Assembly (NCBI RefSeq): GCF_003977755.1
Contig: NZ_RQWN01000005.1
Span: forward strand, 186,001-250,000
DNA: 64,000 nt
Reading direction: 5' to 3'
Origin: Haloterrigena salifodinae
GTDB taxonomy: Archaea > Halobacteriota > Halobacteria > Halobacteriales > Natrialbaceae
Shown here: positions 1 through 64,000 of the stretch, in pieces
Layout: every line of letters begins with the position of its first letter
Numbering within the stretch: the stretch's first letter is position 1
Program-made: the position numbers and the translations under genes
Notes under the pieces: model-generated
The model's input: only the letters and a program-made list of their open reading frames with translations
Told to the model about the DNA's origin: nothing
Databases searched by the model: none

Positions 1-294
1 ATGAGCCGGGACGTCTCCGGCCGGTTCGCGATGGGCTTCTTCCTCGGCGGCGTCGTCCAGAGCAACCTCGGCGTCACCGCGCCGCCGACGGCGTTCGGTC
101 ATGCCGGGCTCGGTAGCAGCGTCGCTTGGGCCGACCCCGAGAACGACATCGCCTTCGCGTACGTCACGAACGGCATTCGGGAGCGCACCGAACAGGACTT
201 CCGCGTCGGCACGATGGGCGACACCGTCCGTCACGAACTCAGCAACCAGCGATCGAACCCGGGTCGCGGTCGCGCCCGGGGCCGCTGGTGGTAA
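1..294 (+). CDS. Serine hydrolase of the beta-lactamase class C / PBP-like family, C-terminal end only
   Basis: Only the last 97 or so residues are inside the window; the true start lies upstream. The visible part matches the end of class C beta-lactamase-like serine hydrolases (esterases or D-aminopeptidase relatives): a glycine-rich stretch holding the family's third motif, here His-Ala-Gly in 'AFGHAGLGSSVAWADPE', followed by the strand 'IAFAYVTNG'. The catalytic Ser-x-x-Lys and Tyr-x-Asn motifs would be upstream and cannot be checked. The reading frame ends in an Arg/Gly-rich tail and a TAA. The ATG at position 1 is an internal methionine. Substrate unknown. Confidence 0.7.
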   Translation: MSRDVSGRFAMGFFLGGVVQSNLGVTAPPTAFGHAGLGSSVAWADPENDIAFAYVTNGIRERTEQDFRVGTMGDTVRHELSNQRSNPGRGRARGRWW

Positions 295-564
295 GCGCCG
301 ATATCGAGCGGTAACTACCTCGATACTCGAGGACGTTTGCTACCGGACCGTCCCGTCCTGATTATGGACGGTTCGGGAGGTTCGGCGGTAATTCGCGGCT
401 GTGAACTGTTCGGAACCGAGAGCGGCGGCGCCGGTTAGCAGATCATCGGGTTCCGGACGGCGACGCAGCTTCTATCCACGATCATGCCTATCCCACCGTC
501 TTTGAGACGCCGTTCTGAGCACGAATCCGAGGGTTGATTAGCCTCGCGGTCGCCCACTCGAGTA

Positions 565-1458
565 ATGACCGAGATCATCGACGGCGACGCCGTCGCGAGT
601 CAGATTCGAGACGACCTGACCGACGCGATCGAGACGCTCGCCGACGCGGGCGCGCGGCCGGGGCTGGCGACCGTGCTGATGGGCGACGACCCCGCAAGCC
701 AGACCTACGTTAACATGAAGCAACGTGACTGCGAGGAGGTCGGCATCGAGAGCTACCACGTCGACGTCGACGGCGACGCCTCGCCCGAGACGCTGTACGA
801 CGAGATCGCCGACCTCAACGCGAACGACGACGTCCACGGCTACATCGTGCAGGCGCCCGTCCCGGACCACGTCGACTACCGCGAGGTCATCCGCCGGGTC
901 GACCCCGCGAAGGACGTCGATGGCTTCCACCCCGAGAACGTCGGCCGGCTGGTCGCCGGCGACGCCCGCTTCCGTCCCTGCACTCCCCACGGCGTCCAGA
1001 AGTTGCTCGAGGCCGCGGACGTCGACACCGAGGGCAAGGACGTGACGATCGTCGGCCGCTCGGACATCGTCGGCAAGCCGCTGGCCAACCTGCTGATCCA
1101 GAAGGCCGACGACGGCAACGCGACGGTGACGGTCTGTCACTCCCGAACGGACGATCTCGCCGCGAAGACCCGAAGCGCGGACATCGTCGTCGCCGCCGCC
1201 GGCGCGCCGGAACTCGTCGACGGCTCGATGATCGGCGAGGGCGCGGTCGTGATCGACGTCGGTGTCAACCGCGTCGACGCGGACAACGAGAAGGGGTACG
1301 AACTCGTCGGCGACGTCGAGTTCGAGAGCGCGAAGGAACGAGCGAGCGCGATCACGCCCGTCCCGGGCGGTGTCGGTCCGATGACGCGAGCGATGTTACT
1401 CTACAACACGGTCAAGGCCGCGAGCCTGCAGGAAGACGTCGACGTCGACCTGCCCTGA
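565..1458 (+). CDS. folD: Bifunctional methylenetetrahydrofolate dehydrogenase / methenyltetrahydrofolate cyclohydrolase FolD
   Basis: This 297-residue cytoplasmic enzyme interconverts 5,10-methylene-, 5,10-methenyl- and 10-formyl-tetrahydrofolate using NADP, feeding purine, thymidylate and methionine metabolism. The length is normal for FolD. Visible signatures are the N-terminal 'YVNMKQRDCEEVGI' region carrying the catalytic lysine (Y-x-x-x-K), 'PVPDHVD', 'DVDGFHPENVGRL', the nucleotide-binding 'IVGRSDIVGKPLA', and the C-terminal 'TPVPGGVGPMTRAML'. A TATA-like GATTAG at about 534-540 lies about 25 nt before the ATG, so the transcript is probably leaderless. It stands alone; the next gene is convergent. 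Other folate genes of the window are thyA and folA near 21-23 kb. Confidence 0.97.
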   Translation: MTEIIDGDAVASQIRDDLTDAIETLADAGARPGLATVLMGDDPASQTYVNMKQRDCEEVGIESYHVDVDGDASPETLYDEIADLNANDDVHGYIVQAPVPDHVDYREVIRRVDPAKDVDGFHPENVGRLVAGDARFRPCTPHGVQKLLEAADVDTEGKDVTIVGRSDIVGKPLANLLIQKADDGNATVTVCHSRTDDLAAKTRSADIVVAAAGAPELVDGSMIGEGAVVIDVGVNRVDADNEKGYELVGDVEFESAKERASAITPVPGGVGPMTRAMLLYNTVKAASLQEDVDVDLP

Positions 1459-1598
1459 TCGGACGACGCGATCCCTGACTGGTTTCTCGAGACTTCAGTA
1501 CTCTGTTCTCCTCGAGCCGCCGGATCGTTCTCGAGCCCGCTGTGAACCCGGCGTTCGGGTGCGTCGCTCGACCGTGGGGCTTGGACTCGTCTCTCCGT

Positions 1599-1945
1599 TC
1601 ACCCGTCGTCGAACCGAATCAGCCCGCGCTCCTCGAGTTGCATGAGAAAGTGCGCGAGCGTCTCGTCGACGGGGGCGACGCGCTCGTCGGCATGGGAGTC
1701 CGCGACGACCGATGCGATCTCGGCGACGGTATGGTCGCCGTCGCAGTGGCGCCAGACCGTCGTCCCGACGGGATCCAGCGCGAGTTCCCGCTCCCGACTC
1801 GTTCCGAAGAGGTCGAACAGGAACCGGTCGACCCGGTTCCCCGGGGTTTTCGTCCAGTAGATGGTGACTCGAGACTCGCCGTCGACGGTCGTCTCCTCCC
1901 AGTCGTCGGCGGTCCGGATCGGGACGGCCCTCGGCCCGTGCGAAC

Positions 1946-1949
<4 letters not shown>
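1599..1949 (-). CDS. PqqD-family (RiPP recognition element-like) protein
   Basis: A 116-residue protein whose C-terminal 60 residues match the PqqD winged-helix fold: 'LALDPVGTTVWRHCDGDHTV' followed by 'AEIASVVADS' and a closing helix 'FLMQLEERGLIRF'. In peptide-cofactor systems PqqD-like domains bind the leader of a ribosomal peptide and hand it to a modifying enzyme. No radical-SAM enzyme or precursor is seen here. The start codon overlaps the stop of the upstream OPT transporter as ATGA, so the two are translationally coupled. That pairing is the main functional clue, but a peptide-binding role in transport is inference. Confidence 0.75.
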
Positions 1950-3922
<1,973 letters not shown>

Positions 3923-3947
3923 AGTGTGTTCGTGTGTACAGGACCCC

Positions 3948-3965
3948 CGCGAGCGGTCGCTCGCG
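3948..3965 (-). promoter_or_regulatory. Perfect 8-bp inverted repeat in the OPT transporter leader
   Basis: The sequence CGCGAGCG-GT-CGCTCGCG lies 26 nt upstream of the transporter start, within the putative 115-nt leader. It could form a very stable RNA hairpin or act as a protein-binding palindrome. No regulator is known. Confidence 0.35.
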
Positions 3966-4163
3966 CCGGCCGCTGTTGGCTCGCGCAGGAACCCGTTCCA
4001 TCGAGCGATCCGGGCCGATCGAGGGCGGTCCGTACGTTCGTCAGGATGTTCTCGATCGACAGTATAAGAGCGGCAAGATTTACACCGGGATAGTAAGATA
4101 ATTAACCGATCGGTACCCGGCATTCGCGAGGTCGGTGCTTCCAGACCCGTCGCGGTCGCCGAC

Positions 4164-4931
4164 TCAGTTCCCGAACCGGCCGCCCGAACCGCCGGCTCCG
4201 AACTCGAGGTCCTCGAGGCGGTCCTGCGCGCGGGTAAACGCGAGTTCGTCGCCGCAGAGGCCGTTCGCCAGGTCGCGGGCGGCCTCGATCAGTCGATCGG
4301 CGGTCCGGGGATCGACGTCGCCGTCGAGCATCCGGATACGGGTGACGTGTTCGCCGAGCGTCTCGAGAGCGCCGCGCTCGGCGGTCGTCAGGTCGCGATC
4401 CTCGGCCCAGGTGCGGATATCCCGGCGGTAGTCGCGGACGGCGTTCGCGGCGGCGAGGCCGCGCGCGCTCCGGAGGCCGGGCGGGACCTCCGCAGCGGGC
4501 GGCCGCTGGCCGCCGTCGGATCGCGGACCGCCGCCGTCGGCGTCCCGGAGCAAGGAGAGGAAGTAGAGTTCTTCGCGCTCCTCGAGGTCGATCTCCCGGC
4601 GGACGATATCGGCGACGTGGAGGAGTTCGTTTGCGGCCAGGTAGTCGTCGTCGAGTCCCCGGAGCGTGCCCGCGTTGACGAAGCCGCGCCGGCGGACGTA
4701 CTCCCGACACTCCTCGCGGGCCCGCTCGGCGAGGTCGCCGACGGGCTGGTCGTCGATGGCGTTGCGGATCGCCGTGAGATCGAACGTGACCTGGAGATCG
4801 GTGTGTTCGTTCCGGTCGCCGACGCCGACGCTGTGGAGACTCCCACAGGCCGGACAGCCGACGCTGCCGGTCTCGTAGTACGACCACCGCGTCCCGCACT
4901 CCTTGCACTCGCGCTCGCCCCTGATCTTCAT
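4164..4931 (-). CDS. Haloarchaeal zinc-ribbon protein of unknown function (TFIIB-type ribbon plus helical region)
   Basis: A 255-residue acidic protein. The first 40 residues carry a zinc ribbon with two CxxC pairs ('CKECGTRWSYYETGSVGC' then 'CPACGS'). The rest is predicted helical with many charged residues and a Gly/Pro-rich linker near residues 135-160. It resembles a conserved haloarchaeal hypothetical family (probably that now called DUF7117, from memory). The start at 4931 (MKIRGERECKECG) is preferred over an ATG 33 nt upstream because the ribbon begins there at once. Single-ribbon proteins of this kind may bind nucleic acid, but no function is shown. Confidence 0.75.
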   Translation of the reverse strand: MKIRGERECKECGTRWSYYETGSVGCPACGSLHSVGVGDRNEHTDLQVTFDLTAIRNAIDDQPVGDLAERAREECREYVRRRGFVNAGTLRGLDDDYLAANELLHVADIVRREIDLEEREELYFLSLLRDADGGGPRSDGGQRPPAAEVPPGLRSARGLAAANAVRDYRRDIRTWAEDRDLTTAERGALETLGEHVTRIRMLDGDVDPRTADRLIEAARDLANGLCGDELAFTRAQDRLEDLEFGAGGSGGRFGN

Positions 4932-5280
4932 GAACGGTCCTACGCGCGGACGACCCAAAATCACACCGGAGTCGACCGAACGCCGCGGGGATGGCCGCCC
5001 GTTTCAGACGCGAAGGTGGTGACAGGGACACCATCCGATCGATCGGGCTCGCTCCTCCGAGGTACCGGAACCGACGCGATCGAGAAACGTTTGTGATCGG
5101 TTCGACCGCTGACGTGAGCGCCCCGAATTCCTGACAGTTACGTCGTCTACCGCCGGATTTATCGGTCGAACGGTACGAAACCGATGACGATCACGAACGG
5201 CTAGTCGACGTTCAATAGGTGATTAACGGACGGCAGTTGCAGGCCACACTGCAACCACATGGAACGTCCTTTCCAGGAAT
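4932..5280. other. Intergenic region between divergent genes; small hairpin before the lipoprotein
   Basis: No credible coding frame was seen. The notable element is a perfect 7-bp inverted repeat, GTTGCAG-GCCACA-CTGCAAC, at 5236-5255, 26 nt before the lipoprotein ATG at 5281, with an AT-rich GTGATTAACG at 5219-5228 just upstream that could be the TATA element. The rest shows nothing recognisable. Confidence 0.4.
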
Positions 5281-6051
5281 ATGTCCGATTCAGAACTCAA
5301 TCGACGCAAGTTCGTCGCCGCAACAGGTACCGCAGGCGCGCTCGTACTCGCTGGCTGCGCTGACAGCGGACCCGGTGGCGGAGACAACGAAAGCGAAAAC
5401 GGCGAAGAGACGAACGACACCGGAAACGGGAACGAGACCGAAGGGTCGGAAGACGAGACGTATTCCCTGATGGTCACCGTCGAGGACGATCAGGAGGAAC
5501 CTGTCGAGGGTGCGACCGTCACGCTCGAGCAGGCCGGCAGCGGGATGCTCGGCGGCAACGGCGGCGAGAACGAGTCGGGCAACGAGTCCAACGAATCGGA
5601 CGACATGCTGGGCAGCAACGGCGAGGAAAATGACTCCGACAACGAGTCGGAAGTCGGCTCGTTCGTCCAGGAGGACAACGAATCCAACGAATCCAACGAG
5701 TCCGACGACATGCTCGGCGGCGAGAACGAGTCGGACAACGAATCGGGCAACGAGACCGAGGACGGCGGACTCGGTACCAGCGAGGAGGAGTGGCCGCGAG
5801 AAGAGGAGACCGACGAGAACGGCGAGGTCGAGTTCGACGAACTCGAGGACGGCGAGTACACCGTCACCGCGGAAAGCGAGGGCGAGGAAGCCGAAGACGA
5901 CGTCGAGATCGCTGGCGACGACGAGGAGGTAACGCTGACCCTCGGCGAGAGCGGCAGCTCGGGTAACGAGTCCGGGAACGAGTCCGACGACGGCATGCTG
6001 GGCGGCAACGGCGAGGAAAACGAGTCGAACAACGAATCGGACGGCAGCTAA
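5281..6051 (+). CDS. Tat-exported surface lipoprotein, sequon-saturated, with split carboxypeptidase-regulatory-like domain
   Basis: A 256-residue protein with a twin-arginine signal (LNRRKFVAATG) and a lipobox LAGC, so it is exported folded and anchored on the outer face of the membrane. After a linker rich in Asn, Glu, Ser and Gly comes the start of a small beta domain, 'YSLMVTVEDDQEEPVEGATV'. This is interrupted by about 85 residues of NES/DDMLGG-type repeats, and resumes as 'NGEVEFDELEDGEYTVTAES' and 'VTLTLGES', the typical end of a carboxypeptidase-regulatory or SpaA-like domain. A second short repeat tract ends the protein. Eighteen Asn-x-Ser/Thr sequons can be counted. Function unknown; a heavily N-glycosylated cell-surface spacer is plausible. 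Confidence 0.8.
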   Translation: MSDSELNRRKFVAATGTAGALVLAGCADSGPGGGDNESENGEETNDTGNGNETEGSEDETYSLMVTVEDDQEEPVEGATVTLEQAGSGMLGGNGGENESGNESNESDDMLGSNGEENDSDNESEVGSFVQEDNESNESNESDDMLGGENESDNESGNETEDGGLGTSEEEWPREEETDENGEVEFDELEDGEYTVTAESEGEEAEDDVEIAGDDEEVTLTLGESGSSGNESGNESDDGMLGGNGEENESNNESDGS

Positions 6052-6465
6052 TACCGATCGACAGCGCGCAGCGGTAGCCGACAGAAATCTGGCGGTCGAT
6101 CGTCGGCCGCCGTGTCCCATCGCTTTTTCAGACGCTCATCGGGGAGCGACAGCGACGGAGTCGGAGTCGGCCGTCTCCGTCTGCCTCTCGGCGATCGGAA
6201 TCGCTCGCGAACGGTTTGTGAACTGTTGTCGCTCTCAAATCGCTTCCTTATCGCCGAAAGCGTCGGCGTCGATCGGTAGCCACCGTCCCAATCCCCAGTT
6301 ATTTCCATCCCGTCGATAGCTGGATCTCGAGCTACTGGGTGGAGTCGAACGACTGACCGGCACCTCCCGAGAGCAGCGCCCCCGTCGGTCCGTGTCCACC
6401 GCTGGACGACGGCTCGAACCCCGTCCGGCGACCGTTTTTTCCGTTCTCCGGCCCTAGTGGCGAGT
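6052..6465. other. Intergenic region without a recognised gene
   Basis: Frames crossing this stretch show no haloarchaeal coding character (no acidic bias, no recognisable motif). A run of T (ACCGTTTTTTCC) at 6431-6442 is followed by the start of the small gene at 6466. A short tRNA-like T-loop string near 6330-6350 is not part of a cloverleaf. Confidence 0.4.
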
Positions 6466-6612
6466 ATGCGCGACGAAGAAGAAATCCGCGAGCAGTATGA
6501 GTTCCTCACCGAGCACCTCGAGAGCGAAGACATGCGCCACGAGGGCGTCAGGCAGATGTTCACCCACTACAAGCGCGCCATCGGCTGGGTGCTCGAAGAG
6601 GAGCACATCTGA
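6466..6612 (+). CDS. Small conserved-type acidic protein, 48 aa
   Basis: A 48-residue frame starting MRDEEEIREQYEFLTEHL and ending GWVLEEEHI. Charge is strongly acidic and codon use strongly GC3-biased, like true haloarchaeal genes, and the helical heptad-like pattern with an aromatic centre (MFTHYKRAIGWVL) looks like a selected protein. I recognise the general type as a small haloarchaeal hypothetical but assign no function. A tiny size hides it from usual gene-length cut-offs. Confidence 0.65.
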   Translation: MRDEEEIREQYEFLTEHLESEDMRHEGVRQMFTHYKRAIGWVLEEEHI

Positions 6613-6679
6613 TCCGCGGAACGTATCAAACGCCGAGCCGGTGTCGTTACTTTTAAGTATTCTCGGCGAAAGCGTTCAG

Positions 6680-6767
6680 ATGACGCTTCGCTTGGAGGGC
6701 CGAAGCGTCAGCGGGGACCAATTCAGGGCGGCAAGCGATCGCGTGACACTTTTCCCGTCACGCGATC
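6680..6767 (+). ncRNA. Candidate structured RNA with two perfect stem-loops
   Basis: TTTTAAGTAT at 6651-6660 has the spacing of an archaeal TATA box to a transcription start near 6680. Directly after it come TGACGCTTCG, ten loop bases and CGAAGCGTCA (6681-6710), then 26 nt later GATCGCGTGAC, nine loop bases and GTCACGCGATC (6737-6767). Both stems are perfect, 10 and 11 bp. An alternative is a leaderless 63-aa frame starting at ATG 6680, but its composition is poor for a haloarchaeal protein. No known RNA family was recognised. Confidence 0.35.
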
Positions 6768-7024
6768 TGCTTTCCTGTTTCGAACTCACATCTCACAGCG
6801 ACCGCGTTCTCAATCGCAACCGAATCTCACTGCTACTCGAAGCCGCCTTTCTCGCACTCCGATATCATTAAAATACCGAAACGATACGGACGGTGTGTAA
6901 ACATGAACTGCACGTTACGTGAATTAGCGCGAGAACCCATCATAGCCGTTATCTATTCGGAATCGCACGCAAACGACGCGGTCAATCGGTAATATCGCTG
7001 TTTCGATCGAAACAACCCGATAGC

Positions 7025-7034
7025 CTTATTAAAA
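7025..7034 (+). promoter_or_regulatory. TATA element of the PadR gene
   Basis: CTTATTAAAA ends 31 nt before the ATG at 7066, the spacing for an almost leaderless archaeal transcript. Confidence 0.5.
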
Positions 7035-7065
7035 TTCGACAGTAAGTGCAACTGGTACTTTCCCA

Positions 7066-7341
7066 ATGTACGACCTGACAGGATTCCAGCGAGATCTGCT
7101 GTACGTCATCGCCGGCGAGGAGGAGCCCCACGGGCTAGCGATCAAGGAGGAACTCGAGAACTACTACGAGAAGGAGATCCACCACGGTCGACTCTACCCG
7201 AACCTCGACACCCTCGTCGACAAGGGCCTCGTCGAGAAGGGACGGCGCGACCGCCGGACGAACTTCTACACCCTGACCCGGCGCGGTCGCCGCGAACTCG
7301 AGGCTCGTCGCGAGTGGGAGGGACAGTACGTCGACCTGTAA
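7066..7341 (+). CDS. PadR-family transcriptional regulator
   Basis: A compact 91-residue winged-helix regulator. The PadR signature is clear: 'LTGFQRDLLYVIAGEEEPHG' (first helix), recognition helix region 'HHGRLYPNLDTLVDKGLVEK', and the wing 'RRTNFYTLTRRGRREL'. It lacks the long C-terminal dimerisation helices of larger PadR proteins, as in many archaeal members. It is separated from its neighbours by more than 150 bp on each side, so its targets are not evident; no clear palindromic operator is seen over its promoter. Confidence 0.92.
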   Translation: MYDLTGFQRDLLYVIAGEEEPHGLAIKEELENYYEKEIHHGRLYPNLDTLVDKGLVEKGRRDRRTNFYTLTRRGRRELEARREWEGQYVDL

Positions 7342-7554
7342 TGACGAGCCGCTCGCCTCGTCGCACGTAGCGCGTCGCTCGATCGCGCCCGATCGCTTCG
7401 CTCGCGAGTTTGCGGTTCGGCGTCGAGGATCGTCTCGTCACTTCCCTTCCTCGAGTTCCGCGGCGCTTTTCCGCGTTTCCGTCCGTCGCTCGAGGCGACG
7501 GTCGCCCTGCGAGCCGGCGCGCCGTTTATGGTAACACGCCGTGAACGACCGACA

Positions 7555-8847
7555 GTGAACGAGATCGCGTTGCAGATCGCCGATGCGCCGCTGGACGAGA
7601 CGGTCGTCCGGATCGCGCTGGCTGGAGCGCTGGGGATGTTCCTCGGCCTCGAGCGGGAGTGGTCCCAGAAGTCGGCCGGGATCCGGACGTTCTCGCTGAT
7701 CAGCCTCCTCGGAGCGGTCTTTACGCTGCTGGTCTTCGAGAGTGAGATCGGCGAAACGCTGCTCGTTCTCGGCGGCGTGCTCGTGATCGTTCAGGGCGTC
7801 CTGCTGGCAGTTCAGGGGCTGTTGAGCGAGGACGACGCCGGCCTCTCGCTGACCACCTCGGTTTCGATGCTCGTCGCCTACGGCGTCGGCGTGCTGGTCG
7901 CCGCCGGCTTCATCATCGAGGGGGTCACGGTCGCCGTCCTCTCGTCGCTGCTGTTGGTCCTCAAGCGCGAACTCCACGAGTTCGCCTGGGGGCTCTCCCA
8001 CGAGGAGATGCGCTCGACGATCGAGTTCGCCATCCTCGCGTTCGTCATCTACCCGGTCCTCCCCGCCAAGGTCACCGCGGACGTCGGCGGCGTCTCGATC
8101 CCGCTCGAGCCCCAGGTGATCTGGCTGATGGTCGTCGCGGTCGCCGGCATCGGCATCGCCAACTACGCGATCGTCTCGACGTACGGCGGCCGCGGCATCG
8201 CCGTGACCGGGTTCTTCGGCGGGCTGGCCTCGTCGACGGCCGTCGTCGGGACGATGCTCGACCACGTCAACCAGCGCCCCGAGGCCGCCTCCTACGCCGT
8301 CGCCGCAATCTTGCTGGCCAACGCGGCGATGGCCGTTCGCAACCTCGCCATCGCCGTCGGGTTCACCGTCGGCAGCGGGAGTCCGATCCTCCTCGAGGCC
8401 GTCGTCCCGCTAGGCGCGGTCATCCTGGTCGCGTTCGCCGTCGCCGCCTGGACCGCCGACTGGGGCGAGTCGGGTCCGATCGAACTCGAGTCCCCCTTCT
8501 CGCTGAAGAACGCGCTCGCGTTCGGCGCCGTCTTCCTCGTCGTCCTCGTCTTCGGGTCGCTGGCCGAGACCTGGTTCGGGACGCTCGGCTTCTACGCCAC
8601 CGCCGTCGCCAGCGGCTTCGTCTCGAGCGCCGGCGCGACCACCTCGGCGGTCGTCCTCTATCGCGGCGGCCAACTGGGGCCTGCGGAGGCGACCATCGCC
8701 ATCCTGCTTGCGACCGTCTCGAGCATCGTCGTCAAGGCCCTGCTCGCCTCGACGTCCTCGAACGACGGCTTCCGCAATCAGGTCGCGGTCTACAGCGGTC
8801 TGTTGCTGCTCGGCGGCGCGGTTGCGACGGTCGCGATCGTCGTCTAG
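7555..8847 (+). CDS. MgtC/SapB-family membrane protein with DUF4010 domain
   Basis: A polytopic membrane protein of 430 residues from the chosen start. The N-terminal part is MgtC/SapB-like ('RIALAGALGMFLGLEREWSQ' then 'AGIRTFSLISLLGAVF'), and the C-terminal half is DUF4010-like ('GGLASSTAVVGTMLDH', 'SGFVSSAGATTSAV'). The two halves show similar helix patterns around Ser/Ala/Thr-rich segments. Function in archaea is unknown; MgtC relatives affect magnesium or phosphate stress. The GTG at 7555 is preferred because a TATA-like GTTTATG at 7524-7530 sits 25 nt before it; the ATG at 7528 would overlap that element. Confidence 0.85.
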   Translation: MNEIALQIADAPLDETVVRIALAGALGMFLGLEREWSQKSAGIRTFSLISLLGAVFTLLVFESEIGETLLVLGGVLVIVQGVLLAVQGLLSEDDAGLSLTTSVSMLVAYGVGVLVAAGFIIEGVTVAVLSSLLLVLKRELHEFAWGLSHEEMRSTIEFAILAFVIYPVLPAKVTADVGGVSIPLEPQVIWLMVVAVAGIGIANYAIVSTYGGRGIAVTGFFGGLASSTAVVGTMLDHVNQRPEAASYAVAAILLANAAMAVRNLAIAVGFTVGSGSPILLEAVVPLGAVILVAFAVAAWTADWGESGPIELESPFSLKNALAFGAVFLVVLVFGSLAETWFGTLGFYATAVASGFVSSAGATTSAVVLYRGGQLGPAEATIAILLATVSSIVVKALLASTSSNDGFRNQVAVYSGLLLLGGAVATVAIVV

Positions 8848-8886
8848 AGGGAGAACCGAGCGACAAACGAGAAAAGAAGATCGCCG

Positions 8887-9304
8887 TCACTCCTCGAAGG
8901 ACCCGAACTGGTCGAAGAGTTCCTGCCGATCGAAGAACGCACGCTCTTCCCGTAGCTTAGCGTCTTCGACGACGAACCGAGCCATATCGCTGATCTCGAA
9001 TCGTTCGCCGGTCGGCGGAATCCCGTCGAACTCACCCTCGTGCGTGCCGAGAGCGCGCCTTCAGACATGAGCGGATTCTCGCCGGACAGCGTCTCCTGGA
9101 CGGTGATCGCCAAGTCGGGGAACGCGTCCGTGATCTCTCGAGCGTCGCTTCGAACGCCTCGCATCCCTCGATCGTGCCGGCGGTCGGCGAGGTGAACGCA
9201 AACGAGTCGGCGACGACCTCCGAGAGCCTCGAGAACGTCTTCTCGTTCCGGATGGCCGCGTATTCGGTAGCGAGTCGGTTCGGATCCGCTGCTGTTTCTG
9301 CCAT
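8887..9304 (-). pseudogene. SnoaL-like ester cyclase gene with two frameshifts
   Basis: Three frames joined in order give a complete SnoaL/ester-cyclase-type protein: first 'MAETAADPNRLATEYAAIR' up to 'FEATLE', then 'REITDAFPDLAITVQETL' up to about 'MSEGAL', then 'GTHEGEFDGIPPTGERFEI' through 'LFDQFGSFEE' and a stop at 8887. The breaks lie near 9138 and between 9040 and 9062. The span of 418 nt is two short of 140 codons, so two single-base deletions explain it. The gene is divergent from the aminotransferase and shares its upstream motif. It is a decayed gene or two sequencing errors. Confidence 0.75.
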
Positions 9305-9329
9305 TAGTTCCCACCCCGGCAACAGCTGT

Positions 9330-9345
9330 GTGGTGTGATAACACG
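9330..9345 (-). promoter_or_regulatory. Putative operator upstream of the ester-cyclase gene
   Basis: On the minus strand this reads CGTG-TTAT-CACACCAC and ends 26 nt before the ester-cyclase start at 9304. It matches the motif before the divergent aminotransferase except that the central four bases are TTAT instead of ATAA. Confidence 0.5.
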
Positions 9346-9517
9346 ATATGCTGGCTTGGGAGTTCAGCTACCGCATCCGCGTCACCGAACCAGCTATTGG
9401 GCCGATACCGCCGGCGTTCGTCCCGCTCGAGTCGGTGGACAGACGAGCGAGCATCGGCCGTTGCCGCTCCGGCCCTTCGCCGTCTCGTGAAACGGGTCGG
9501 CGCCTATTTCACTTCCG

Positions 9518-9533
9518 CGTGATAACACACCAC
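9518..9533 (+). promoter_or_regulatory. Putative operator upstream of the aminotransferase gene
   Basis: CGTG-ATAA-CACACCAC lies two bases before the ATG at 9536, downstream of a TATA-like CCTATTT at 9503-9509. Position between TATA box and start codon is typical for archaeal repressor sites. The same 16-bp pattern occurs before the divergent gene, at 9330-9345. Confidence 0.5.
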
Positions 9534-9535
9534 GT

Positions 9536-10891
9536 ATGGACCGCGATACGGTCGAACCGCAGGTCGGGACGATCCCCGACGAACGCGCCAGGCAGTGGGT
9601 CGACTACCACCACGGACTCGCCGCGCCGAGCACGTACGTCTACGAGTTCGTCTGGGACGCGACCGCCGAGGCCGTCGGGCCGTTCTGCACCGACGTCGAC
9701 GGCAACGTCCTGCTGGACTTCACGAGTCACGTCGCCGCGGCGCCGCTGGGGTACAACAACCCCGCGATCCGCGAGAAACTCGAGGCGTTCGACCTCGTCG
9801 ATCCGCTGAAGATCGCCGGCCAGGACTTCTACGTCAGCGGCGGGGGTCCCCCCGAGAATCCCGAGTTTCCGGGGCCGACCCAGTTGATGGATCGCCTGGT
9901 TGCGATGACCGACCAGTACGACATGGATCGAGTCTTCCTCTCGAACTCCGGCGCCGAGGCCGTCGAGAACGCCATCAAGATCTGCTACGCCGCGGGCGGC
10001 CGCCGCGCGTTCACCTTCGACGGGGCCTTCCACGGCCGCACGCTAGGCGCGCTCTCCCTGAATCGCTCGAAGGCCGTCCATCGCCGGGACTACCCCGAGA
10101 TTCCGGGCGTCGTCAGCGTGCCCTATCCCTCGACCGACGAAGAGTACGAGCGTTGCTGGCGTACCGACGGCCCCGGCGGCAACGTCGTCGCGGACAAACT
10201 CCACCCCGAGCGCGGCGTGATCGATCCCGACGAGGTCGCCTACCTGATCCTCGAGCCGATCCAGGGCGAGGGCGGCTACCGGGTCGCCCACCCCGAGTTC
10301 GCGCGGGACCTCGAGGCGCTTCGCGACCGATACGATCTCAGCATCGTCGCCGACGAGATCCAGTCCGGAGTCGGACGGACGGGCGAACTGTGGGCCGTCG
10401 ACCATCTCGATCTCACGCCGGACGTCATCACGGCTGGGAAGGGGCTGCGCGTCGGTGCGACGATCTCCCGATCGGACGTGTTCCCCGCCGAGAAGGGGCG
10501 CCTCTCCTCGACGTGGGGCGCCGGCGATATCATTGCCTCGCTGCAGGGCGCGCTGACGATCGATACCATCCACGAGGAGAACCTGCTGGCCAACGCCCGC
10601 GAGCGCGGCCGCCAGTTGCGGGCCGGACTCGAGGACGCCATCGCGGACGGCGACGCGCCCGGCGCCCTCGAGGTCCGGGGTCGCGGGCTGATGCTCGCCG
10701 TCGAGTTCGATACCAAGGAGCGCCGCGAGGCCGTCCTCGAGGCGGCCTTCGAGCGCGGGCTGCTCACCCTCGGCTGTGGCTACAAGACGCTGCGCCTGCT
10801 GCCGCCACTCGACGTTACCGAACGCGAGATCGATCTGGGAACGGAGCTGCTGCTCGAGGCCGTCACGGACGTCGCTCCCGTATTCGAGTGA
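9536..10891 (+). CDS. Class III (PLP-dependent) aminotransferase
   Basis: A 451-residue cytoplasmic fold-type I PLP enzyme of the 4-aminobutyrate/ornithine aminotransferase group. Visible landmarks: 'VFLSNSGAEAVENAIKI' (phosphate-binding loop), 'AFHGRTLGALSLN', 'LILEPIQGEGGY', 'IVADEIQSGVGRTGELW', and 'VITAGKGLRVGATISR' with the Schiff-base lysine. The 'STWGAGD' segment resembles the conserved GGTFGGNP loop but differs from it, so the amino donor may be unusual. Its start follows a putative operator shared with a divergent broken ester-cyclase gene. The exact substrate (GABA, ornithine, lysine or another omega-amine) cannot be fixed from sequence. Confidence 0.92.
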   Translation: MDRDTVEPQVGTIPDERARQWVDYHHGLAAPSTYVYEFVWDATAEAVGPFCTDVDGNVLLDFTSHVAAAPLGYNNPAIREKLEAFDLVDPLKIAGQDFYVSGGGPPENPEFPGPTQLMDRLVAMTDQYDMDRVFLSNSGAEAVENAIKICYAAGGRRAFTFDGAFHGRTLGALSLNRSKAVHRRDYPEIPGVVSVPYPSTDEEYERCWRTDGPGGNVVADKLHPERGVIDPDEVAYLILEPIQGEGGYRVAHPEFARDLEALRDRYDLSIVADEIQSGVGRTGELWAVDHLDLTPDVITAGKGLRVGATISRSDVFPAEKGRLSSTWGAGDIIASLQGALTIDTIHEENLLANARERGRQLRAGLEDAIADGDAPGALEVRGRGLMLAVEFDTKERREAVLEAAFERGLLTLGCGYKTLRLLPPLDVTEREIDLGTELLLEAVTDVAPVFE

Positions 10892-10976
10892 GAGCGCCGC
10901 CCTCCGGCGGCTGAATCCGCACGTCGTCGTACGAAAGCCCGTCGCTCTTCCCCCGTCCGTGCGAACACAACGTACA

Positions 10977-11327
10977 ATGATCGGCGCATTCACGGTCGGT
11001 AAGAAAGCGGTGAAGTTCGGGTACAAACGGTACGGTATTCCGGGCGCGATCGCGTCGGGCGGGATCGTCCTGGCCGGCTACGTCGCTGTTCGCCGCGCGC
11101 TGAAATCGCAAACCGGCGCCGACGACGCGACGCTCGATTCGGCCATCGACGCCGAGTCGATCAAATCGGCCGTCGAAGAGGACGGCCTGCAGGCCGTAAC
11201 CGACACGCAAACGCTCGACGACGCGATCAACCAGGACGAACTGGGATCGTCCGTCGATACGGACGACGTCCAGTCGTCGGTCTCTGATCAGACCGACGAG
11301 TTCACCGGCGAACAGAATCAGAGCTGA
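10977..11327 (+). CDS. Small haloarchaeal membrane-anchored protein of unknown function
   Basis: A 116-residue protein. Residues 1-25 are basic with an amphipathic look (MIGAFTVGKKAVKFGYKRYG), residues 22-42 form one membrane helix (IPGAIASGGIVLAGYVAVRR), and the remainder is acidic, Asp/Ser/Gln-rich and probably unstructured with a loosely repeated 'DAI...SVDTDDVQSSV' pattern. Basic N-terminus inside, acidic tail on one face of the membrane. It resembles conserved haloarchaeal hypothetical proteins; no function assigned. The ATG at 10977 begins the conserved part. Confidence 0.65.
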   Translation: MIGAFTVGKKAVKFGYKRYGIPGAIASGGIVLAGYVAVRRALKSQTGADDATLDSAIDAESIKSAVEEDGLQAVTDTQTLDDAINQDELGSSVDTDDVQSSVSDQTDEFTGEQNQS

Positions 11328-11618
11328 GACGTTCAACGGTCGACACGACCGTCGACGGGCGAGCCGATCCAACGAGTGAGCTCGAACACCGCCGATTCCC
11401 GCCTTCCGTTCTCGAGCGAGCCGATAGCTGACCCGTCCGTGGATCGATCGCTGCCGTCGCTTGCGCGGATCGGCGACGAAGGCCGGTTCGTCCGGCAACG
11501 GCAGCGGCGGTATCGGGACTCCGGTACGGACGGCGGCCGAAAACTTGAGTGATGCGGGACATGGTCACTGTGTGAACAGAACGCGCGTCTCTTTCCGAAC
11601 CGGTACCGTTCCACCGGT

Positions 11619-12269
11619 ATGCTGATCGTCGACTACCGCGTCGATTCTCCCCTTCTCATGGCGGCGCTCGACCGGGCGCCGAACACCACGGTCGACAGCG
11701 AGGAGCAGTACCTCACCGAAACGGGGGAGATCCGATGGCTCTTCTGGGCGGAGGGAGACCAGCAGTCCGCGTTCGAGGCCGGTCTCGACGACGACCCGAC
11801 CGTCACCGAACGCAAACTGCTCGTGGAGAGCGGTCCGCGGCGGTTGTACCGCGTCTTTCTGACCGATCGCGGGCGTGACGGCACGACGTTTCCGCTGTGG
11901 AGCGAACTCGACATCGTCCTGCTCGAGGCGAGCGCCACGCACGACGGGTGGGAGAACCGCATGCGAATCCCGGACAGGGAAACGCTCGCGCGGTACCGGT
12001 CGGCCCTGCGCGACCGAGACCTCGACTTCCAGCTCCGGTCGCTCTATCGGGAGGCCGACGCGGACTGCTCCGCCGAGTCCCAGTTGACCGACGACCAGTA
12101 CGCGGCGCTGGCGGCGGCGTACGACGCCGGCTACTTCGACGTCCCGCGAACGACTACGCAGACCGAACTCGCGGCGACGCTGAACATCTCCTCGCAGGCG
12201 CTTTCGGAGCGCCTGCGACGCGGGACCGCGACGCTCGTTCGGGAGGTGCTGCTACGGACCCGGTCTTAA
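11619..12269 (+). CDS. Bat-type HTH_10 transcriptional regulator
   Basis: A 216-residue regulator. The last 60 residues are the HTH_10 domain characteristic of haloarchaeal bacterio-opsin activator proteins: 'LTDDQYAALAAAYDAGYFDV' then 'TQTELAATLNISSQALSERL'. The first 150 residues are an alpha/beta sensing region related to the N-terminal part of other Bat-like proteins, with no PAS or GAF motif visible. A second regulator gene follows after a short gap, so the pair may act together. Target genes are not evident. Confidence 0.88.
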   Translation: MLIVDYRVDSPLLMAALDRAPNTTVDSEEQYLTETGEIRWLFWAEGDQQSAFEAGLDDDPTVTERKLLVESGPRRLYRVFLTDRGRDGTTFPLWSELDIVLLEASATHDGWENRMRIPDRETLARYRSALRDRDLDFQLRSLYREADADCSAESQLTDDQYAALAAAYDAGYFDVPRTTTQTELAATLNISSQALSERLRRGTATLVREVLLRTRS

Positions 12270-12325
12270 CTGCCTCAAGATTCAGGGACGCGATGCATCC
12301 GTTCGAACGGCCACTACCGATACGA

Positions 12326-12682
12326 ATGACCGATCAAACGCTCGATCGCGTGTTCTCGACGCTCGGAGACTCACGGCGGCGTCTCGTTTGCCGACACCTC
12401 GCACGCACCGACGAGCACGTCGTTTCCGTCGGGGAACTGAGCGCGTTCGTCGACGACGCTCGCACCGAACGGTCGTCCGCAACGAGCGACGACCGCCAAT
12501 CCCGAATCGCGACGCGACTGTATCACGTCCACCTGCCGGCGCTCGACGACGCGGATATCGTCGATTACGACGCGAAAAACGAGTCGGTGGCGATCGACTC
12601 GGCCTTTCCGATCGCCGTCGATCTCCTTCAGTCGGTCGACGACCGGCCCGAGCGGCCCGACGGCGTCCCGACGATCGATTGA
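12326..12682 (+). CDS. DUF7344-type winged-helix protein
   Basis: A 118-residue putative DNA-binding protein. 'LDRVFSTLGDSRRRLVCRHL' is the usual opening of the DUF7344 haloarchaeal HTH family, followed by a charged insert and the second half 'RLYHVHLPALDDADIVDYD', where the wing helix and strand lie. These proteins often sit beside Bat-type regulators, as here. An ATG at 12293 in the same frame would add 11 residues and lies about 25 nt after a TATA-like CTTAAC at 12265-12270, so the longer form is possible. Confidence 0.82.
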   Translation: MTDQTLDRVFSTLGDSRRRLVCRHLARTDEHVVSVGELSAFVDDARTERSSATSDDRQSRIATRLYHVHLPALDDADIVDYDAKNESVAIDSAFPIAVDLLQSVDDRPERPDGVPTID

Positions 12683-12689
12683 CGTCGCG

Positions 12690-13982
12690 TTACTCGCCGC
12701 GGATCTCGGTCATGTGGTCGATACGGCGCTGAACGAGGTCGGGTTTGCCGATGTCGTGGCGCACGTGGAGCCCCTCGTCGCCGGCGACCTCGAGGGCGTC
12801 CTCCGCGATTTCCTCGGCCTCGGTGATCGAGTCGGCGACGCCGACGAGGGCGAACGCGCGGGAGGTGGTCGTGTAGATGCCGTCGTCGCGCTCGTCCACA
12901 CTGGCGTAGTAGAGCACGGCGTCGCCCGCGCTCTCCTCGTCGACCTGCACCTTCGCGCCGGCCTCGGGATCGGTCGGATACCCCTCGGGGACGGCGTACT
13001 TACAGACCGTCGCCTGGGAGGCGAACTCGAGCTCCGGCGGCGCCTCGCCGTCCCGAGCCGCGGTGAGCACGTCGAGGAAGTCGGTCTCGAGGACGGGGAG
13101 GGTGTTCATCGCCTCTGGGTCGCCGAAGCGGGCGTTGAATTCGACGACGCGGGGGCCGGTCTCGGTCAGCATGAACTGGCCGTAGAGGATGCCCCGATAG
13201 TCCTCGAGGGCGTCGACGGTCGCCTCGATAATCGAGACAGCCTCGTCGTACTCGTCCTCGGTCATGAAGGGGAGGTGGGTCGTCGCGTCGGAGTAGCTGC
13301 CCATCCCGCCCGTGTTCGGCCCCTCGTCGCCCTCGTAGGCGCGCTTGTGGTCCTGAACCGCGGGCGCGGTGCGGAACTCGCCGTTGGCGACGAATGCCTG
13401 GACGGTGAACTCCTCGCCGATCAGCCGCTCCTCGAGGACGATCCGGTCGTAGTCGGACTCGCGGATGTACTCCTTGCCCTCCTCGGCGGTGACCTGATCG
13501 CCGATGACCTTCACGCCCTTCCCGCCAGTGAGGCCGGCGGGCTTGATCGCGAGGTCGCCGTCGTACTCGTCGATGAAGTTACAGGCCGCGTCCATGTCGT
13601 CGAAGGTCTCGAAGTCCGGACAGCCCGGGACGTCGTTCTCCCGCATGAACCGGCGCTGGAACGCCTTGTCCGTCTCGATCCGGGCGTCTTCCTCCTTCGG
13701 GCCGAACGGGTAGACCCCCGCGGCCTCGAGTTCGTCCGCGACGCCGGCTTCCAGCGGCGACTCGGGGCCGATGACGGCGATCGTCGCGCCGACGTCCTCC
13801 GCGTACTCGACGACGGCCTTCGGATTCGTCGTCTCGAGCGTCTCGAAGTCGGTCGCGATCTCGGCGATACCCGGATTTCGGTTCCCCGCACAGGCGTAGA
13901 GGTCGGCCTCGCTGTCCTCAAGCGCGCGAGCGATGGCGTGTTCGCGGCCACCGCCGCCGATCAGGAGCACGTTCTCTCGCAT
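12690..13982 (-). CDS. purD: Phosphoribosylamine-glycine ligase PurD
   Basis: A 430-residue ATP-grasp enzyme forming glycinamide ribonucleotide from phosphoribosylamine, glycine and ATP in purine synthesis. The N-terminal 'NVLLIGGGGREHAIARAL' nucleotide-like motif, the ATP-grasp loop 'AIKPAGLTGGKGVKVI', 'VLEERLIGEEFTVQAFV', 'DEGPNTGGMGSYS' and 'RVVEFNARFGDPE' are all present. Length is normal. It is convergent with the DUF7344 gene and leaves only 7 nt between them. Its upstream region is a 380-bp intergenic stretch with a possible membrane-protein remnant. Confidence 0.97.
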   Translation of the reverse strand: MRENVLLIGGGGREHAIARALEDSEADLYACAGNRNPGIAEIATDFETLETTNPKAVVEYAEDVGATIAVIGPESPLEAGVADELEAAGVYPFGPKEEDARIETDKAFQRRFMRENDVPGCPDFETFDDMDAACNFIDEYDGDLAIKPAGLTGGKGVKVIGDQVTAEEGKEYIRESDYDRIVLEERLIGEEFTVQAFVANGEFRTAPAVQDHKRAYEGDEGPNTGGMGSYSDATTHLPFMTEDEYDEAVSIIEATVDALEDYRGILYGQFMLTETGPRVVEFNARFGDPEAMNTLPVLETDFLDVLTAARDGEAPPELEFASQATVCKYAVPEGYPTDPEAGAKVQVDEESAGDAVLYYASVDERDDGIYTTTSRAFALVGVADSITEAEEIAEDALEVAGDEGLHVRHDIGKPDLVQRRIDHMTEIRGE

Positions 13983-14364
13983 GGTCGATAGCGGGACGCA
14001 CGAACCTGTAAGCGTTGCTCTTTCCTCGAGTCGAACCTATGCACGATCATGAGGGGTTTGGTGGCTATCGACGGCTCACGAGTTCGCCGTCCGTGACCGG
14101 TCGGCGATTCGCGTTCCGACTGACCGGCAGACACCGAATCCGGCGAGCAAGAGCGCAGTGGTCGCAACCGCGGCGATCGCTCCGTTCGTTACGCCCAGCG
14201 AAAGAAATACCGCTGCTGTGGCCGTGGTAGCCCTGTAGATCCGGTTGACATCCCAGTCCGCGAGGACGGATTGGAACGCAGGCAGATCTCAGTCGTGTTT
14301 GGTGAGAACAATACCCCTTCTGACACTCAGATGAGACGGCCTCGAGCGTTCGTTAGCGCCGTCG
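13983..14364. other. Intergenic region between purD and a broken small membrane gene
   Basis: Holds no intact gene. On the minus strand an open frame of about 70 codons (14076-14288) without a start codon encodes hydrophobic segments and is listed separately as a possible remnant. The remainder shows nothing recognisable. Confidence 0.4.
14076..14288 (-). pseudogene. Possible remnant of a small membrane protein
   Basis: The frame is closed by TGA at 14076-14078 and by an upstream in-frame stop near 14290, with no ATG or GTG at a plausible start. It encodes 'LADWDVNRIYRATTATAAVF', then two helix-like stretches around 'GAIAAVATTALLLAGFGVC', and a basic end. The helix-turn-helix hydrophobic layout is loosely like small DUF2892/YgaP-type membrane proteins. 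It may simply be chance in GC-rich DNA. Confidence 0.25.
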
Positions 14365-14575
14365 TCACTCGCCTCCATTCGGGCCGCGTCCGCTGAGGCG
14401 ATCGATCAGTTCCCACAGACCGGCGAGCACGACGGTAAAGAAGACGGCCGCAGCTAACTCGGCGGCGAATTCCGTCGGCAACGCGACTTGCGAGGTAGAC
14501 GGCAAATCCGCTCACGAAACCTCTGGCGGTCACGGTACCGATCCGCTCGAGCAGCGCAGTTCCGAGGACGAGCAT
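14365..14575 (-). pseudogene. Frameshifted copy of the small membrane protein at 16508-16717
   Basis: The first half reads 'MLVLGTALLERIGTVTARGF' and 'VSGFAVYLASRVADG', aligning without gaps to the intact paralogue. An extra base near 14460 then shifts the frame. In the next frame the alignment resumes as 'ELAAAVFFTVVLAGLWELID' and 'RLSGRGPNGGE', matching the intact 'QLAAAVFFTIVLAVPWELVD' and 'RLVGREPNDGE'. Span is 211 nt (three times 70 plus one). Upstream DNA of both copies is also similar, so the duplication covered the promoter. Confidence 0.75.
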
Positions 14576-14790
14576 ATTTCGCACTCGCTCCCACAGAAAT
14601 AGTACATTACTGACTGTACCTCGCACGTAGAACAACAGAATCTCCGCATCCTGTCGGTCGCCTCAGCGGACTGCGTCCGACCGCTCGTAGCGCGTAGCGA
14701 CACAGTATCCTCGAGCCGAAATATGCTCGGTCGTGGCTATCCGCTGTCGCGGTCACCGAGTGACGCCGGTTTCATCCGATAGTTCGGTGC

Positions 14791-14800
14791 AATTATAAAA
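14791..14800 (+). promoter_or_regulatory. TATA element of the DUF6498/PH-like gene
   Basis: AATTATAAAA ends 29 nt before the ATG at 14830, an unusually strong TATA match for this GC-rich window. Confidence 0.6.
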
Positions 14801-14829
14801 CACAGGAACGAACACGAACGCCGTAGTCG

Positions 14830-16257
14830 ATGGTCACACCGCGCACCCTCGAACGTTCTCCCTCCTGGCTGGGGTTCGCTCCCATCCTCGTTGCGAACCT
14901 GCTTCCGTTCGCTGGCATCCTCGCGTTCGGCTGGGACGCGGCGACGCTGGTGACGGTCTACGCGCTCGAGGTGGTTCTGGCGTTTCCGCTCACGGCGGCG
15001 AAGGCGCTGTTCGCCCGGCAGCCGCCGAAAATTGTCGACGACGGGGAACCTAGCGTCTCGGACGAACTGAAGCAGCGACGCGGCAGCGTGGAACTGGTAT
15101 CGTGGCTCCCGCCGGTCTACCCCCGGAACGTGCCGTTCGTCGGCACCGTCTTCACCTGGTTCGCGGGTATATCGATGGTCGTCGCGATGGCCATTAGCGC
15201 GGCGATTCCCGTCGCGGACGTGCTCTGGCGATCGGAGGTGGTGCTGAGCGTCGTCGCCCTCGTGGCCGCCACCGCGGCCGACACGTGGCGCGACTACTTC
15301 CGCGGCGGCCGCTACGAGACGGTCTCCGCCTACGAAGTCGTTCAGGCGCACCTCGGCCAGATGTTCCTTCTCGCGTTCGTCCTCATGGCAGTCGCGAGTC
15401 CCGAAGACGTCGGCGGGGTCGCGCTCCTCGCCGGATTCGTCTTCGTCAAGGTGCTCGTCGAGTGGGCGTCCTTCCGCGCGGCCCACGGCAAACCGGGACG
15501 ACTCACCGGCTGGCTCGCCGGTCCGGACGATCCGACGGAGCCGGCCGATCCGCCGGCGGTACCCGACGGCGACCCCGACGTTCGGATTTCGACCGACGAC
15601 ACCGCCGTCCTGTACACCGCCATCCACCAGACGCTCTTCAGAACCGTCTTTCTCGCACAGTGGATTCTGATTTCGTTGGTCGTCGTGCTCTCGGTAGTCT
15701 CCGGCGACGACACCCCGCTGTCGCTCACGGTCGGTACCGGCGTCGTGTTCGCGCTCCTGCTCCTGGTGATTCCCGCGGCGGAGTTCGTGGAGACCGTTCT
15801 CAGGTACGGACCGCTGGAGTACCGCCGGTACGAGGATCGACTCGTCGCGTACGATACGTGGGTCGACGAACCGCAGTGGTCCGTCCCCCTTCAGGAGCTC
15901 CGGGACGCCACGGTTGTCGTCGATCACCTCCCGGACCACCTGCTCGGGACGCGGACCTTCGACGTCACGATGGGGTGGGGCGACGACGAGTTCCAGCGGG
16001 ATCTCGGTCCCGTGGCCGATCCCGACGCGTTCGTCTCCGCGTTCGAGTTACGGATGCGGACGGCGGAACTGGACCCGATCGATCGACGGCTCGCAGGGGC
16101 CGCGGTCGTTCTCGGCGTCGGGTTCGCCGGAGCCCTCGTCCTCACGTACAGGCCGTGGACGTCGGTTATCGCGCTGCTCCCGGTCTCGTTTTTACTCCCG
16201 TTCTCGTTGGCCATCCCGTGGGGTCTCTGGAGACTGGCGTATCCGAGCCTCGAGTGA
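14830..16257 (+). CDS. Membrane protein with DUF6498-like helices and a C-terminal PH-like segment
   Basis: A 475-residue protein. Residues 1-330 hold about eight membrane helices in a DUF6498-like arrangement ('FAPILVANLLPFAGILAFGW', then 'DYFRGGRYETVSAYEVVQA', a typical family motif between helices). Residues 330-425 are soluble and resemble a bacterial PH-like domain: 'RYEDRLVAYDTWVDEPQWSV', 'LQELRDATVV', and a long acidic strand pair. Two more helices end the protein ('LAGAAVVLGVGFAGALVLTY'). Function unknown; it stands between an intact and a broken copy of one small membrane gene. Confidence 0.75.
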   Translation: MVTPRTLERSPSWLGFAPILVANLLPFAGILAFGWDAATLVTVYALEVVLAFPLTAAKALFARQPPKIVDDGEPSVSDELKQRRGSVELVSWLPPVYPRNVPFVGTVFTWFAGISMVVAMAISAAIPVADVLWRSEVVLSVVALVAATAADTWRDYFRGGRYETVSAYEVVQAHLGQMFLLAFVLMAVASPEDVGGVALLAGFVFVKVLVEWASFRAAHGKPGRLTGWLAGPDDPTEPADPPAVPDGDPDVRISTDDTAVLYTAIHQTLFRTVFLAQWILISLVVVLSVVSGDDTPLSLTVGTGVVFALLLLVIPAAEFVETVLRYGPLEYRRYEDRLVAYDTWVDEPQWSVPLQELRDATVVVDHLPDHLLGTRTFDVTMGWGDDEFQRDLGPVADPDAFVSAFELRMRTAELDPIDRRLAGAAVVLGVGFAGALVLTYRPWTSVIALLPVSFLLPFSLAIPWGLWRLAYPSLE

Positions 16258-16507
16258 TCGATGTCGAGTGGTGGATCGATCCTCGAGGTTTCGATCCGCA
16301 CTCGAGGAACGCGGAGCAACAGCCGGTGACGACGCGAACTGACGGGTCTCGAGCGTCCGTCGATCACTCGCCAGTCGAGCCCGGCGACAGCCACGGACCG
16401 TCGGGGACTCACAGCGAGCATCACGGCCGCTTCGAGTCTATCGAGGAACGCGGCTTCGAGTACGAACCCTCCGATATCGGTGGCTCGTCACCCTGAGCGC
16501 AGCGACG

Positions 16508-16717
16508 TCACTCGCCGTCGTTCGGTTCGCGTCCGACGAGTCGATCCACCAGTTCCCACGGTACGGCGAGCACGATGGTGAAGAAGACGGCCGCAGCTAA
16601 CTGGGCGAAGAGTCCGTCAGTGACGCGAATCGCGAGATAGCAGGCCAGACCGCTCACGAGACCCCTAACGAGTAGAGTACCGACCTGTTCGATCGACGTG
16701 ATCCCGAGTGCGGGCAC
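16508..16717 (-). CDS. Small two-helix membrane protein, 69 aa
   Basis: Residues 8-30 (IEQVGTLLVRGLVSGLACYLAI region) and 36-55 ('LAAAVFFTIVLAVPWELVD') are membrane helices; the C-terminus is short and polar. It is the intact paralogue of the frameshifted gene at 14365-14575, and both copies have an AT-rich upstream stretch ('ACTATTACATTATTGATC' here). No known function. It may be a conserved haloarchaeal small protein. Confidence 0.65.
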   Translation of the reverse strand: MPALGITSIEQVGTLLVRGLVSGLACYLAIRVTDGLFAQLAAAVFFTIVLAVPWELVDRLVGREPNDGE

Positions 16718-16761
16718 ATCCTGTATTCGGCTCTGAATACTATTACATTATTGATCTAATT

Positions 16762-19485
16762 TCAGGCATAGAACAGCGGCGGTCGTCGACCCCCACCGTA
16801 CTCCTCGTCGGAGAGGTGGACCTCGAGCGCGGCCTCGCCCTCGTTACCTAGCAACTGATCCAGCACGTCCACGGCCGCGTCGCGGTGCAGCGGCTGGTTG
16901 TCGTTGCCACACTGGTCGTCCATCACGCAGGCCGGACAGCCGTCGACGTTCCCGCAGTCGCAATCCGCGATGAGGTCTCGAGCGCGTTCGGCGACGGCCT
17001 CGTAATTCTCGTAGATCGCCCGTGCGAAGCCCAGCCCGCCCTCGATCCCGTCGTAGATGAACCAGCCGCTGGCGGGCGTGCGCTCGAGGCCGTTCGCGAT
17101 CTCCCGCACCGTGGCCTCGGCCGCGGCGATGTTTCGCGGCGCGCCGTCACCGCCTGGGCTCCCCGCAGCACCGAACCCCTGGTTCCCGTCCGCCTCCGCT
17201 CCTTGCTCCTGATCGAGATGAGAATCGATTGTCAACGTCGCCAGCCCGCCCAAATCGCGTTTGTCGACCATCAACTCGAGCGGGGCGACGCCGATTGTCG
17301 CGTGTTCGGCGGCGTGGAGGCCCCCCGCGTAACCGAGGTGGGCCGTCTCGGCCAGCCCGTCCTCGAGTTCGGGCACCTCGAAGCTCCGGTACTTCTCGAT
17401 CAGCGCCCGCTCGACGTACTGGGGGACATCGAGCCAGCACAGTTGGGTCTCCATCTCGAGCGGCGGGTTCTCGGTGGGGATTCCCTGCTCTTTCTTCTTG
17501 CCGCCGTGGACCGCGACCTTGTCGTAGGTGCCGTGGTAGACGAGTACCCGGCCGCGGCCGAAGTGGAGCGTGAAGTCGCCGATGTCGCGGGACTCCTCGG
17601 AAACCGCGTCGAGGACCGTTACGTCGGTTCGGGTGCGCGTGTAGTAGTCGACGTCCGTCGGGTGGACCGTCACCGAGGGCCGTGGTGCGCCGTGGTCGAC
17701 GTCGACGACCTCGTACTGCTGGCCCTGGTGGAGCCGAACCGCGCCCTCGTGGAAGTCCCGCAGCACGCGCTCCCTCGCCAGCGGCTCCATTCCCGGATCG
17801 TGGTGCTTGTCGACGCCGTCCGCGAGGTCGACCTCGTACTCCTCACCCGTCGTCGCGTACAGCGAGATCGTCTGCTGCGGACGGGGCGGTCCCACGTAGG
17901 AGACGCCCGTCTCGAGGCGTCCCCGCAACTGGCCCGCGCGCCGCCACATCTCGATCGCCCGCTCGAGGCGCTCGCGGTCGGCGAGCGCACCGACGTCCGA
18001 CTCGTCAATTGCGAGTTCGTCGGCCGCACAGCGCAGGTGCTGGGCGAACACCGCGTCGTTGTCCACGTCGACAACCGCGTCCTCGACGTCGGACTCGAGG
18101 AGGTAATCGGGGTTGTTCACGACGTACTGGTCGAGCGTGCGGTGCTCGGCGACGAGCACCGAGAGCGCGCGCTTCGTTCCGCGACCCGCGCGGCCGATCT
18201 GCTGCCAGAACGACTGGCGCTGGCCCGGATAGCCCAGTTGGACTGTCGCGTCCATCTCGCCGATGTTGATCCCCAGCTCGAGGGCGTTCGTCGAGGCGAC
18301 GCCGTCCAGCACGCCGGTCTTGAGCTGGTGTTCGGTGCCGTGGCGCTTCTTCCGTGAGTGGCCCGCGTGGTAGGGCTCGATCGCACTCCCGCGGTCGGGG
18401 TTCGTGTAGTAACGCCGGTTATCGTGACGGTGTTTCGACGCCCGCTTGACCGAGAGTTCGGCGAGTTTCCTCGAGGGAGTAAACAGCAGCGTCTGGGCGT
18501 CGTTGTAGGTCAGATTCGAGAGTAGCCGCGGGGCCTCGACGGTGGCGGGGACGCGCTCGACGACGGTGTCCCCTGAGTCGGGATCGCCGGTGGATTCGGT
18601 CTCGGCGTCGTCCTCGCGCCACTCGTCGCGCTCGTCCGCTGTGTCTTCCCGCGCTCGAGGGGGCGGATTCCAGAGCACGAGATCCCGCGGCCCCGTCGGC
18701 GAGCCGTCCTCGTCGACGACGGTCACGGACTCGTCGATCAGCGCCGCGGAGTGCTCGCCCGGGTTGCCGATCGTCGCGCTTGTCAGGACGAACTGCGGGT
18801 CTGCGTCGTAGTACTCGAGGACCCGCTTCAGCCGGCGGACGATCCAGGCGACGTGCATTCCGTGGACGCCCGTGTAGGTGTGGGACTCGTCGATCACGAC
18901 GAGGTCACAAGCCGAGAGGAACCGCGCCCAGCGGTCGTGGTCGTGGAGGTACGTGTTCACGCCCGCGAAGTTCGAGATGATGACGTCGGCTTCCTTGCGG
19001 ATCCGCTTGCGGTTGCTCCCGCGCTCGGTGTCGCCGTCGTAGACGCGGACCGTGATCTCGAGGCCCAACTGATCGAAGAGGTCGTTCAACTCGCGCTCCT
19101 GATCCCGCGAGAGCGCCTTCGTCGGGTAGAGGACGTACGCCGTCGCGTCCTCGTTCCGGGCGCAGGCCTCGAGGTAGTTTCTGGCGATCTGCAGCGCGTA
19201 GATCCGGGTCTTCCCCGAGGACGTGCTCGTCGCGACGCAAATGTTCTCGTCGCGGGCCAGCGCCTCGAGTGCTTCCGCCTGATGCGAATAGAGATCGTGC
19301 TCGAGCGGATCGGCCAGTTCGGGGCGGAGCGCGCGCTCGTTCGGGACGGTCGACGCCTCTCGACCGGGGCGCTCGAGGACGGTGATGTCGTCCTCGTCGC
19401 GATACCCGGGGAAGGTGTCGACCAGTTCGTCGCCGGTAACCGGGACGTCCGCATCTCCGAATTCGGGGTCTCGTTCGCTGCTCAT
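16762..19485 (-). CDS. MrfA-like DEAD/DEAH-box helicase with C-terminal four-cysteine zinc domain
   Basis: A 907-residue superfamily 2 helicase. Motifs in order: Q-like 'LYSHQAEAL' (65-73), Walker A 'TSTSSGKT' (86-93), 'YPTKALSRDQ', DESH at 199-202, 'LTSATIGNP' (motif III), then the second RecA domain with 'TNALELGINIGEMDATVQLG' and 'QQIGRAGRG' (motif VI). After a beta-rich region the C-terminus carries the DUF1998-type cysteine cluster 'CDCGNVDGCPACVMDDQCGN'. This architecture is that of Bacillus MrfA (YprA), which works with the exonuclease MrfB in mitomycin C lesion repair. The exonuclease gene directly precedes it with a 3-nt gap, so the two are one operon. Confidence 0.88.
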   Translation of the reverse strand: MSSERDPEFGDADVPVTGDELVDTFPGYRDEDDITVLERPGREASTVPNERALRPELADPLEHDLYSHQAEALEALARDENICVATSTSSGKTRIYALQIARNYLEACARNEDATAYVLYPTKALSRDQERELNDLFDQLGLEITVRVYDGDTERGSNRKRIRKEADVIISNFAGVNTYLHDHDRWARFLSACDLVVIDESHTYTGVHGMHVAWIVRRLKRVLEYYDADPQFVLTSATIGNPGEHSAALIDESVTVVDEDGSPTGPRDLVLWNPPPRAREDTADERDEWREDDAETESTGDPDSGDTVVERVPATVEAPRLLSNLTYNDAQTLLFTPSRKLAELSVKRASKHRHDNRRYYTNPDRGSAIEPYHAGHSRKKRHGTEHQLKTGVLDGVASTNALELGINIGEMDATVQLGYPGQRQSFWQQIGRAGRGTKRALSVLVAEHRTLDQYVVNNPDYLLESDVEDAVVDVDNDAVFAQHLRCAADELAIDESDVGALADRERLERAIEMWRRAGQLRGRLETGVSYVGPPRPQQTISLYATTGEEYEVDLADGVDKHHDPGMEPLARERVLRDFHEGAVRLHQGQQYEVVDVDHGAPRPSVTVHPTDVDYYTRTRTDVTVLDAVSEESRDIGDFTLHFGRGRVLVYHGTYDKVAVHGGKKKEQGIPTENPPLEMETQLCWLDVPQYVERALIEKYRSFEVPELEDGLAETAHLGYAGGLHAAEHATIGVAPLELMVDKRDLGGLATLTIDSHLDQEQGAEADGNQGFGAAGSPGGDGAPRNIAAAEATVREIANGLERTPASGWFIYDGIEGGLGFARAIYENYEAVAERARDLIADCDCGNVDGCPACVMDDQCGNDNQPLHRDAAVDVLDQLLGNEGEAALEVHLSDEEYGGGRRPPLFYA

Positions 19486-19488
19486 GGG

Positions 19489-21129
19489 TCAGAAATCACT
19501 CAGTCCAGTCTGTTCGCTCTCGGTGCCGCTACCGCCGCTCGAGGGACGATCGGTCGTCGTTCGGTCCGTCGCGTCGGTCTCACGAGAGTCGGATTCGGAT
19601 CCAGATTTAGAACCCGAGACGCCGGTCCTCGAGGGAGAGTCTCTCGAGCTAGCGTCCGCTCGCGGCGCGTCCTGAAGTCGCTCGTAGACGTGCCAGAGTG
19701 CCCGACAGTCGTCCTCGCAGTAGGCCTCGTGGCGGTCCCACTCCAGTTCCGCGCCCGTGCGCATGAACCGCTGGTAGGCCGCGGCCGTCGCTGCGCCGTC
19801 GAGTCCCGTCGCCGCGTCCTCGTAACCCAGAGCTTCGGCGACAGCCTCGAGTTTGTTGGTCCGGCCGGGCAGCAGGGCGTTGTCGCTTTTCACGGCCCAG
19901 AGGTAGAGATCGAACTTGGGGATCGACTCCCACTCGTCGGCGTAGTAGGGGACGTGCTTCGCGATGAATGCGCCCAGATGCCGGTAGTCGAATCCCCAGC
20001 CGTTCCACGTGAGCAGCGCACGGTCCGGGTGCATTCCCAGCAACCAGTCGCAGAAGGCCCCGAGCACCGAGGCCGGATCCGTCGGATCGTCGCGCTCGAC
20101 GAACGCCCGGTAGGTATCTGCAACGGGGTCGTAGACGCCGATCTGCCAGATAATCGTCGGCGAGAGGCCGTCGGTCTCGATGTCCACGCACAGCGGCGGC
20201 GTCGACCAGTCCGCGCCCGGCAGCGACTCGTCGGTGAGCCGACGGGGCTCGCCGGTCTCGAGCACCCGCGCGTGTTTGTGCATCGTCCGGGCGCCGTCGC
20301 GGCCGACGTTCGGCAGCCCAGCGAGCGTCTCGAGCGGCGTCTCGAGTAGTTCCTCTCGAGTCGTCACGCCGCGCTCTGCGAGTCGTTCGGCCGTTTTCGG
20401 ACCGATGCCGGAGACGGCCTCGAGGCCGAAGTCGGTCACGTCGTGCGTCTCGACGCGCTCGACGCCGTCGGGAGCGAGCGTCAGCACTGCGATCGATCGA
20501 GAGCGACCATACCCCTCGACGGGGCCGGCACCCCGAACGCGGACGGAGATGCAGTCCTCGTCGAGCGGTTCGACGCCGGCGCGTAGTTCGTGGTCGACGC
20601 TGCGGACCGCGCCAGTTCCGGGCTCGAGGTGCCACAACTCGTCGTATTCCGCCGGCTCGGTTCCCGTCAAGAGGGTCGTAACTGTTCCCGCCGGGAGTGC
20701 GCTTGCCAGCGTCTCGGCGCCCTCGAGGCTGGTCTCGAGGGCCGTCGGCCGGACGGTCGTCGCCACGTCGTCGCAGACGAGCGCAGTGCGGTCGTCTCCA
20801 TCCCCAAGCGTGCTCGAGGCGGATTCGGGATCCGAGCGGAGCACCCGGAGGCTCTGGGCGACGGCGATCTCGAGTTCGGCTCCGTCGCCGTCGGCGATCA
20901 CGTGACGGTGAACCGGCTCGTTTCCGCCGGTCTCGAGCGGCGGGTGAAATGCCGGCGCATCGAACGCGCTGCGAGCCCGGGCGAACGCCTGCGGCTTGCG
21001 GGCCGGCCCCAGCACCCAGATGGCGTCGGGCTCGAGGGTCCGATCGATGTCCTCGAGGGTCGCGACGGGGCGGTCGGCCAGCGCCGACGGCGGAAGGGCG
21101 AGAAGGCGGACGCCGGCTCGAGCGGTCAT
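19489..21129 (-). CDS. DEDD-type exonuclease (RNase H-like) with helix-hairpin-helix, MrfB/YprB-like
   Basis: A 546-residue protein. Residues 236-290 form a helix-hairpin-helix DNA-binding unit ('VSGIGPKTAERLAERG', 'LAGLPNVGRDGARTM'). Residues 313-480 are an RNase H-fold exonuclease with all acidic motifs of the DEDDy class: D316-x-E318 ('CVDIETDG'), N376-G-W-G-F-D381, and Y470-C-E-D-D474. The first 230 residues are unassigned, and the last 55 are a Ser/Thr/Asp-rich tail. The ATG at 21129 was chosen because upstream in-frame residues are basic. In Bacillus MrfB is the exonuclease partner of MrfA; here nuclease and helicase are adjacent in the opposite order. The nuclease is divergent from thyA. 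Confidence 0.82.
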   Translation of the reverse strand: MTARAGVRLLALPPSALADRPVATLEDIDRTLEPDAIWVLGPARKPQAFARARSAFDAPAFHPPLETGGNEPVHRHVIADGDGAELEIAVAQSLRVLRSDPESASSTLGDGDDRTALVCDDVATTVRPTALETSLEGAETLASALPAGTVTTLLTGTEPAEYDELWHLEPGTGAVRSVDHELRAGVEPLDEDCISVRVRGAGPVEGYGRSRSIAVLTLAPDGVERVETHDVTDFGLEAVSGIGPKTAERLAERGVTTREELLETPLETLAGLPNVGRDGARTMHKHARVLETGEPRRLTDESLPGADWSTPPLCVDIETDGLSPTIIWQIGVYDPVADTYRAFVERDDPTDPASVLGAFCDWLLGMHPDRALLTWNGWGFDYRHLGAFIAKHVPYYADEWESIPKFDLYLWAVKSDNALLPGRTNKLEAVAEALGYEDAATGLDGAATAAAYQRFMRTGAELEWDRHEAYCEDDCRALWHVYERLQDAPRADASSRDSPSRTGVSGSKSGSESDSRETDATDRTTTDRPSSGGSGTESEQTGLSDF

Positions 21130-21214
21130 TGATGGTCGGGAGGCGGGCGGCGACAAAGAGGGTTTGGACACCGGAGTGAAAGTGATGTGACTCGAGCGTC
21201 GGGAAACGCGAACG

Positions 21215-21224
21215 CATTTTACGG
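21215..21224 (+). promoter_or_regulatory. TATA element of thyA
   Basis: CATTTTACGG ends 22 nt before the ATG at 21247, giving a leaderless or nearly leaderless thyA-folA transcript. Confidence 0.45.
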
Positions 21225-21246
21225 AGCCGTTCCGAACAGGGTGACA

Positions 21247-22263
21247 ATGCAACAGTACCTCGAGCTAGTCGACACGGTTCTCTCGGAGGGTACCTACAAG
21301 CCCAACCGGACCGGCGTCGACACGATTTCGTCGTTCAGCGAACACTATGAGGTGGATCTCCAGGAGGGCTATCCCCTGCTCACGACCAAGCAGATGGACG
21401 GCTACCGCTGGAACTCGATGCTCCACGAAGTCTGCTGGTATCTCTCCGGCGAGGAGCACATCCGCAACCTCCGAGATGAGACCAAGATCTGGAACGCGTG
21501 GGCCGACGAGGAGGGCCGACTCGACACTGCCTACGGCCGCTTCTGGCGTCGGTTCCCGATCCCAGAAGACGAGGCGCAACTCGAGGGCGAGTCCTGGCCC
21601 GACGACGCCCAGCAGTGGGTCACCGTCGAGGACGACGGTCGCCGCACGTTCGACCAACTCCAGTACGTCATCGACACGCTCTCGGATTCGCCCAACTCGC
21701 GCCGGCTCGTCGTCAACGCCTGGCATCCCGCCAACGCGGCCGTCTCGACGCTTCCTCCGTGTCACTACTCCTTCGTCTTCAACGTGCAGGGCGACCGCCT
21801 GAACTGCCACTTGACCCAGCGCTCGGGCGACACCGCGCTGGGAATTCCCTTTAATATCGCCGCGTACGCGCTGCTGACCAAAGTCATCGCCCAGCAGACC
21901 GGCTTCGAACCGGGTACGTTCGCCCACACCGTCGTCGACACGCACGTCTACTGCGGCCGCGGCGACCGCGGCGAGTGGTACGCCGACAACCTCGAGGCGC
22001 TCCAGTCTCGTCTTGACGATGTCGACAACCGCGAGGACTACCTCGAGGTCAAGGCGTGGCTCGAGTCCGAGGCCCCCGACGAAGCCGGGGACGACGAGCG
22101 ACTCGACCACGTGCCGGGGCTACTCGAGCAGTTATCCCGAGAGCCCCTCGAGCGGCCGACGCTCGAGGTGGCCGACGTCTCGATCGACGAACTGGCCTAC
22201 GAGGACGTCGAACTGAAGAGCTACGAGTCCCACGAGGGCATCGAGTTTTCAGTGGCCGAATGA
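21247..22263 (+). CDS. thyA: Thymidylate synthase ThyA
   Basis: A 338-residue enzyme methylating dUMP to dTMP with methylene-tetrahydrofolate. Signatures: 'NRTGVDTISSFSEHYEVDLQ', 'EVCWYLSGEEHIRNL', 'GRFWRRFP', 'NSRRLVVNAWHPANAAV', the active-site cysteine in 'TLPPCHYSFVF', 'RSGDTALGIPFNIAAYALL', and 'HVYCGR'. Two acidic insertions make it longer than the 264-residue Escherichia coli enzyme, usual in halophiles. The start at 21247 (MQQYLELVDTVLSEG) fits the family; upstream in-frame codons add only untypical residues. The dihydrofolate reductase gene overlaps its stop by four bases. Confidence 0.97.
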   Translation: MQQYLELVDTVLSEGTYKPNRTGVDTISSFSEHYEVDLQEGYPLLTTKQMDGYRWNSMLHEVCWYLSGEEHIRNLRDETKIWNAWADEEGRLDTAYGRFWRRFPIPEDEAQLEGESWPDDAQQWVTVEDDGRRTFDQLQYVIDTLSDSPNSRRLVVNAWHPANAAVSTLPPCHYSFVFNVQGDRLNCHLTQRSGDTALGIPFNIAAYALLTKVIAQQTGFEPGTFAHTVVDTHVYCGRGDRGEWYADNLEALQSRLDDVDNREDYLEVKAWLESEAPDEAGDDERLDHVPGLLEQLSREPLERPTLEVADVSIDELAYEDVELKSYESHEGIEFSVAE

Positions 22264-22799
22264 CCGCTGACGAGACAGTTCCGCCCGAGACCGACCGCGA
22301 ACTCGTCGGCATCGTCGCCGTCGCCGACAACGGCGTCATCGGGAAGGACGGCGACATGCCGTGGCATATCCCCGCGGACTTACAGCACTTCAAGGAGACC
22401 ACGATGGACCACCCGGTGATCATGGGCCGGGTCACCTACGAGGGGATCCTCAAGGCACTGGGCAAACCGCTGCCCGGTCGGACGACGGTGGTTCTGACGA
22501 GTCGGGACCTCGAGACGCCCGAGAACGCCGTGGTCGCAGGGAGCCTCGAGGAAGCGCTCGAGACGGCGGAGACGGCCGCGCGAGAACGCCACGATGGCGC
22601 GGACCGGATCTTCGTTGCCGGCGGCGCGACCGTCTACGAGCAGTTCCTGCCCGCACTCGATCGCCTGATCGTGACCGAGGTCCACGAGGAACCCGACGGG
22701 GACACCCGGTTCCCCGACTGGAACCGTGAGGACTGGCGCGTCGTCGCTCGCGACGAGCGCGACGGGTTCGGCTTCGTCGAGTACGCTCGATCGGATTGA
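22260..22799 (+). CDS. folA: Dihydrofolate reductase
   Basis: A 179-residue NADPH-dependent reductase that regenerates tetrahydrofolate after the thymidylate synthase reaction. Family landmarks: 'LVGIVAVADNGVIGKDGDMP' and 'WHIPADLQHFKETT' (substrate loop with the catalytic acid, here Asp, in 'PADLQHF'), 'HPVIMGRVTYEGI', 'LPGRTTVVLTSR', and 'IFVAGGATVYEQFLP'. The start codon lies within the thyA stop (ATGA), giving translational coupling, which fits the shared cycle. Length is normal with a short acidic N-terminal extension. Confidence 0.97.
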   Translation: MTADETVPPETDRELVGIVAVADNGVIGKDGDMPWHIPADLQHFKETTMDHPVIMGRVTYEGILKALGKPLPGRTTVVLTSRDLETPENAVVAGSLEEALETAETAARERHDGADRIFVAGGATVYEQFLPALDRLIVTEVHEEPDGDTRFPDWNREDWRVVARDERDGFGFVEYARSD

Positions 22800-22943
22800 C
22801 TGTGCGATTCTCTCCCTGAGCACAACGTTCACATTCGCTGTGATATGAGGCGAATATTGCGCCCTTTCTGTAACTCGTCCAGAATAGCGCCTCGATCGAG
22901 ACGATTCACAAACCGAGAAGCCGCTATACCGTCAAATGTAGGG

Positions 22944-22952
22944 CGTATATAG
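22944..22952 (+). promoter_or_regulatory. TATA element of the aconitase gene
   Basis: CGTATATAG lies 55-63 nt before the ATG at 23007, implying a leader of about 30 nt. An AAGGTG just before the start (22997-23002) may serve as a weak ribosome-binding site. Confidence 0.45.
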
Positions 22953-23006
22953 CCTCTACCTCGGAATCTCGCTAGATTCAAATGTCGCGGTCCCCAAGGT
23001 GTCGTA

Positions 23007-25775
<2,769 letters not shown>

Positions 25776-26089
25776 CGGGCTCGAGCAGCCGTTTATTCGA
25801 GCTCCGATCTCTGCTCTCTGCAGCGCCTAGGTCGATCACTCGCGGTGGCACGCGCCGAGTTGCGCCGAACGACCAGTGAGGGGCAACTCGAAGACGCGTG
25901 AGGGATGAGCGAGCGGGGCGAGGGATGAACGGAGTGAATCCATCGACGCGAGCGAATCGGTTGGGGAGGGTGTGGCGATTCCCCGTTGCCACGATAGCAC
26001 CCGTTGCCCCCGCAGAAAGCGACGTCCCTCAAATCCGATTCTCTCCCTCGTACCGCGGCCTTTTACAACTGACAGCCGTACGCGAAACC
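25776..26089. other. Intergenic region with haloarchaeal GAGCGA-type repetitive stretch and DUF255-gene promoter
   Basis: Between 25895 and 25970 the sequence has imperfect repeats such as GAGGGATGAGCGAGCGGGGC and GAGGGATGAACGGAGTGAAT; similar purine-rich strings recur in many haloarchaeal genomes (recalled, not searched). TTTTACA at 26061-26067 sits 22-29 nt before the ATG at 26090 and is the likely TATA element. No coding frame is credible. Confidence 0.4.
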
Positions 26090-28285
26090 ATGACCGATCC
26101 GACCGCGCGCAATCGGCTCGAGGAGGAGGAGAGCCCCTACCTGCGCCAGCACGCGGACAACCCCGTCAACTGGCAGCCCTGGGACGAACAGGCCCTCGAG
26201 GCCGCGAAAGAACGCGACGTGCCGATCTTCCTCTCGATCGGCTACTCGGCGTGTCACTGGTGTCACGTCATGGAAGACGAGAGCTTCGAGGACGACGACG
26301 TCGCCGACGTGCTTAACGAGAACTTCGTCCCGATCAAGGTCGACCGCGAGGAGCGCCCGGACATCGACAGCATCTACATGACCGTCGCCCAGCTCGTCTC
26401 CGGCCGGGGCGGCTGGCCGCTGTCGGCGTGGCTCACGCCGGAGGGGAAACCGTTCTTCGTCGGGACCTACTTCCCGAAGGAGAGCCAGCGCAACCAGCCC
26501 GGCTTCCTCGAGCTCTGCCAGCGGATCAGCGACTCCTGGGAGAGCGGGGAGGACCGCGAGGAGATGGAACACCGCGCCGACCAGTGGACCGAGGCCGCGA
26601 AGGACCGCCTCGAGGAGACCCCAGACGGCGCAGGCGCCACAGGAGGCGCCGCCGAGCCGCCGTCGAGCGAGGTTCTCGAGACGGCGGCGAACGCCGTCCT
26701 CCGGAGCGCCGACCGCCAGTACGGCGGCTTCGGCTCCGGCGGCCCGAAGTTCCCCCAGCCCTCGCGACTCCACGTCCTCGCCCGCGCGTACGATCGGACC
26801 GGCCGCGAGGAGTACCTCGAGGTGATCGAGGAAACCCTCGACGCGATGGCCGCGGGCGGGCTCTACGACCACGTCGGCGGCGGCTTCCACCGCTACTGCG
26901 TCGACAAGGACTGGACGGTCCCTCACTTCGAGAAGATGCTGTACGACAACGCCGAGATTCCGCGGGCATTCCTCGCCGGCTACCAGCTCACCGGCGAGGA
27001 GCGCTACGCCGAGGTCGTCGCGGAAACGCTCGACTTCCTCGAGCGCGAACTCACCCACGACGAGGGCGGCTTCTTCAGTACGCTCGACGCCCAGAGCGAG
27101 GACCCCGAGACCGGCGAGCGCGAGGAGGGGGCGTTCTACGTCTGGACGCCCGACGAGGTCCGCGAGGTCCTCGAGGATGAGACCACTGCTGACCTCTTCT
27201 GTGCTCGCTACGACATCACCGAGTCTGGCAACTTCGAGGGGCAGAACCAGCCCAACCGCGTGCGCTCGCTCGAGTCGCTGGCCAACGAGTACGACCTCGC
27301 AGAAGACGAGATCGAAGACCAGCTCGAGGACGCCCGCGAGCGGCTGTTCGAGGCCCGAGAACAGCGCCCGCGCCCCAACCGCGACGAGAAGGTGCTGGCC
27401 GGCTGGAACGGCCTCATGATCAACGCGTGCACGGAGGCCGCGCTCGTCCTCGGGAACGACGAGTACGCCGAGCAGGCCGTCGACGCCCTCGAGTTCGTTC
27501 GGGATCGACTTTGGGACGCGGAGGAACAGCGACTCAACCGGCGCTACAAAGACGGAGACGTCAAGGTCGACGGCTACCTCGAGGACTACGCTTTCCTCGC
27601 TCGCGGGGCCCTCGGCTGCTATCAGGCCACCGGCGACGTCGACCATCTCGCGTTCGCGCTCGATCTGGCTCGCACCATCGAGGACGAGTTCTGGGATGAA
27701 GATCAGGGGACCATCTACTTCACCCCCGAGAGCGGCGAGTCGCTCGTGACGCGCCCGCAGGAACTCACCGACCAGTCGACGCCGTCGGCGGCCGGCGTCG
27801 CGGTCGAGACGCTGCTCGCGCTCGACGAGTTCGCGGAAGACGACCTCGAGCGCATCGCCGCGACGGTCCTCGAGACCCACGCGAACAAGATCGAGGCCAA
27901 CTCCATGGAGCACGCCTCGCTGTGTCTGGCCGCCGATCGCCTCGAAGCGGGGGCGCTCGAAGTCACCGTCGCGGCCGACGAATTGCCCGACGGGTGGCGC
28001 GATCGGTTCGCCGACGAGTACCACCCCGATCGGCTGTTCGCGCTCCGACCGCCGACTGAAGAGGGACTCGAGGACTGGCTCGGCCGACTGGGGCTCGACG
28101 AGGCGCCGCCGATCTGGGACGGTCGCGAGGCCCGCGACGGCGAGCCGACGCTGTACGTCTGTCGCGATCGGACGTGCTCGCCGCCGACCCACGACGTCGA
28201 GGACGCCCTCGAGTGGCTGGGTGATAACGCGGCGGTCGAGACCTCGGGAGCGGAATCGCTCGAGGAAGACGAAAGCCCGTTCTGA
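26090..28285 (+). CDS. DUF255 thioredoxin-domain protein (YyaL / spermatogenesis-associated protein 20-like)
   Basis: A 731-residue cytoplasmic protein. Residues 1-175 are the DUF255 thioredoxin-like domain with the family opening 'NRLEEEESPYLRQHADNPVN', the redox motif CHWC in 'SIGYSACHWCHVMEDESF', and 'RPDIDSIYMTVAQLVSGRGG'. The remaining 550 residues form an alpha/alpha-barrel like N-acylglucosamine epimerases or glycosidases, with 'GGLYDHVGGGFHRYCVDKDW' and 'PHFEKMLYDNA'. The biochemical role of the family is unresolved. The start at 26090 follows a TATA element and begins the conserved sequence. Confidence 0.93.
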   Translation: MTDPTARNRLEEEESPYLRQHADNPVNWQPWDEQALEAAKERDVPIFLSIGYSACHWCHVMEDESFEDDDVADVLNENFVPIKVDREERPDIDSIYMTVAQLVSGRGGWPLSAWLTPEGKPFFVGTYFPKESQRNQPGFLELCQRISDSWESGEDREEMEHRADQWTEAAKDRLEETPDGAGATGGAAEPPSSEVLETAANAVLRSADRQYGGFGSGGPKFPQPSRLHVLARAYDRTGREEYLEVIEETLDAMAAGGLYDHVGGGFHRYCVDKDWTVPHFEKMLYDNAEIPRAFLAGYQLTGEERYAEVVAETLDFLERELTHDEGGFFSTLDAQSEDPETGEREEGAFYVWTPDEVREVLEDETTADLFCARYDITESGNFEGQNQPNRVRSLESLANEYDLAEDEIEDQLEDARERLFEAREQRPRPNRDEKVLAGWNGLMINACTEAALVLGNDEYAEQAVDALEFVRDRLWDAEEQRLNRRYKDGDVKVDGYLEDYAFLARGALGCYQATGDVDHLAFALDLARTIEDEFWDEDQGTIYFTPESGESLVTRPQELTDQSTPSAAGVAVETLLALDEFAEDDLERIAATVLETHANKIEANSMEHASLCLAADRLEAGALEVTVAADELPDGWRDRFADEYHPDRLFALRPPTEEGLEDWLGRLGLDEAPPIWDGREARDGEPTLYVCRDRTCSPPTHDVEDALEWLGDNAAVETSGAESLEEDESPF

Positions 28286-28318
28286 CGGTGCGAGCGAGAG
28301 GCGTGCTCGCCCGCCCGC

Positions 28319-29653
28319 TCATTCGTCCGGCTCGGACGTGGACTCGAGGTCCGCGTCGCCGACGACCGTTCGGTCGGGCGGGGTTGGCGTCGGCGCTCGC
28401 CCGAGCGTGAGCAGGCGCTCGGTGCGGGTGATCTCGTCCGCGCTCGGATCGTCCTTTTCGATCTGCTCGAACTCGACGGCCACGCCGTCGGACTCGGCGG
28501 CGATCCGAACGGCACACAGCTGATAGGACGGGTAGAACACCGGCGGAAGTATCCCCGCGACGACGTCTCGACGGTGAAGGCGCTTCAGCCACGTCCCGGT
28601 GTTGACGAGCACCCCGTCGCCGACCTCCTTCAACAGCGGGCGGTGGGTGTGTCCGTAGCAGAAGACCGCCGTCTCCGGCCGCTCGGCGAACAGCTCGCGG
28701 GCGGCCGCCGCGTACGGCTCGTCGGGGTCGACGGTGAGATCCGTCTCGAACACGCCGAACCGATCGACTGTTTTACCGACGTCGCGGAGGACAAAGTAGA
28801 GCGGAATTCCCGCGAGCACCAACACGCCCGCGATCGCCGCGTTGACGACGAGGAGGAAGTGGACCGCCTCCCCGACGAGACCCAGCCGGGCGAGCGCCGC
28901 GTCCACCGTCTCGACGGGCATCGTCCAGACGCCGGCCACGTCCAGCCCGGCGAGCACCGCGAGCAGGACGCTGATGTTGAGCAACAAAAGGATCGGGATC
29001 GCGGCGTACCGCAGGAGGGGGTTCATCTCGCGGTAGAAGTACTTCGAGAGGAGCCAGCGGGGGACCCGCTCGGTCGGCGTCACCGCCTGTACGTCCTTCA
29101 ACCAGTTGAACCGCCCCCGTTCGGACAGGCGTCCGGCCCTGCTCGTGACGTTCGTATTGTAGTAGTATCCCATCGGCGTCTCGTACGGATTGCCGAAGTC
29201 CTCGAACCGATTGTTGGGGTCGCGCTGGTGGCCGTGTTCGAAGTAGATCGTCCGTTCGCCGACCGGTCGGGTGATTGACTCGGCCTGGACGAGGTCGACG
29301 TTGTACGCGGCCAACCGCTCGGCGTACTCGTCGTAGGCTGCGAGCTCGTTGTCGTGGTTCCCCGGCAACAGCGTGATCGGGATCGATTCGCCCGTCTCGC
29401 GAAGCTGTTCGAACAGTTTGGGGTACCGTTCGGTCAGAACGTCAAACTTCGCCGGCCCGTCAACTTCGGTGAACTCCCACAGCCCGAACGCGTCGCCATT
29501 GATGACGAGTTCTGCGTCCTCCTCGGTCGTCGCGAGCCGCTCGAGGAAGTCGAGCAACTCCTGAAGGAAGTCGACCTCGCCCAGCTGTTCGTCGCCGCCG
29601 ATATGGAGATCGCTGATCACGTAGTAGACCGGATCGTCGGCGTCGGCTGCCAT
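28319..29653 (-). CDS. Metallophosphoesterase with two membrane helices inserted in the catalytic domain
   Basis: A 444-residue calcineurin-like phosphoesterase. Metal-ligand motifs in order: 'ISDLHIGG', 'VINGDAFGLWE', 'LLPGNHDNELA', 'YFEHGHQRDP' and 'FCYGHTHRP'. Between the HGH and GHTH motifs lie about 150 extra residues including two hydrophobic helices ('YAAIPILLLLNISVLLAVLA' and 'VHFLLVVNAAIAGVLVLAG'), so the protein is probably membrane-bound with the active site assembled around the insertion. The substrate is unknown. The gene is convergent with the DUF255 gene and leaves only 33 nt. Confidence 0.85.
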   Translation of the reverse strand: MAADADDPVYYVISDLHIGGDEQLGEVDFLQELLDFLERLATTEEDAELVINGDAFGLWEFTEVDGPAKFDVLTERYPKLFEQLRETGESIPITLLPGNHDNELAAYDEYAERLAAYNVDLVQAESITRPVGERTIYFEHGHQRDPNNRFEDFGNPYETPMGYYYNTNVTSRAGRLSERGRFNWLKDVQAVTPTERVPRWLLSKYFYREMNPLLRYAAIPILLLLNISVLLAVLAGLDVAGVWTMPVETVDAALARLGLVGEAVHFLLVVNAAIAGVLVLAGIPLYFVLRDVGKTVDRFGVFETDLTVDPDEPYAAAARELFAERPETAVFCYGHTHRPLLKEVGDGVLVNTGTWLKRLHRRDVVAGILPPVFYPSYQLCAVRIAAESDGVAVEFEQIEKDDPSADEITRTERLLTLGRAPTPTPPDRTVVGDADLESTSEPDE

Positions 29654-29782
29654 AGCGTTTCACGTCCGACGCCGGAGGGGATAGTGTTGGTCCCCTTAGA
29701 GACGAGACGCGCCGCTGTCGGGACGAGTCCGAACGCTACGAAACGGGGTCGAAACGGCCGGAATCGGGACGAGCTGAATCGC

Positions 29783-30157
29783 TTACTGCAGTTCTTCCTC
29801 GAGGCGGTCGGCCAGCCAGATCGCCGGCGGCTGGTCCTCCTCCTCGACGAATCGGGTCACTTCCTCGCCGTCGTCGTTCTCGACGACGACCGTCGGGATG
29901 TACTCGACGCCGTACTCCTCGACGCCGGGACCCTGCTTGTCCTCGTCGACGGCGATTTCGTCAATGCGGTCCTCGGGGACGCCCGCGGCATCGAGCGCGG
30001 CGCCGAAATCCGGAAGAAGTTTCCGGCAGTCCTTACACCAGTCGCCGCCCCAGACCTTGTACACCAGTTCGTCGTTGTGCGCTTCGAGCGTGTCGATCGC
30101 GTCCTCGTAGGAGGCCTCGTCCCACGCGGGATTGGGCTCCATGGTCTCGAGACTCAT
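29783..30157 (-). CDS. Thioredoxin-fold protein with CKDC motif
   Basis: A 124-residue protein with a thioredoxin fold: 'LVYKVWGGDWCKDCRKLLPD' carrying CxxC, the cis-proline region 'YIPTVVVENDDGEEVTRFV', and a closing helix. The dipeptide Lys-Asp between the cysteines differs from the Gly-Pro of thioredoxin, so it may be a specific reductase or a bacterial TlpA-like thiol donor. A TATA-like GTCGTTAAGC on the minus strand at 30181-30190 lies 25-30 nt before the start at 30157. It is divergent from a cysteine synthase. Confidence 0.85.
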   Translation of the reverse strand: MSLETMEPNPAWDEASYEDAIDTLEAHNDELVYKVWGGDWCKDCRKLLPDFGAALDAAGVPEDRIDEIAVDEDKQGPGVEEYGVEYIPTVVVENDDGEEVTRFVEEEDQPPAIWLADRLEEELQ

Positions 30158-30180
30158 ACTTCCCGATAGCGCGTCCGGGG

Positions 30181-30254
30181 GCTTAACGACGGTGTTTCCG
30201 TCACGGGAACGAATAGCCGGCACGTCCTGCCTGAGTCCAGCACCGGTTTACGTA
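30181..30254. promoter_or_regulatory. Divergent TATA elements for the thioredoxin and cysteine synthase genes
   Basis: GTTAAG (minus strand, 30182-30187) serves the thioredoxin gene, and TTTACGTA (30247-30254) serves the cysteine synthase gene. Each ends about 22-25 nt before its start codon, so both transcripts are probably leaderless. Confidence 0.5.
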
Positions 30255-30275
30255 TCGACTTCCTAGGGGTTGCCA

Positions 30276-31250
<975 letters not shown>

Positions 31251-31365
31251 CGGCCGGTCGCTCGTTCGCTCGAGTCGCCGTACGGACTCCCAATCGTTCG
31301 AGACGCGAAAATCGTTCTTTCACCTTGGCGAATGCCTTTTACCGAGCCCCGTCTCCCCTCGAGTA

Positions 31366-32034
31366 ATGACTGACCGGTCGCGACGAACGATCCTCTGCGG
31401 GGCCGCCGGACTGATCACTCTCTCCGCCGGCTGTCTCGACGAGGCCGACGTCTCGGACGACGTCGACGGCACCGACGACGTCGACACCGACGAGAGCGAG
31501 CCCGAACCGGCTGCGAGCGACGCGCCCAGCGAAGACGACGGCCTCGAGGCGTCCGACACCGTTTCGTTCGACCACAACCAGCCTCGAGAAGCGGACGCGA
31601 CGTTGCTTCCCAGCGCCGATCGAGCCCGCGGGTGGCTCGCGGACCGCGAACTCAACGGAGAGCGGTACACCGCGTTCGTCGACGAGACGACCTTCGACGA
31701 CTCGGTCCTGCTCGGCCTCGAGGCGACGGGGCGGTCCCTCGATTACGAGCTGGCACTCGAGACGGTGACCGTCGAGGATGACGGCGACCCGACGCTCGTC
31801 GTCGAAGCGGCGGTTCGCGGGGAGTCGGACGAAGAATCGGGCCGTTTGAGCGGCCAGCAGCTGATCGGCGTCGGACAGCTCGTCCGCGCGACGTTCGACG
31901 GCGAGCCCGCGACGGACGCGTCCGTGACGATCGTCGACAGCGACGGCGAGTCCATTCAGAAAACGCTCGCCGTCGATAGCGCGAGCGAATCGACCGAAGC
32001 GAGCGGGTCTGCTTCCGACGCCGACGGCGCGTAG
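31366..32034 (+). CDS. Tat-type lipoprotein of unknown function
   Basis: A 222-residue secreted protein. The N-terminus has a twin-arginine-like start (TDRSRRTILCGAAGL), a hydrophobic stretch and the lipobox SAGC, then an acidic linker, then a folded region of about 130 residues with 'RGWLADRELNGERYTAFVDE' and alternating beta strands around 'LALETVTVEDDGDPTLVVEA'. The family is not recognised. A TATA-like CTTTTA at 31336-31341 lies 25 nt before the ATG. Confidence 0.75.
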   Translation: MTDRSRRTILCGAAGLITLSAGCLDEADVSDDVDGTDDVDTDESEPEPAASDAPSEDDGLEASDTVSFDHNQPREADATLLPSADRARGWLADRELNGERYTAFVDETTFDDSVLLGLEATGRSLDYELALETVTVEDDGDPTLVVEAAVRGESDEESGRLSGQQLIGVGQLVRATFDGEPATDASVTIVDSDGESIQKTLAVDSASESTEASGSASDADGA

Positions 32035-32075
32035 CAAACCGGTTCCGGTGCGTTCAGTTCTCGGCCGTGGCGTCG

Positions 32076-32660
32076 CTACGGCGAGTGTTCCGCTTCCGTG
32101 AGGCGAACGACGAGCGTCTCGTCGACGTCCCGGAGGTCGTAGGTCGGGAGTTCGCCGCCGGTCCGGCGCACGTACAGTGGTTCGACGAGCCGCCAGCTCG
32201 TCGTCTCGGCGCGCGTCTCGTCCGCGTCCGCCGACTCGTCCGACTCGGCGTCGTTCGCCGTCGGTTCGACGGCGTCACTCTCGCTCTCGTCCGCAGATTC
32301 AGCTCCGGCGTCGGGATCTGGCCCGACTCGCTCGAGGCCGTAGATCTTGCAGAACTCGGCGGTGTCGGCGGGCTCGAGGTCGCCGTTGCGGAGTTCCGTC
32401 GCGAGCGCTCGCGAGAGCCACTCGTCCTCGCTGACGCTCGGCTCTTGGACGAGCGCTGTGTCGACGAACCGGGTGAGATACCAGTTCAGGTCGTTCAGCA
32501 GGGAGACGGCCGCGCCGACGCTGACCGTCCGCAGGGAAATCGAGTTCTCGAACGGGCGGCGCAGATCGTACGTCGCGAGGGCCTCGCGGGAGGTCTCCCG
32601 GGAGAGGAGTTCGTACTGGAGGTTGCAGTCGGAATCCCCGATGAGACAGACGCGAGTCAC
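32076..32660 (-). CDS. DUF5804-family haloarchaeal protein
   Basis: A 194-residue cytoplasmic protein. The N-terminal half 'VCLIGDSDCNLQYELLSRET', 'ALATYDLRRPFENSISLRTV' is the well-conserved part of the DUF5804 family. An Asp/Glu/Ser-rich low-complexity stretch (about residues 125-160) separates it from the C-terminal 'WRLVEPLYVRRTGGELPTYD'. The GTG at 32660 is chosen because it begins the conserved part and a TATA-like ATTACACA on the minus strand (32681-32688) lies about 22-28 nt upstream. Function unknown. Confidence 0.78.
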   Translation of the reverse strand: MTRVCLIGDSDCNLQYELLSRETSREALATYDLRRPFENSISLRTVSVGAAVSLLNDLNWYLTRFVDTALVQEPSVSEDEWLSRALATELRNGDLEPADTAEFCKIYGLERVGPDPDAGAESADESESDAVEPTANDAESDESADADETRAETTSWRLVEPLYVRRTGGELPTYDLRDVDETLVVRLTEAEHSP

Positions 32661-32768
32661 TAGTCTGTGGTCGGTGCGTCTGTGTAATGTGGGTTTCGCT
32701 CCCTTCCGGCGAGCGCGGTCGACGGGTCGCCGCGGTGCTCGCGGGTCTCGTCGCGTCGTCAACCTCGC

Positions 32769-33130
32769 TCAGTTCGATTCGGAGAACCGTTCGTCGTCCG
32801 CGAACCGACTTCGTTCGCTCACGTCGTCGGGTCCGTCGGTGAACCGATCGATATCGTCGGTGTCGAGTGTCGAGATTGCTGGCGGGAACGTCCTGTCCGA
32901 TCGTGTACTCGGAGGTCATCCCGCAGTCGTAACACTCGATGACGATATCCGCTTCGTAGGCCAGAATCCCCGCGTCGCTGTTCCCCTCGCAATCCGGACA
33001 GCACAGCCAGTCCTGGAACCGATAGTCGATCCCGCTCCTCGAGTTCGAGTTCGATACCGGGCGTCCGCGAGAGCGCCGGTCCGAGGACGAACTCGTCGGG
33101 CTCGATCGCGAACTCTAGAACGGAGCTCAT
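32769..33130 (-). pseudogene. Frameshifted gene: Bat-like N-terminal strand fused to a zinc-ribbon protein
   Basis: Frame one gives 'MSSVLEFAIEPDEFVLGPAL' and 'SRTPGIELELEE', like the opening of Bat-type HTH_10 proteins. After a shift near 33025 the next frame gives 'SGIDYRFQDWLCCPDCEGNS', 'ILAYEADIVIECYDCGMTSE' and 'YTIGQDVPASNL', with two CxxC pairs of a zinc ribbon. A second shift near 32860 leads to 'DTDDIDRFTDGPDDVSERSR' and a stop at 32769. The zinc-ribbon half is a recognisable haloarchaeal type found at the end of wHTH proteins (by recollection). Probably a degraded gene. Confidence 0.6.
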
Positions 33131-33296
33131 GGGGACCAGTTCGGCGGTCGAACCGTAGCTGTTGCTCTCCGATAGCCGCGGACGGACGGCAAACGGCGAG
33201 CGTTCGGTATGTGGCGCAACGAACTCTAGCGTGAAAACGGAACGCGACTCGAGGGGGCCGAGTTACAACGCGACGCGGTGACCGATACCGAGGCGG

Positions 33297-34475
33297 TCAG
33301 GGCGCGACCAGGTCCGCGTGCTTCGCCGCTTCTTCGGCCCGCTCGAGGAGGTCGTCGGGCTCGTGTGCGAGCAGCGGCTCGAGGCGGGCGTTGGTCTCGA
33401 CGCGGTCGGGCGTGACGCGGTTGCAGCCGGCGTCGATCGTCGAGTCGGTGAACGTGCCGATATCGCGGGCCTGAGCGACGATATCCTGCTTGTCGCGGGT
33501 CAGCAGCGGGCGGTGGATCGGGAGGTCGGCGGCGCGGCTGGTGACGCCGAGGTTCTGGAGGGTCTGGCTGGACTTCTGGCCGACGGCCTCGCCGGTGACG
33601 ATCCCGTGGGCGTCGACACGCTCGGCCAGCGTCTCGGCGGCTCGGTAGAAAAAGCGGCGCAGGGAGAGCATCCGCCCCTTGTCCATCTCTCGGACCAGCA
33701 GGTCGACCGTCTCGCCACCGGGGATCCGGTAGACGTCCATGTCGAAATTGGGCGCGTACTCGGAGAGGAGCCGAACAGTTTCCATCGCACGCGCCTCGTG
33801 ATCGATCCCGCCGTAGTCGCCGAGGTCGACGTAGGCCGGCACGATCGGGCTCCCCCGCTTCATGATCTCGTAGGCCGCGACCGGCGAGTCGATCCCGCCG
33901 CTGACCAGCGCGACTGCGGGCTCCTGGGAACCGAGCGGCAGCCCGCCCGGACCGGAGCGCTTCTCGAGGTAGACGTAGGTACACTTATCGCGGACTTCGA
34001 CGCCGAAGGTGACGTCGGGATCGTCGAGGTCGACTTCGGGCTCGAACTCGTCCTCGACGGCGGCCCAGACGGCGTCGCCGCCCTCGCGGGCCAGATCCTC
34101 GCTGCTGTAGGGGACGTCCTTGTTCGCCCGACGGGCGTCGACCGCGAACGCGCCGCCGTCGTAACACTCGCGGGCGGCCTCGGTCAGCGCCTCGAGGATT
34201 CGCTCCTTCTCGGTGCTGACGGTCAGGGCGGGGCTGGCCGAGACGACGCCGAAGGCGTCGGTCGCCGCGTCGGTTGCCGCCTCGACGGCGTCCTCGGTCG
34301 TGTGGATCAGCGGTCGGTTCCACTTGCGCTCGACGTCGCCTGGGATCGAGCGATCCTCGAGGAGGGCCTCGAGGTTCTCGCAGAGGACGTCCACCATGTA
34401 CCGCTTGACGGTGTTACTTTTGGTGTTGAGATCCCCGTGACGAACGAGGACAGTATCGGCTCCAGGGGGGGACAT
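33297..34475 (-). CDS. thiI: tRNA 4-thiouridine synthase ThiI
   Basis: A 392-residue cytoplasmic enzyme adenylating U8 of tRNA for sulfur insertion. The N-terminus has the ferredoxin-like and THUMP domains ('VRHGDLNTKSNTVKRYMVDV'), and the C-terminal part the PP-loop ATP pyrophosphatase with 'ALVSGGIDSPVAAYEIMKRG' and 'GIVTGEAVGQKSSQTLQNL'. The rhodanese domain of Escherichia coli ThiI is absent, as usual in archaea, so the sulfur carrier differs. 'DAGCNRVTP' holds a conserved cysteine. It has its own promoter region and 80 bp to the MFS gene upstream. Confidence 0.94.
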   Translation of the reverse strand: MSPPGADTVLVRHGDLNTKSNTVKRYMVDVLCENLEALLEDRSIPGDVERKWNRPLIHTTEDAVEAATDAATDAFGVVSASPALTVSTEKERILEALTEAARECYDGGAFAVDARRANKDVPYSSEDLAREGGDAVWAAVEDEFEPEVDLDDPDVTFGVEVRDKCTYVYLEKRSGPGGLPLGSQEPAVALVSGGIDSPVAAYEIMKRGSPIVPAYVDLGDYGGIDHEARAMETVRLLSEYAPNFDMDVYRIPGGETVDLLVREMDKGRMLSLRRFFYRAAETLAERVDAHGIVTGEAVGQKSSQTLQNLGVTSRAADLPIHRPLLTRDKQDIVAQARDIGTFTDSTIDAGCNRVTPDRVETNARLEPLLAHEPDDLLERAEEAAKHADLVAP

Positions 34476-34554
34476 GAACGTGGATAGCGGGTCGCCCCTA
34501 TAAGGGGGTTACGAGGCGCGGATTCGAGGGCGGAACGCGGGGAACGAGCCCGGT

Positions 34555-35796
34555 TCAACTCGCCGACTCGCTGACGGTCGGGCTCACGTGACCGGTGTGG
34601 ACGTAGATTCCCGCGACGAGGACGACTCCCGCGAGCATCGGGATGACGGCGCTGGCGGCGTAGAGCCCGTCGAATCCGAACCCGAGGTCCTGTATCAGCG
34701 GCAAGGAGACGAGCGGCCCGAGTGCGCCGCCGACGTCGCCGAAGACGTTGTTCGTCCCCATCGCGCGGCCGACCCGCTCCTCGGGGGTGAGGTCGGCCAG
34801 CAGCGCCGTCAGCGGGCCCCCGACCCCGCCCTGTCCGGCGCCGATCAGGACGCAGGCCAGCACCAGCACCTCGAGGCTCGAGCCGAACGCGAGGACGGCG
34901 AAGCCGACGCAGGAGGTGACGAGGAAGCCGAGCATGACGGGGACGCGCGCGCCGACCGAGTCGGAGAGCGCGCCGCCGCCGAGGGTGAACACCGATCCCG
35001 ACAACACGGTGACGGCCATCAGCATCCCCGAGGATCCCTGCGCGTCGAGCCCGAAGATGGAGATGGCGCGCGCGTCGATCAGGAGCACCAGCGTCGAGAA
35101 GAGGACGCCGATGTACGCGAAGTAGAGCCCGAAGTTGACGAGACCGATCGTCAGCGCCGGGAGGCTCCGCTCGACGTCCCAGGGTTTGACCGCGCGCTGT
35201 TCGCCCTCGACGTGGGTCTCGGGGACGATCAGGTAGGCGATGACGCTCGCGAGGCCGGCGAAGGAGGCCGCGAGGACGAACGCCGTGACGTTGCCCCAGA
35301 CGTCGCTGACGACGCCACCCATGACCAGCCCCGCAGGGAACCCGAAGGTGATGCCCGCGCGGACGATCCCCATGCTGGTTCCCCTCGAGTCGGCCTCGCT
35401 GACGTCCGCCGTGATCGTGTAGGCGGTCGCGAAGACGAGCGCGCTGCCGACCCCCCAGCAGACGCGGGCGAGCATGAACCAGCCCTCCGGGAACGACGAG
35501 ACGATGGCGACGACGTAGCCGAACGTCGCCAGTCCCTCGATCGCCAGCCCCGCGACGAACGGCGTCCGGGTGCCGACGCGGTCGATGAGCACGCCCGCCG
35601 GCGCGTTGGCCACAAGTCGCGTGATCCGGTTAGCGCTCAGGATCAGGCCGACCAGAAACGGCGAGATTCCCAACACCGCGCCCAAGTTCGGTAGGATCGG
35701 AAAGACCACGCCGCCGCCGAAGCCGACGAAGAAGGTACTGGCGACGACGGCGAAGACGACGCGGTTCGAACCGGCGGCGGTGGAGGGAAGTTTCAC
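34555..35796 (-). CDS. Major facilitator superfamily transporter
   Basis: A 413-residue membrane protein with twelve predicted helices. 'ANRITRLVANAPAGVLIDRV' and 'GTRTPFVAGL' form the MFS loop 2-3 signature, and 'LGFLVTSCVGFAVLAFGSSL' lies in the second half. It looks like a drug/sugar exporter of the DHA1 type but the substrate is not deducible. It shares the minus strand with thiI downstream, separated by 79 bp. Confidence 0.9.
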   Translation of the reverse strand: MKLPSTAAGSNRVVFAVVASTFFVGFGGGVVFPILPNLGAVLGISPFLVGLILSANRITRLVANAPAGVLIDRVGTRTPFVAGLAIEGLATFGYVVAIVSSFPEGWFMLARVCWGVGSALVFATAYTITADVSEADSRGTSMGIVRAGITFGFPAGLVMGGVVSDVWGNVTAFVLAASFAGLASVIAYLIVPETHVEGEQRAVKPWDVERSLPALTIGLVNFGLYFAYIGVLFSTLVLLIDARAISIFGLDAQGSSGMLMAVTVLSGSVFTLGGGALSDSVGARVPVMLGFLVTSCVGFAVLAFGSSLEVLVLACVLIGAGQGGVGGPLTALLADLTPEERVGRAMGTNNVFGDVGGALGPLVSLPLIQDLGFGFDGLYAASAVIPMLAGVVLVAGIYVHTGHVSPTVSESAS

Positions 35797-35939
35797 TGGC
35801 GATCGCTCTCGAGTTGTTCGTTCGGAAGACGCTACGTAAACCGCACAGCGTTGGGTCTGAAGGGTCTGTCGGAACCGGCGATGGGGACCGACTCACGGGC
35901 TCGTCGCTCGGTTCGAGAAGGGGTAGAGTACTCGACCGC

Positions 35940-37145
35940 TCAGAACGTCGAGAGTTCGCCGTTGATCACGCGGCGCGTGATCTCGGTGACGTCGGCGAGT
36001 TCCTCGTCGACGATCGCCTCGACGTCGCCCTCGACGTCGCCGACCGCGACGCCCTCCTCGGTGACCAGTTCGACGTCGGCGACGTGGGGCCGGTCGATCG
36101 GGCGGCCGATCTGGGAGAGCAGGCGCACGCGCAGGTCGCGGATCTCGTCGACGTCGTCGACGACCGACTCGGCGATCTCCGTCGAGAGCAGGTTGTAGAT
36201 CTTTCCGATGTGGTTGACGGGGTTCTTGCCGCTGGTCGCCTCCATCGACATCGATCGGTTGGGCGTGATCAGGCCGTTGGCGCGGTTACCCCGACCGACG
36301 GAGCCGTCGTCGCCCTGTTCGGCGGAGGTGCCTGTCACGGTGAGGTAGATCGAACCCTCGTCGTAGTCGTCGGCGTTGTTGACGTGGACGGCGACCTCGC
36401 GGTCGGTGTACTCGCCGGCGATCTCCTCGACGTACGCCTGGACCTCGTCGACGGAGTCGCTGTAGGCGTCCATGTCCGGGACGTACTCGTCGACCATCGC
36501 CGCCGCGACGGTGACGTCGATTCGGTCGCCCTCGCGTTTGCCCATGATCTTCACGTCGGGCCCCAGGTACGGATTTTCGTCGGCGAACTCCCCGTTGAGT
36601 CGCCGCTCGGCCTCGAGGACGATCCGCTCGGTTTCGGTCAGCGGCGCGTGGCCGACGCCGTAGCTCGTGTCGTTTGCCATCGGCACAGAGACCTCGTCCT
36701 CCCCGAAGACCTCCTGGAGGTCGCCGCTGCCCTCGCCGAGCTTGACGTCGACGACGATGTCCTCGCCGAGTTCGAGTTGCGGGATTGTCTCCGAGAGGTA
36801 GTCGCGCGCGGCCCGCAGGGCCACCGTCTCGGCGGGAATGGTCTCGCCGTCGTAGTGTTTGGTCGCGCGGCCGACAATCAGGAGATAGATAGGGTCGACG
36901 ACCTCGCCGCCGCCGAACGCGGGGGCAGCCTCGCCGGCGACCAGTTGCGTCTCGTCGGTGTTGAAGTGAAGTACTTCGCCCACGCGGTCGATGTACTCGC
37001 GGGCCAGCGCGCCGGCGACGGCCTCGGCGACCCCGTCGCAGATCGAGTCGGGGTGGCCGATCCCCTTTCGCTCGACGACTTCGACTTCCTGGTCTTCCAC
37101 TGCCTGGCGGTCGATAGATTCGACCCGAATGTTCCGCTCGCTCAT
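35940..37145 (-). CDS. mat: S-adenosylmethionine synthetase, archaeal type
   Basis: A 401-residue enzyme making S-adenosylmethionine from methionine and ATP. The archaeal MAT family is diagnosed by '[20 protein letters not shown]', '[20 protein letters not shown]', '[20 protein letters not shown]', '[20 protein letters not shown]' and '[15 protein letters not shown]'. Length matches the family. A TATA-like GTTATAG on the minus strand near 37170-37178 lies about 25 nt before the start, so the transcript is probably leaderless. Confidence 0.97.
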
Positions 37146-37252
37146 TACCGGGGATTGGCGGAGCGCCGTTCTATAACTTGCGGATATGACTCTCCAGCCC
37201 GCTCATAACTGTCAGGAGTTATCGTGCGTCCAGCCGTCACAAACGGGTCGAC

Positions 37253-37792
37253 TCAGGACTCGAGCAATAGTCCCAGATACGAGGTCCTGAGTTGGTCGTC
37301 AGGGTCGAGGTCGAGTCGCTCGAGAACGTCGTAGGCGCCCTCGCGGGCCGACTCGAGATCGTTCTCCTCGGTGACCTCGGTCTCGACCTCGACGTACTCG
37401 CCGACGTCGTCGACCGCGTCGAGGGTAACGGTGTACCCCTCGAGCCAGTAGCGCTCGCGTTCCTTGCGGACCGTCGCGGCCGCCTCGAAGCCGAGGCTCG
37501 TCAGGACGGCGTCCATCGTCTCGCCGTCGTCGACGCCGGTCTCGAACTCCTCGCGGCTCTTTGACTCGTCGTCCAGCAGCGGCCCCTTGTAGGTGATCCG
37601 GCTCTCGTCGCCGTCGTCGGACGACTCCCGCCGGATGCGCAGCGCCTCGTCGGTCTCGGGGAACGACCGGTGGGGCGCGTCGTAGTACGTATCCGCCTGC
37701 ACGACGGTCCGCTTTCGGGTCGCGCCGAGATCCTCGAGGCGGTCCCGGACGGCCTCGAGATCCGCGGAGACCTTCACTTCGACCTCGTACAT
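37253..37792 (-). CDS. CYTH-domain protein (class IV adenylate cyclase CyaB-like)
   Basis: A 179-residue protein with the CYTH triphosphate tunnel fold: the ExExK motif begins the protein ('YEVEVKVSADLEAVRDRLED'), followed by 'QADTYYDAPHRSF', 'ALRIRRES', 'ITYKGPLLDDESKSREEFET', and 'YTVTLDAVDDVGEYVEVETE'. Archaeal CyaB-like members may be triphosphatases (for example thiamine or inorganic triphosphate) rather than cyclases. The ATG at 37792 is chosen because it starts the conserved motif. It is divergent from the FKBP gene. Confidence 0.9.
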   Translation of the reverse strand: MYEVEVKVSADLEAVRDRLEDLGATRKRTVVQADTYYDAPHRSFPETDEALRIRRESSDDGDESRITYKGPLLDDESKSREEFETGVDDGETMDAVLTSLGFEAAATVRKERERYWLEGYTVTLDAVDDVGEYVEVETEVTEENDLESAREGAYDVLERLDLDPDDQLRTSYLGLLLES

Positions 37793-37814
37793 GGGTGAGC
37801 GCACGCGGACCGGC

Positions 37815-37863
37815 CGTAAGTATCGGTCGTTCTCCTCCTCGCGCAAAAGCGTCGTCCTTAAAT
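37815..37863. promoter_or_regulatory. Divergent TATA elements for the CYTH and FKBP genes
   Basis: GATACTTAC (minus strand, 37815-37823) serves the CYTH gene and CCTTAAAT (37856-37863) the FKBP gene. Each lies about 23-31 nt before its start codon, giving leaderless transcripts from a 94-bp shared region. Confidence 0.5.
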
Positions 37864-37886
37864 GTAGACGGCGGGACGTACAACGT

Positions 37887-38852
37887 ATGACCGAGGAACA
37901 GGAGGCCGAGCTCGAGGAGCAGGCCGATGACGTCGAAGCAGAAGCAACAGACGAAGGCGCCGACGAGGCCGAGGGGCTTCAGGAGGGCGACTTCGTCGAA
38001 CTAGAATATACCGCGTACACCGCTGACGGCGACCAGCTGGTCGACACGACCGATCCCGAGGTCGCCGAAGAAGAGGGTGTCGACGACCAGGGTCAGGAGT
38101 TCAAGCCGCGGACGATCGTCCTCGGCGAGGGCCACATCTTCGGCGCCGTCGAAGACGACATCATCGGCTCCGAGCCCGGTGACGAGGGGACCGTAACCGT
38201 GTCCGCCGAGGAGGCCTTCGGCGAGTACGACCCCGACGACGTCCAGACCGTCAGCGCCGAGAAGATCGACGAGGACGACCGCTACCCCGGTGCGAACGTC
38301 CAGATCGAGGGCGAGCAGGGCTACATCAGCACGATCATCGGCGGCCGCGCCCGCGTCGACTTCAACCACCCGCTGGCCGGCGAGGACGTCGAGTACGAGT
38401 ACGAGATTCTCGGCGAGGTCGACGACCGCGAAAAGCAGGCCGCCGGCCTGTTCGAGATGTTCCTCGGGATGGAGCCCGAGCTCTGGATCGAGACGGACGA
38501 GGTCGAGGAAGAGGTCCCCGTCGAGCCCGACGAGGACGACGAGGACGCCGAACCCGAGTTCGAGACCGAAACCGTCGAGAAAGAGACGCTCTACCTCGAG
38601 GCCACGCCCCAGATGACGATGAACCAGCAGTGGATGATGGGCAAACAGCAGATCGGTCAGCAGATCATCGACCAGATCGGCGTCGACCGCGTCATCGTCC
38701 AGGAAGTCATCGACGGCATGGGCATGGGCGGAATGGGCGGCATGATGGGCGGTATGGGCGGCATGGGCGGCGGCGACATCGAGGAGGCCCTCGAGGACGC
38801 CGACGTCGACGCCGACGAGATCGTCGAAGAGCTCGAAGGCGCCGAGGAGTAA
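37887..38852 (+). CDS. FKBP-type peptidyl-prolyl isomerase (SlyD-like) with chaperonin-like Gly/Met stretch
   Basis: A 321-residue folding catalyst. After a 35-residue acidic head comes the FKBP domain ('GDFVELEYTAYTADGDQLVD'), a flap-type insertion, 'GSEPGDEGTVTVSAEEAFGE', and 'ARVDFNHPLAGEDVEYEYEI', as in SlyD. A long C-terminal extension of about 130 residues follows, with 'MTMNQQWMMGKQQIGQQII' and then a Gly/Met repeat (MGMGGMGGMMGGMGGMGGG), like the tail of GroEL and other chaperonins, and an acidic helix. The ATG at 37887 follows a TATA element. It is divergent from the CYTH gene. Confidence 0.92.
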   Translation: MTEEQEAELEEQADDVEAEATDEGADEAEGLQEGDFVELEYTAYTADGDQLVDTTDPEVAEEEGVDDQGQEFKPRTIVLGEGHIFGAVEDDIIGSEPGDEGTVTVSAEEAFGEYDPDDVQTVSAEKIDEDDRYPGANVQIEGEQGYISTIIGGRARVDFNHPLAGEDVEYEYEILGEVDDREKQAAGLFEMFLGMEPELWIETDEVEEEVPVEPDEDDEDAEPEFETETVEKETLYLEATPQMTMNQQWMMGKQQIGQQIIDQIGVDRVIVQEVIDGMGMGGMGGMMGGMGGMGGGDIEEALEDADVDADEIVEELEGAEE

Positions 38853-38982
38853 CCGCTCGTCCGCTCTCGATTTCGTATCGCGCCGTAACCGACCGTCGTT
38901 TTGCGGTCCCTGATCGATACCCGGACGTGCACGTGCGCGGATCGGATTTTTCGCCCGCAGGCCCGTACCGCGTCATCGACGG

Positions 38983-39721
38983 ATGGTCGATTCGACTGGC
39001 GAGAGCGACGCGAACCCGGTCTCCGGCATCGGGATCGACGATCTAAAACAGTGGATCCTGCTCGACGGCAATCGGTTCCTGCTCGCGGCGGTTCTCGCTG
39101 CCGCGTTCGCGCTGGCGTTGCTGTCCCTCACGATCAGCAACCTCGCGCCGCTGGCCGACCCCCAGTCGCTGTTCGACGCATTCAGCGGGCTGATCTCGGG
39201 GAACTTCACGCTGATCACGGTCGTCGTCTCGATCAATCAGCTGTTGCTCTCACGGGAGCTGAAGTCGCCGGGCGAACTCGAGTCCGAAATCGAGGAGACC
39301 GCTGACTACCGCGAGGTGGTCGAGTCGGTCACGAACCGGCCCGTGCCGGCGGAGCCACGACGACGCGCTGTCCGACGAGACCGACGCCACGATCGACGAC
39401 CTGCTCGATCGGCTACGAGAGATTGACATCGCGCGTCAGTACTTCAAGTCGGTCTACCTGCAGATCGAGCTCTCTCGACTCTCCCGGAACCTCCTCTACG
39501 CCGGGGTTCCAGCCGTCGCCGTCGCTCTCGGAATGCTGTTCTCGTTGGCCGGGCTGTCGGGGCCGACGTTCGGGCGACCGCTCCAGCGGATCGTGTTTCC
39601 GATCGCCGCGGCGGTGGGCTCGTTCCCCGCGCTGCTGTTCGCGTACATTCTGCGAACGGCGACAGTGACCGAGCGGACGGTCGCGATCACGCCGTTCACG
39701 CCGCCCGAACAGGCGGTGTAG
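38983..39721 (+). pseudogene. Membrane protein gene with one frameshift
   Basis: Frame one encodes 'MVDSTGESDANPVSGIGIDD' through two helices ('FLLAAVLAAAFALALLSLTI') to 'REVVESVTNRPVPA'. A shift between 39340 and 39356 leads to frame two: 'HDDALSDETDATIDDLLDRL', 'DIARQYFKSVYLQIELSRLS', two more helices ('LLYAGVPAVAVALGMLFSLA' and 'IVFPIAAAVGSFPALLFAYI') and a normal stop at 39721. The span is one base over a multiple of three. The joined product is a plausible four-helix haloarchaeal membrane protein of unknown function. Confidence 0.72.
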
Positions 39722-39754
39722 CGGACGACTGGCCCCGCCGCGTTCGGCCCCCGA

Positions 39755-40381
39755 TCACGCGATGTCCCGACTCGTGTCGATCGCTACTTCCTCGGTCAAC
39801 TCGAGCTTGATCGCCTCGGTCGGCTGGCTGCCGCCGCGGAACTTGGGGACCGTGAGGTGGTTCTCGAGGTCCGTGCCGGCGATTTCAGTCCGGAGGTCGA
39901 AGACGGCGTCGGCGGTGTGGTACGTCCGTGATCGGTTCGCCGGCTCGTCGCCACCTTTCAGACAGTGGAGGACGGCGATCGAGCCGGTCTCGAGCATCTG
40001 GGATTTGAGGTCGTTGAGAAACGCGACGTAGTCGTCAGTGTCGGTCCGCTCGAGGATGTCCATCGTGTCGATGATGAGGTTCGCACCGTCCGGGAGCGCG
40101 CCGATGAGCCGGGTCGCCTCCTCGAGGGGGGCGTCGCCGGTGACGTGGCGGACGGTCGGGCTGCCGACCTCCGAGGGGGAGCTCTCGATCGCGTGACGGA
40201 CGGCGTCGTCGGAACGCTCGGTCGTGAGATAGAGTGTACCGCGGGCGGCGGTGAGCTCGTAGAGGAGCAGCTCCGACTGGCTGGCCGGATCGGCGGTATA
40301 CGCGACGATACACCCCGGTGGGAGCCCACCGTCGAGCTTTCGATCCAGCACGTCGATCCCGGTGTCCAGCCGACCGACCAT
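39755..40381 (-). CDS. RAD55/KaiC-like RecA-superfamily protein with degenerate Walker A
   Basis: A 208-residue protein of the haloarchaeal RAD55-like (DUF7125-type) group. 'RLDTGIDVLDRKLDGGLPPG' is the typical opening of KaiC/RAD55 ATPases, and 'ANLIIDTMDILERTD' is the Walker B strand. However, the P-loop position reads 'YTADPASQSELLLYEL', lacking the Gly-Lys-Ser/Thr of Walker A. ATP binding is therefore doubtful and a regulatory or scaffold role is possible. A TATA-like GAGTTATG on the minus strand near 40411-40418 precedes it. The next gene is divergent. Confidence 0.8.
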   Translation of the reverse strand: MVGRLDTGIDVLDRKLDGGLPPGCIVAYTADPASQSELLLYELTAARGTLYLTTERSDDAVRHAIESSPSEVGSPTVRHVTGDAPLEEATRLIGALPDGANLIIDTMDILERTDTDDYVAFLNDLKSQMLETGSIAVLHCLKGGDEPANRSRTYHTADAVFDLRTEIAGTDLENHLTVPKFRGGSQPTEAIKLELTEEVAIDTSRDIA

Positions 40382-40529
40382 ACAATTGAAACCAATTACC
40401 GAAGCGCCCGCATAACTCTTTGGCTTCCGTTTAGTTCGCGATCGAGAGACTGTTGCACGATCGGTTCGGTTCGCGGCGTCGTCGCCGAAGGGAGAGATTC
40501 AAGGTGGAGGCAGGTCCCAACACGAACGA

Positions 40530-41483
40530 ATGCGCCACGATCACCTCATCACGAGCAAACAACTTACGCGGGAGGATATCGAAACCATCCTCGACCGCGC
40601 GGCCGAGATCGACGCCGACCCGTCGGCCGTCGCCGACCGGCACACGAACACGTTGCTCGGCCTCCTCTTTTTCGAACCGAGCACGCGAACGAAGATGAGC
40701 TTCGAGACCGCGATGAAACGCCTCGGCGGCGACGTCGTCGACATGGGATCGGTTGAGTCCTCGAGCGTCAAGAAGGGGGAGACGCTCGCCGACACCGTCC
40801 GGGTCATCGAGGGGTACACCGACGCGCTCGTCCTACGACACCCGAAACAGGGGTCGGCGACGATGGCCAGCGAGTTCGTCGACGTCCCGCTGGTCAACGC
40901 GGGCGACGGGGCGGGCCACCACCCGAGCCAGACGATGCTCGACCTCTATACGATCCGGGAGAACGCCGGGCTGGACGACCTCACGATCGGGATCATGGGC
41001 GATCTGAAGTACGGACGAACCGTCCACTCGCTGGCCCACGCGCTGACGAACTTCGACGCCCAGCAACACTTCATCAGCCCGGAGAGCCTCCGACTGCCCC
41101 GCGAGGTCGTCTACGACCTTCACCAGGAAGACGGCGGTGCTGGTATCCGCGAACACGAGTCACTCGAGGAGGTCCTCCCGTCGCTGGACGTCCTCTACGT
41201 CACCCGGATCCAGCGCGAGCGGTTCCCCGACGAGCAGGAGTACCAGAAGGTCGCCGGCGAGTACCAGATCGGAACCGAGACGCTCGAGGCGGCCGGCGAC
41301 GATCTGACTATCATGCACCCGCTGCCCCGCGTCGACGAGATCGCGCCGGAGATCGACGAGACCGACCACGCGGCCTACTTCGAGCAGGCCCACAACGGCG
41401 TGCCGGTCCGGATGGCGCTGCTGGATCTGCTCTTGAGCGACGACGGGGCGGCCGACCGACGCGGAGGTGAGTCTGATGAGTGA
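40530..41483 (+). CDS. pyrB: Aspartate carbamoyltransferase catalytic subunit PyrB
   Basis: A 317-residue enzyme condensing carbamoyl phosphate and aspartate in pyrimidine synthesis. The carbamoyl-phosphate motif '[20 protein letters not shown]', '[14 protein letters not shown]', '[20 protein letters not shown]', '[16 protein letters not shown]' and '[15 protein letters not shown]' are all present. It overlaps the regulatory subunit gene by 8 nt. Together they form the pyrBI operon and an allosteric holoenzyme. Confidence 0.98.
41463..41470 (+). promoter_or_regulatory. Shine-Dalgarno site of pyrI inside the end of pyrB
   Basis: GGAGGTGA is a perfect complement to the 3' end of archaeal 16S rRNA, 5 nt before the pyrI ATG at 41476. 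It decides that start over the in-frame ATG-less codons upstream and supports internal initiation in the overlap. Confidence 0.75.
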
Positions 41484-41961
41484 CGACCACAATCACCACG
41501 ACGGTGACGATCACGAACTGCGAGTCAGCAAGATCCGAAGCGGGACCGTGATCGACCACGTCCGCGGGGGGCAGGCGCTGAACGTGCTAGCGATCCTCGG
41601 CATCGACGGCAGCGAAGGCGAGGAGGTTTCCGTCGGCATGAACGTCCCGTCGGACCGACTCGCGCGCAAGGACATCGTGAAGGTCGAGGGTCGGGAACTT
41701 AGCCAGGACGAGGTCGACGTTCTTTCGCTGATCGCGCCGGACGCGACGATCAACATCGTCCGCGACTACGAAGTGATCGAGAAACACCGCGTCGAGCCGC
41801 CGGAGATCGTCGAGGGCGTGCTGTCCTGTCCGAACGCCGGCTGTATCACGACCAGCGGCGAACCGGTCGACTCCCGATTCGAGGTGCTCGAAGACGGCGT
41901 TCGGTGTGACTACTGCGGCACGATCGTCCGGGACGAGATCGCCTCGCTAATCGACACTTGA
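41476..41961 (+). CDS. pyrI: Aspartate carbamoyltransferase regulatory subunit PyrI
   Basis: A 161-residue protein with an allosteric nucleotide-binding domain ('[20 protein letters not shown]', '[20 protein letters not shown]') and a zinc domain with four cysteines in '[11 protein letters not shown]' and 'RCDYCGTIV'. It binds ATP/CTP and holds catalytic trimers together. A His/Asp-rich head ([13 protein letters not shown]) precedes the fold. The start has a strong ribosome-binding site. Confidence 0.97.
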
Positions 41962-42072
41962 GCCCGCTTCCGGCGACTCCGCGAACGGCGACGATTCGCT
42001 AGAACCGGCAATCATTTCTTCGTTTCTAGAGAGTCATCCAGAATATCTAAGTGGTAGCCGGGCGACCGGTAG

Positions 42073-42093
42073 ACTGTACATGTCCCGTACAGT
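42073..42093. promoter_or_regulatory. Inverted repeat with the start codon in the loop
   Basis: ACTGTAC and GTACAGT (7 bp, perfect) flank the seven bases ATGTCCC, so the start codon of the 39-residue gene at 42080 lies exactly in the loop. The arrangement could act as a repressor palindrome or as an RNA hairpin. Confidence 0.4.
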
Positions 42094-42199
42094 GAAGCTC
42101 CTGGTTGCCCTGTTCGCTATCGTCGTCCTCTGGAAAGTCGTCAGCAGCGGCTCTTCTGACGTCGATATCGAGGAAATCGAGTACGAACCGGCCGAATAA
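42080..42199 (+). CDS. Small single-helix membrane protein, 39 aa
   Basis: The frame reads MSRTVKLLVALFAIVVLWKV, then VSSGSSDVDIEEIEYEPAE. Residues 6-20 are one membrane helix, with a basic N-terminus and acidic tail, the standard layout of an N-in small membrane protein. Codon use is GC3-rich. TATA-like GAATATC at 42041-42047 is 33 nt upstream of the start. I recognise the general haloarchaeal type but give no function. Confidence 0.6.
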   Translation: MSRTVKLLVALFAIVVLWKVVSSGSSDVDIEEIEYEPAE

Positions 42200-42337
42200 C
42201 ACCCGTTTACCGCTCGAGGGCGAGTCGGCGGTCGTCGCTCGGCGACCGCCGACGGTTCCTCTCTGAGCCGATGACTCGTCGGCTCGGTTCCCGTTCGAAT
42301 CCGAACGGCTTACAGGAACGGCGCCGTACGCTGAGCT

Positions 42338-43177
42338 ATGTACGGCGTCGTCACGCGTAACGCTGAAGAGGTCCGCTGGCCGGAGTTCGACCGCGGTTTC
42401 TACGAGGTCAAAGACGTGACCGGCCGGTCCGCCGAACCCATCGAGGACGGCGTAAATATGGTCTCCTGTTTCGGCGACAACGCCGCCGCGGACGCCGACC
42501 CGTCGCTGGTCCCTGTTGACGACATGGGTCGTCCGGCCGACCGCGAGCGGGAGTACTTCGACTGGGCCTACATCTGCCCCTGCCGGGAGGATTACCGCGA
42601 GGGGCTGTTCGAGATCATCGACGACTGCGTCGAGGCGAACCCGGATGTCCGACTCGACGATATCGGCTTCCCGCGCGCCGAGTACTGTCGCTGCGGCGTC
42701 TGCGAGCAGCGCTTCGCGGACAGCGAGTACGACGACCGGGGCCAGTGGCGCGCGAGCGTCATCACGGAGTTCGTCGCCGATGCCGTCGACCGCATCCCTG
42801 GCGACGTCTACATGACCCTCTACCCCGATCCCTACCCCGGCCACCTCTACGAGCGGGCCGGCATCGACCTCGAGGCCCTCGAGGAGTACGTCGACGAGTT
42901 CGTCGTCCCCCTCTACGATACCGCCTACGAAACGACCTACTGGCTCGAGACAATCGCGAAGGGGTTCGAGAGCGCGCTCGAAACGCCGTTCAATATCGAA
43001 TTGTACGCGGTAAACGTCGACGTCGACAACCTGATCCACGCCCTCGAGGTCGCTGAGGCGTACGGCAACGGCGTCTTCTTCGGTTACGAGGCCAGCAACG
43101 CGCGGGCGGCGCTGCGACGGCGACGGGCCGACGAGCGCGAGGGGGTCACCCACGGCGAACCGAGTTCCGACTCGTAG
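42338..43177 (+). CDS. Haloarchaeal conserved protein of unknown function with cysteine cluster
   Basis: A 279-residue cytoplasmic protein. Near the middle it has five cysteines in 'YICPCREDYREG' and 'AEYCRCGVCEQRFADSEYDD', suggesting metal binding. The pattern of strands and helices ('DVYMTLYPDPYPGHLYERAG', 'EFVVPLYDTAYETTYWLET', 'NIELYAVNVDVDNL') resembles a TIM-barrel glycoside-hydrolase-like fold, but no known catalytic signature is clear. It seems to be conserved in haloarchaea (recalled). It follows the 39-residue gene on the same strand. Confidence 0.7.
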   Translation: MYGVVTRNAEEVRWPEFDRGFYEVKDVTGRSAEPIEDGVNMVSCFGDNAAADADPSLVPVDDMGRPADREREYFDWAYICPCREDYREGLFEIIDDCVEANPDVRLDDIGFPRAEYCRCGVCEQRFADSEYDDRGQWRASVITEFVADAVDRIPGDVYMTLYPDPYPGHLYERAGIDLEALEEYVDEFVVPLYDTAYETTYWLETIAKGFESALETPFNIELYAVNVDVDNLIHALEVAEAYGNGVFFGYEASNARAALRRRRADEREGVTHGEPSSDS

Positions 43178-43419
43178 TCCGCTCGCTCGGTCTCGAGCGG
43201 GCCGTCCAAGCGAACATTACCGCGCCGGTCGTCGCTATTGTGGCTGATTATCACCTGCTCCAGTAGTGATGTTGGAATAACACTATTGGACGACGCATCC
43301 GGCGATATGCCGCGCTCGTTGCGCTTCGTTTCCCGCCCTCGATCGACCGTACGACGCTGTTTCAGGAGTTGGTCGTGGCCTACTGTGCGGAACTGACGAG
43401 GCCCTTTATTGCGGTTTCC

Positions 43420-43449
43420 CTCGCCGTGCCGGCGAGGAGTAACTCCTCG
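43420..43449 (+). promoter_or_regulatory. Two overlapping, mutually exclusive inverted repeats before the Gln-rich protein
   Basis: CTCGCCG-TGC-CGGCGAG (43420-43436) and CGAGGAG-TAA-CTCCTCG (43433-43449) share the four bases CGAG, so only one stem can form at a time. A TATA-like CTTTATT at 43404-43410 puts the transcription start near 43432, so the second stem lies in the leader, 8 nt before the ATG at 43458. It includes a GAGGAG that could pair with 16S rRNA. Confidence 0.4.
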
Positions 43450-43457
43450 AGTACACG

Positions 43458-44828
43458 ATGACAGATCACCAGCAGTCCACCCAGGAGTCGACGGAACGGC
43501 TACAGCAGACGACGATGAATCAGGGCCAGGAAGCCCTCGAGCAGGCGATCGATCTCCAGCGGAACATGGCCCGGATGGCCCTGAGCGCGATGCAGTGGCA
43601 GGATACGGCCCAGCAGCAGGGCCTCGAGATGACGAAGTCGATGATGCAGGGGTTCCCGGGCCAACAGTTCACCCAGTCGATAATGCAGAGCTATCTGCAG
43701 AGTCTCGAGGCCGTCATGCCGGAGATGGAGCGCGCGATGGAGAAGGGGATGCAAGCCGCCGCCCAGCCGGGGAGGGAGATGGGCCAGCAGATGGAACGGG
43801 CCGGACAGCAGATGGAGCACGCGAGTCAGGGCATGGGCCAGCAGGGGATGAGCGGTGGCATGCAGTCGTCGGACAGGGGCGGTCAGCAGATGAGCAGACA
43901 GCAGATGGGCGGCCAGCGGTCCGGCGGTCGGACGGGCGGCCAGTGGAACGCGCAGGAAACCGGCGGTCGGATGTCGGGCCAGCAAGCGGGTGGTCGACAG
44001 ATGGGCGGCCAGCAAGCGGGCGGTCGACAGATGGGCGGCCAGCAAACGGGCGGTCGACAGATGGGCGGCCAACAGATGGAAGGGCAACGGATGGGCGGTC
44101 AGCAGACGGGCGGTCGTGGCCAGCAATCGACGCAGCAGCAGTATCCGGAGACCGGCGAGTGGGTTTCCCAGGAGCGGACCTACGGCGGCGAGGCCACCGG
44201 AACGATGGGACAGCATCAGCCCCAGCAGGCGATCGGAGGCGAGCAACCGACCCAGCGCTCACAGGGGGGACGCGTCGACACGGAGACCGAACAGGGCCGG
44301 CGATCCGCGACGCCTACCCAGAGTCCGTCCGAGATGCAGGGCCAGTACGGCCGGCAAGATCGCGGCACCCAGCCGTCCCAACAGGAGCAGGGACGACACC
44401 AGCCGCCGCAGCGAACCGACCAGCGGACGCAGGCCCAGCCGTCTCAACGGGACGCTCGCCAGCCGAGTCAGGGTCGACACGAGCAGCGACAGCGGGGTCG
44501 CGAGTTCGAACAGTCGAGCCAGCCGCAGTCCCGGCAGGGCCGGTCTCGAGAGCAGTACTCGCAGCGAATCGACACCGACCGGCGCGGCGGTGACCGCGGC
44601 CGGCGGCGCCAGTCGACCGCACAGGATCAGGGCCACCAGGGCGGGTCACAGACCGGGGAGTTCGGAGCACGAGGATCTGACGAGTTCGAACCGTCGGCAA
44701 CCGACGCGGAACGCGGCTCAGATTCCGACGAGATGCCACAGGACGACATGGCACTCTCGGCTGAGCGAAGCGACGACGAGGCTCCCGAGGACACCGAGAA
44801 CGAATCGCTCGAGGAGGCGGAGGAATAG
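43458..44828 (+). CDS. Gln/Gly/Met-rich repeat protein with phasin-like N-terminus
   Basis: A 456-residue, mostly disordered protein. Residues 20-100 are helical and amphipathic ('QGQEALEQAIDLQRNMARMA', 'SYLQSLEAVMPEMERAMEKG'), resembling phasins that coat polyhydroxyalkanoate granules. From residue 110 it is dominated by Gln, Gly, Met and Arg, including three near-identical 10-residue units QQAGGRQMGG (residues about 175-205), then a Gln/Ser/Arg-rich region, then an acidic tail. The composition is untypical of haloarchaea. The gene starts 280 bp downstream of the previous gene with a paired hairpin leader. The granule role is inference. Confidence 0.72.
   Translation: MTDHQQSTQESTERLQQTTMNQGQEALEQAIDLQRNMARMALSAMQWQDTAQQQGLEMTKSMMQGFPGQQFTQSIMQSYLQSLEAVMPEMERAMEKGMQAAAQPGREMGQQMERAGQQMEHASQGMGQQGMSGGMQSSDRGGQQMSRQQMGGQRSGGRTGGQWNAQETGGRMSGQQAGGRQMGGQQAGGRQMGGQQTGGRQMGGQQMEGQRMGGQQTGGRGQQSTQQQYPETGEWVSQERTYGGEATGTMGQHQPQQAIGGEQPTQRSQGGRVDTETEQGRRSATPTQSPSEMQGQYGRQDRGTQPSQQEQGRHQPPQRTDQRTQAQPSQRDARQPSQGRHEQRQRGREFEQSSQPQSRQGRSREQYSQRIDTDRRGGDRGRRRQSTAQDQGHQGGSQTGEFGARGSDEFEPSATDAERGSDSDEMPQDDMALSAERSDDEAPEDTENESLEEAEE
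43979..44070 (+). repeat. Three tandem 30-bp repeats inside the Gln-rich protein gene
   Basis: Units beginning CAGCAAGCGGGTGGTCGACA at 43980, 44010 and 44040 differ by single bases (GCG/ACG, GGT/GGC). They encode the QQAGGRQMGG unit. Slippage-prone coding repeats of this sort change length easily. Confidence 0.75.
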
Positions 44829-44991
44829 CGATAGCGGTCGCGAGTCCCGGTTTGCTCGAGCGCCGGCGCGGTGACGCCACCGCGGCGGGCGATCGACGGA
44901 GCGGGTCCCCAGTGGCGAGAGGGGCCGGAAAAACGGTACGACTCGAGGATCGACCGCGAGGGCTCAGCGAGGATGGGTCGGGCGGGGGCGG

Positions 44992-45774
44992 CTAGCGAGT
45001 GTCGTTGTCGGAGTCTCGGTCGTTGTCGTCGCCCAGCAGCGAGTCATCGTCGTCATCGTCGCCGATGAGATCGTCATCATCGTCGTCGCCGATCAGCGAG
45101 TCGTCGTCGGTACGACGATCTGTGTCGTCGGTACGTCGATCGTTGTCGTCGCCGATCAGCGAATCGTCGTCGTTATCGTCGCCGATAAGGCCGTCATCGT
45201 CTGATCTGCGGTCATTGTCGTCACCGATCAACGAGTCGTCATCGTTGTCGTCGCCGATGAGGCCGTCATCGTCTGATCTGCGGTCATTGTCATCACCGAT
45301 CAACGAGTCGTCATCGTTATCGTCGCCGATGAGGCCGTCATCGTCTGATCTGCGGTCATTGTCGTCACCGATCAGGTCGTCGTCGCCGCGATCGGTACCC
45401 CTGTCTGTGCCGGGCGTTCCGGCGCCGGAATCCGTTTCGGATGCGCCGACCGCCGTGTCGCTCGTCGTGGTTCGGTCCGTGTCCATATCCGTCGTTCCGC
45501 CAGCGCTGGTCGCACCGCCGCCGGCGCTGCCGGAGAGATCGCTCTCGAGGCGGACCGAGTCGCCGGTGACGCGAGCGACCGAGCCCTCCTGGAGCGGGTA
45601 GGTGTCCTCGTCGGACCCGCCCCAGCCGAGTTTGGCCTTGATCGTGTCCGTAATTCCCGGATCCGGTTCGACGTGTGCGGTACCGTGTTCGACGTCCGCG
45701 ATCAGACCGACCTCCTCGCCGTTCGCGTTGACGACTGTCTTGCCGATGTCGTCGTCGGTAAACTGTGGGGACAT
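44992..45774 (-). CDS. PRC-barrel domain protein with acidic 24-residue tandem repeats
   Basis: A 260-residue protein. Residues 1-85 are a PRC-barrel domain ('FTDDDIGKTVVNANGEEVGL', 'IADVEHGTAHVEPDPGITDT'). A Gly/Ser/Thr linker follows, then a highly acidic C-terminal region with three 24-residue units of the form 'DDNDRRSDDDGLIGDDNDDD' plus SLIG, and shorter variants. The unit repeats at DNA level every 72 bp. PRC-barrel proteins in archaea serve in RNA processing, cell division (CdpB) or as hubs for other proteins. The acidic tail is unlike any known and probably unstructured. Convergent with the Gln-rich protein gene. Confidence 0.82.
   Translation of the reverse strand: MSPQFTDDDIGKTVVNANGEEVGLIADVEHGTAHVEPDPGITDTIKAKLGWGGSDEDTYPLQEGSVARVTGDSVRLESDLSGSAGGGATSAGGTTDMDTDRTTTSDTAVGASETDSGAGTPGTDRGTDRGDDDLIGDDNDRRSDDDGLIGDDNDDDSLIGDDNDRRSDDDGLIGDDNDDDSLIGDDNDRRSDDDGLIGDDNDDDSLIGDDNDRRTDDTDRRTDDDSLIGDDDDDDLIGDDDDDDSLLGDDNDRDSDNDTR
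45157..45372 (-). repeat. Three 72-bp tandem repeats in the PRC-barrel gene
   Basis: The string GGCCGTCATCGTCTGATCTG starts at 45189, 45261 and 45333, exactly 72 bp apart, and neighbouring bases are nearly identical. The near identity at third positions implies recent duplication or gene conversion. Confidence 0.8.
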
Positions 45775-45875
45775 TGCAATAAACTAGACACCAAAGAAAA
45801 GGATGACAGTGGTGCTTGCGGTGGCTTGCGGTTCGAGTCGTGACAGTCTTCGGTGACGGACGAGCGAACCCGCCC

Positions 45876-46643
45876 TCAGGCGTCGAACTCCGGCTCTCGG
45901 TCCTCGAGGAAGGCGGCAACACCCTCCGCGTGGGCGTTGGAGGTACGCGCCTGAACCTGCAGCAGGTTCTCGTGGTCTAACGCCTCCGACCAGTGGCGAG
46001 CCATGTTCTCGTGCATGGCTCCTTTCATCAGGCCGATAATCTCCGTCGGGCGCTTGCGGAGTTGCTCGAGGGTCTCGTCGACCCGGTCGTCGAGGTCCTC
46101 GGGTGGAACCGCCTCGTTGATCAGGTCGAGGTCGGCTGCCCGCTCGGCGTCGAAGAACTCGCCGGTGAACGCGAGCTTCTTGGCGGCTCTGAGGCCGACG
46201 ATGTGGGGGAGCATGAACGTCCCGCCGGTGTCGGGAACGAGGCCGATCCGAACGAACGCACAGGAGAAGGTCGCGTCGGCGGCGGCGTAGGCGATATCCG
46301 CTAGGGCGACGATCGACAACCCGGCGCCGATGGCGTCGCCGTTGACCTTCGCGACGATCGGCACGGGACACTCGAGCATCGCCTCGACGACGCGACCGAA
46401 GCTCTCCTCGACCTCCGTATACGCCTCGCGGGCCGACGCCGGCTGTTCGGCCAGCGCCTCGAGGTCGCCGCCGGCACTGAAGGCCTCGCCCTCGCCGGTG
46501 AGGACGATTGCGTCGTACTCGTCGGGCGAGGCGTCCTCGATCGTGTCGGCCAACGTCGCGGCAATCTCTTTCGTCACGGCGTTGAGCGCCGCTGGTCGGT
46601 CGAACGCGATCCGGAGGATATCGTCGTCGCTGTCGACGTGCAT
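45876..46643 (-). CDS. Enoyl-CoA hydratase/isomerase family protein
   Basis: A 255-residue crotonase-fold enzyme. 'RIAFDRPAALNAVTKEIAAT', oxyanion hole residues in 'EAFSAGGDLEALAEQP', 'AKVNGDAIGAGLSIVALADI', 'TFSCAFVRIGLVPDTGGTFM' with the catalytic glutamate position occupied differently (Pro-Asp-Thr-Gly), and 'DAERAADLDLINEAV' fit the family. The substrate may be an enoyl-CoA of fatty-acid or aromatic catabolism. It stands alone downstream of a 230-bp gap. Confidence 0.9.
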   Translation of the reverse strand: MHVDSDDDILRIAFDRPAALNAVTKEIAATLADTIEDASPDEYDAIVLTGEGEAFSAGGDLEALAEQPASAREAYTEVEESFGRVVEAMLECPVPIVAKVNGDAIGAGLSIVALADIAYAAADATFSCAFVRIGLVPDTGGTFMLPHIVGLRAAKKLAFTGEFFDAERAADLDLINEAVPPEDLDDRVDETLEQLRKRPTEIIGLMKGAMHENMARHWSEALDHENLLQVQARTSNAHAEGVAAFLEDREPEFDA

Positions 46644-46874
46644 ACTCGAGAATCGGCCGCCGGTGCTATAACAGTAGTTGGTACTCCGTCACGTGTGAGC
46701 GGCCGAGATTGCGAGACGGCACCACCGCTCGAGAGGCTGGCTTCGCGAGGGGCTCGAGCGACGTCGGACGCTCTGCCGGTCAAACGGCGAAAACCGTGTG
46801 ATGCTGATGCGAAAACATCGAGTGCCACCGGGAGCAGCCGGCGGAACCGCGAGTCAGCCGGCAGTATGACCTGC

Positions 46875-47543
46875 TCAGTTTGTGGGCACCGGCGGGGCCA
46901 CGGTCTCGTCCTCGGAGACGTTCAGTTCGGAGGTGACGAGCGCGCGATACGCTCGGCGCAGCCGCTCGGAGAGCGCCTGGTGGGAGATTCCGAGCTCTTC
47001 CGACAGTTCCTGCATCGAGACCTCGCGGGGGATCTCGAAGTAGCCGTGATCGATGGCCGCGACGAGGGTCTCGTACTGCCGGGCGGTGAGGCCGCACTGG
47101 CTCTTCGTCTCTTCGGCGAGATCGAACAGGCGGACGATCGTCGGCGTGACGCCGGCTTCGTCGAACCGGTCGTAGAGCGAGCTCACGCTCTCGCGGTCGG
47201 CGAACCGAATGCTCAGCAGCCACGTGCCGCTCGAGGCTGAGGCGCTCAGTACCGTGCCGCTCTTCTCGAGGATCAGCTCGAAGATGTCGATGGTGTCCGG
47301 TTCGAATTCCATGTCGTAGAGCCACCGGTCGTCCTCACTGTTGATCAACGTGTAGGAACCGATTGCCGAAGCGTCGTCCAGCGCCGTCTCGATATCCTCC
47401 TGAGACGGGCCCGACAGCCAGAGGCCGTGACCGCTCGAGGCGATCACGCGCTCCATTTCACAGGTCAGTGAGGGGACCGCCTCGAACAGCTCGCCGGTTC
47501 CGGTTCCGTCGGCCGGAATCTCGATGTCTGCGATCGATGTCAT
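46875..47543 (-). CDS. Bat-type HTH_10 regulator, possibly of the molybdoenzyme locus
   Basis: A 222-residue regulator with C-terminal HTH_10 domain ('GLTARQYETLVAAIDHGYFE', 'MQELSEELGISHQALSERLR'). Residues 1-150 form a beta-rich sensing region with a conserved 'SLTCEMERVIASSGHGLWLS'. In Halobacterium the DMSO-reductase operon is governed by the HTH_10 protein DmsR, and this gene lies just beyond the transporter of a molybdoenzyme locus on the same strand. A regulatory link is therefore plausible but unproven. No cysteine cluster for oxygen sensing is obvious. Confidence 0.88.
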   Translation of the reverse strand: MTSIADIEIPADGTGTGELFEAVPSLTCEMERVIASSGHGLWLSGPSQEDIETALDDASAIGSYTLINSEDDRWLYDMEFEPDTIDIFELILEKSGTVLSASASSGTWLLSIRFADRESVSSLYDRFDEAGVTPTIVRLFDLAEETKSQCGLTARQYETLVAAIDHGYFEIPREVSMQELSEELGISHQALSERLRRAYRALVTSELNVSEDETVAPPVPTN

Positions 47544-47675
47544 GAGTTCAACGTTGGGTACTACGGGGATCCCAATAACCCCATTTCCAAAGAAATTAGC
47601 GGTGATGAAGCCGAATTACAGGATATATGATATGTGCTGCAAGCAGCTCTTTCATCTCCTATTATCGGCTCGTCG

Positions 47676-48512
47676 TCAATACCGCCGCACTGACCCGACG
47701 AGCGCCTGAACCAGCGCGACCACGACGACCGTACTGATCAGTAGCGCCAGCGCGATCGGGACGATCGCCTCGAGACCGCGGGCGATCCGCAAGACGTCGA
47801 TGCGCGTCGGCATCGTCCGCGGGTTGTACGCGACCATCATCGTGGCGCCGAACTCGCCGAGTGCCCGCACGAACGTGAGGACGATCCCCGCGGCGATGGC
47901 ATTTCGCGCCAGCGGCAACGAGACCAGGCGGACCGTCTCGAGGCGCCCGTACCCCAGCGTCCGGGCGGCCTCCTCGACGCGCGGATCGACGTCGTCGAAG
48001 CCGGCGCGGACGGTGACGACGAGAAACGGCGCGGCTACGAACGTCTGGGCGAGGACTACGCCAGCGTAGCTGTCGGTCAGCGGAACGCCGAGGGCCGCTG
48101 CGGTCGAACCGATCGGCGTGTACCGGCCGACGACGGTCAGCAGCATCACGCCGCCGACGATCGGCGGCAGGACCAGCGGGAGCAAGACGGCGGCCTCGAG
48201 GAGGCGCTTACCGCGAAAGCTGGCCCGCGAGAGGACGTAGGCGAGCGGGACGCCGAAGATGGTCGCGATGGCCGTCGAGATCGGTGCCGTCACCAGCGAC
48301 GTCCTGATCGCATCTTGCGTGGCGGGATCGGCGAGGCCGCCGATCACGTCGACCGAACCCACCTGCGCGAAGAACACGGCGAACGGGACGACGAAGTACG
48401 CGAGCAACACCGCGCCCAGCAGCGCCGGGACGGCCATCCCGCCGTTCAGGCGCTCGAGACCGCTTCTGAATCGCGAGTTCGCATCGTCCGTCCGCGCACC
48501 GGTATCGGTCAC
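47676..48512 (-). CDS. ABC transporter permease for tungstate/molybdate (WtpB/ModB-like)
   Basis: A 278-residue permease with six helices and the EAA loop 'VEEAARTLGYGRLETVRLVS' followed by 'LPLARNAIAAGIVLTFVRAL' and 'GEFGATMMVAYNP', the ModB/WtpB signature. Its ATG is inside the stop of the binding-protein gene (ATGA). No ATPase gene follows before the HTH_10 gene, so the energising subunit must be encoded elsewhere. With the binding protein and molybdoenzyme nearby, oxyanion import is the likely role. Confidence 0.88.
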   Translation of the reverse strand: MTDTGARTDDANSRFRSGLERLNGGMAVPALLGAVLLAYFVVPFAVFFAQVGSVDVIGGLADPATQDAIRTSLVTAPISTAIATIFGVPLAYVLSRASFRGKRLLEAAVLLPLVLPPIVGGVMLLTVVGRYTPIGSTAAALGVPLTDSYAGVVLAQTFVAAPFLVVTVRAGFDDVDPRVEEAARTLGYGRLETVRLVSLPLARNAIAAGIVLTFVRALGEFGATMMVAYNPRTMPTRIDVLRIARGLEAIVPIALALLISTVVVVALVQALVGSVRRY

Positions 48513-49477
48513 GGCTCGATCGCCTCCGGCACGTCCCCGTTCGATCGCGGGAGCGTGTCGACGACGCGCAGTCCCCGTTTCTCGAGTAGCGCGGACTCCT
48601 CGAGCAGGAAGTCGACGAATTCCCGGCCGGCGTCGGGGTTGTCGGCGTCGGCTCGAACCGTGGCGCTATAGATCGCTGGTCGACCTCGTGCCGTGTACCC
48701 CTCGTCGGTCGTGTACGTCGCCGTCGCGTACGTCTCGGCGTGGGTTGGATCCCCGAAGTTGTACGCGTCGGGCAACTCGAGAAACGACACGTCGTGATCG
48801 ACGGCCATGTTCCGGTAGGCGATCGCACAGGCGCGATTTCCGGCTTCGACGCCGGTCAGCAGCTTCGACTCGTCGGGCTCGCGGGAGGCGGTATCGAGCA
48901 TTGCCTCGCGAAACCCCTCGAGATCGTGTCGACGCTCGGCGAGTTCGAACAGCTGGGCGGCCCGGTAGCCGAGCGGGTCCAGGTCGGGATCGCTGATCGC
49001 GAGGTCGTCCGCACCGGCGTCGACGATGACCTCGTACCACGGCTCGTCCCCCGCGAGTCGGCCGCCGAGGGCCGTGTCGGGATCGTAGGCGATGCCAACC
49101 TCGTTGGCGGCGAACTCGACGTCCCAGTCCGTCCGCTCGGGGTAGAGCCGGTCCCGCAACAGTTCGGTATCGGCGCTGACGACCACGTCCGGGTGTTTGG
49201 TCCCCTCCTCGATCATCCGCATCACGACGGTCGACCCGTGGTACTCGCCCTGATAGCTGCGCCCCGTCTCGGACTCGAAGGCCGGACCAACCGTCTCCTC
49301 GAGCGCGACGGCGAGGCTCCCGGCCGAGAGAACCCGCACGCGGTCGGCCGTGCCGAGACAGCCGGCCGTCCCAACGATGCCTGCCGCCGTCGCGCTCGCG
49401 GCCGCGAGAAACGCCCGGCGACTGCCGTCGGGCGATCCGACACCGCGTTCCGTCCGGGGGTCGTCAACGCGAGTCAT
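48509..49477 (-). CDS. wtpA: Tat-exported tungstate/molybdate-binding lipoprotein (WtpA-like)
   Basis: A 322-residue solute-binding protein. A twin-arginine signal (DGSRRAFLAAASA), hydrophobic stretch and lipobox TAGC anchor it outside. 'VLSAGSLAVALEETVGPAF', 'HPDVVVSADTELLRDRLYPE', 'VGIAYDPDT' and especially 'SDPDLDPLGYRAAQLFELA' match the tungstate/molybdate WtpA class, where the Asp-Pro-x-x-Asp-Pro-x-Gly-Tyr-Arg segment is diagnostic. Start 49477 chosen since the five codons upstream add little. It overlaps the permease gene by 4 nt, and upstream lies a promoter region with direct repeats. Confidence 0.85.
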   Translation of the reverse strand: MTRVDDPRTERGVGSPDGSRRAFLAAASATAAGIVGTAGCLGTADRVRVLSAGSLAVALEETVGPAFESETGRSYQGEYHGSTVVMRMIEEGTKHPDVVVSADTELLRDRLYPERTDWDVEFAANEVGIAYDPDTALGGRLAGDEPWYEVIVDAGADDLAISDPDLDPLGYRAAQLFELAERRHDLEGFREAMLDTASREPDESKLLTGVEAGNRACAIAYRNMAVDHDVSFLELPDAYNFGDPTHAETYATATYTTDEGYTARGRPAIYSATVRADADNPDAGREFVDFLLEESALLEKRGLRVVDTLPRSNGDVPEAIEP

Positions 49478-49504
49478 TATACGTCTCACTCGAACCCGGC
49501 CATC

Positions 49505-49557
49505 AATATAATTGGTTTCAGTTCCTATTTTGCGGGAACATAACCGAAATTGGTTTC
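49505..49557 (-). promoter_or_regulatory. Promoter region of the wtpA-permease operon with direct repeats
   Basis: On the minus strand two copies of GAAACCAATT (49548-49557 and 49510-49519) are 38 bp apart; the second is followed by ATATTG, so it may be the BRE/TATA element, and the first may be a regulator site. ModE-like control is possible but no palindrome of known type was found. Confidence 0.35.
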
Positions 49558-49651
49558 TCCATCGGATGGCGGTTCGTCGATCCGCGGTGACGGTAGCTCG
49601 ATCGACGGTCCGGCTCCGTTCGCCCCCGTCGGCCGGCGGACGGAAACTCGG

Positions 49652-50179
49652 TTACCCGCGGTTGACGAGCGGATCGAGTCCGCGAATCGTCTCGACGATC
49701 GTTTCGAGGTCGTCCGCGCCGCGGCCGACGACGGGGCCGCCAACGGCGCTCGGGTCGCGGTCGCCAACGAGAACCGTCGGCAGCGGAGCCGCCGAGAAGC
49801 CCTCGACGACGACGAACGCGTAGCCCCGCGCCTCGAGGCGCTCGAGCGTCTCCGCGAGCGCTCGCAGTTCCGGATCGTCGGCCTCGCCCTCAAGTAAGGC
49901 ATCACCGTCGGGCCGGTCCGGCGGATCGCGCTTGCCGCGAGTAGTGACGTCGAACGTGAGTTCGGGGGTGACGCCGACGACCGTCTCGGCGCCCGCGGTC
50001 CGGTGGCGGTGGGTGTCGGCGCCCGGCGTGTCGATCTCGATGTCGTGGTGGATCGACTTGACTGTCGCGACGCGGCCGTGATCAGCCAGTCGCGGTACGA
50101 GCCGTTCGACGAGCGTGGTCTTCCCCGAATCGCTCGGGCCGGCGAGACAAACGACGCGAAACGGTGGCTCCTGACTCAT
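49652..50179 (-). CDS. mobB: Molybdopterin-guanine dinucleotide biosynthesis adapter MobB
   Basis: A 175-residue GTPase-like P-loop protein that helps attach GMP to molybdopterin. 'VVCLAGPSDSGKTTLVERLV' is the Walker A, 'VATVKSIHHDIEIDTPGADT' and 'HRHRTAGAETVVGV' are MobB-specific, and 'YAFVVVEGFSAAPLPTVLVG' is Walker B. It lies between the TorD-like chaperone gene and the transporter genes on one strand, fitting a supporting role for the molybdoenzyme. Confidence 0.93.
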   Translation of the reverse strand: MSQEPPFRVVCLAGPSDSGKTTLVERLVPRLADHGRVATVKSIHHDIEIDTPGADTHRHRTAGAETVVGVTPELTFDVTTRGKRDPPDRPDGDALLEGEADDPELRALAETLERLEARGYAFVVVEGFSAAPLPTVLVGDRDPSAVGGPVVGRGADDLETIVETIRGLDPLVNRG

Positions 50180-50404
50180 CTCTGGTACGGCCGCTTCGAG
50201 GGACGAACGGAAGACTCGTTCGACCGCTGACGCCCGCCGCGGGTGCTGTCGTCCTGGTCTACGGTGGCGATGGCAGCGACGGTAGCGATCACCCGAACTG
50301 TGGCACGAGACGGGTGGAGGTCACGGCGTAACGGCGCTGCTACTCGAGACCGGTCGGTCGACGACTCTTCTCGACGAACGCCCGCTGCGAGGCCGCTGTC
50401 GCCG

Positions 50405-51217
50405 TCAGTACGGACCGTCGCGGTCGCCCATCGGCATCTCGGCGTTGCCGGGCGAGGGGGCGGAGGTCTGCGATCCGTTCGAGCCGCAGGTTCCACACCG
50501 GAAGTCGCCATCACCGCCGCCGGTGAGCCCCTCGGTCGGGGACGGCGGCACCTCGGGGAAGACGTCCGGTTCGATCCCGAACCGGTCGGCGTCGGCCTCG
50601 ACCAGCGCCACCACGAGATCCGCGAGCGCCCGATAGAACGGGTCGTCTGCGTCGTCGCGGACCGTCTTGCGGAACCTCGGGACCCAGCGCCCGAGGTGGT
50701 CCTCGAGGAAGTCCGCCTGGGCGTTCGAGACGATCTCGACGCCCTTCTCGTCGCCGGTCTTCCCGAGGTAGGCCGTCTGTAAGGCCAGGTGGGAGACGAA
50801 CTCGAGTTCGATACAGAGGTGGTCGACCCGCTCGCGGTTGCCGTCCTCGAGGTCCAGGTCGAACGCGCCGTAGAAGCCGGCGATGTCGGCGAGCGTGTCC
50901 GTGTTCGTCACGAGCGAGCCCGAGCCGTACTCGACCTCGTACTGCTGGATCTCGCCGCCCTGCTCGAAGCCGAACAGCGCGGCGTACGTCGAGTAGCAGT
51001 CCTCGATCTCGTCGGCGCCGTCCGGACTCAGGTCGGCGACCGTCTCGGCGTGCTCGCGGAGGTCGTCGTCGCCGATCGCCGCGGCGGACTCGACGAGTTG
51101 CTCGTCGAACTCGGCGGAGCGCAGCGCCTCGCGGAGGTCGTCGGTCGGCCGGTCGAACGCCATCGACACGAGCTTGTACAGTCGCGCGCGGTGGACGTGG
51201 TGGTCTGGTCGTGACAT
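50405..51217 (-). CDS. TorD/DmsD-family redox enzyme maturation chaperone
   Basis: A 270-residue cytoplasmic, all-helical chaperone that guards a molybdoenzyme precursor before Tat export. 'RLYKLVSMAFDRPTDDLREA', 'STYAALFGFEQGG', 'YEVEYGSGSLVTNTDTLADI', 'GFYGAFDLDLEDGNRERVDH' (like EPDH region of TorD, 'DHLCIELEFVSHLAL') fit the family. A short C-terminal zinc-like 'CGTCGSNGSQ' extension is added. The gene follows the iron-sulfur subunit gene after 28 nt on the same strand. Confidence 0.9.
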   Translation of the reverse strand: MSRPDHHVHRARLYKLVSMAFDRPTDDLREALRSAEFDEQLVESAAAIGDDDLREHAETVADLSPDGADEIEDCYSTYAALFGFEQGGEIQQYEVEYGSGSLVTNTDTLADIAGFYGAFDLDLEDGNRERVDHLCIELEFVSHLALQTAYLGKTGDEKGVEIVSNAQADFLEDHLGRWVPRFRKTVRDDADDPFYRALADLVVALVEADADRFGIEPDVFPEVPPSPTEGLTGGGDGDFRCGTCGSNGSQTSAPSPGNAEMPMGDRDGPY

Positions 51218-51245
51218 TGGTGTGAATCTGGGTGGGTTCGGGTCG

Positions 51246-52439
51246 TTACGCGATGTCGAGCCGGTAGGCGTCGTGTTGGCTGTCGAAGCGGTCGCGCTGG
51301 TAGGTCGGTTCCTCCATCGGGACGCGGGCGACCGTGTGGCCGTTCTGGTCGTAGCCGATCGCTTCCTCGTCAGTCACTTCGAACTCCTCGATGCGCCACT
51401 CAGTCGATCCCATCAGATGCAAGGCGCCGCGGAGCTTGCGGTACTCCTCGTCGCCACGGCGGGCCTTCCGGTAGGTCTCCTGGGCCTGCTCGACGCGCGG
51501 GCCGAACATCTGCTCCAAGTAGTCCGTCGGGACGTTGATCGGCGGGATGTAGTAGACGTTGGGCTCGAGTCCCAGCTGCGGGTACAGCGGGAGCGCGACC
51601 TCGGCGTCGTGGACCATGTAGTCGACGGGCGCGGCGGTGTTAGCGTTCTCGGGGGTGTTGACCCAGCCGTGCATCCGGATCTTGCCGAGACAGTTTTCGA
51701 AACACTGCGGGACGAGTCCCTGCTCGACCTTCGGGTAGCAGCCGACGCACTTCTGGGAGTTCTGCGCGACCGAGTTGTAGATCGACTTCCCGTAGGGACA
51801 GGCCCGGACACACTCCTGGAAGGCCTGACAGCTGTCCTCGTCGAGCAGGACGATACCGTCCTCCTGGCGCTTGTAGATCGCCTGCACGGGACAGCCGCCG
51901 GCGCAGGCCGCGAACGTGCAGTGGTTGCAGACCCGCGGGAGGTAGAAGAACCACGTCGGGTGGTGGTCCTCATCGATGTGGGTGTCCGATTCGACCTCCT
52001 GGCCGGTCGGCTCGTCCTCGCCGAGGTTCGGCTGGGCCCAGTCCTCGTCGTCGGGACGGAAGCCTTCGATCCCCTCGCTGTGCATGGTCTCCGGATCGTC
52101 GTCGATCGCCATCGACTCCCAGTCGAAGTCGCGGGCCTCGAAGATCGTCTTGCCCTCGTAGACGCCGTCCGAGCCCCACTCCTGGACCCCCAGTCGGTCA
52201 AGAATCTCGACGTCCCACTGCAGCGGGTAGGAGCCGTAGGGCTTGGTCTCGACGTTGTTCCAGAACATGTGCTCCTGGCCCTCGTTGTTGGTCCAGGTCG
52301 TCTTACACGACAGCGAGCACGTCTGGCACGCGATACACTTGTTCAGGTCGAACACTGCCCCCCACTGTTTCTCCGGACGCGCTTCCGTGTAGGGGTAGTC
52401 CATCTCGCGGCCGATCTGCCAATTGTAAACTTCTGCCAT
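51246..52439 (-). CDS. Four-cluster iron-sulfur subunit of a type II DMSO-reductase-family enzyme (NarH/DdhB-like)
   Basis: A 397-residue electron-transfer subunit with four cysteine groups: 'NKCIACQTCSLSCKTTW', 'VCNHCTFAACAGGCPVQAIY', 'SCQAFQECVRACPYGKSIYN' and 'KCVGCYPKVEQGLVPQCFEN' followed by CLGKIR. Spacing matches NarH/DdhB/SerB, with the residue that in NarH is Trp in group three being Phe (Ala-Phe-Gln). The protein has no Tat signal of its own and must be co-exported with the catalytic subunit. Its gene starts 11 nt after the catalytic gene, with GAGGT as a ribosome-binding site. Confidence 0.92.
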   Translation of the reverse strand: MAEVYNWQIGREMDYPYTEARPEKQWGAVFDLNKCIACQTCSLSCKTTWTNNEGQEHMFWNNVETKPYGSYPLQWDVEILDRLGVQEWGSDGVYEGKTIFEARDFDWESMAIDDDPETMHSEGIEGFRPDDEDWAQPNLGEDEPTGQEVESDTHIDEDHHPTWFFYLPRVCNHCTFAACAGGCPVQAIYKRQEDGIVLLDEDSCQAFQECVRACPYGKSIYNSVAQNSQKCVGCYPKVEQGLVPQCFENCLGKIRMHGWVNTPENANTAAPVDYMVHDAEVALPLYPQLGLEPNVYYIPPINVPTDYLEQMFGPRVEQAQETYRKARRGDEEYRKLRGALHLMGSTEWRIEEFEVTDEEAIGYDQNGHTVARVPMEEPTYQRDRFDSQHDAYRLDIA

Positions 52440-52450
52440 TGTGAGTTACC

Positions 52451-55400
52451 TCAGTCTGATTCGCTCGTGAAACCGCCCTCTAGGTACTGTTTCATCCGGT
52501 CGTTCTCCTGGGTCGGCCGGACGCCCTCGTCGACTGGTCGCCAGTTGCCCTCGGGCTCGCCGTCCTCGTTCACACCGCCGTCTTCGGCCTTCTCGATCTT
52601 GACGAACGACTCCTTGGGCGCGCCGTTGGCGGCGTGGACGTCGGGCTCGAAGCCAACGTCCATGTTCTGTCCGAGCATGTCCTTGCGGGGCATCGAGTCG
52701 GTCAGCCAGGTCCGGCGCAGCCACGTCGAGGTCATCGACTGGTGGCCGCCGCTGCGGTACATCGACACGTAGTTCGTGTCCTCGGACTGGGCCTTCCCGT
52801 CCTCGCGCTCCTGCTGGGCCTTGTAGGACTTGTGGGAGGTCTGGGTCACGTTCATCCAGCTGCGGGTGACCCCCCGCGGAATGCTCGGCTGGTAGCGGAT
52901 CCGCATCATCGCCCGCGTGTACTCGGTCTCCTCGTCGTCGGGGTCGTAGCCCGGGAACGGACGGTCGGAGGGGTCGGCGTCGACCCACACGTAGTCGCCG
53001 TCCTGTAAGTCCTCCTCGCGGGCGTCCTTGGGATTCATCTCGACGTACCCCTCGCCGATGTACGGCTTTCGCTTGTCGAAGGTATCGCGCTCCGTCTTGC
53101 GACCCTGGTCGCCGTAGTTGCTCCACCAGACCGCCATCTCCTCGAGGTCGGCCCCGAAGGTGTGGGTCCCGTGGCGGTACTTCGGCGTCATGTAGACGTA
53201 GTCGTAGCCTTCGTCGAGGTCGGTCAGCGGGTGGCTGGAGTCGGTCAGTTCCGACGGCGACTTCACGACGTTGCGGACCTGTCGGTCGTTGGTGTCGCGG
53301 GCCTTCTCCTGGCTATCCCAGCCGCGGTCGTCCGGCGTCTCGGGCGCGACCACGGGACTGTCGCTGTCGTCGACGATGACGTTCGGCTCGTAGGGCGTCG
53401 CGTCCATCGGCTCCCGGTGGAGGGGGATGTGTTCGCCGGCCTCGGCGAACTCCGCTTCCTCGCGGAAGAACTCGAGGCGGCCGGTCTTCGTGTACCAGGG
53501 CTGGGAGTCCTGTGTCTGCTCGTTGCCGACGTGCTTGGGGTAGGTCCGGGTCATGATGATCGCCGGCGTCCCCTCGCGGGCGTCCTCGAGTAAGTCCTCG
53601 ATGTCGTAGCCCTTGACGGCGTTCGAGTGGTCGAAGATACGCTGGATGTACGGCTTGGCCTGGTACTCTTCCTCGTCGATGAACGCCCAGTAGTCCTCGA
53701 AGCGACTGTCGCCGGTGAGTTCGGCGAGCTTCTCGGCGACGCCCTTGTAGTGTTGGGTGTCGTTTAAGGTGTTGTAGATCCGGTCGATCTCCGTCTCCGG
53801 CATCGTCGTGATGAACGGGTTCGTGACGGAGGCGGTGATATCGTGGACGTGGTGTTCGGCCCACGAGTCCGCCGGGAAGACGATGTCGGAGTACTCGCAG
53901 GTCATCGACCACCACCACTCGTTGGTGAAGAAGGCCTCGATCTTCCCGGTGCGAAGGGCCTTCTCGATGATCTTGTAGGTCCCCTTCGCGTTGCCGAGGA
54001 TGGAGTTCGACCCCGACACCCAGATCGACTTCGTGGGCGTGTGCATGTGCGAGTCGCCCTGGAAGTACTCGCCGTCGACCTTCAGCGGCTTATCGAGGTT
54101 CGTATAGAAGTGCGCCGAGTGGGCGTCCCAGCGCTTCTCGGTCCTGGCCGGCTCCTCGGGATCGAGTTCGACGTCGAACGGGTCCTCGTTGGCGTACTGA
54201 CCGACGCCGTTGAAGTACGCCATCCGGTAGTTCCCGGAGTAGGAGCCGACGTTCCCCGTCTGGTAGCCGACGTTTCGCGTCAGCGACGCCAGCAGGAACA
54301 CCGCGCGGCCGTGCTGGTCGGCGTTCGCGTAGTGGTTCGGCCCCATCCCGGTCAGCAGCATCGTACTCTGTTGGTTGTCCGCGAAGTCCTGGGCCAGGTT
54401 CTCGATCGCCTGCGGATCGGTTCCCGTGACTTCGGCGGTCGACTCGAGGTCCCAGGTGCCGACGAGGTGTTCTTTGATCAGGTCGAACACCGTCCGCACT
54501 TCGACGGTCTCGCCGTCGGCCAGTTCGATCTCGAACTCGCCCTCGATCGTCGCGGGAACGTCGAAGTCGTCGCCGATGTCGTCGCGCGTGACCGGCTCGA
54601 ACTCGCCGCTCTCGGCGTTATGGACGACGAAGTCGCCCCACTCGCGGCGGAGCTCCTCCGTGATGACCTGGTCGTCGATGTTCGTCACGTCGACACCGGG
54701 GCGGTCCGCGTCGTCGGCGACGGCGTCGGTCTTCTCTAAGTCCGCAGGCTCGTAGTCCGCGGACAGGTCGCTGGCGCGGAGCAGTTCGTTGTCGTCCATG
54801 CGGACCAGCAGCGGGAGGTCCGTGAACTGCCGGACGTACTCCTCGTCGTAGAGCTCCTCCTCGATGAGCACGCGCGCGGCGCCGAGGAACAGCGCCGTGT
54901 CCGACGCCGGCCGGACCGTGATGAGTTCGTCACACTTCGAGGCCGTCGCGTTGTAGTCGGTGAAGATCCCGGTGACCTTCGACCCCTTCAACTTAGCCTC
55001 GGTCAGCCAGTGACAGTCGGCCATCTTCGAGGTCAGGTAGTTGATCCCGTCGAGCACGATGTGGTCCGCGTACTCGATGCTCGCGAGGTCGAAGTCGACC
55101 GTCTGCTGGCCGGTGACCATCGTGTGGCCCGGCGGCAGGTCGGTGTGGAACGAGTAGTTGTCCAGCCCCATCGCGCCCAGGGCCTCGTCCTCGCTGACGT
55201 CCCGGACGTAGTTGTCCAGCAGCGCCATCGAGTTGGCGTTGCGGTACTGGCCGAACAGCTTGATGACGCCCAGTAGCGGCATCCCGCCGCGGAACTTCAT
55301 CGTCCGCACGCCGGCGCCCTGCGTCTCCTCGACGACGCGCTCGTCGTAGCCCTGCTCGAGCAGCGACTGCATCCCGCTCTCGCCGCTGTAGTGGTCGGCG

Positions 55401-55999
55401 AGTTCGAGGAACGTGCGAGCGGCGTACTCGTGGGCTTCCTCCTGTGAGACCTCGACGAAGTCGTCCTCCCCGCGCTGGGCATATTCCTCGGGCATCGAGC
55501 CGTGGGAATCGCGCGGGAAGCCGTCGTCGACCCACTGCTTGAAGCCCTGACGGATCATCGGGGCCTTGACGCGGCGCTCGTTGTAGAAGCGCTCGACCAT
55601 CGCCAGCCCCTTGTTGCAGACGCGGGGGTCCCACCGCTGGGAGGCCTGGTTGCCGTCGAGGTCGGTCGCCTCGCCGTAGTTCATCGAGGGACCCAGCCGC
55701 GTGATCTGGCCGTTCTTGATCGTGGCCTCGAGGTAGCAGTTGTGGGTGTCGTTGGGCGTACACGTGAGCATGTAGGAGTCGTCGGGCTCCCAGATGTCGC
55801 GGTACTTCTGGTCCCACTCCTTGTTGGGGTACTCCTCGAGGGGGTTCATCGGTCCCTCGCCGTCCTCATCGGCGGTTTCCTCGCCGGTCAGCCGCCGGTA
55901 GCCGAGGAAGCCGAGGCCGGACGCGCCGGCGATACCCGCCGCCGCGGCGCCGAGTTCCCGACGGGTCAACTCGAGCCCGTCGGACGCCTCGTCACTCAT
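52451..55999 (-). CDS. Tat-exported catalytic subunit of a type II DMSO-reductase-family molybdoenzyme (NXR/NarG-like)
   Basis: A 1182-residue bis-MGD oxidoreductase. Residues 12-16 (TRREL) plus a hydrophobic stretch form a Tat signal. The FS0 cluster site is C80-x3-D84-x3-C88-x39-C128 ('MLTCTPNDTHNCYL', 'RVCNKG'), with Asp in place of the middle ligand. The molybdenum ligand is probably Asp287 in 'NYSFHTDLPPGHTM', as in type II enzymes. Later parts ('GTYKIIEKALRTGKIEAFFT', 'YSDIVFPADSWAEHHVHDIT') complete the fold. Substrate may be nitrate, nitrite, chlorate, selenate or another oxyanion; this cannot be settled by eye. Start 55999 was chosen because the Tat motif follows; a start at 56038 is possible but less likely. 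Operon: this gene, then the Fe-S subunit, the TorD-like chaperone. Confidence 0.88.
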   Translation of the reverse strand: MSDEASDGLELTRRELGAAAAGIAGASGLGFLGYRRLTGEETADEDGEGPMNPLEEYPNKEWDQKYRDIWEPDDSYMLTCTPNDTHNCYLEATIKNGQITRLGPSMNYGEATDLDGNQASQRWDPRVCNKGLAMVERFYNERRVKAPMIRQGFKQWVDDGFPRDSHGSMPEEYAQRGEDDFVEVSQEEAHEYAARTFLELADHYSGESGMQSLLEQGYDERVVEETQGAGVRTMKFRGGMPLLGVIKLFGQYRNANSMALLDNYVRDVSEDEALGAMGLDNYSFHTDLPPGHTMVTGQQTVDFDLASIEYADHIVLDGINYLTSKMADCHWLTEAKLKGSKVTGIFTDYNATASKCDELITVRPASDTALFLGAARVLIEEELYDEEYVRQFTDLPLLVRMDDNELLRASDLSADYEPADLEKTDAVADDADRPGVDVTNIDDQVITEELRREWGDFVVHNAESGEFEPVTRDDIGDDFDVPATIEGEFEIELADGETVEVRTVFDLIKEHLVGTWDLESTAEVTGTDPQAIENLAQDFADNQQSTMLLTGMGPNHYANADQHGRAVFLLASLTRNVGYQTGNVGSYSGNYRMAYFNGVGQYANEDPFDVELDPEEPARTEKRWDAHSAHFYTNLDKPLKVDGEYFQGDSHMHTPTKSIWVSGSNSILGNAKGTYKIIEKALRTGKIEAFFTNEWWWSMTCEYSDIVFPADSWAEHHVHDITASVTNPFITTMPETEIDRIYNTLNDTQHYKGVAEKLAELTGDSRFEDYWAFIDEEEYQAKPYIQRIFDHSNAVKGYDIEDLLEDAREGTPAIIMTRTYPKHVGNEQTQDSQPWYTKTGRLEFFREEAEFAEAGEHIPLHREPMDATPYEPNVIVDDSDSPVVAPETPDDRGWDSQEKARDTNDRQVRNVVKSPSELTDSSHPLTDLDEGYDYVYMTPKYRHGTHTFGADLEEMAVWWSNYGDQGRKTERDTFDKRKPYIGEGYVEMNPKDAREEDLQDGDYVWVDADPSDRPFPGYDPDDEETEYTRAMMRIRYQPSIPRGVTRSWMNVTQTSHKSYKAQQEREDGKAQSEDTNYVSMYRSGGHQSMTSTWLRRTWLTDSMPRKDMLGQNMDVGFEPDVHAANGAPKESFVKIEKAEDGGVNEDGEPEGNWRPVDEGVRPTQENDRMKQYLEGGFTSESD

Positions 56000-56429
56000 C
56001 GTACCACCCCGCACGTCGAGTGCGAGGGCTGTCGCCAACTGAACCCCTCAGTGAGCGGTTCGGATAGCGCGGATCGTCCGTGGGTCGTCCGTATGCCATC
56101 ACGGTCGATACTCGTATACCCATTCATTAACCAGACCCGCCCGTTCCCACGCGTTGGGGACGCTGCGGCCGAAATCCTCCGAATAGTGGGTCTTTAAAAC
56201 GGGGCGAATGGACGCCGGAATACCGTTCGAACCGACGGGCCAGTCGCGGGAGAAGCAATGGCGTCGTTCTCGCCCAGAACGCGCTGCGGGACCCTCGTCG
56301 CAAAGGGACGTTTCGAAGCGATACAGTTCGGTCGCGATCGGTCGCCGTCGCTGTCTCGCGGCCTGTACTCAGTTACCGACCGCCCCGACCTGAGAAAAAC
56401 CTATTAGCGTACGTGTCAAAAGTTAAATT
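56000..56429. other. Intergenic region between the molybdoenzyme operon and the microprotein candidate
   Basis: On the minus strand GGGTATACGA near 56110-56120 is a probable TATA element of the molybdoenzyme operon, giving a leader of about 90 nt. CTTTAAAA at 56191-56198 is a second AT-rich element on the plus strand. A 61-codon frame at 56208-56393 is basic and Arg/Ser-rich and not believed to be a gene. Confidence 0.4.
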
Positions 56430-56528
56430 ATGTCCTCCACAACCGCTGGCAGAGACGACGGATCAAACGACGAAAAATCGTGGCTCGACCGACTCATCGA
56501 TCTCCTCTGGATCCTTCCGTGGCCGTGA
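56430..56528 (+). CDS. Candidate microprotein of 32 aa with Trp-rich C-terminal helix
   Basis: The frame encodes MSSTTAGRDDGSNDEKSW then LDRLIDLLWILPWP. The first half is polar, the second an amphipathic/hydrophobic helix with three tryptophans. A TATA-like CCTATTAG at 56399-56406 ends 24 nt before the ATG, the leaderless spacing seen for other genes here. It lies between the molybdoenzyme operon and the Mrp gene. Too short for normal annotation; no function. Confidence 0.45.
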   Translation: MSSTTAGRDDGSNDEKSWLDRLIDLLWILPWP

Positions 56529-56585
56529 GGCGATTTCGCGTCGGTCCCGTTCGCCCGCACCTCGAGCGACAACCGTCGGCCGCCC

Positions 56586-57881
56586 TCAGGTCGCCGGCTC
56601 GACCGTCGATCCGCCCGTCGCCTCGAGTTCGACCAGCCAGCCGTCGTAGCCCAGATCGTCGACGTCGGTCCGCTCGAGCGAGCGCCCGTCGCGGGCGAGG
56701 CTCTCGTCGACGACGTCGACGAGGTCGTCGGGATCGCCTCGCAACACCACCGACACCGGCTCCTCGTCGACCACGCCGAACTCGGTGACTACCTGCCGTT
56801 GGCAGCTCTCGGGGGGCAGCCCGCGCAGGTCGACCGCGTCCTCGGGAACCGCCGGCCCGCCCTCCGTCTCGACGAACTCGAGGACCGTCTCGCGGAGCGA
56901 ATCGATCGCGCGTTCGCCGGCTGTCGCGGGGTCGGCAAAGGAGCGCGCGGTCGGCTCCCGCAGCGCCGAATCGAACGGGACGGGGTCGATCTTAGCGTAG
57001 GCCGCCTCCGCAACGTCCTCGGCGAGCGTGTCGTCGTCGAACGGCGTCGTTTCGCCCTCGGCCGCGCCGACCATGTTGGGGACGACGCCGATCGACGGCA
57101 CGTCGTTGGCCGAGTACAGCGCCGCGGTCCGCCGGGTCGCCCGCACGCACTCGTCGGTCGGCGTGGAGACCAGCAGGCCGCCGTCCAGTGGCGCCTGCTG
57201 GACGATCGTGTAGACGGCGTCGCCGATCCCCGGCGGCAGGTCGACGAGCAGCACGTCCCGGTCGTCCCAGGCGGTGTTGCCCAGCAGGTCCTTGACGACG
57301 TCGTGGACCATCGCCCCGCGCCACGCGACCGGTCCGTCCTCGGCGATCAGTTCGATGCTGACGACCTGAATGCCGTCGTCGGTCTCGACGGGCATCGGCT
57401 TCCCCGTCGGCGACGTCGCGACCGGTCCCTCGGCCTCGAGCAGGTCCGGCGCGTCGGGTGCGTAGACGTTCGCGTCGAAGACGCCGACGTCGAGGCCGTC
57501 CTCGGCGAGCGCCCGCGCGAGCGCGGCGGTGATCGTCGTCTTGCCCACGCCGCCTTTCGCGCTGCCGACGGCGATGATCGAGTCGACACCCGACACCGGA
57601 AGCCCGGTCTCGGGCGCGTCGGAGCCGGCGGCCTCGACCCGGACGTGGACGACGCCGTCGGTCGCCAGCCCGGCGCCCCGAAGCTGGTCTGTCAGCCGGT
57701 CGGCCAACACGCGACCGACCGGTTCGAAGTCGACGGTGAAGGTGACGATCCCGTCCGCGACGTCGACGTCCTCGATCAACTGCTCGCCGATCGGATCGCC
57801 GCCCATGATCTCGACCTCACGGACCCGATCGACGACCGCCCGCCTGATCTCCTCGTCCGTCCGCGGTGTCTCGTCGGTCAT
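56586..57881 (-). CDS. Mrp/ApbC-type P-loop ATPase with C-terminal extra domain
   Basis: A 431-residue cytoplasmic iron-sulfur cluster carrier of the Mrp/NBP35 group. Residues 8-100 are a MIP18/DUF59 domain ('EEIRRAVVDRVREVEIMGGD'). Residues 110-350 are the ATPase with deviant Walker A 'VGSAKGGVGKTTITAALARA' and 'DVLLVDLPPGIGDAVYTIVQ'. The C-terminal 85 residues ('DLRGLPPESCQRQVVTEFGV') look like a small TusA/DUF2249-type domain with a Cys. The usual CxxC near the end of the ATPase is absent. The ATG at 57881 was chosen because 42 in-frame residues upstream are not conserved in type. Confidence 0.85.
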   Translation of the reverse strand: MTDETPRTDEEIRRAVVDRVREVEIMGGDPIGEQLIEDVDVADGIVTFTVDFEPVGRVLADRLTDQLRGAGLATDGVVHVRVEAAGSDAPETGLPVSGVDSIIAVGSAKGGVGKTTITAALARALAEDGLDVGVFDANVYAPDAPDLLEAEGPVATSPTGKPMPVETDDGIQVVSIELIAEDGPVAWRGAMVHDVVKDLLGNTAWDDRDVLLVDLPPGIGDAVYTIVQQAPLDGGLLVSTPTDECVRATRRTAALYSANDVPSIGVVPNMVGAAEGETTPFDDDTLAEDVAEAAYAKIDPVPFDSALREPTARSFADPATAGERAIDSLRETVLEFVETEGGPAVPEDAVDLRGLPPESCQRQVVTEFGVVDEEPVSVVLRGDPDDLVDVVDESLARDGRSLERTDVDDLGYDGWLVELEATGGSTVEPAT

Positions 57882-58103
57882 ACCCGATCGTACGCGGCGG
57901 GCCGGTATTTCACCCGTCGGGAGTTCCCGCGGGGTGGGAAGAGGTGGCGATATCGACCGGACGGCGACCGCACTCGCAACGGCCTCGAGCCCGGTCTCGC
58001 CCGTCAAGCGACCGATTCAGTCCTGGCCGCTGACTCGCGGGCGCGTTCTCAATAGTATAGAACGGAGACGCCGCATTACGTGTGAAACGAGTGAAGATTA
58101 CGT

Positions 58104-58577
58104 ATGCCAACCCACCAGCGAACGTCGACGATCGACGCCGACTTCGAGACCGTCTGGGCGTTCTACGACGGCATCGACGAACCCGAAAGACTGACTCCGG
58201 ACTGGACGGGTCTGCGAGTCGCTCGCGCGATCGGTCCCGAGGGGCAGCCCGGTCCGGACGGGTACCTGCCCGGGACGGAGGTCCACCTCGAGTTGCAACC
58301 GTTCGGTCTCGGCCCGACGAGCGAGTGGGTCGTGGAGATCACCGAGCGCGAAGTGTGGGACGGACGCGCCTGGTTCGTCGACGAACAGGTCGGCGACCGC
58401 GGTCCCTACGAGGAGTGGCGCCACGCCCATCGCTTCGCGGATCTGGGCGACGCGACGGTGGTTCACGACCGAATTACGTATCGAGTGCCCGGCGCCGGCG
58501 ACCGTCCGCTGGCAACGCCGTTGCTCGCGGGGATGCTGTGGCACCGCCACCGGAAAACGCGTGCGCTGCTCGAATGA
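58104..58577 (+). CDS. SRPBCC (polyketide cyclase/START-like) family protein
   Basis: A 157-residue helix-grip protein: 'TSTIDADFETVWAFYDGIDE' at the start and 'DRITYRVPGAGDRPLATPLL' towards the end are typical of the SRPBCC group, which binds small hydrophobic ligands. 'HRKTRALLE' closes it. The ligand is unknown. It is short and convergent with the MBL gene. Confidence 0.87.
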   Translation: MPTHQRTSTIDADFETVWAFYDGIDEPERLTPDWTGLRVARAIGPEGQPGPDGYLPGTEVHLELQPFGLGPTSEWVVEITEREVWDGRAWFVDEQVGDRGPYEEWRHAHRFADLGDATVVHDRITYRVPGAGDRPLATPLLAGMLWHRHRKTRALLE

Positions 58578-58628
58578 CCGGCGCTCGGCCGTAGGCCGCC
58601 TCGAAACCCGAGGATTGCCCCCGATCGA

Positions 58629-59294
58629 TCAGAACAGGTCGACGCGGATTTCGTCGGCCTCGAGGTCCGCGGCGAAGGCGTCGGCGTCCGTTTCGATCGG
58701 GTCGAAGGTGTCATAGTGTTCGGGCAGCACGAGGTCGGCTTCAACGCTCCGGGCGAAGTCCGCGGCCTCGCGGCGGTCCATCGTGAAGTGGCCGCCGATC
58801 GGCGGGACGAACACGTCGGCGGTGATCGACTCGTGGTGCGGGAGGAAGTCCGTGTCCGACGGGATGAAGACGGTCGTCCCCTCGAGGTCCAGCAGGAGGC
58901 CGATCACCTCGCCCTCGGCGTGGAACGGCTCGCCGTCCTCGTCGACGTGATCGCCCGCGGGATCGTTGTACGCGGGCACCGTCTCGACGTCGATCCCGTC
59001 GACGGTCACCTCGCCCCCGAGGGGTAGGTCGATCACGTCCTCCGCCAGATCGCTCGTGTCGACGGCCTCGTAGATCGCGACGGTCGCGTCGTCGCCGGCG
59101 ACGGCCGCGATTGCCTCAGGATCGTAGTGGTCGAAGTCGTCGTGCGTGACGAAGACGACGTCCGCGTCCCCGGATTCGTCCTCGAGTTGCTCGCCCCACG
59201 GATCGACATAGATGACCGTTCCTTCGGCGGTTTCGAGACGCTTGCTCGCGTGGCCGAGCCGCTCGAACGTGATTCCCTCGTAGGTCGTTGCCAT
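58629..59294 (-). CDS. MBL-fold metal-dependent hydrolase
   Basis: A 221-residue metallo-beta-lactamase-fold protein, UPF0173-like. 'TFERLGHASKRLETAEGTVI', 'YVDPWGEQL', the metal motif 'FVTHDDFDHYDPEAI' (HxxxxDH type), 'FIPSDTDFLPH' and 'VLPEHYDTF' are present. It lacks the full HxHxDH; the first His pair is reduced. Substrate unknown. Confidence 0.87.
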   Translation of the reverse strand: MATTYEGITFERLGHASKRLETAEGTVIYVDPWGEQLEDESGDADVVFVTHDDFDHYDPEAIAAVAGDDATVAIYEAVDTSDLAEDVIDLPLGGEVTVDGIDVETVPAYNDPAGDHVDEDGEPFHAEGEVIGLLLDLEGTTVFIPSDTDFLPHHESITADVFVPPIGGHFTMDRREAADFARSVEADLVLPEHYDTFDPIETDADAFAADLEADEIRVDLF

Positions 59295-59676
59295 GGTCGT
59301 TTCGAACCCTACGTTGAGATCGCTCTTATAGCTCGGCGTCGTCGCCGCTCCGATGGCGTCGCGGAGCAGATCCGTTCGTTCGACGGCGAGGAACGCGCCT
59401 CGAGAGGACGGTCTCGACGGGGCGTTCTCGACGCCTCTCGGACGCGATTCGTCTCGAGGTCGTATCCTTCGAGTCAGTGCAACTGTTGCGCTCGTCGCCG
59501 ACGCCGCGGCGCCTCGCTTAGTCCGCCGCTAAGTCTCGCCAATCGGCGCACCAGTCCCGTCGCCGGGTGGGTGTTCTGTCATTGGAATTATCGCGGAGTC
59601 TCGTTCGGACGCCGCGATCGTTTCGGATGGGATTACGCCGCTTATACGTAAGACCCCTCGGCAACGACGGGGTGCC
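59295..59676. other. Intergenic region with the promoter of the beta-helix gene
   Basis: Both genes point away from this stretch. TTATACG at 59642-59648 ends about 28 nt before the GTG at 59677. Otherwise no coding frame or repeat was seen. Confidence 0.4.
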
Positions 59677-61170
59677 GTGACTTCAGACGATTCACGTAGT
59701 TGGGGAATCGGTCGCAGATCGTATTTGAGTAGTCTCGCCGGGCTCGGGGCCCTTTCGATCGCCGGCGTAACGTCCGCACATTCGCTCGAGAACCATTACG
59801 GAACCGTCGTCGACGTAGCTGAAGCGGGCGCGGACACCGACGGTAACGAGTCCGTCACGCCCATTCTGCGGGAGCTCGTCGACGACGACACGCTCCTGAA
59901 GTTCCCCGAGGGTCGGTACTACATGGACGAACAGCTGCGGCTCACCGACTTCGAGAACGTCGGTTTCGTCGGCTACGACGCGACGCTCGTCCCGGCGAAC
60001 TACCACGAGTTCGACGGACCACAGTATCGCCTGTTCCGGCTGGGGACCAGCGACAGCCCCGGCCGCGATCTGCGGTTCGAGAACTTCGACGTCGATCAGA
60101 CCGGCGACGACACGGGGATTCGGGTCATCAGCGCCGAGGTCGAGGACGGCCTCTCCGTCCGGCGGGTCACGGTTCACGGCGTCCATGACAGCGGGACGTG
60201 GGGTCCGGCCCTGTTCAACGTCCTCGACCCCGACGGGCAGGGACACGTCTACTCCTTCCGCGCGTCGGACGGCGGCCTCCACGTCGACGAGACACCCAAC
60301 GAGGGGAACATGTGGCGCGGCCCGACCGGCATCGTCGTCAACCAACACCACCACGGCACGCTCCTCTTCGAGAGCTGCAGCCTCGGCGGCTTCCCGGACA
60401 ACGGGCTTTACGCGTCCAACGAAACCGGACGGGTCGGCATCGAACGCGGCTGGTTCGAGAACAGCGCCACCGCGTCGATCCGTCTCGCCGGAACGACCGG
60501 CGTGATCAGGGACGCGGTCGCCGTCGTCACCGAGGACCCCCACGACTCCAACGGCCAGCACGCGATTCGACTCGACGGCGGCGAGCAATTCGAGCTCGAG
60601 GGTGTCACCGTCGACACGCCGCAGCCGAACGGCGACGCGATCCGAATTATGAACGACGTCGAGAACACCGTGATCTCCGATTCGGAGATCACGGTCGGGC
60701 ACCACCCGAGTGCCGGAATCCGGGTCGATCCCGCCGCCGGTCCGGTGACCGTCGAGAATACCGATATCACAATTCACGGTAGCGCCAACGCGGTCCGACT
60801 GCTCGGTGGAGACGGCGGCGGCGCCGATCTCGAGGACGTTCGGATCACCGGCGACGCAGCGGGGACCCGGAACCGCCACGCGATCTACTGCGAGCGCGAC
60901 AGCTGTCGGTTCGTCGGCCTCTCGGTCGAACAACCGGGGGACGATAAGCGGCGCGGACTCGAACTCCGCGGCGAGGACTACGTCGTCGCCGACAGCGAGT
61001 TCGAGACGACGCACACGCCGATCGTCGTCAACGGCGGGAGCGGAGTGCAGATTGAGAACAGTTACGGCCGTTCGATCGAGGACACCTACTCACTTCGGAT
61101 CACGAGCGACTCCGGATCCGTCTCGCTCGCGAACAACGACTTCCCGGACGGCGTGCGCGACGACCGGTAA
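59677..61170 (+). CDS. Tat-exported right-handed parallel beta-helix protein
   Basis: A 497-residue secreted protein. The signal 'IGRRSYLSSLAGLGALSIAG' ends at a TSAHS-like site without a lipobox. The rest repeats short strands and turns with Asn, Asp and Gly at regular steps ('IENSYGRSIEDTYSLRITSD', 'NTVISDSEITVGHHPS'), the pattern of PbH1 repeats in pectate-lyase-like proteins. No catalytic residue set is recognised, so it may bind rather than cut polysaccharide. Start GTG at 59677 is supported by the TATA element upstream. Confidence 0.85.
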   Translation: MTSDDSRSWGIGRRSYLSSLAGLGALSIAGVTSAHSLENHYGTVVDVAEAGADTDGNESVTPILRELVDDDTLLKFPEGRYYMDEQLRLTDFENVGFVGYDATLVPANYHEFDGPQYRLFRLGTSDSPGRDLRFENFDVDQTGDDTGIRVISAEVEDGLSVRRVTVHGVHDSGTWGPALFNVLDPDGQGHVYSFRASDGGLHVDETPNEGNMWRGPTGIVVNQHHHGTLLFESCSLGGFPDNGLYASNETGRVGIERGWFENSATASIRLAGTTGVIRDAVAVVTEDPHDSNGQHAIRLDGGEQFELEGVTVDTPQPNGDAIRIMNDVENTVISDSEITVGHHPSAGIRVDPAAGPVTVENTDITIHGSANAVRLLGGDGGGADLEDVRITGDAAGTRNRHAIYCERDSCRFVGLSVEQPGDDKRRGLELRGEDYVVADSEFETTHTPIVVNGGSGVQIENSYGRSIEDTYSLRITSDSGSVSLANNDFPDGVRDDR

Positions 61171-61177
61171 CGCGCGG

Positions 61178-62113
61178 TCAGTCGTCCTCGAGTGCATCAG
61201 CAAGATCGTCGGCAACGGCCGCGATCGCATCGCGGGCGCGGTCGACGTCCCGGAGAGTCATGAAGCCGTGAGGCATGTCCGTATAATTCTCGTAGCGCGT
61301 GTGTACGCCATCACGGACGAGCTGTTCGGCGTAGGATTTCCCGCCGTCCCGGAGCGGGTCGAAGCCAGCGGTGACGACCGTCGCGGGAGCGACGCCCGAG
61401 AGGTCGCAGGCGTTCGTCGGGTCGGCGTAGGGGTTGCGCCTGTGGATGTCGCTCCGGTAGTAGCATTCATTGAACCACTCCATGTCGTCCTCGTCGAGGA
61501 CGATGCCGGCGTGCTCCCTGACGGACGGCTGGTCAGTTTCGATGCCGACGGCCGGATAGAGTAGCGTCTGATGATCGATTTCCGGACCGTCGCGCTCGAC
61601 GGCCATGAGCGCCGCGACGGCGGCGAGCGTCCCGCCAGCGGAGTCGCCTGCGACTGCGACCCGACCGTTTCCGGCGACCGCGTCGGGGTTCGCGGCCGCC
61701 CACTCGACGGCGGCGAAGGCGTCCTCGACCGCCGCGGGGAAGGGGTGTTCGGGGGCGAGCCGGTAGTCGACCGAGAGGACGGCGCAGCCGCTCTCGCGAG
61801 TCAAGTGTCGACAGAGCCAGTCGTGTGTCTCGATACTTCCGAGGACGAACCCGCCGCCGTGGAAGAAGACGATCGTCGGATGCGGCCCGGACGCGGCCGG
61901 GAGGTAGAGGCGGGCGTCGAGATCGCCCGCGGGACCGGGGATTGTTCGGTCGATCGTCCGCCCGACGCTTGGGCCGTTTCGGTTCCGGAGCCGCATCATC
62001 GGACCGGTGAGACGCCGGAGGAGTTTCAGGCCGTAACGGTTGTGCGGCAAGGGGAGCCGCCCCTGGCGCTCGATCGCCGCCTCCGCCTGTGGACTCATCC
62101 TGTCAGCGTGCAT
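61178..62113 (-). CDS. Alpha/beta hydrolase of the hormone-sensitive lipase family
   Basis: A 311-residue esterase/lipase. 'IVFFHGGGFVLGS' is the oxyanion-hole HGGG motif, 'VAVAGDSAGGTLAAVAALM' carries the nucleophile in GDSAGG, 'VVTAGFDPLRDGGKSYAEQL' the catalytic Asp, and 'YTDMPHGFMTL' the His. It has no signal peptide. The ATG at 62113 is chosen because residues upstream are Arg/Ser-rich; the downstream ATG at 62098 is an alternative. Acts on short-chain esters by family rule. Confidence 0.93.
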   Translation of the reverse strand: MHADRMSPQAEAAIERQGRLPLPHNRYGLKLLRRLTGPMMRLRNRNGPSVGRTIDRTIPGPAGDLDARLYLPAASGPHPTIVFFHGGGFVLGSIETHDWLCRHLTRESGCAVLSVDYRLAPEHPFPAAVEDAFAAVEWAAANPDAVAGNGRVAVAGDSAGGTLAAVAALMAVERDGPEIDHQTLLYPAVGIETDQPSVREHAGIVLDEDDMEWFNECYYRSDIHRRNPYADPTNACDLSGVAPATVVTAGFDPLRDGGKSYAEQLVRDGVHTRYENYTDMPHGFMTLRDVDRARDAIAAVADDLADALEDD

Positions 62114-62243
62114 GACGGAGCGTTCGGCGATCCGAACTAAGCCGTTTCGGTCGGCGAACAGTTCGAAGTCGAGTCGGACGCGCGGGCGGCGAAGTTGTGT
62201 CCGTGGTGCGGTCCACACCGAGGACGCGGTGAGCGGTCGCCGA

Positions 62244-63140
62244 TCACTCGAGGTCGGCCGCGTCGAACCGCCGGTAGCCGATCGCCAGCGGGACAGCGAT
62301 CCAACCGACGTACACCAGCGCAACGGTCCACGGCCGGAGGTAGACGGGGACATCGCCGTCGACGCGCGATTCGATCCGGAGGTCCGCCGGGCCGGCCTCG
62401 GCGAACGACACGTCCTCGAGGCCCAGCTGGACCATTGGACCGACATAGCTGTTCGTCACCTGATCGACGGCGAACCGGTAGGCCTCGAGGGGGTTCGCCT
62501 GGTACAGCGCGAAGTACCAGGCCTCGACCTCGACCCCGGGACGGGCACCGGCGGCGAGGTAGTAGATCCCGACGGCGAGGGCCTCCCACATCACTAACAG
62601 CAGGATGAAGATGCCAACGGCCCACGCGAGGGCGGTCCCCCGCGAGGCCGTGGCCGCGGAGATGCCGACGGCCAGCGCCGTAAACGTCACACCCAGTCCG
62701 ATCGTCAGCCCGGTAACCTGCGCGAGTTCCACGACCGAGACCTCCCCGACCAGCGGCACGCCGAGGACGGTCACGACGAGGAACCCGACTAGGATCGTTG
62801 CCGCGACGACGACGCTGCGACCGACGACCTTGCCGGTGACCACGTCCGACCGCGAGAACGGGTAGCTCAGGAGGACGCGCAGGCTCCCAGACCGTCGCTC
62901 CCCGACGATCGCCATGTAGCCCGCGATCAGCGCGATCAAGGGGACGAAAAAGATCACAAACTGCCCCATCACGGCCAGCAGGTCGCTCATCGATCCCTCG
63001 CCTGCGTCCCCCGAGACGTAGCCAACGAGCAGGAAGAACGCGAGGAGGCCGACGAAGCCGCCGGTGATCGCCCACAGCAGCTTCGATCGGACGACGTCCT
63101 CGAAGTCCTTGCGCGCGACGTCGCGCCACGTGACGGTCAT
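62244..63140 (-). CDS. ABC-2 type transporter permease (NosY-like)
   Basis: A 298-residue membrane protein with six helices. 'RDVARKDFEDVVRSKLLWAI' opens the typical ABC-2 fold, 'YMAIVGERRSGSLRVLLSYP' with 'FSRSDVVTGKVVGRSVVV' is the cytoplasmic coupling region of exporters. It overlaps the stop of the ATP-binding gene by four bases (ATGA). Substrate is unknown; a NosFY-like or multidrug role is possible. Confidence 0.9.
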   Translation of the reverse strand: MTVTWRDVARKDFEDVVRSKLLWAITGGFVGLLAFFLLVGYVSGDAGEGSMSDLLAVMGQFVIFFVPLIALIAGYMAIVGERRSGSLRVLLSYPFSRSDVVTGKVVGRSVVVAATILVGFLVVTVLGVPLVGEVSVVELAQVTGLTIGLGVTFTALAVGISAATASRGTALAWAVGIFILLLVMWEALAVGIYYLAAGARPGVEVEAWYFALYQANPLEAYRFAVDQVTNSYVGPMVQLGLEDVSFAEAGPADLRIESRVDGDVPVYLRPWTVALVYVGWIAVPLAIGYRRFDAADLE

Positions 63141-64000
63141 CCCAACACCCCCGAGAGGCGACCGTGGCGGTCGTCGGCTGCGGTCTCTTCCTCGCGGACG
63201 ATATCCACCTCGCCGTCGGTGTAGGTCGCGAACACGTCCTCGAGGGCAACCGACGACGCGTCGACGTCGAGCACCTCGACGTCCGCGTCGAGGAGTCGCC
63301 CGATAGCGCGTGCCTTCGCGCGCGGATCCGCGCAGGTCACCACGAGTCGGTCGTCGTCGTACTCGGCGTCGGCGACGCCGTCGATCGTCGATAGATCCGC
63401 GTCGGGTTCGTCGGCGAGCCTGAGGTACAGTTCCGAACGCGCTCCGATGGCCTCCTGGAGCCCGTCGATGGTGTCGACCGTGATGAGTTCGCCGTCGTTG
63501 AGGATGGCTACCCGATCGCAGACGGCCTCGACCTGGTCGAGGTCGTGACTCGAGAAGAAGACGGTCGTCCCCCGCTCGGCCTCGGAACGGACGAGTTCGC
63601 GCATGGTCCGGATACCGTTGGGGTCGAGCCCGGCTACGGGTTCGTCGAGCACGAGGAGGTCCGGATCGCCGGCCAGCGCCATCGCGAGCGCGAGGCGTTG
63701 TTTCATCCCCGTGGAGTACTCGCCGACGCTCCGGTCGGCGTCCGCGACCGCCAACCCGACGCGCTCGAGCAGTTCCCCGGGCGTCTCCTCCCCGTCGGCC
63801 CACCCGAGGGCGAGCTCGAGGTGGCGCCGGCCGGTCAGCCGCTCGTAGAGATCGATCCCCTCCGCGAGGACGCCGGTCCGGGCGCGGATTGCCTCGCTCC
63901 CGGCTCGCGTGTCCATCCCAAACACGGACGCGCTGCCGGCGGTCGGCCGCACGAAATCGAGCAGCACGTTGATCGTCGTCGACTTCCCCGCGCCGTTCGG
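63137..64000 (-). CDS. ABC transporter ATP-binding protein, 5' end cut by the window
   Basis: The ATPase of the ABC-2 exporter; its start lies beyond position 64000. The window end just includes Walker A 'PNGAGKSTTIN'. Then follow 'EYSTGMKQRLALAMAL' (ABC signature variant YSTGM), 'DLLVLDEPVAGLDPNGIRTM' (Walker B), 'FFSSHDLDQVEAVCDRVAIL' (His switch), and a 90-residue C-terminal domain. It is translationally coupled to the permease gene by ATGA. About 288 residues are visible. Confidence 0.93.
   Translation of the reverse strand, partial: PNGAGKSTTINVLLDFVRPTAGSASVFGMDTRAGSEAIRARTGVLAEGIDLYERLTGRRHLELALGWADGEETPGELLERVGLAVADADRSVGEYSTGMKQRLALAMALAGDPDLLVLDEPVAGLDPNGIRTMRELVRSEAERGTTVFFSSHDLDQVEAVCDRVAILNDGELITVDTIDGLQEAIGARSELYLRLADEPDADLSTIDGVADAEYDDDRLVVTCADPRAKARAIGRLLDADVEVLDVDASSVALEDVFATYTDGEVDIVREEETAADDRHGRLSGVLG

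Follow-up and report, generated by a model that had tools for sequence, protein, structure and literature searches.

The closest described relatives of the locus analyzed here are helicase and exonuclease pairs of the MrfAB type. In Bacillus subtilis, MrfA translocates 3'-5' and MrfB digests DNA 3'-5' (PMC11194089; PMC12458937), with His258 as a catalytic residue of MrfB (PMC11194089). Among archaeal repair proteins, NreA and Hef mutants are sensitive to mitomycin (PMC4929162, PMC7776575), and repair of mitomycin damage by haloarchaeal NreA is dependent on its PCNA-interacting peptide (PIP box) (PMC4929162), for which the consensus QxxLxxFx was given in H. volcanii (PMC7776575). Haloarchaeal DNA repair has been studied in detail, yet YprA and MrfA both go unmentioned in a large review from 2020 on replication and repair in Haloferax, and no specific literature was found on haloarchaeal YprA, COG1205/COG3359, or a link between PCNA, exonuclease, and calcineurin.

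The pair studied here lies in a window of 64,000 nt, i.e., the whole stretch of Haloterrigena salifodinae DNA that was analyzed (contig NZ_RQWN01000005.1, positions 186,001 to 250,000). An exonuclease gene is followed after a gap of 3 nt (nt 19486-19488) by a helicase gene, both on the minus strand, and the open reading frames of the window agree with the initial annotation, which had placed the helicase directly 3' of the exonuclease with this spacing. The features are as follows:

19489..21129, minus strand: exonuclease gene, 546 aa from ATG, with phosphoesterase-like domain, helix-hairpin-helix (HhH), DEDDy RNase_H_2 domain, linker, and PIP box
20434..21129, minus strand: predicted calcineurin-like metallophosphoesterase fold with catalytic motifs lost, exonuclease residues 1-232 (AF2 model, fold matches, motif loss)
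20266..20424, minus strand: HhH, DNA binding, exonuclease residues 236-288 (PF14520, E 1.5e-10)
19675..20193, minus strand: RNase_H_2 3'-5' exonuclease domain, DEDDy, residues 313-485 (PF13482, E 3.8e-29)
19513..19617, minus strand: disordered variable linker, exonuclease residues 505-539 (pLDDT <50)
19492..19512, minus strand: PIP box QTGLSDF, residues 540-546 (79 of 80 loci)
16762..19485, minus strand: YprA/MrfA-type SF2 DNA helicase gene, 907 aa
18766..19287, minus strand: DEAD domain, helicase residues 67-240 (PF00270, E 8e-27)
18181..18516, minus strand: Helicase_C domain, helicase residues 324-435 (PF00271, E 1.2e-12)
16924..17310, minus strand: MZB Zn-binding domain (formerly DUF1998), helicase residues 726-854 (PF09369, E 1.3e-15, above cut-off)
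16909..16962, minus strand: helicase cysteine cluster C842, C844, C850, C853, and C859 (all five invariant in 40 of 40)
16765..16788, minus strand: C-terminal end of the helicase, RRPPLFYA, shared within the chromosomal subclade

Of these features, the phosphoesterase-like N-terminus and the PIP box of the exonuclease had escaped the initial annotation. The genes thyA, folA, and purD are found next to the pair. The exonuclease and thymidylate synthase (thyA) genes are divergent with annotated starts less than 60 nt apart (21130-21186), and thyA is kept in 27 loci. As the haloarchaeal source genome holds a single MZB helicase, the pair supplies the sole MrfA-like helicase there.

Residues D316, E318, D381, D474, and Y470 of the exonuclease were invariant in 62 of 62 relatives, which together with the PF14520 match supports its earlier description as a DEDDy enzyme with HhH. 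The exonuclease model recovered the PolB exonuclease-domain fold with a Z of 16.3, and the listed matches of the whole model were filled by polymerase exonuclease domains; MrfB (8un9) was absent among these listed matches, which does not count against MrfB. Sequence searches of the exonuclease against the PDB returned HhH matches only, and 8un9 was absent among the best 60 matches listed (down to E 0.073) in the profile search. An identity with TIGR03491 (TM0106 RecB-like) was set aside, as this match is weak, below cut-off, and spans HhH and exonuclease, while the N-terminal domain is not RecB-like. About 19 kb beyond the window, the source genome also encodes a stand-alone RNase_H_2 protein of 250 aa (L031:1447-2199), which is DEDDy and carries no PIP box; proteins of this type are common among haloarchaea and also elsewhere in the phylum.

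For exonuclease residues 1-232, no confident Pfam match was obtained. Folded alone, they reached an AF2 pLDDT of 92.4, and the best 50 VIA-align rows were all calcineurin-like phosphoesterases that spanned the whole domain, with Rv0805 as the top match (Z 11.0, rmsd 3.8, 176 residues). Foldseek E-values were weak with 1.2e-3 at best. Almost all of the 62 aligned rows had lost the metal-binding motifs GD, GN[HD], and GHxH or showed gaps at their positions, the alignment being approximate there. Judged by its model, the N-terminal domain is a calcineurin-like phosphoesterase fold without the catalytic residues.

The same domain order was found in a haloarchaeal plasmid protein of 481 aa (L189:4269-5711), in which the phosphoesterase is intact (PF00149, E 3e-9) and which adjoins Cdc6, SRAP, and DNA polymerase B genes. 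In the catalytic-domain tree, it was the sister of the window exonuclease clade (99/96). The root of this tree is not fixed, and the ancestor was likely, from the sequences compared, an active phosphoesterase-HhH-exonuclease, which would later have lost its phosphoesterase activity and gained the PIP box and the helicase partner. Both L189:4269-5711 and L117:5269-6714 combine an intact calcineurin-like phosphoesterase with HhH and DEDDy exonuclease beside Cdc6, SRAP (SOS-response peptidase), and a type B DNA polymerase, and 10 plasmids carry a protein of the L189 type over most of its length.

In 79 of 80 loci, the exonuclease terminates in the motif Q-x-x-[LI]-x-x-[FW], the exception being L042, which is interrupted in the assembly. 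Of the 2787 other open reading frames of these loci with 150 codons or more, 8 ended in this way (Fisher p ~1e-143, a value that ignores relatedness). Among 78 counted loci, the motif Q..[LI]..[FW] took 28 different forms with only the anchor residues (Q, L/I, and F/W) fixed, and it persisted across exonucleases down to ~31% identity. It was absent in archaeal MrfB and in the stand-alone relatives. The FEN1 of the source genome ends in QTGLDRWT, and one PCNA gene was found in this genome. Through its PIP box, the exonuclease tail is predicted to bind the PCNA sliding clamp.

In the helicase, Walker-A K92/T93, DE-H, and R432/R435 were invariant in 40 of 40 relatives. The DUF1998 type and the C-terminal four-cysteine cluster described earlier were recovered, with one more cysteine. 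In the helicase tree, which is unrooted and holds few bacterial rows (one MrfA and one Nocardia helicase), 27 window-type helicases filled one side of a branch with a support of 100, and MrfA, archaeal MrfA, and haloarchaeal "YprA-only" helicases were placed on the other side. The "YprA-only" helicases also outscored the window-type helicases against MrfA. On this tree, the window helicase is a haloarchaea-only branch outside the MrfA group. Its C-terminal tail reads RRPP[LI]FY[AS] in the chromosomal subclade and RPPASIS in the plasmid subclade, is missing elsewhere, and may be a short binding motif. A related genome that lacks the exonuclease contains a decayed copy, a fragment 88% identical to helicase residues 609-907 (G034:C88:187576-188460).

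Conserved adjacency in other haloarchaea had been proposed as a check of the pairing, and it was found at nearly every locus. Sixty-one exonuclease loci were detected in 56 of 145 haloarchaeal genomes. At 60 of them, a helicase gene follows in the same orientation at a distance of no more than 450 nt, and at the remaining one the helicase is 1.5 kb away. Public genomes provided a further 80 named loci, each from a haloarchaeon, and in 80 of 80 the helicase was located just downstream, with gaps mostly of -4 to +3 nt. Exonuclease and helicase trees were correlated with a Mantel r of 0.96 (75 pairs), a value reached in 0 of 2000 permutations. Four species carry two pairs, and in these the partners of a pair always belong to the same subclade. 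The full exonuclease appeared in haloarchaea only in a phylum-wide search, and no true relatives occurred in the viral contigs searched. In 27 Natrialbaceae-type loci, the pair occupies one fixed site beside thyA, most also with folA and purD; outside of these loci, its contexts are varied, chromosomal as well as plasmid, and often plasmids. One plasmid copy is that on pHS3 of Halobacterium salinarum R1 (exonuclease OE_RS12870, helicase OE_RS12865). The pair is real, well conserved, and apparently undescribed in the accessible literature.

Some pairs of the plasmid subclade are located inside a gene cluster, as on the Haloprofundus halobius plasmid NZ_CP083669.1 (L114:337-12028) and also in L119, L077, and L101. 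The order in this cluster is a PLD-like gene, two small proteins, a ThiF+JAB protein, a second MZB helicase, and then the pair, with the second MZB helicase being absent in L119. In appearance, the cluster is an as yet undescribed island for defence or repair.

The initial annotation had taken the pair as an archaeal counterpart of MrfA-MrfB. The enzyme classes, the adjacency, the co-inheritance, and the full-length likeness of the helicase to the MrfA structure (6znp; profile E 1.1e-156, positions 12-788) uphold this in part, but an identity as the same gene pair is not supported, both genes falling outside the MrfA and MrfB clades. In the exonuclease tree, which is unrooted with some long branches and thin bacterial sampling (one MrfB), B. 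subtilis MrfB and the archaeal DEDDh MrfBs formed a group (98/98) with the window exonuclease outside. A nuclease outside the MrfB clade had been named beforehand as speaking against the counterpart, and at the clade level this is what the DEDDy exonuclease proved to be. The phylum does contain true MrfB-MrfA operons, but outside the haloarchaea. Of 39 non-haloarchaeal genomes searched, 15 carry a DEDDh exonuclease with HhH, and in 13 of these its gene is followed by that of an MZB helicase; the remaining two carriers had no helicase match at E 1e-20. With the profile of this DEDDh family, B. subtilis MrfB was recovered at E 5.9e-39, which identifies the family as the true archaeal MrfB. These exonuclease-first operons comprise L127-L143 with L153-L169 (e.g., L127/L159 and L142/L153). 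Neither the reversed gene order nor the HhH, both initially listed as differences from Bacillus, sets the window pair apart, as the archaeal operons are also exonuclease-first and their DEDDh MrfBs carry HhH too. That the window pair is a haloarchaeal MrfAB orthologue diverged beyond recognition is very improbable: besides the enzyme classes and adjacency, the exonuclease-first order and a profile likeness of HhH and exonuclease to archaeal MrfB (E 2.3e-18) would suit such an origin, but the exonuclease is DEDDy instead of DEDDh and has its place with another, DEDDy, family (98/98, 99/96), and the helicase stands outside the MrfA group (100), while haloarchaea also carry a "YprA-only" helicase nearer to MrfA. 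On sequence grounds, the window pair is a helicase with a DnaQ-fold exonuclease that is not a member of MrfAB.

The distribution of the pair bears on its role. Its presence in only 56 of 145 haloarchaeal genomes and its frequent plasmid copies indicate that it is dispensable, which counts against a repair function, as do the plasmid copies adjoining ThiF/JAB, PLD, and second-helicase genes, which are more like a defence or mobile island. The patchy distribution, the plasmid-borne copies, and this clustering of one plasmid subclade with PLD-like, ThiF+JAB, and second MZB helicase genes would be expected of an anti-virus or anti-plasmid defence, in which invading DNA would be unwound by the helicase and destroyed by the exonuclease, in the manner of other YprA-family defence systems; DISARM, Dpd, and Druantia all have a YprA helicase at their core (PMC12458937). 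We consider this unlikely, however, since the Natrialbaceae pair sits at the fixed thyA/folA site without an island and a PIP box suggests a link with the replication and repair machinery of the host. PADLOC scores of the window helicase and of MrfA were 120 and 111 bits for DruE1, and 118 and 160 bits for SngC, respectively; matches to Druantia, SngC, and BrxH were set aside as an identity of the helicase, as the repair helicase MrfA scores alike. Genes that accompany YprA-type defence systems, such as those for methylase, PLD nuclease, and BrxH, were not found beside the window pair, where thyA, folA, and purD are located. The PIP box would also suit a PCNA-bound nuclease for fork or plasmid maintenance, which would act on R-loops or on 3' ends that are stalled or displaced instead of excising chemical lesions, and the closest relative of the exonuclease is the plasmid protein beside the Cdc6, SRAP peptidase, and DNA polymerase B genes. 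As this relative lacks both helicase partner and PIP box, its context need not carry over, and such a role is regarded as doubtful.

With a probability of roughly 0.55, the sequence evidence favors reading the window pair as one PCNA-tethered 3'-5' helicase-exonuclease machine for damaged or stalled DNA, which would be MrfAB-like in its working and a separate haloarchaeal assembly. The fixed thyA/folA site of the 27 Natrialbaceae-type loci suits such housekeeping. The helicase, using its Zn-containing "canopy", would translocate 3'-5' on single strands and open the duplex at a lesion or stalled fork, and the HhH-DEDDy exonuclease would then digest the exposed 3' end, removing the 3'-ended strand; the polarities of both steps are presumed by analogy to MrfA and MrfB. 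The PIP box on its flexible linker would hold the exonuclease on PCNA and place the pair at sites of replication or repair synthesis, while the dead phosphoesterase domain may be kept as a scaffold that probably binds the helicase or DNA. In eukaryotic replicative polymerases, the B-subunits are dead phosphoesterases and offer an analogy for such a scaffold role. We infer the physical complex, the repair role, and the lesion type of the pair. For mitomycin repair that depends on PCNA, NreA offers a haloarchaeal precedent (PMC4929162), and the crosslink or adduct repair suggested initially would be one candidate role. Only tentatively, the pair could represent a haloarchaea-specific PCNA-clamped repair pathway that was built independently of MrfAB from a plasmid-type phosphoesterase-HhH-exonuclease, with the dead phosphoesterase as scaffold.

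The pair is present in over a third of the sampled haloarchaeal genomes. The PIP box sharpens the vague label "MrfAB-like", and three point changes in the tail should abolish function if the PCNA-dependent repair reading is true. The same helicase-exonuclease logic would have been built twice with different exonuclease families, and the true MrfB-MrfA operons found elsewhere in the phylum are now exposed as a control.

Compared with known systems, the window pair shares the C-terminal PIP box or PCNA link of the PCNA-bound archaeal repair proteins NreA, NucS, and Hef, which are unrelated proteins and have no MrfA-type helicase. DISARM, Dpd, Druantia, ARMADA, and BRIGADE also have a YprA-type helicase with an MZB domain, but their nucleases are different and none of their partner genes adjoin the window pair. 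The plasmid protein L189:4269-5711 has the phosphoesterase-HhH-DEDDy exonuclease order and a sister catalytic domain, and differs by its intact phosphoesterase motifs and the lack of PIP box and helicase partner. The archaeal MrfB-MrfA operons are alike in exonuclease-first order, HhH with RNase_H_2, and MZB helicase, whereas they are DEDDh, match MrfB strongly, and carry neither phosphoesterase domain nor PIP box. With B. subtilis MrfA/YprA (6znp) and MrfB/YprB (8un9), the pair has in common an SF2 helicase with MZB adjoining a DnaQ-fold RNase_H_2 exonuclease. MrfB is DEDDh, whereas the window exonuclease has Tyr at the catalytic position (62 of 62) and, instead of the C-terminal TPR domain of MrfB, a disordered linker and PIP box. 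While the dead phosphoesterase domain, HhH, PIP box, and leading exonuclease gene are additional to B. subtilis MrfAB, the logic of unwinding and 3'-5' digestion is probably common to both.
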